Of a stretch of 20,766 nt of DNA, positions 1 through 20,766 are shown one piece after another (the first letter of the stretch is position 1; the number at the start of each line of letters is the position of its first letter). The position numbers were made by a program, and so were the translations under genes. Origin of the DNA: a virus; the IMG/VR virus record IMGVR_UViG_3300044846_002548, positions 1-20,766 of that record. One strand, given 5' to 3'. The notes below the pieces were generated by a model. That model saw only the letters and a list, made by a program, of their open reading frames with translations, did no database searches and was not told the origin of the DNA.

Positions 1-785
1 CCACCCATAACTTCTTCACCTTCAGAACTATCACCATAAACATACTTACCTAACTCTTGAGACCATCTTGGAGTTTCTCCACGAGCAATCGCTTCCAAAT
101 ACTCAACAGGTTTTTTAGAATAAACGTCAGCCCAAGTAAGTGGGTCTTCAATCCAAGATTTAGCAGTTTCAGTATCAGTATGTACTGGAGATGGGTCATC
201 GTGCATTACAGTTTGAATAACTGTATATGTCGCACCTTTTGGAGTCTTAGCCTTCGCCAATTCAATGATTAAATCACGGCCATTTACAGGGTCAGTAATA
301 TCACCTTTAGCCTTCCAAATTGGAATGATTTTGTCTAAGATACCTTCGTTTTTGTAATTGTGTTTGAAACGCCAGAATTTAACTCCGTCTGCTTCGTTAT
401 CACGGTCAATTACTTTGACAATATAAAACTTACGAGGTTTATACGCCTTAGCAAGTTCTTTATCAGATTCTTTTCCTGTTGACATCAACTCGTCATGAAT
501 TTCTGTCAAAGGTGAACGTTCATTGTCATTTTTTCCAGGGTCATAGATTTTATTCCATTTACCTTCAACTTGTACTTCATGATACCAAACTTCTTTGAAG
601 GGTGATGACCCGTCAGGGGTTGGTAAAATACGAAGTCTTTTTTGACCTGATGTTTCATTTTGCGTAAGAATTGCCGCAAAATACTTTTTCATTCTGTCTT
701 CTTGAGACATTTTGTTAGCTCCGTTTGAGCCACCTTTCGCTTTTTCATACTGAGCGAGAACAGCATCTAGTGAATTTGTCGCCAT
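1..785 (-). CDS. gp32: Single-stranded DNA-binding protein, T4 gp32-like (3' end cut off by the window)
   Basis: Reading back from the ATG at 785-783 gives 261 complete codons that run off the window, so the C-terminus is missing. The protein coats single-stranded DNA during replication, recombination and repair. Family features seen: a short basic N-terminal arm (residues 1-50), then 'LRILPTPDG' (about 51-59), an aromatic-basic strand pair near 64-80, and the segment 'GVKFWRFKHNYKNEGILDKI' (about 134-153), which aligns in position and pattern with the T4 gp32 stretch ending in 'FGKKIWDKI'. An acidic region begins near residue 252. The visible part has no cysteine, so the zinc site of T4 gp32 (His plus three Cys) is absent; the corresponding loop is 'KIYDPGKNDNERSP'. 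A sigma70-like promoter sits just upstream, which separates this gene from the late tail genes. The start is supported by A/T-rich leader sequence and the absence of an earlier in-frame ATG; there is no Shine-Dalgarno sequence. Confidence 0.85.
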   Translation of the reverse strand, partial: MATNSLDAVLAQYEKAKGGSNGANKMSQEDRMKKYFAAILTQNETSGQKRLRILPTPDGSSPFKEVWYHEVQVEGKWNKIYDPGKNDNERSPLTEIHDELMSTGKESDKELAKAYKPRKFYIVKVIDRDNEADGVKFWRFKHNYKNEGILDKIIPIWKAKGDITDPVNGRDLIIELAKAKTPKGATYTVIQTVMHDDPSPVHTDTETAKSWIEDPLTWADVYSKKPVEYLEAIARGETPRWSQELGKYVYGDSSEGEEVMG

Positions 786-814
786 GATATATATAAATTA
801 TTAGTTAATAAACA

Positions 815-843
815 AGTATAAGTGTGTCAGCCGTTATAGTCAA
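815..843 (-). promoter_or_regulatory. Sigma70-like promoter for the gp32-like gene
   Basis: On the minus strand TTGACT (843-838) is followed after exactly 17 bases by TATACT (820-815); each hexamer matches the sigma70 consensus at 5 of 6 positions. Transcription should start near 808, giving a leader of about 20 bases before the ATG at 785. The same DNA can be read as a Bacteroidota primary-sigma promoter: TTTG, 20 bases, then TATACTTG, one mismatch from TAnnTTTG. The promoter overlaps the short gap after the stop at 850. Confidence 0.65.
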
Positions 844-849
844 ATACGA

Positions 850-1509
850 TTAAAACTTAATTTCTTTAAAATCGTCTTTACTATCGTAGTCATTAAAAGT
901 TCCTTTAATTTCAGATGGTGCGTAATCTTCAACTTCATCTGTAGTTAAAACATATTCATTTTTTCCTGATTTTTCAAAATCAGTTTGTTTGTCAACAAAA
1001 AAATCTGTAAGCTTTTGATTGAATGGACCTGAGTCTAAACTTCTTAATTCTAATTTTTCTTGTGGGGTTTTTTCTCTGTATTTTTCAATCTTTGTTTCAA
1101 TCTGATTTAACTTATTCATTACATTATCCATGTCTCCTAATTTAGACTCTAAATTCTGTAATTGGTTAAATAAATTTGAAAAATATTCTTCCTGTTTAGT
1201 TTCAATATTTTTTTGACTGTTAACTAAATCAGTTATTTCTAATTCTTCCGAACCTGAATCTTCAGTTTCCCCACCTATCTTTTCAACATCAGGGTCGTTT
1301 TCAACATCCACAGGTTGTGGAGCAGTTTCGCCAGCTGGTGGTGTTGCTGCAGCATCAAGTGCTGGTTCAGCGACAGGTGCATCAGCAGGTGCTGGTGGTG
1401 TTGCCAATGGGTCTTCAACAGGTGGTATTCCTGTTTCTTGTTCAAAAATATAATTATTAATTTTATTATATTTTTTGATTTCTTCTAATATTGCCTTTGA
1501 TACTCCCAT
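850..1509 (-). CDS. Unknown protein, Ala/Pro-rich acidic segment plus coiled coil
   Basis: I do not recognise this 219-residue protein. Residues 1-25 form a charged helix-like start ('MGVSKAILEEIKKYNKINNY'). Residues about 26-80 are rich in Ala, Pro, Glu and Asp and look disordered. Residues about 95-145 have heptad-like spacing of Leu, Ile, Met and Phe with many Glu, Lys and Gln ('LESKLGDMDNVMNKLNQIE'), typical of a coiled coil. The C-terminal 60 residues are acidic and aromatic. It starts one base after the stop of the 74-residue gene upstream, so the two are probably co-translated. Its place at the end of the tail operon suggests a virion-associated or assembly role, but nothing in the sequence fixes this. 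Confidence 0.75.
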   Translation of the reverse strand: MGVSKAILEEIKKYNKINNYIFEQETGIPPVEDPLATPPAPADAPVAEPALDAAATPPAGETAPQPVDVENDPDVEKIGGETEDSGSEELEITDLVNSQKNIETKQEEYFSNLFNQLQNLESKLGDMDNVMNKLNQIETKIEKYREKTPQEKLELRSLDSGPFNQKLTDFFVDKQTDFEKSGKNEYVLTTDEVEDYAPSEIKGTFNDYDSKDDFKEIKF

Positions 1510-1510
1510 T

Positions 1511-1735
1511 TTATCCGTTCAATAATTGTTTAATTCCTGTTGTTGTTTCAACATTTATTTTTCTGTTAGATTTGACAGTATTGTCAACTCTTTCAATAAG
1601 TCCGTCTTTCATTCTTATTACATAGCAATCGCCAGTATCTAAGTCACAAACTTCTTTCATTCCGTTTCCTAATTCTTTTTCGGTCATATTAGTTTTTTTA
1701 CCTAAATATTTATCTAAAATGTCTTTAGTTGTCAT
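1511..1735 (-). CDS. Small unknown protein (74 aa)
   Basis: Unrecognised. It has a lysine-rich helical N-terminus, then a compact beta-like middle with two cysteines ('EVCDLDTGDCYVIRMKDGLI', about residues 28-47), and ends in 'GIKQLLNG'. The two Cys, seven residues apart around 'DLDTGD', could bind a metal or form a turn; this is speculation. The leader is AT-rich and holds a perfect 12-base palindrome (1742-1753) but no Shine-Dalgarno sequence. The gap to the next start (1509) is a single base, which together with codon use like that of its neighbours argues it is a real gene. Confidence 0.65.
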   Translation of the reverse strand: MTTKDILDKYLGKKTNMTEKELGNGMKEVCDLDTGDCYVIRMKDGLIERVDNTVKSNRKINVETTTGIKQLLNG

Positions 1736-1745
1736 ATTTTTTATT

Positions 1746-1753
1746 TATAAATA
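1746..1753 (-). promoter_or_regulatory. TATTTATA junction element upstream of the 74-aa gene
   Basis: On the sense (minus) strand the octamer TATTTATA lies 10 bases upstream of the ATG at 1735, within the palindrome TATTTATAAATA. The same octamer recurs at other gene starts (12949, 14992, 16517) and in altered form at 17421 and 20695. Its function is unknown; it could be a promoter core or a leader RNA element. Confidence 0.35.
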
Positions 1754-1777
1754 TCTTAATTAATAGAAAAGTTATTA

Positions 1778-1984
1778 TTAACCATTCTTATGGAAAAATT
1801 TCCAGTTTAATTTAACCCTATTTTCTAAAGAAGTTACCAAATCTTTATTTGTACTTTTATATAACTCATATATTTTAGGATTTGTCTTTGTTTTATCGTA
1901 TGGAAATTTTTCAATATAAATTTTAACAAGTGATTCCGCAAATGAATCAACATTAGTAAATGCATCTGATTTATAAGTTATCAT
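1778..1984 (-). CDS. 68-aa ORF, likely C-terminal part of the hub's lysozyme-like domain
   Basis: This ORF starts at an ATG whose ATGA overlaps the TGA of the 1971-residue hub gene. It is helical and basic ('FAESLVKIYIEKFPYDKTK'). Its frame is open upstream of the ATG, giving 'INSFNDAMITYKSDAF', which resembles the stretch that follows the catalytic half of glucosaminidase-like domains (aromatic-x-x-F/Y-x-S, then a long helix). The hub gene reaches the equivalent point ('YADFAS') and then ends in a different frame. One extra T in the T4 run at 1997-1994 would join them. It may be a translationally coupled separate subunit, the result of an indel in the phage, or a sequencing error. It is not recognised as any independent family. 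Confidence 0.6.
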   Translation of the reverse strand: MITYKSDAFTNVDSFAESLVKIYIEKFPYDKTKTNPKIYELYKSTNKDLVTSLENRVKLNWKFFHKNG

Positions 1985-4900
1985 AGCATCATTAAAAGAG
2001 TTAATGACGCAAAATCCGCATAACTGATTTGATTATTATTTTCTAATGTTACACAGAAACAACTATTTTTAAATAAAGTATTTAAACTGCCCCCATATTT
2101 TTCCGGTACATCTAATACAATACCTGAAAAATTATTATTATAAGCCGTAAAACCTTGTCCCGTATTAGATTCTAATGACATTAAATTAAATATTATTTCA
2201 GTTGACCCAGTTATAGTTTTTGTAATTCCGGTCACACTATTAATCATTTCATCATAAGTATAAGTAACTGCTGATGGTGTTACGTTAATGAATTTTTCAT
2301 AAGCCGCATTTGTTGGTCTACATTTTTGAGTTTGTGCAGGTTGTTTTAAAGGTTGTGAATTATTCGTAATGTTATTTTTTTGAGTAATAGTATTTGTAGG
2401 TTGAGCTTGTTGATTTTGTACTTGTTGTTTTTGATTTTCAACAACTCTGGTAAATAATTCTCTATTAACAGAATGAAGTATATTATCAATTGTTGGTAGT
2501 GTTGCGATTTTTTGTCTAGTCCCTGAAAAAGTAGTTATAAAACTTTCAGTACTAATTGTGTGGGATACATCAGTTATTAAATAAGAACCAGAAAATAGTG
2601 GAACGTTCCTTAATATAAAATACATTGTGGGTTGTATCATAACATTTCCCATTGATGTTACTGTTGCCCCATAACTTCTTTGTTTATAGATATTATATAA
2701 ACTTACTGTTTGTGTACTACTTTTTATACCTGCACTTAAATTTGCAGTTTCATATTCCATTTGTAATGATTCACTTGTTGGTTTTCCTTGTTCTTGAGAT
2801 ACATTAACTGTTTGAAATATACTTTGATTTTGTAACCCAAAATCTACAGCAAACCCACAAACTTTATTGTTTAATGCAAATTGTTCAGTGGTTACAGGGT
2901 CAGGTGCTAAAAGTGGTAAATCACCAGGTCTGTCAAATCTTAAACCATCATCTTTAAATTTATTATTTTCATTAGAATTATTTAATTGTGTTGATGGTTG
3001 GTCAACATAAGTACATACCATTTTATGTCTACTTGCTTGGTAGTCCACAGAATCAAAAGTACCAAACAATGTATTCGCAAATTCATTAGGTTCATATATT
3101 TTAGGCACATCACCTACCTTTGCAGAATTATAAAAATTAATATATGCAGGTACTGAAAATACAACAAAATGACAATCTAGAATAATTGATTCAATTATTT
3201 TATGTATGCTAATCGTTGGTGACGAATTTTTTAAATAATCTTTAGTTTTTAATACGTCAACATATATCTTATCACCCACATCCCTACAAGCTCTATCTAA
3301 AAATATAATATCTTCAAATATTGTATCTGACTGATAATTATTTCCCGCAATCCATTTATCATTTAACGCCTTAAACATGTCATAATATTCAAACTTAGTT
3401 AAATCACCTTCAGTTTTTGGTAGTTCTTCATTATTGACTTTTTGTTTATTTAAATCAGGTAAATCTTTTTGTAATTTTGAATTTGTATTTCTAAAAATAT
3501 TATTATAAAAATTTTGGTTATCTGATAATATATTGTCTAATTCCTTTTTAAAATCATTAGGATTGTATGGATTATTTAAAATTGGATTTTGTAAATGTTT
3601 TTGTTTTTGAGTGGCATATATTTTTATTACATTCTGAAATCTTTGTATATTTTTAACAGTAAATGCGACATTCATATCAATAAAAAAGTCAGTAATAGTT
3701 GAACCAGTATCTGAATACTTGATGTCTTTTACTGTTGAAAAACCAACATATTCTCTTAAAGCTTTCCATTCTTCAGGATTTTGAGTAATTGATTGATTTA
3801 ATGTTGTTCCACCGGACACTGGAACTTTTTTATCAATATCAGTATATTTTTCGTATGTAATTGTTGAAGCCGTTAAATAAGGTGACGGGGTTGAACTTAA
3901 TATATTAAAGTTAACATAATCAAAACCTTTAGGATTTCCATTTTTAAAAATAGAATTTTCATTAATAAGTTCATAAGCATTACCGACAAAATTTTCAATT
4001 TGTTTATCTTGAACTTTAGAAACTGATGAAATATCGTCAAGTCCCACAGAATAATTGTCAGTAAATATTTTTTTGTATATCTTTTGAAAGTTAATTTCTT
4101 CAGTTGTCTTAAATGCGGATTTTGAAAATTCTAAAAATGTATTAGTAATCAAATCCATTTCTTCTTTTTTAAACACCGAAAAAATTTCTTCAATTGTATT
4201 ATATTCAGTACTAGCACTTAATATATCAAAAGAACTTTGTGATGTTTGACCAGTTAATATTTTTTTCAAATATCTATCGTAATCAGGTTTACTAACCTTA
4301 CTATTATCAAAATACCCATAGTTTGGAGCTCCCCATAAACTTCTAACTGAACCATTATAAATTGCAGGATTATCAAATATTGGTTTTCCTTCAATTTTTT
4401 TACCCGAAACATCAAAAATTTCAAAATTAATTTGATTAACAACACTACCAAATGATGGTACAGGTAAGTATGAAGATGATTCTAATTTACTTTTATCTTT
4501 TATTAATACTGACCAAGTGTTAACATTTAAAGTATATCCTGTTTTATACAATAATTCATTTTTAATTATTGCAGCAGTTGATGGATTCTTAACAATGATT
4601 TCATTTCCAAATTTTTGGTTTAAAGATATTTGTATGTCTTCATTTGACACATATAAATTTTCACCATTTATAAAATAATAAAAATCGTTAATTAGTTTAG
4701 GATACATCCCTAAATTTAATACATCAATTTTTAAAACATCAGTAACAGTTTTTGTTTCTTGTAATGTAACATCGGTAATATCTTTCCCACCATTCAATTT
4801 AAACTGATACATTTTATTAACATCTGAATTTGCCGGGTCCCAATTTTGTTTATAATCAAAATCTTTCCAAACTGAATCTAAAATATCAACACCATTTTCA

Positions 4901-7896
4901 ATGTACTGTGTATACCTATACCATATTGAACCCAATTTTGCCAACCATACTTTTGGAACAGCGTGAACACCCCCAAATTTTTTAATAGTTGCAAATATAA
5001 AATCCAATTCATCATCTAACGGTCCAATTAAATTCTTTGATTTAAACTTTTCCCTAAGTGTTGCCAATGGTAAAGAATTTAAAAACAAATAAGACACAAC
5101 ATCATATGGAGTTTCAGATGTTTCATTCCTGTCATTTTCAATACCTAATTGTAAGGCGTTAATAAAATAAGGAGTGTTCATCATGGATGTTGTTTGTTTA
5201 TCACCAATTAAACTATCTAAATTACTGTTATAGTTTAAATTACCTTCAGTTAAAACCATGTCAGAATTTGAACGGTTTTGATAAAAAGCATTTAAATCAA
5301 CAGGTTGTTTTATTGTATTAGTTAAAACATTAAAATTTGTAATTGGTCGATTAAAAGTTTTGTTACCTCTTTTTCCAAAAGTAAAATTGGTTTTATAATT
5401 ACTTATTTTTTTAGTACTTTCATTATAAAATAATGACCTTAAAGTTCTATTAGTATTCTTAAATGATGAGTCTTGCGCCGAATTAGAAATATTATCCCTT
5501 ACCCAATCTTCGTTTACAAATGGATAAATATCAAAAATATTAGGGTCTAAATCTGTAGAATCATATAGGAATTGAATAAAGTTTTTTTCAGTTTCAGTAC
5601 TTGGTAATCCTATTGGTAAATCTTTATCTAAAATTAAAAATTGATTTTCAATATTTTCTTTAAGGTATTTTGTACTTACGTTACCTAAACTAAAGTTAAT
5701 ATATTTTTCTTCATTAATTTGTGACAAAAACGAATTAAAATTATTTGGATTAAAATTAAATTCTTTTAAGAACGTCACAAGTTCTGTTGATTGTCCAACA
5801 ATTCCTTTCATGATATTAACATGTTCAATATCACTTACAAAATTAATTAATACGTCGTTTCTATAAATTTGGAATCCTTGATACTGTGATATTGATTTAA
5901 ATCTTTCAGCCATTTCAAACATAAAGTCATCCATAACTAAATTACTGTATGGTTTGTTTGATGGTTGTGTATCAAAACCTGACACTAATATTCTATCAAC
6001 AGAATTTGTGTCAATGGGTGGAGGTGAAGATATTGGAGGTATAGCCCTTTGTACAAACGCTTTAACAAATTCTTCAACAAACTCAACTTCCGGCCACGCA
6101 TTATAATCATATGCACCTGTAGAATTAATATATTTTTGGTCACCAGGATATTGACATTCGTATTTTTGTTGTCCATCAACAAGTTTTTCAACCGCATATT
6201 GCGGCCAAGGATAAACTATTGTTTCATCACCTTGTTGTGGAATATCACCATAGTTTAAAACCGATTGAATTTTCTTAGGGTTTTTCCTACCATCAAATGC
6301 CTTTTTGTGAGTTTCATCCATTAACGCCAAAAAAGTTTCAGAAGACGCTAAAATGACGCCAACAATATTTCTAACAGTTGGTTTAAATCCGAGACCTGAT
6401 GGTGATTTTAATAATTCAGCCAATTCTTTAGATAATTTTTCTTCAATTTCGTTAGCCCTACTATTTAATTTTTTTTCAAGTAATGCCAACTTATCGTTAA
6501 ATTTAGAAGATGCGTCATAAGTATACATTATTGGGTAAGATTGTCTTGACCCAATTGCAAATAAAACGTCAATTTCATCTTTAATTTGCTGTAATTGTTC
6601 GTCGTTTGGTGCCGCTCCATTATTCCTATACGAAAAAGTTTCTTTATAAGAAAAACTATTAGACCCTAAAGATTCGTCATAAACATCACTAATTGTCATA
6701 TCATTAACAATTGCGAAATCACCACTGTTAAATGTTTTTATATTTGACATTTCTTGATTTATACCATCAAAAATTGATGATAAATCACTATACGCACTTT
6801 CAATTTGTGCAAAACCAGTTCCGTTTGACAATTTAAAAGAATAATAAACATTTTTTTTATTCCCATCTAAAACAATATATGGTTTATCTAAATCAATATA
6901 ATTGTTAAACCAAGAAGGCGGACTAATTAAAGTTATTATTTTTTTTCTATAATCTGAAATTAAATTTCTATATTTGTCAATATCCCCCATTTGGTCTACA
7001 GATATTTGACCATAGGATGTTAAAGTTCCAGTTATAAAATTTTCTAATCTAACAATTAAATCTTGAATTGTTAGTACCGGAAAATCGTCATCAATTAACT
7101 TTTTATTTTTATATTTTTGATAAGTTAATTTTAATTTTTCGTACCCTTTTTGTGTAAGTATTGTAGTTGTTTTTGCAGCATTAAATTGTGCGGTTAAATC
7201 CGCCAAAGACGCTCCACCTGTTTTGTTTTGGGTTGACCTTTGTATATACATTTGAGGTGACACCATAGCTTCACCTAATTGTATATCATTAAGTATACTA
7301 AACTGATAACCTTCAAAATTTAAAACAATATCAAAATTTGATGTTGCTTGATTAAACGAAGCTGAAAATTTTTTGAGTAATAAAGGGTATTTAATCGCCT
7401 TACCATAATAACCTTTAACTGTCAAATAAAAAGTAGGGTATGGTAAATTAAAAAAAACAGAGTATGGTGATTTGTCCCCGCCTTCAAACATTGCTCTACC
7501 TTTAACATCTTCCATTCTAATGGTGACTAAAGCCGTATAACCCTGCATTATTTTATACTCAACAGATGTTATACCTAAAAGTTCAGAGTTTAGTATTTGA
7601 TTATTAGATTGAACGTCGGCCTGATTTATAGTCCAATCTGTAGTCATGAAACCGGCACCATTTGGATTTAAAAAATTGATTGCCCCAACACCTATTTGTC
7701 TTGCAGAATCTTTTTCTTGTCCTGTTAGTAATCTACTTCTAGGTTGTATGTCACATTCTAAATTGACATACATAATTAAATTTTCTTGTTCAACATATCT
7801 ATCTTCATATGTCCCATCAGGGTTAATTACCCTGTTTGGGTCAATTATGAATATATTCTGTTCATCATTTTCAATATATATGTTTTTATCTGCCAT
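1981..7896 (-). CDS. Giant baseplate hub protein (1971 aa) with C-terminal lysozyme-like segment
   Basis: The N-terminus (about 1-210) has the 'ENLIMYVNL' start and a barrel segment ('YLTVKGYYGKAIKYPLL', 'VLNFEGYQFSILNDI', about 149-209) typical of large phage tail structural proteins. The middle is long, Asn/Lys/Phe-rich and unrecognised. Residues about 1720-1800 ('GNVMIQPTMYFILRNVPLF', then 'GSYLITDVSHTI') match the pattern of gp27/gpD-type hub barrels. A Gln/Asn-rich linker (about 1819-1855) leads to a final segment with E1909 in 'LESNTGQGF' and 'YNNNFSGI' (from 1919). That resembles the catalytic Glu and 'NN-x-F-G-I' element of GH73 glucosaminidases. The protein is far larger than T4 gp27 (391 aa), so it probably merges several baseplate subunits; the enzymatic tip may serve cell-wall penetration, as gp5 lysozyme does in T4. 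It overlaps the gp53-like gene by 11 bases and the 68-aa ORF by 4. The hub call is fairly secure; the enzyme call is tentative. Confidence 0.75.
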   Translation of the reverse strand: MADKNIYIENDEQNIFIIDPNRVINPDGTYEDRYVEQENLIMYVNLECDIQPRSRLLTGQEKDSARQIGVGAINFLNPNGAGFMTTDWTINQADVQSNNQILNSELLGITSVEYKIMQGYTALVTIRMEDVKGRAMFEGGDKSPYSVFFNLPYPTFYLTVKGYYGKAIKYPLLLKKFSASFNQATSNFDIVLNFEGYQFSILNDIQLGEAMVSPQMYIQRSTQNKTGGASLADLTAQFNAAKTTTILTQKGYEKLKLTYQKYKNKKLIDDDFPVLTIQDLIVRLENFITGTLTSYGQISVDQMGDIDKYRNLISDYRKKIITLISPPSWFNNYIDLDKPYIVLDGNKKNVYYSFKLSNGTGFAQIESAYSDLSSIFDGINQEMSNIKTFNSGDFAIVNDMTISDVYDESLGSNSFSYKETFSYRNNGAAPNDEQLQQIKDEIDVLFAIGSRQSYPIMYTYDASSKFNDKLALLEKKLNSRANEIEEKLSKELAELLKSPSGLGFKPTVRNIVGVILASSETFLALMDETHKKAFDGRKNPKKIQSVLNYGDIPQQGDETIVYPWPQYAVEKLVDGQQKYECQYPGDQKYINSTGAYDYNAWPEVEFVEEFVKAFVQRAIPPISSPPPIDTNSVDRILVSGFDTQPSNKPYSNLVMDDFMFEMAERFKSISQYQGFQIYRNDVLINFVSDIEHVNIMKGIVGQSTELVTFLKEFNFNPNNFNSFLSQINEEKYINFSLGNVSTKYLKENIENQFLILDKDLPIGLPSTETEKNFIQFLYDSTDLDPNIFDIYPFVNEDWVRDNISNSAQDSSFKNTNRTLRSLFYNESTKKISNYKTNFTFGKRGNKTFNRPITNFNVLTNTIKQPVDLNAFYQNRSNSDMVLTEGNLNYNSNLDSLIGDKQTTSMMNTPYFINALQLGIENDRNETSETPYDVVSYLFLNSLPLATLREKFKSKNLIGPLDDELDFIFATIKKFGGVHAVPKVWLAKLGSIWYRYTQYIENGVDILDSVWKDFDYKQNWDPANSDVNKMYQFKLNGGKDITDVTLQETKTVTDVLKIDVLNLGMYPKLINDFYYFINGENLYVSNEDIQISLNQKFGNEIIVKNPSTAAIIKNELLYKTGYTLNVNTWSVLIKDKSKLESSSYLPVPSFGSVVNQINFEIFDVSGKKIEGKPIFDNPAIYNGSVRSLWGAPNYGYFDNSKVSKPDYDRYLKKILTGQTSQSSFDILSASTEYNTIEEIFSVFKKEEMDLITNTFLEFSKSAFKTTEEINFQKIYKKIFTDNYSVGLDDISSVSKVQDKQIENFVGNAYELINENSIFKNGNPKGFDYVNFNILSSTPSPYLTASTITYEKYTDIDKKVPVSGGTTLNQSITQNPEEWKALREYVGFSTVKDIKYSDTGSTITDFFIDMNVAFTVKNIQRFQNVIKIYATQKQKHLQNPILNNPYNPNDFKKELDNILSDNQNFYNNIFRNTNSKLQKDLPDLNKQKVNNEELPKTEGDLTKFEYYDMFKALNDKWIAGNNYQSDTIFEDIIFLDRACRDVGDKIYVDVLKTKDYLKNSSPTISIHKIIESIILDCHFVVFSVPAYINFYNSAKVGDVPKIYEPNEFANTLFGTFDSVDYQASRHKMVCTYVDQPSTQLNNSNENNKFKDDGLRFDRPGDLPLLAPDPVTTEQFALNNKVCGFAVDFGLQNQSIFQTVNVSQEQGKPTSESLQMEYETANLSAGIKSSTQTVSLYNIYKQRSYGATVTSMGNVMIQPTMYFILRNVPLFSGSYLITDVSHTISTESFITTFSGTRQKIATLPTIDNILHSVNRELFTRVVENQKQQVQNQQAQPTNTITQKNNITNNSQPLKQPAQTQKCRPTNAAYEKFINVTPSAVTYTYDEMINSVTGITKTITGSTEIIFNLMSLESNTGQGFTAYNNNFSGIVLDVPEKYGGSLNTLFKNSCFCVTLENNNQISYADFASLTLLMML

Positions 7897-8209
7897 AATA
7901 ATAGAAGTACTTATCTAGTGCCGAATTATAATCTAATAACGATGTGTTTAAAGGAAATGGAATATTTAAAACTGCATTATCAGGAATTTCCAATTCAGTC
8001 ACACCATACTGTCCATTGGCAATCATGATTAACCAACCAAAATATGGTGTATTATAATAAAGTTGTGATACCTTATCTAATCTAGATAAACCAACCCTAT
8101 ATATGTATTTCTTATCCGATGATTTCGCAGGTATTGTCACATAAGGTACGACAGTTTGCTGACCATTAACTAAAAATTTTTGATATCTATTGTAATATTC
8201 GTTTGCCAT
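7886..8209 (-). CDS. gp53: Baseplate wedge protein, gp53-like, LysM-type fold
   Basis: A 107-residue protein whose core (about 40-86) follows the LysM-like pattern of T4 gp53 and similar tail proteins: 'RLDKVSQLYYNTPYFGWLI', then 'MIANG' and 'IPDNAVLNIPFP'. That is, a helix ending in Y-x-x-P-x-x-W, an AN motif and an 'IP.g..L.IP' strand. In T4, gp53 holds wedges together around the hub. T4 gp53 is about twice as long, so this is a compact version or a related LysM tail protein. The ATG shares one base with the upstream stop (TAATG), and the gene overlaps the hub gene by 11 bases, so the three are probably translationally coupled. No Shine-Dalgarno sequence is present. Confidence 0.7.
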   Translation of the reverse strand: MANEYYNRYQKFLVNGQQTVVPYVTIPAKSSDKKYIYRVGLSRLDKVSQLYYNTPYFGWLIMIANGQYGVTELEIPDNAVLNIPFPLNTSLLDYNSALDKYFYYYGR

Positions 8210-11200
8210 TAAAATGTCTTTTTATCGTTAAATGAAGTGTTATCGTTATTTATATTAACGGATGAATATAAATTCCTAATAAAATCTTCCTGTGTAATAG
8301 TTCCGCCAGATGTAACAAAATTAGCATTTCTTTCTAATCCTTTAACTGCCTTACCATTTGAATCTTGAGGATTATAATTTTTATAACTAAGGTAATTTGG
8401 TCCGTTTATGATTAAATCAAAAGCCTTTGTTGTTTCTTCTTTTTCTAAGTTAAAAATTGTTGAGTATTCTTCAACCCTATCAGTAATTACAGTATTAATT
8501 ATTTCCGTTTGTCCTGTACTAATATTTTTCTTTAAATTATTTATAAAATTTTGTTTTTTATTAGTGTCAAGTATGTCATTTGAAAATAGAGTATAACAAA
8601 CATTTGTTGCTCCTGAAGAATTCATAGATGAAAAAGTTTCAAAAAATACATCGGGTGCTTCGGAAACACCAAAACTAATAAATTTAGTGGTCAAAGTATT
8701 CATGTATCCTGTGAAATTAGCCGTGGTAGTTGTATAATCAGAAACTAATTTTACCATAGAATCCCCCCCACTTTCAGTAGCGCCAGTTAAAGTCACACCA
8801 GTTAATACATATATTTTAACAGATTTGTCCGCTAATATTTTACCATCGGTTAATGTTGATACAACGTCTAATTTTCTTAGTGTTTGTAAGAAATTAACTT
8901 GATTGGTTGCAAATTCATTTATTTGTGACCCTAGCGAAGCAAAACCATTATTAACTTTTTCGTCTATTAAATTTTTGTAATTATTTTTAATAATATCCAA
9001 ATCAACTGATTTTACATTTTTGTTTTTTAAATTAAAAATTATTAATTCAGTTTCACCATCTATAAATTCTTTTAATTTTGCCCCAACATTTGTTAGTAAT
9101 TCTTTCCAATTATCACTTCTTCCAAAAATTTCAAATTCTGTTTTACCCGAATTTAAATTATTAGAATATCCTGTTGAAAACAATCTGTTTGTTTTTACTT
9201 GTTTGTAAACACCATAATTAAAATCAGTAATAGTTTTTTGTATAAACCCTGTGAATGATTCAAAATATCCACTTTGTCCATCAATATATGAATCAAATAT
9301 TGTTTTATATGATATTTTACCCGTTTGAATTCCGCTAGGGTCAGGATTATTTTCAAGTATAGTACCAATTACTTCAGCTCCTTCATTTTTAGGGATATTA
9401 TTAACATCACTTATTGTTGATAGTGGTTCATTGTTTAAGATAGAATTTAATAGTTCATTATCAATTGCTGTGGTATCTTCAGTAATGTCCGCTCTTTCAT
9501 CATACATTTCAGTATTTGCATAAAAGTTGAATGACAATGCATTTTGTAGTTTTGATATTGGCTCTTTAAGACCATGTCCACCAATCATTGAAAATCCCAA
9601 AGAAACATTCACAATCATAGGTTGAACTCCGATTCCTTCTGGATTAAAATCTAAAGTTTCATATTTAAAAGTTAAACTATTGGGTACTATTTTACAGTTG
9701 TAAAAATCACCAATTCTTAAAATCAGAATTGGAGGTGTTCCAAAATTTGTATTATAAGCATCATTATAAACTTTTTCACCATTTTCACCAATACTTGGTA
9801 CTGTTCTTCCAGGTCTAACACATTGATTTAAAAATGTTAATCTAGAATTAAAACCTTCAGGTGTAATTGAGTGAAAAGCAGGATTAAAAAATTTAATTTT
9901 TTCTTTTATTGAATCAAAAAAGAATGGAGTGTCTTGAATTATTGTTTCAAAATAATCATATTCTGTCATTAACTCCCTAATAATACGTTTACTTAAACTT
10001 TTCTTGTATTTGTCAGGAATGTTAGTTGTTGGATTATTAACAGGGTTACCAATTAATGAAGCCTGATTTGGAGTTGAATTTGCAGTTTGGTTAGAACCTT
10101 GTGGTTCAGGTGTTGGAGGTGTTACTGTAATATTACTAATTACTGTAGACGCACAAGCAAATGATGACGTTACACCTGTCGGACTAGGGTCATAATTGTC
10201 AGGACAAATAACATTAATTAATCCTTCAGAATTTTGTACATTAATGTTACTTTCAACAGTAGATGAAAATTCTAAAGTTAATTTTTGATTATCCAAATAT
10301 TTTTGTAAACTGTCTCCATTTTCATAAAAAAATTCACCAAAAAATTGTTTTATTGATGTTTCCATATCTGATGTAGATATGGTTGTTTTTGCAGGGGTTA
10401 ATACTATTTTAACGGTTGAGCCAGCATCTGTTTTTTCTGCAACATTTTTTCTAATATCTTGTAATTTTAAAAAATCTGCATCAACATTTGCAGCAAGAGT
10501 TAATTGACTAATTTCGGTTAAATAATTACGAGTATTTTCTTCAACGTATTGGTATGATTCGTTATTTAGAACACTTGTGTCAGGTGCAGGATTAAAATAA
10601 AATCTAGTATTTTGGTACCCATCAATTTTATTAGTATCATCATTTGATGTTGGATTATTATTTGATGGAGGTATTTCAGACGCAACTGCCGCAATATCAT
10701 CTTGACTTGATTTATTACTTGCTAAAATTTCTTGATACAATTCGTTTAGCGTACTAAACTTAACAGTATTGAATTTTCTAGCCAACTCATAAATGTCATA
10801 CTTTTTACATCCAGCAAAAAATGAATTAACCACTTGGTTAGTTGTAAAACTATCTTGTTTTTGTAGTTCTTTATCAACAATTAAATTTAAAACCGAAGGA
10901 TGGTCAACAATAATTTTAAAACTAATATTACCACTTCTTTTTGTATTTTGATACGTAAATATTGGTTCGGGTCTACCTATAAAATTAGTTTCATGAAATT
11001 GTGGAGTACTTCCATCATCAAATGTTAATTCATATGGAGGGAACCACATTATTCTTCCACCATTAGCACCTTTCTCACACGCAGGTAAATCTTCATATTC
11101 AGGTGAGTTTTTCCAAGCTAAGTTTTCAATTGAAAACATATATTTTTTAACTTTCCTGTTTGGTCCTTCCCCAACTATATTTGTGGAACCGACACCCCTG

Positions 11201-12936
11201 ATTGGTGCAATATTTAAATTGTAAGTACTGTCTAAAACAGAATAAGAAAATCTTCTTAGATTACCATTTGTTTCACCACCACTTGTATTTGCAACTGTTG
11301 ACTGTAAATTAGAATACGTAAAATATGGTATATCTTTAGTAAAAACCCTACCGTATTCAGTACCTACTTCAACCCCACTTCTATTAACATATTTTTTAAC
11401 TTTTGAACCTTTTGTAATTTCTTTATATCCATCATCAAAAACTTTAGATAATTGATTAATTGCATTACCAACATGTGATAATCTATCCTTACCTTTTTTA
11501 GGTGTGGAATTAACCAATCTTTGTGTTTGGTCTAAAATAGAGCCAGGTCTAAAAGCCGCGTTTGTTGATTCTGAAGCTTCTAAACTAGAACCAACTAATC
11601 TATACGATGGTGAAGTACCAAATAGTTCACCACCTTCACCCTGAAATTTACCGGCTTCATTTTTTAATTCATTATTAACCCAAGTAAAACCACCGTCATT
11701 TCTTGGTTGGTCAGTGTAAGCAGCACCAGCTAATCCAAATTGGAAATTACTTATTTGGTCACCTTCATAAAGTTTACCTAATTTATCAGGTCCGTAAACA
11801 GGTGTTTGAGTTGTATTACCCCAAGCGTCAATCGGAACTTTATCAGGAGGTGATGTTATTTGTGATATTTCATTAGTTTCACCACCAACATAATAAGTTC
11901 CAATATTGTTGTCACGATTAAATACGTTGTCAATAAATTCGCCAACTTGTGTTCTATTTAAATCATAAGCCGGTTTATATCTGTTATAACTTATAGAATT
12001 AAATAACACAGATTTTTGACCACTACCCGTATTTGCCAAAAACTTTACAGATGGATTTTCATTGTTCTGTAATTTAGTTGCTAATTTACCAAGCCTTGTT
12101 CCTTCAAAAAATTGACCTAATTTACTTTTTTGATTTTGAGGGTCTGTAAAATAATTTCCTTCTATTGGGGATGCGGGTATGTATGTCCCCGAAATTTTTT
12201 GTAGTAAAAATGCCGCTTGGTCAAAAACCCCGTCGGGTACTGTAATTGTATAATTTTTATATATTACCGGTTGTTCCCCTGAAGCTAATAACGCAGCGTC
12301 AAATGGATTTGAAAACGCTTGTAGATTTACCCTACCAATTGTCTGCCTTTGTATTTCAGCGTTAACCCTTTGTTGGAAGGTTTCCCTTAAAAAAGTTAAT
12401 GATAATTGTTGTAAATATGAATCCGTACTTGTTGTGGTTCCATTTAAAACGTCGTATACATTATATTCCCCACTAACAAATTGAGGATAACTAACATTAA
12501 TATCTTTATTTAAAATATTATCAGTTACAAAGTATAATGCATTATATCCGCCGTCAGGTATAAACCTGTTTTTAGTTTCTAATAAATGAAGAATTTCAGT
12601 ATTAATTTCAGTCCCAACAACATTATATTGTCCCCTAACCCCAACACCATCAAATAAAGAAACCGTATTAATTAATTCACCTGCGTCAACAAAATCTGTA
12701 GTCGCATATAAATTTAATATTGTACCTAATTCCGCTTCAGTTCTTAATTCATTACTAATGTCTTCTTGATTTACCGGAGATAAATCTCTTTGCACAATAA
12801 CATTTGGTCTGTAAGGTTCAGATTTATAATTTAATGTCCTGTAAGGTGTTAGATTTCTAACCAATAAATCATTTCTAAACTTGTCAGAAGGTCTAGCAAA
12901 AAAACTATTTGGACTTTTTGGTAAATTTGAAGGCAT
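8209..12936 (-). CDS. Large tail/baseplate structural protein (1575 aa), possibly tube initiator-like
   Basis: The first 600 residues are a Pro/Asn/Tyr-rich region without a recognised domain. Residues about 628-680 ('RIMWFPPYELTFDDGS', 'NFIGRPEPIFTYQNTKRSG', then 'IIVDHPS') form a beta-rich module found in large myovirus tail proteins. A Ser/Asn/Pro/Gln linker follows at about 930-965. A second module at about 1065-1150 ('ILILRIGDFYNCKIVPNSL', 'GIGVQPMIVNVSLGFSMIGG', 'NFYANTEMYDERAD') has a similar strand pattern and resembles tube-like or baseplate-tube junction domains (T4 gp48/gp54 type). The C-terminal 350 residues are Asn/Thr/Lys-rich and unrecognised. It lies between tape measure and gp53-like gene, where the hub and tube-initiator genes are expected. 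A role as platform for tube growth is inferred from pattern and position. The ATG at 12936 follows a perfect hairpin and no Shine-Dalgarno sequence. Confidence 0.7.
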   Translation of the reverse strand: MPSNLPKSPNSFFARPSDKFRNDLLVRNLTPYRTLNYKSEPYRPNVIVQRDLSPVNQEDISNELRTEAELGTILNLYATTDFVDAGELINTVSLFDGVGVRGQYNVVGTEINTEILHLLETKNRFIPDGGYNALYFVTDNILNKDINVSYPQFVSGEYNVYDVLNGTTTSTDSYLQQLSLTFLRETFQQRVNAEIQRQTIGRVNLQAFSNPFDAALLASGEQPVIYKNYTITVPDGVFDQAAFLLQKISGTYIPASPIEGNYFTDPQNQKSKLGQFFEGTRLGKLATKLQNNENPSVKFLANTGSGQKSVLFNSISYNRYKPAYDLNRTQVGEFIDNVFNRDNNIGTYYVGGETNEISQITSPPDKVPIDAWGNTTQTPVYGPDKLGKLYEGDQISNFQFGLAGAAYTDQPRNDGGFTWVNNELKNEAGKFQGEGGELFGTSPSYRLVGSSLEASESTNAAFRPGSILDQTQRLVNSTPKKGKDRLSHVGNAINQLSKVFDDGYKEITKGSKVKKYVNRSGVEVGTEYGRVFTKDIPYFTYSNLQSTVANTSGGETNGNLRRFSYSVLDSTYNLNIAPIRGVGSTNIVGEGPNRKVKKYMFSIENLAWKNSPEYEDLPACEKGANGGRIMWFPPYELTFDDGSTPQFHETNFIGRPEPIFTYQNTKRSGNISFKIIVDHPSVLNLIVDKELQKQDSFTTNQVVNSFFAGCKKYDIYELARKFNTVKFSTLNELYQEILASNKSSQDDIAAVASEIPPSNNNPTSNDDTNKIDGYQNTRFYFNPAPDTSVLNNESYQYVEENTRNYLTEISQLTLAANVDADFLKLQDIRKNVAEKTDAGSTVKIVLTPAKTTISTSDMETSIKQFFGEFFYENGDSLQKYLDNQKLTLEFSSTVESNINVQNSEGLINVICPDNYDPSPTGVTSSFACASTVISNITVTPPTPEPQGSNQTANSTPNQASLIGNPVNNPTTNIPDKYKKSLSKRIIRELMTEYDYFETIIQDTPFFFDSIKEKIKFFNPAFHSITPEGFNSRLTFLNQCVRPGRTVPSIGENGEKVYNDAYNTNFGTPPILILRIGDFYNCKIVPNSLTFKYETLDFNPEGIGVQPMIVNVSLGFSMIGGHGLKEPISKLQNALSFNFYANTEMYDERADITEDTTAIDNELLNSILNNEPLSTISDVNNIPKNEGAEVIGTILENNPDPSGIQTGKISYKTIFDSYIDGQSGYFESFTGFIQKTITDFNYGVYKQVKTNRLFSTGYSNNLNSGKTEFEIFGRSDNWKELLTNVGAKLKEFIDGETELIIFNLKNKNVKSVDLDIIKNNYKNLIDEKVNNGFASLGSQINEFATNQVNFLQTLRKLDVVSTLTDGKILADKSVKIYVLTGVTLTGATESGGDSMVKLVSDYTTTTANFTGYMNTLTTKFISFGVSEAPDVFFETFSSMNSSGATNVCYTLFSNDILDTNKKQNFINNLKKNISTGQTEIINTVITDRVEEYSTIFNLEKEETTKAFDLIINGPNYLSYKNYNPQDSNGKAVKGLERNANFVTSGGTITQEDFIRNLYSSVNINNDNTSFNDKKTF

Positions 12937-12960
12937 TTTCTATTTTTATATAAATAGAAA
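12937..12960 (-). repeat. Perfect inverted repeat directly before the 1575-aa gene start
   Basis: On the minus strand TTTCTATTT and AAATAGAAA form a 9-bp perfect stem around the 6-base loop ATATAA. The last base of the stem is immediately followed by the ATG at 12936. There is no trailing U-tract, so it is not an ordinary terminator. It could be a translational control hairpin, an mRNA end-stabilising element, or a protein-binding dyad. It overlaps a TATTTATA octamer (12956-12949). Confidence 0.5.
12949..12956 (-). promoter_or_regulatory. TATTTATA junction element upstream of the 1575-aa gene
   Basis: The octamer lies 12 bases before the ATG at 12936 and is part of the 9-bp inverted repeat there. 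It is one of four exact copies that I found by eye, all just upstream of gene starts. The role is unknown. Confidence 0.35.
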
Positions 12961-12972
12961 CATTTTATTTTT

Positions 12973-14988
12973 TTAAACTTTCTTAACCCCCGTTGGTAAA
13001 GTTAAGTCCATTCTATTTTTAATTGTGTTGATAATTAATTCAGGGCTTTTTTCAATCTGTGTTTTAATTGCTTCCGCCATTTGTTGCGTAACACCAGGAG
13101 CGTCAATTTTTAAAGTTAACGTCATATCACCACTAACGTTTGTATTATTATTAACATTAGCCGTTGTTCCACCAGTCTTTAATTGTTCTTGTGTAAATGA
13201 TGATAAAGCTGTTTTTGTATCTTCAACATTAGTTGGTTGTTTAGGTGGTAACATTTTTGTCCCTCCAAGAACTAAATCACCTTCATTTAATTTACCTATT
13301 TGTCCATTTACCGCAATAAAGTCATCAATATCAAAAACAGATTTAAGTACACTAACAATTGAATTTGCCGCGGTTGAAAACCCAGGAAAAAATGTTTCCA
13401 TAGCTTTAGATAAACTAGTCATATCAGTAATTCCACCTTCTTTAATTGGGTTTACGACTAATTTATTTAACAAGTCAACAGTCCCACTATTACTAGCGTT
13501 TATTGATTCCATTGCCTTAACTAAATCACCATTCATTAAATAATCTGCAGCTTCAGCCAATTTTTCACTTGAGCTATCAAGAATTTGAAAATTTGCTTTC
13601 ATTTCACTAGCAGAATACGGTTTAGTTGCTTCGCCAAAAGTATCAGTAACTCTTTTGTTAACACCTTTTAGAAAATCATCCGCACCTTTAGAACCGGCAG
13701 CCAATGTTGCAATTCCCATATTTAAAGCTTCTAATTGTTTTAAACTTCGTTCCGCGTATCCTAATTGGTCAACCGCAATGTCTTGCATTGATTTCCCCAT
13801 CATTTCTTTTTGGTTATCTAAAAACGACTTTAAACTTTCTTGACTTTTTCCTAATTCACTAAATGCCTTATCTTGTACTTCACCTTTTTCATCTTTAAAT
13901 TTAACAAAATATTCCATTTTGCCGGTCTTTTCATTTTTCTTCAATTCAGCCATTTGAGCAATTTGTTGTTTTTGCTCATCTGAAAAATCTAAACCATCAA
14001 AACTTATTTGTGACATTTTTTCTTTTAACTTGGCACCTTCAATACTCATTTTAGTTAGGTTTTCATAACTAACACCAATTTCTTTACTTATTTGCATTAA
14101 TTCACGTCTAGACCCCGGCATTATATTAAAGGTCTTTGTTTTTTCATCAAAATAAGTGTATTTTTCAGTAAGCTTAGCTAATTCATTTTGTAATTCGGGC
14201 ACATTATTTTGAGCCATATCCATTAACTTTAATGGGTCAGCCAAAGCGCTAGATGATGCTCCTAATCTTTGAAATGCGGATGCAACTTCAATTGCCTTTT
14301 CAGGTGATAATAAATCTTCTGCTAAACTAAAAACTTGGGTCATATCAATTCTTAATGCCGCAGATTTTGCTGCCATTTCAGCAAGTCCTTTGACACCACC
14401 AGGAAAACCAAATTTATTCATTTTTTCTAAATTTGAAACAACTAAATTAGAAACCGCTTGAGCGTTAACACCCATAGATGTTGAAGTTTCTAAAACTGTT
14501 TTCATTTCTTCAGATATTTGACTAGTTTCCCTACCTATGTCACTAAATGCTGATTGTAGAGCTCCGGCAGATTGTCCTGTAACTTTAGATGTTGCGTTAA
14601 TGTCAGCAATAATTTCACCTGACACCATAGCATTTTTATTGGTTGTTTTTAATATTTCTTGAGCGACCGCCAATCCGGTTTCCGCATCACCACCTGCTTT
14701 AATAATATCAATTGCCGCAGTGGCCAATTCTCTTTTTAAGATTAAAGAAGAATTACTTGTCAAACCCATGTTCCTAACTAAGGAAGCTGCCCGTTTGTCC
14801 ATTTTAATAATTTCTTCAGTGGCATTTGACAGTGAACCTGCTATTGATACCGCAACACTAGCAGCACCACCCAAAGCACTTATTAATTTAGATGTGTCAG
14901 TAACTTGTTTGTTAGGGTCAAGAGCCTCTTTGGCACTAGATATTATGTTTTTACCTTTATCCCCTGTCGCTTGAAAGAAAAATCCCAT
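12973..14988 (-). CDS. Tail tape measure protein
   Basis: A 671-residue protein directly after the tail assembly chaperone, the classic place for a tape measure. It is Ala/Ser/Lys-rich and mostly helical. It has a hydrophobic glycine/alanine stretch near 39-57 ('GGAASVAVSIAGSLSNA') and long amphipathic helices with repeated 'TSKVTGQSAGALQSAFSD'-type segments (about 130-150). The C-terminal part is Thr/Asn/Gly-rich (from about 590) with 'LNEGDLVLGG', often seen at tape measure ends. At roughly 1.5 angstrom per residue its length predicts a tail of about 100 nm, close to T4 (gp29, 590 aa). It starts 20 bases after the stop of the out-of-frame chaperone extension and is followed by a 36-base gap. 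No catalytic domain was seen. Confidence 0.8.
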   Translation of the reverse strand: MGFFFQATGDKGKNIISSAKEALDPNKQVTDTSKLISALGGAASVAVSIAGSLSNATEEIIKMDKRAASLVRNMGLTSNSSLILKRELATAAIDIIKAGGDAETGLAVAQEILKTTNKNAMVSGEIIADINATSKVTGQSAGALQSAFSDIGRETSQISEEMKTVLETSTSMGVNAQAVSNLVVSNLEKMNKFGFPGGVKGLAEMAAKSAALRIDMTQVFSLAEDLLSPEKAIEVASAFQRLGASSSALADPLKLMDMAQNNVPELQNELAKLTEKYTYFDEKTKTFNIMPGSRRELMQISKEIGVSYENLTKMSIEGAKLKEKMSQISFDGLDFSDEQKQQIAQMAELKKNEKTGKMEYFVKFKDEKGEVQDKAFSELGKSQESLKSFLDNQKEMMGKSMQDIAVDQLGYAERSLKQLEALNMGIATLAAGSKGADDFLKGVNKRVTDTFGEATKPYSASEMKANFQILDSSSEKLAEAADYLMNGDLVKAMESINASNSGTVDLLNKLVVNPIKEGGITDMTSLSKAMETFFPGFSTAANSIVSVLKSVFDIDDFIAVNGQIGKLNEGDLVLGGTKMLPPKQPTNVEDTKTALSSFTQEQLKTGGTTANVNNNTNVSGDMTLTLKIDAPGVTQQMAEAIKTQIEKSPELIINTIKNRMDLTLPTGVKKV

Positions 14989-14991
14989 GTA

Positions 14992-14999
14992 TATAAATA
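14992..14999 (-). promoter_or_regulatory. TATTTATA junction element before the tape measure start
   Basis: An exact copy of the octamer sits only 3 bases before the ATG at 14988, in the 20-base gap after the chaperone extension. This closeness would leave no leader if it were a promoter core, so a role in the mRNA is equally possible. Confidence 0.3.
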
Positions 15000-15008
15000 A
15001 TTGAAAGT

Positions 15009-15161
15009 TTAATTTGTTTCCCTACTTTCAATTATTTTTCCGATAATATATTTTCTTTGGTAGGTAGGTATCTTCATAAAATCAGAATATCCCATATGTA
15101 ACCTAGATGAAAGAATAATATATTCATCTAATAATATCTGAACGTAATCAGAAGAAAGGGC
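15009..15161 (-). CDS. Out-of-frame extension of the tail assembly chaperone (gpT-like), read by +1 frameshift
   Basis: In the +1 frame relative to the chaperone, 50 codons run from GCC at 15161 to TAA at 15011-15009. The product starts 'ALSSDYVQILLDEYIILSSR' and continues 'LHMGYSDFMKIPTYQRKYII'. This is a short helical protein with the 'HM-x-x-S-D-F-M-x-I-P-x-x-x-R' pattern seen in C-terminal parts of tail assembly chaperones. The frame has no ATG before a methionine 23 residues in, but it overlaps the end of the upstream gene, so entry by frameshift fits best; TTG starts at 15179 or 15173 are an alternative. The fused product would have 296 residues (246 + 50). Position directly before the tape measure matches the G/GT arrangement of lambda and many other tailed phages. 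Confidence 0.72.
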   Translation of the reverse strand, partial: ALSSDYVQILLDEYIILSSRLHMGYSDFMKIPTYQRKYIIGKIIESRETN

Positions 15162-15900
15162 GAAAAAAGTCAACCCCAAAGGAAACTTGAACTGTTACCT
15201 TTTCTCCTGATGGGGCTATTACTTGTCTTTTTAGGTCTAATCCTGGTTCTATATCATTTAAGAAATCTCTAATGAATTTAGAATCAGATATTGGTAGTGT
15301 GTCAATAAATTTAGATATTGTTTCTTTAGATTGATTACCATTAACTTCTTGTATCTGTTTCATCAATCTCCACGTGATTTTTGGAGTAACCATTCCTTTT
15401 GGGTAAGATTCTTCCATTTTGGTGAGTTCTTTTGTTTCCCCATAGGTTAGGATTTTTAATTTAACAGACGCTCCACTTTTTGGTAATTGTACATCATAAA
15501 ACCCATTTTCATTTGGTTTTTGATTTATTTTTTTAAAATCAAGTTCAGACAAATCAAGTGTTGTTTCAAATTCTTTTCTTGTCACAGGGTCAATAACAGA
15601 CAACGTATAGTCATACCCAAAAGAAGTATTCCTTAAAAATATCATAACAGCTTCAACATCGCCAGGTATCATTTCATCAATTTTAATATCTGGTTCATAA
15701 ATTTTACTTCTTAGTAAATTTGTAATAATATTTTCTAAAGAATTACTAGATAATGTTGCAAGTATATTTTCATCGGATGCGGTAAGAAATCCAACCTTAA
15801 TTGACTTCTTTTTATTTTTATAAAAAATACCTTCACTAGGTAATGTAACAACATCGTGAGGTAAATTAAAATTTTCTTGTCCTGCTATTTTTTCATCCAT
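15148..15900 (-). CDS. gp26: Tail assembly chaperone / T4 gp26-like baseplate protein
   Basis: A 250-residue protein with the T4_baseplate family start pattern 'VVTLPSEGIFY' (about 17-27), then 'VGFLTASDENIL' (about 37-48), alternating helices and strands, and a C-terminal beta part ending 'SFGVDFFRPFF'. T4 gp26 (208 aa) and gp51 carry this kind of domain and act in hub assembly. In many phages the protein just before the tape measure is the chaperone that coats it until the tube forms, so a chaperone role is inferred. The zinc-type cysteines of some relatives are absent. An out-of-frame extension follows without its own good start, so two products (250 and 296 aa) are likely. The gene begins 50 bases after the tube terminator, so it needs its own promoter or readthrough. 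Confidence 0.72.
   Translation of the reverse strand: MDEKIAGQENFNLPHDVVTLPSEGIFYKNKKKSIKVGFLTASDENILATLSSNSLENIITNLLRSKIYEPDIKIDEMIPGDVEAVMIFLRNTSFGYDYTLSVIDPVTRKEFETTLDLSELDFKKINQKPNENGFYDVQLPKSGASVKLKILTYGETKELTKMEESYPKGMVTPKITWRLMKQIQEVNGNQSKETISKFIDTLPISDSKFIRDFLNDIEPGLDLKRQVIAPSGEKVTVQVSFGVDFFRPFF
15159..15168 (-). other. Probable +1 ribosomal frameshift site (UUU UUU C GCC)
   Basis: In frame 0 the codons are GAC UUU UUU CGC CCU. If the tRNA-Phe on the second UUU (15165-15163) slips forward one base it pairs with UUC, a perfect match for its GAA anticodon; the next codon is then GCC of the extension. The frame-0 codon CGC is likely rare in this AT-rich genome, so a slow A-site would favour slipping. 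Frame 0 ends only four codons further at TGA (15150-15148). A homopolymer miscall in the A6 run is the main alternative. Confidence 0.6.
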
Positions 15901-15950
15901 ATTAATATATTTTTAATCAGCATAGTTAATTTTTTTTATTTGTAAATAAA

Positions 15951-15972
15951 AAAACCCACATAAGTGGGTTTT
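15951..15972 (-). terminator. Intrinsic terminator after the tail tube gene
   Basis: The minus-strand RNA folds AAAACCCAC / GTGGGUUUU as a perfect 9-bp stem around the loop UUAU, followed by UUUAUUUA. It lies 22 bases after the tube stop (15995), exactly where transcription of an abundant structural gene would be closed. Confidence 0.88.
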
Positions 15973-15994
15973 GATTTTTAATATATTTTGAGTA

Positions 15995-16483
15995 TTAATA
16001 AAGTAATACACAATAGTCAGGTCTTAAAGTTGCCGAAATATCCGCTAGTCCATCGTCACCATAACCTAAAGAACCAAAATCAACATCGGTTAAGAATGTG
16101 TTAATTAATTTCCATTTTTCAATTACAACACCTGTTGGGTCTAACATTTCCAAATCTAAATCTTTTTTATAACCCGCAGCGTATCCCATACGACCAGTTA
16201 CTGATTCTGCATGTAGACGAACCCATTCCATTAAAGCTTGAGCGGCTGATGGACCAATAGGGTCACGGAATTTAACAGTTATAGAACCCCATTCATACAT
16301 ACCAGCGACATATCTCTTAGTATTTAAAAATGGAATATCTTTTGAAGCAATTGTGATTTTTGGTCTTGATGCCGTTTCAACAAACCATTCATTAATACCC
16401 AACTCGGATGGAAATCTAAGTATAAACCTGTTTTTCTTTTTAGGCTCATAAGGTATCGGCATTTTCATTAGTAAATCAGCCAT
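15995..16483 (-). CDS. gp19: Tail tube protein, T4 gp19-like
   Basis: At 162 residues it matches T4 gp19 (163 aa) in size. Family patterns seen: an N-terminal 'KKNRFILRF' strand, 'WFVETASRPKITI' (about 33-45), 'AGMYEWGSITVKFRDPIGPS' (about 60-79) and a helix 'AAQALMEWVRLHAESVTGRM' (80-99). A 'DLDLEMLDPTGVVIEKWKL' strand pair follows, then a terminal strand 'LADISATLRPDYCVL'. The protein stacks in hexameric rings to form the tube through which DNA passes, surrounded by the sheath. It has an A-rich leader without a Shine-Dalgarno sequence and its own terminator downstream, in keeping with high expression. It lies between the HAD hydrolase and the chaperone. Confidence 0.9.
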   Translation of the reverse strand: MADLLMKMPIPYEPKKKNRFILRFPSELGINEWFVETASRPKITIASKDIPFLNTKRYVAGMYEWGSITVKFRDPIGPSAAQALMEWVRLHAESVTGRMGYAAGYKKDLDLEMLDPTGVVIEKWKLINTFLTDVDFGSLGYGDDGLADISATLRPDYCVLLY

Positions 16484-16592
16484 ATTTTTTTGTTTTTTTA
16501 ATTTCTTTTATTTTATTATAAATAGTAGGTGATGATTATTTTTTCTATTTACTTTGGTTTTTTTATTTTGATTATTGCAATACTAGCATTAA
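16484..16592 (-). promoter_or_regulatory. A-rich leader and probable promoter region of the tail tube gene
   Basis: This 109-base gap is strongly purine/A-rich in the sense strand. It holds an exact TATTTATA octamer (16524-16517), 33 bases before the ATG, set in a small dyad TATTT-N6-AAATA. No classical -35/-10 pair and no Shine-Dalgarno sequence are visible. The stretch just before the start is nearly all A, as in highly expressed Bacteroidota leaders. Promoter activity is inferred. Confidence 0.4.
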
Positions 16593-17417
16593 TTAATATG
16601 GTTTTTTAACTCCTCCATGTGTTGAAATTGTTTTAATTATATTATCTGGTTCTTTTCCTAGTTCATCTTTAACTTTTTCTAAATTTCTTAAATCATCGTC
16701 TGAAAATCCAATGGATGGTGTAAAGTTACCTGATACATCGTTCTTAAACATTGCAGATTTATTTAATCTACCGGAAAGGTATTTAACATAATTTTGAAAT
16801 TCTTTTAACGCGATAACTTTTCCTTTTTCGGGATTTTGTGCCGACCCACTTCCATAAGTTACAGGATAATATTTGTTCATATCCATATAAGCGTCAACTA
16901 ATTGGTCGTCGTCCATATCTTCTTCGTTTGCAATATCTCTAAATTTTCTTAAATTTCTAACTAATTCTTTTTTAGATATTCCTTTATAGTTCATATCTAT
17001 CAAATTTTCAATAGCTTTTCTAATTACTAATGGTGAATGTCCTCTGGCGGTAACTATTGAAAAGATTGACCCTCCGTTTATTGCTTCCACAAAGTCATCC
17101 CAAGCCGGTCCTAATTCAGCAATCATTGTATCAAGTATAAATCTTTTGTCCCCTTTTGTTGAAAAGAACCTGAAGGGGTCTTCTGCGAAATTACAAATTT
17201 GTTCACCCTTATATTCAAAAGGTTCTTTACCAATCAATGTTCTATATTCCGCAAAATCTTCAGTTCCCATACCTATTTCTTTAGGGTTTTGTTCGTCACA
17301 ATTTTTTAAAACTATTTTTGTCGGCATGTACATAATATTGTCATCCCAATCAAAAGCGTAATATTTTAAATTAGGTGTCGTTTCTTCTTTAAAATTTTCA
17401 ACTAAATAAACTTTCAT
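16593..17417 (-). CDS. HAD-superfamily hydrolase of unknown substrate
   Basis: With the start at 17417 the protein has 274 residues. HAD motifs are in order: motif I 'AFDWDDN' with D23 and D25 as nucleophile and acid/base; motif II 'SIVTARG' with T123; candidate motif III lysines at K198/K200/K205; and motif IV 'GFSDDDL' with D240-D242. It is thus probably an active Mg-dependent phosphatase or phosphotransferase; the substrate is unknown. A longer reading from ATG 17453 is rejected because it begins inside the sheath terminator and would add 'MWGFLFIIIF', a translation of the hairpin; ATG 17423 is also possible. Its position between sheath and tube is unusual, as T4 has no enzyme gene there. 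A 16-base element overlapping the start is shared with the sheath leader. It may act on nucleic acid ends, nucleotides or a virion component; the sequence does not decide. Confidence 0.8.
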   Translation of the reverse strand: MKVYLVENFKEETTPNLKYYAFDWDDNIMYMPTKIVLKNCDEQNPKEIGMGTEDFAEYRTLIGKEPFEYKGEQICNFAEDPFRFFSTKGDKRFILDTMIAELGPAWDDFVEAINGGSIFSIVTARGHSPLVIRKAIENLIDMNYKGISKKELVRNLRKFRDIANEEDMDDDQLVDAYMDMNKYYPVTYGSGSAQNPEKGKVIALKEFQNYVKYLSGRLNKSAMFKNDVSGNFTPSIGFSDDDLRNLEKVKDELGKEPDNIIKTISTHGGVKKPY

Positions 17418-17432
17418 AAACATAAATATTAT
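17417..17432 (-). repeat. 16-base repeat at the HAD gene start (copy 2 of sheath leader element)
   Basis: ATAATATTTATGTTTA on the minus strand is identical to 20706-20691 upstream of the sheath. Here it immediately follows the sheath terminator, includes a TATAAT (17433-17428, overlapping by one base) and runs into the ATG at 17417. It may be a promoter for the HAD gene with a very short leader. Confidence 0.45.
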
Positions 17433-17440
17433 AATAAACA

Positions 17441-17468
17441 AAAACCCCCACATTTCTGTGAGGGTTTT
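17441..17468 (-). terminator. Strong intrinsic terminator after the tail sheath gene
   Basis: The minus-strand RNA forms a 12-bp stem (AAAACCCUCACA / UGUGGGGGUUUU, with one U-G wobble) capped by a GAAA tetraloop, followed by UGUUUAUU. It lies 18 bases after the sheath stop at 17487. Confidence 0.9.
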
Positions 17469-17486
17469 AAATTTATATTATCTTTT

Positions 17487-20400
17487 TTAGATATTTTCAA
17501 AAGACGCTCCTGATGGTGTAATCAAGAATTCAATGTCAATGAATTCAAGTGCTTTAGTTGGTTTGATGTAAATTTTACCAACCAATTGATTTGCATCTAA
17601 ATCTTCAGGTGTGTTTTGAACAGTAACTCTGAAATCGTATAAACCTCTATCTCTACGAATTGCATCTAAGATAGGATTAACAGCGTCTAAGAATTGTTGT
17701 CTAACGATGTTGTCGTTTTGTTCAAATAACAATCTAACAGATACTGCAGATATCAATTTACGAGCTTGTAATAACAATCTTCTAACATTAATTCTGTCTA
17801 ATGCAGATTCAGCAATTTGTAATGTTTTGTTACCCCAAATTACAGTTCCAACATCATTGAATGTTGCGATTGGATTAATTCTACCCTTATAAAGAGTGTC
17901 TCTATCTTCTTGAGTTAATCTCTTACGTGCTCTGATAGAATTAACTAAACCTCTTGAATATCCTGCGGTTGCGAACCATGGGAATGCAATGTTGTCAGTC
18001 AATGCTAAGTTCCTACAAACTTCACCAGTTGCTGGTAAATAAATTTGTGTATTATTAACAGTGTCACGAGTTAATACCCAAGGATAGTAAGTTGCAGTGT
18101 AGTTAGAATCAATTCCTGTGGTTTCTAAATTATCAACTGATTCTTGTGGATAGATAAGATTATCCATAGATGTTGATGGTTGTAATAGATTAAAGTCAGG
18201 TGTTGTTACAATATAGATAGAATCTGCTCTGTCGTTTTCAATCATATCAATTGCCGATTCTACAAGATTACTATTGTTAACATAGTCAATTCCAGGTGTG
18301 ACAAATACATTGATGTTTGTTACTTCAGGGTTATTGAATGTTAAGATACCTTGTAAGTATGCGTAGTAGTCAGTGTTACCAAAATCAGTTGTTCCGTCAC
18401 CGTAACTAATGATTTTAAATGAACCCCAACCTGTAGATGTTGGATATGGGTCTTGTGCACAGAATCCAGCCTTAAATCCTGATTGACCTAAAGTGAATCT
18501 ATCACCATTAGTTCTTCTTTCAGTATAGATATCCCATCCGTCAAATCCACCTTGTACTAAGAAAGTGAATTTTCTTGCAAATAATCTGTAGTAAGGATTT
18601 TCAGGGTCTGTTGGTTCAGAACTAAATGACGCATCACCAACATAGAAAGCTGATTCACCACTAGTTGTATAGTTGTCAGATATTGTCACAACTGTCGCCC
18701 CACTATCCATGTGGAAACCTTTAGTTAATGTTGCCCAATTAGAATAAGTTCCTTCAACACACAAATCCAATGGTTTTTGTTTACCTTTGTATTCAAAGAA
18801 ATCGGCATCAAATCCGTAACCGTCCGCAGTTGAAATTCCTAAGAATGTTCTTCTTACATTGTCACCAGGACTTAATTTTGGGTCGTCAGCTCCGCTAGCA
18901 GCACCAAATGGTGGGTTAGACATAACAGTTCCTGGTATATCGTATTTTGTTTTGAATACTGGGAATGGCGACTTATCACTAGAATATTGTCTACTAATAA
19001 ATCCTTCAAATCCACAAGGTAATGCATCTATCGGAGCTTCAGTATTAACTTCAACCATAATGAATTTTGATTGAATCGCATATTCACCGTCAGATGTACC
19101 AATTTTCTTAGCGATATAATTGTTTTGGTCTGGGTCCATTGAACAGTTTGTGAATTTTTCAAAAACTGTTGGGTTAGCATCAGTGTCGTAAAAATCTCTA
19201 ACCACAACATCAAAAGTTTGATTTGTGAATGAAATGTTTAAGATAGAAATTTTTACTTCTCTATTTGCAGAATTTCCGTCAGATATTGTGAATGCTTTAA
19301 ACAATTTATAAACTTTACTACCTCTTAATTCAGAAACAACCCAAGGAGATTCAGGTGTTTGATATTTTTCCAAATAAAAACCAATACTATCAGTATTAAG
19401 TGGGTCTCTAGCCTCACCTAATGAAGTTAATGTTGATTTAATACCTCTGATGTATCCTTTATTATAACCGTAGTTTAATAATGTTTGGTATCTTTCTTCT
19501 AAGAATAATGGAACTTCAGTTCTTTCCTTTGCAAAGTTTTCACTTCCAAATACACTACTAATATAATTAGCGTCTGAGTTATTAAATGAAGTTTCAAATG
19601 TGAATGTTTTATTAGTTTTAGTGACACCTGATATTAAGAATGTTGAATATGGATTTTTAGTTGATGCAGAATATGCTCCTGAAGTAACTAATTGAACATC
19701 AGATGTTCCAGTGACTTGATACTGTGGTCCACTAAGTGTCGTAGAATATTCTGTAATACCTCTTGAACGTAAAGTTGCAATTACTAAATTATTATATCCT
19801 GAGAATGTTAATCCTGAATATGTGAACATACCAACATAACAGTTACCTGAAAATTGTCCTCCGCCTTGTGGGGTTAAACTATTAACATAATTAAAGAAAG
19901 AATAACCTGTGTAAGACTCACCTGTTGTTGGGTTAAAGTTTGAATAGAACCAAGCGTCGTTAGTACCACTGTTAAAATCTGCTGATGTACTTGATACATT
20001 ATTAACTGCAAATACGTTTGTCGCAGATGTATAAGTTAAATTTAATTGACTATATGTTGAACCTGAAATTGTTCCAAAATAAGTAATTGTATTTGCAGAT
20101 TTTGAAGGTGTTTGTAATATTGATAAAATTTGGGTTTGTAAATCCGATTGAATTGTGGATGTTAAACCATTAAACTTAGTATACTGTGTAGTAAAATTAC
20201 CACTTAACAAACCTGGTATATTTGTAAACGCAATACTTGATGTTGATGCGGTTGTCCCTGTGAAGTTCATTAATGTCGTTGTAATATTACCATTAAATCC
20301 AATTGTTGCAGGATTAACATTTGCCACGGTTCTGATTGTCCATGATGGGCCTGCGTCATATCCTGATAATCCTAATACTCTTGTAACAAACAACTGATTT

Positions 20401-20663
20401 GATTGTTGTAAGTAGGATTTTGCAATATATGAAGACTCATATTTTGGAATTTGAGTGTTTACAAATTTTTCAGGTGTTGTTCCCCCAAAATAAGTTTGGA
20501 AATCGTCATAGTTAGTTATGAAAATAGGTTCAAATGCGGGTCCTTTTAAAGTTTCCCCGACAATTCCAAGTGTTGTAATACCGACACTTTGCGATACAAA
20601 TGATAAGTCTCTTTCGGAAGTATATACACCTGGTGAGACAAATATTTTATTAGATGTTGCCAT
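17487..20663 (-). CDS. gp18: Tail sheath protein, T4 gp18-like, enlarged
   Basis: The N-terminus 'VSPGVYTSERDLSFVSQSVG' and 'GPAFEPIFITNYDDFQTYFG' (about 9-60) is the standard sheath start. The C-terminal domain (about 900-1058) has 'RGLVNSIRARKRLTQEDRD', 'INPIATFNDVGTVIWGNKTL', 'NVRRLLLQARKLI' and 'VRLLFEQND', all typical of gp18. Copies form the contractile jacket around the tube that drives infection. At 1058 residues it is about 400 longer than T4 gp18 (659). Extra mass includes a Ser/Thr/Gly/Asn-rich beta-like insert at about 110-290 and further insertions in the middle; these probably form surface-exposed domains. Codon use looks less AT-biased than in the unknown genes, as expected for a highly expressed product. 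The start has an A-rich leader ('AAAAATAAACATG') and no Shine-Dalgarno sequence. Confidence 0.93.
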   Translation of the reverse strand: MATSNKIFVSPGVYTSERDLSFVSQSVGITTLGIVGETLKGPAFEPIFITNYDDFQTYFGGTTPEKFVNTQIPKYESSYIAKSYLQQSNQLFVTRVLGLSGYDAGPSWTIRTVANVNPATIGFNGNITTTLMNFTGTTASTSSIAFTNIPGLLSGNFTTQYTKFNGLTSTIQSDLQTQILSILQTPSKSANTITYFGTISGSTYSQLNLTYTSATNVFAVNNVSSTSADFNSGTNDAWFYSNFNPTTGESYTGYSFFNYVNSLTPQGGGQFSGNCYVGMFTYSGLTFSGYNNLVIATLRSRGITEYSTTLSGPQYQVTGTSDVQLVTSGAYSASTKNPYSTFLISGVTKTNKTFTFETSFNNSDANYISSVFGSENFAKERTEVPLFLEERYQTLLNYGYNKGYIRGIKSTLTSLGEARDPLNTDSIGFYLEKYQTPESPWVVSELRGSKVYKLFKAFTISDGNSANREVKISILNISFTNQTFDVVVRDFYDTDANPTVFEKFTNCSMDPDQNNYIAKKIGTSDGEYAIQSKFIMVEVNTEAPIDALPCGFEGFISRQYSSDKSPFPVFKTKYDIPGTVMSNPPFGAASGADDPKLSPGDNVRRTFLGISTADGYGFDADFFEYKGKQKPLDLCVEGTYSNWATLTKGFHMDSGATVVTISDNYTTSGESAFYVGDASFSSEPTDPENPYYRLFARKFTFLVQGGFDGWDIYTERRTNGDRFTLGQSGFKAGFCAQDPYPTSTGWGSFKIISYGDGTTDFGNTDYYAYLQGILTFNNPEVTNINVFVTPGIDYVNNSNLVESAIDMIENDRADSIYIVTTPDFNLLQPSTSMDNLIYPQESVDNLETTGIDSNYTATYYPWVLTRDTVNNTQIYLPATGEVCRNLALTDNIAFPWFATAGYSRGLVNSIRARKRLTQEDRDTLYKGRINPIATFNDVGTVIWGNKTLQIAESALDRINVRRLLLQARKLISAVSVRLLFEQNDNIVRQQFLDAVNPILDAIRRDRGLYDFRVTVQNTPEDLDANQLVGKIYIKPTKALEFIDIEFLITPSGASFENI

Positions 20664-20766
20664 GTTTATTTTTAAATGTTTTTATTTATTTAAACATAAA
20701 TATTATGTTTTTCATCAAAAACTTATTGATTGCACAACTATTTATTTAGAAGTAAGAATAAATTCA
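20664..20766 (-). promoter_or_regulatory. Leader and probable promoter region of the sheath gene
   Basis: This 103-base gene-free stretch at the window edge is AT-rich. It contains the 16-base element shared with the HAD start (20706-20691), in which TATTTAT and ATAAATA form a 7-bp dyad around GTTTAA. No clear -35/-10 pair is seen. The end of the next gene upstream lies outside the window. Confidence 0.4.

Follow-up and report, generated by a model that had tools for sequence, protein, structure and literature searches.

The T4_baseplate-family chaperone gene on the analyzed viral DNA very probably gives rise to two tail assembly chaperones by a programmed +1 frameshift at the sequence UUU UUU CGN, aided by an RNA hairpin. 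The probability of this reading was estimated at roughly 0.87. The comparison of related loci showed selection on the slip site, on the out-of-frame tail and on the hairpin, and this comparative evidence argues that the programmed +1 frameshift is real throughout this large clade of T4-like phages. A +1 shift giving a chaperone pair had been proposed in an earlier note on the same DNA and is supported by the conserved UUU UUU CGN, the +1 tail and the selection described below. The term window refers to the whole analyzed stretch of 20,766 nucleotides.

Genomic Context and Reading Frames

The short chaperone form (TAC-N-like) is encoded in the 0 frame on the minus strand at positions 15148 to 15900. 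It has a length of 250 aa and the C-terminal end GVDFFRPFF. The 3′ end of this frame reads GAC TTT TTT CGC CCT TTC TTC TGA, with the stop codon at 15150-15148. The gene matched the Pfam family PF12322 (T4_baseplate) with an E-value of 2.6e-10 and 40.8 bits, which is above the curated cut-off of 24.5, and phrog_150 (baseplate hub) with an E-value of 7e-16.

In the +1 frame, the junction reads TTT TTC GCC CTT TCT TCT GAT TAC and its translation is FFALSSDYVQILLDEYIILSSRLHMGYSDFMKIPTYQRKYIIGKIIESRETN, followed by a stop. The tail encoded in this frame (GCC to AAT; 15009 to 15161, minus strand; stop codon TAA at 15011-15009) comprises about 50 codons in the window and would form the helical C-terminal extension of a long, TAC-NC-like form. 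Between the preceding stop and the slip site, the +1 frame of the window contains no ATG and only two TTG codons. The distance from the tail stop to the next ATG, at 14988, is 20 nt. The 0-frame end, the length of the tail, its lack of an ATG and the spacing to the tape-measure gene had all been described in the earlier note and were confirmed.

The order of genes in the window is sheath, unknown ORF, tube, chaperone gene and a long ORF in the tape-measure position. As in G/GT-type systems, the chaperone gene is thus located between a tail tube gene, which lies upstream at 15995 to 16483 (minus strand; phrog_4542 tail tube, E-value 2e-26), and the ORF in the tape-measure position. The latter (12973 to 14988, minus strand, 671 aa) was assigned by synteny, with annotated tape measure genes located downstream in the relatives L190, L191, and L192. 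It had no family match and no significant match to the tape measure ORF of phage immuto.

The tail sheath gene (17487-20663, minus strand) is unusually long with 1058 aa, and its sheath domain match is confined to the C-terminal part. The ORF between sheath and tube (16593-17453, minus strand, 286 aa) carries the HAD-like motif FDWDDN and has no convincing family match. In the intergenic region between tube and chaperone gene, a terminator-like hairpin of nine pairs with a T tract was found at 15951-15972, which is terminator-like on both strands and did not occur in shuffled sequences. No tRNA was found in the window and the Rfam search gave no match.

Conservation of the Slip Site

A first scan of IMG/VR yielded 80 relatives. 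Their 3′ ends comprise 49 distinct sequences, of which one is cut before the site and two just after it. TTT TTT CGN was present in all ends reaching the site, and a homologous +1 tail in all that were long enough. Widened scans resulted in a total number of 187 loci. A homologous tail in the +1 frame was identified in 175 of the 184 non-truncated loci, which show, as G/GT genes do, an overlapping out-of-frame 3′ extension behind a conserved slip site.

For the analysis of codon choice, 142 non-redundant relatives were used, in which the slip site (UUU UUU CGC in the window; 15160 to 15168, minus strand) is near-invariant. In 140 of 140 cases, the second Phe is encoded by TTT, whereas 10 of 140 have TTC as the first Phe codon. 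The following A-site codon is CGN in 127 and TGG in 13 relatives. Wherever Arg occupies this position it is encoded by CGN (127/127) and never by AGA or AGG, which make up 83% of the Arg codons in the remainder of the gene. The Asp codon preceding the T run is GAC in 37 cases and GAT in one, compared to 72% GAT elsewhere, and GGG encodes the Gly located three codons 5′ of the first Phe in 126 of 130 sequences, compared to 10% elsewhere. The nominal binomial p-values for the second Phe codon, Arg, Asp and Gly were 2e-14, 1e-97, 1e-19, and 4e-119, respectively; they treat the relatives as independent and are thus overstated, the direction of the effect not being in doubt. In the genes of the window, CGC and CGG were each found once among 178 Arg codons, which bears out the earlier assumption that CGC is rare.

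Within the clade only two exceptions with a T before the T6 run were found, L122 (which has TTC TTT) and L277. This scarcity indicates that the −1 heptamer U UUU UUC is avoided, and the site, being followed by a +1 tail, does not correspond to a −1 heptamer of the type X XXY YYZ. The clade tree shows three origins of the variant TTC TTT CGN (L122, L136, and L150). TTC TTT TGG was found in L170-L184, and TTC TTT CGT in the distantly related phage GXN1. As in prfB-type frameshifting, the P-site tRNA can re-pair in the +1 frame (UUU to UUC), and the second Phe codon is always UUU. The codon pattern of the compared sequences is that of a putative forward slip of tRNA-Phe in the P site, namely a second UUU, then C (or the U of UGG), and a slow codon.

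Selection on the Tail

The selection analysis was based on 127 non-redundant relatives with more than 45% identity and tails of 47-63 aa. In the +1 frame of the tail, 1881, 1123, and 3955 differences were counted at codon positions 1, 2, and 3, respectively, and pN/pS was 0.20. Stop codons were found in none of the 127 tail frames, while the other two frames contain stops in 126 and 127 relatives. The comparison of junction, overlap and tail that had been suggested earlier as a check thus revealed conservation of all three, with a synonymous bias of the tail in the +1 frame.

RNA Hairpin Upstream of the Slip Site

Directly 5′ of the slip site, a hairpin supported by covariation and conserved pairing was identified at 15173 to 15216 (minus strand). 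The interval 15009-15180 given in the earlier note covers the overlap and the tail but misses this element. The outer stem GCCCC/GGGGU (15212-15216 with 15173-15177) is paired in 99.5% of cases and has the clade consensus [G/A]CCCC with GGGG[U/C]. The inner stem consists of 10 pairs (15193-15202 with 15178-15187) and encloses the loop 15188-15192. Between both stems, an 8-nt bulge, UCAGGAGA (15203 to 15210), is nearly constant and coincides with the synonymously constrained codons TCA GGA GAA of residues 231-233. Besides the slip site, synonymous-site conservation peaks at the codons GCC (229), GGA (232), GAA (233), and GGG (242). The distance from the hairpin to the T6 run is 5 nt and that from the end of the 3′ arm to the slipping codon is 8 nt.

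The covariation score of the whole structure was 0.182 in 78 sequences, compared to 0.116 in shuffles (0 of 500 reached 0.182) and 0.057-0.114 in slid registers. On the tree, 23 compensatory branch events, in which a standard pair was replaced by another on both sides, were counted, compared to 1-10 in slid registers and a mean of 6.6 when these columns were re-matched at random (23 was reached in 0 of 2000 re-matchings). The signal comes mostly from the inner stem, as the outer stem hardly varies. The inner helix is paired in only 75% of the cells, and RNAalifold alone recovered the outer stem only. The hairpin overlaps the coding sequence, and some of the conservation could be due to other factors. 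For upstream hairpins at the corresponding positions of distant relatives, mixed z-scores were obtained.

The sequence UCUUCUGA (15148 to 15155, minus strand), which spans the 0-frame stop codon, is complementary to the bulge and tentatively represents a pseudoknot arm. It pairs with the bulge in 87.5% of the cells; the bases hardly vary and give no compensatory support. A simple H-type pseudoknot formed by GCCCC/GGGGU and by the bulge with the 3′ arm was also considered. Its second helix is without covariation, and the fold is regarded as a possibility.

A Shine-Dalgarno sequence was found before none of the 12 window genes examined for it. The absence of this motif is usual in Bacteroidota, and some of the relatives infect, or were binned with, members of this phylum. 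The host therefore seems not to use Shine-Dalgarno sequences. Since the near-invariant GGGG pairs with the CCCC of the hairpin and the window genes are without Shine-Dalgarno motifs, an internal Shine-Dalgarno sequence, i.e., a duplex with the ribosomal RNA, is less likely as the stimulator. Hairpins beside the E site of 70S ribosomes were described to stimulate +1 and to attenuate −1 frameshifting, mimicking an internal Shine-Dalgarno duplex (PMC6321510). By analogy, the hairpin probably stimulates the shift from upstream and may stand in for the ribosomal RNA duplex. For the more far-reaching idea of a natural, clade-wide +1 shift that is driven by an upstream hairpin replacing the Shine-Dalgarno/anti-Shine-Dalgarno duplex, perhaps with a pseudoknot around the slip site, we see even chances.

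Proposed Mechanism

From these patterns we infer the following course of events. Most ribosomes would terminate at the 0-frame stop and produce the 250-aa short form. Some would pause with tRNA-Phe on the second UUU and the rare CGC waiting in the A site. The peptidyl-tRNA could then re-pair one base forward on UUC, so that GCC is read as the next codon and translation continues in the +1 frame, and the resulting long form of 296 aa would carry the helical tail. The hairpin would refold once its 3′ arm leaves the ribosome and would thereby favor forward and block backward slippage, and the avoidance of a seventh T would additionally suppress −1 shifting.

Alternative Explanations

The frame of the tail would also be entered by a programmed −2 shift as used by phage Mu (PMC5009743), in which tRNA-Phe moves back two bases and one extra Phe is inserted before GCC is read. 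The T6 run lets tRNA-Phe re-pair perfectly at positions 2-4, so that this shift is possible for the T6 members taken alone. In the TTC TTT variants, however, which were gained three times independently and account for 10 of 140 sequences, it would place UCU under the slipped tRNA, which departs from the Mu type, whereas a +1 shift requires precisely the features seen here, a C following the run and a slow CGN or UGG codon. Because of these variants, the direction +1, which rests on codon logic, is favored and a −2 shift is considered unlikely. Transcriptional slippage on the homopolymer, by which some of the mRNAs acquire five or eight U, would result in the same proteins. Yet the T6 run is short, and longer runs, which slippage should favor, are avoided (one GAT versus 37 GAC). 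For the TTC TTT members with three T only, such slippage is implausible, and it leaves CGN, GGG and the hairpin unexplained; we regard it as highly improbable.

The tail could also be a separate small protein translated from its own start codon without any frameshift, as annotated for gp51 of KVP40 and P-SSM2. In S-SM2, too, the annotation gives the tail a small gene of its own. Likewise, the loci L179 and L185 appear to be arranged in this way, as they contain the tail only as a separate ATG ORF after the chaperone stop while the connecting frame is closed, and an upstream ATG in the +1 frame is present in 43 of the 127 relatives. On the other hand, 84 of the 127 are without an ATG (72 have only GTG or TTG, and 12 none of the three), eight have a stop codon directly in front of the slip site, homology in this reading frame extends from that site onward, and no Shine-Dalgarno sequence was found. 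Across the compared clade, no start codon for the tail appears to be conserved, which makes independent initiation quite unlikely there. A normal start codon of the second ORF in relatives had been named beforehand as evidence against a shift; none is conserved in the clade, but the annotations of KVP40 and P-SSM2 and the sole arrangement of L179 and L185 are of this kind. The same was said of a run of five T, which would fuse both frames into a single gene interrupted only by a sequencing or assembly error. In a pattern scan, a single five-T stretch was detected, compared to at least 120 with six T. The contig with the five-T copy is riddled with indels, requiring three frames within approximately 150 bp, and the copy is read as a sequencing error and not as a true single gene. 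Hundreds of independent contigs share the arrangement of the window, as do the cultured phages immuto, Mel-JY01, SP-15, and GXN1, some of whose junctions are not six-T. By these relatives, a sequencing error as the origin of the two frames is refuted and its remaining probability is negligible. The programmed +1 shift is therefore retained as the preferred reading.

Frameshifting in the Wider Family

Among 23 records searched for PF12322, two copies were found only in T4, one copy in 18 records and no hit in four. The two T4 copies are gp26 and gp51, the latter consisting of a gp26-like part and an extra C-terminal segment that resembles the +1 tail. The statement of the earlier note that T4 encodes them as separate proteins is correct in that there are two genes; they are, however, short and long paralogues of the same family, a pair formed by duplication. 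A profile of the +1 and −1 tails matched the C-terminus of gp51 weakly, with an E-value of 0.0057 followed by a control ORF with 0.031, and the suggested link between the tail and T4 gp51 is weak and transitive.

In KVP40, P-SSM2, S-SM2, Atu_ph07, PA5oct, and LR756511, the tail follows U UUU UUC in the −1 frame; in RAS14, it follows U UUU UUU. The −1 sites at the ends of the gp26 homologues in L193 (3789), L194 (3810), L195 (3822), L196 (3705), L197 (3684), L085, and L086 (U UUU UUU in the case of RAS14) are not annotated as frameshifts. In the wider family, +1 junctions were identified in Mel-JY01, immuto, SP-15, LIS04, GXN1, and LR756508, and less surely in QdP_Psa3. On the protein tree, which includes several long branches, the +1 label needs three changes, of which at least two are forced by well-supported branches; the direction of the frameshift thus appears to have switched. 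Streptococcus phage GXN1 (L083; PQ819873) clusters with Bacillus phage SP-15 and Listeria phage LIS04, all of them +1. The arrangement in L179 and L185 suggests that the frameshift was lost close to Flavobacterium phage immuto.

Predicted Structure and Function

A structure model was made of the fused form of the relative L089, not of the window's own protein. The mean pLDDT was 87.7, and the tail was predicted to form helices at residues 252-267, 271-276, and 279-293. A Foldseek search of this model against the PDB gave no match below an E-value of 0.001, and the sequence search of the PDB no match. Among the re-aligned chains, the best matches were YqbN (3KLU, Z 5.7) and the HK97 tail assembly chaperone (2OB9, Z 5.0), both values being too low to be secure on their own. 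The identity of these top two matches of the model fits the position and the structure of the gene. By analogy, the two products would be the short and the long tail assembly chaperone, probably coating the tape measure protein and initiating the tail tube.

Comparison With Known Systems

G-T frameshifting was described to be widely conserved except in T4, and a +1 shift to be very likely in HSTV-2 (Atkins 2016; PMC5009743). According to the passages citing it in the PRFect paper (PMC10885494) and the Adele paper (PMC12846349), Vladimirov 2022 reported that some T4-like phages possess short and long fused genes; both also credit it with poly-T −1 signals in other T4-like phages. As far as these sources go, the T4 gp26/gp51 pair, the T4-like tail assembly chaperones and the −1 poly-T shifts are already published. 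In the open-access papers searched, no description of a +1 member of the PF12322 family or of an upstream hairpin was found. The predicted +1 variant in the T4_baseplate chaperone family and its covarying upstream hairpin are considered new here.

The results place putative +1 frameshifting in the T4_baseplate chaperone family. Apparently the same protein pair is encoded in four ways, by a +1 shift, a −1 shift, a separate small ORF and gene duplication. In phages of this clade, annotators miss or misname the long form. The hairpin looks like a natural upstream element steering the direction of a frameshift. To our knowledge, previous examples of such steering are mostly reporter constructs, along with a viral −1 attenuator.

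The arrangement resembles gpG/gpGT of phage lambda, where one gene between the major tail protein and the tape measure gives a short and a long product by low-level frameshifting near its 3′ end, as in other long-tailed phages (Xu 2004; PMC5009743). Lambda shifts by −1, whereas here a +1 shift on UUU UUU CGN with an upstream hairpin is proposed, in the family PF12322. T4 shares the Pfam family, and its gp51 tail is similar to the +1 tail; it uses two paralogous genes instead of one gene with a frameshift. The poly-U sites of other T4-like phages (KVP40, P-SSM2, PA5oct; Vandenendeviridae, PMC12846349) have U UUU UUC and shift by −1, while the seventh U is avoided here and the shift would be +1. 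The haloarchaeal myovirus HSTV-2 very likely also has a +1 shift in its tail chaperone gene (PMC5009743); its host is archaeal. In bacterial prfB (release factor 2) with CUU UGA, the P-site tRNA also slips onto a U-rich codon in front of a slow A site with the help of an upstream duplex. The corresponding elements here are the sense codon CGN and an intramolecular hairpin. Finally, the refolding hairpins tested on 70S ribosomes are similarly placed beside the E site, where they stimulated +1 and attenuated −1 shifting (PMC6321510); those were reporter constructs, whereas the hairpin described here is a natural conserved element with a putative effect of the same kind.
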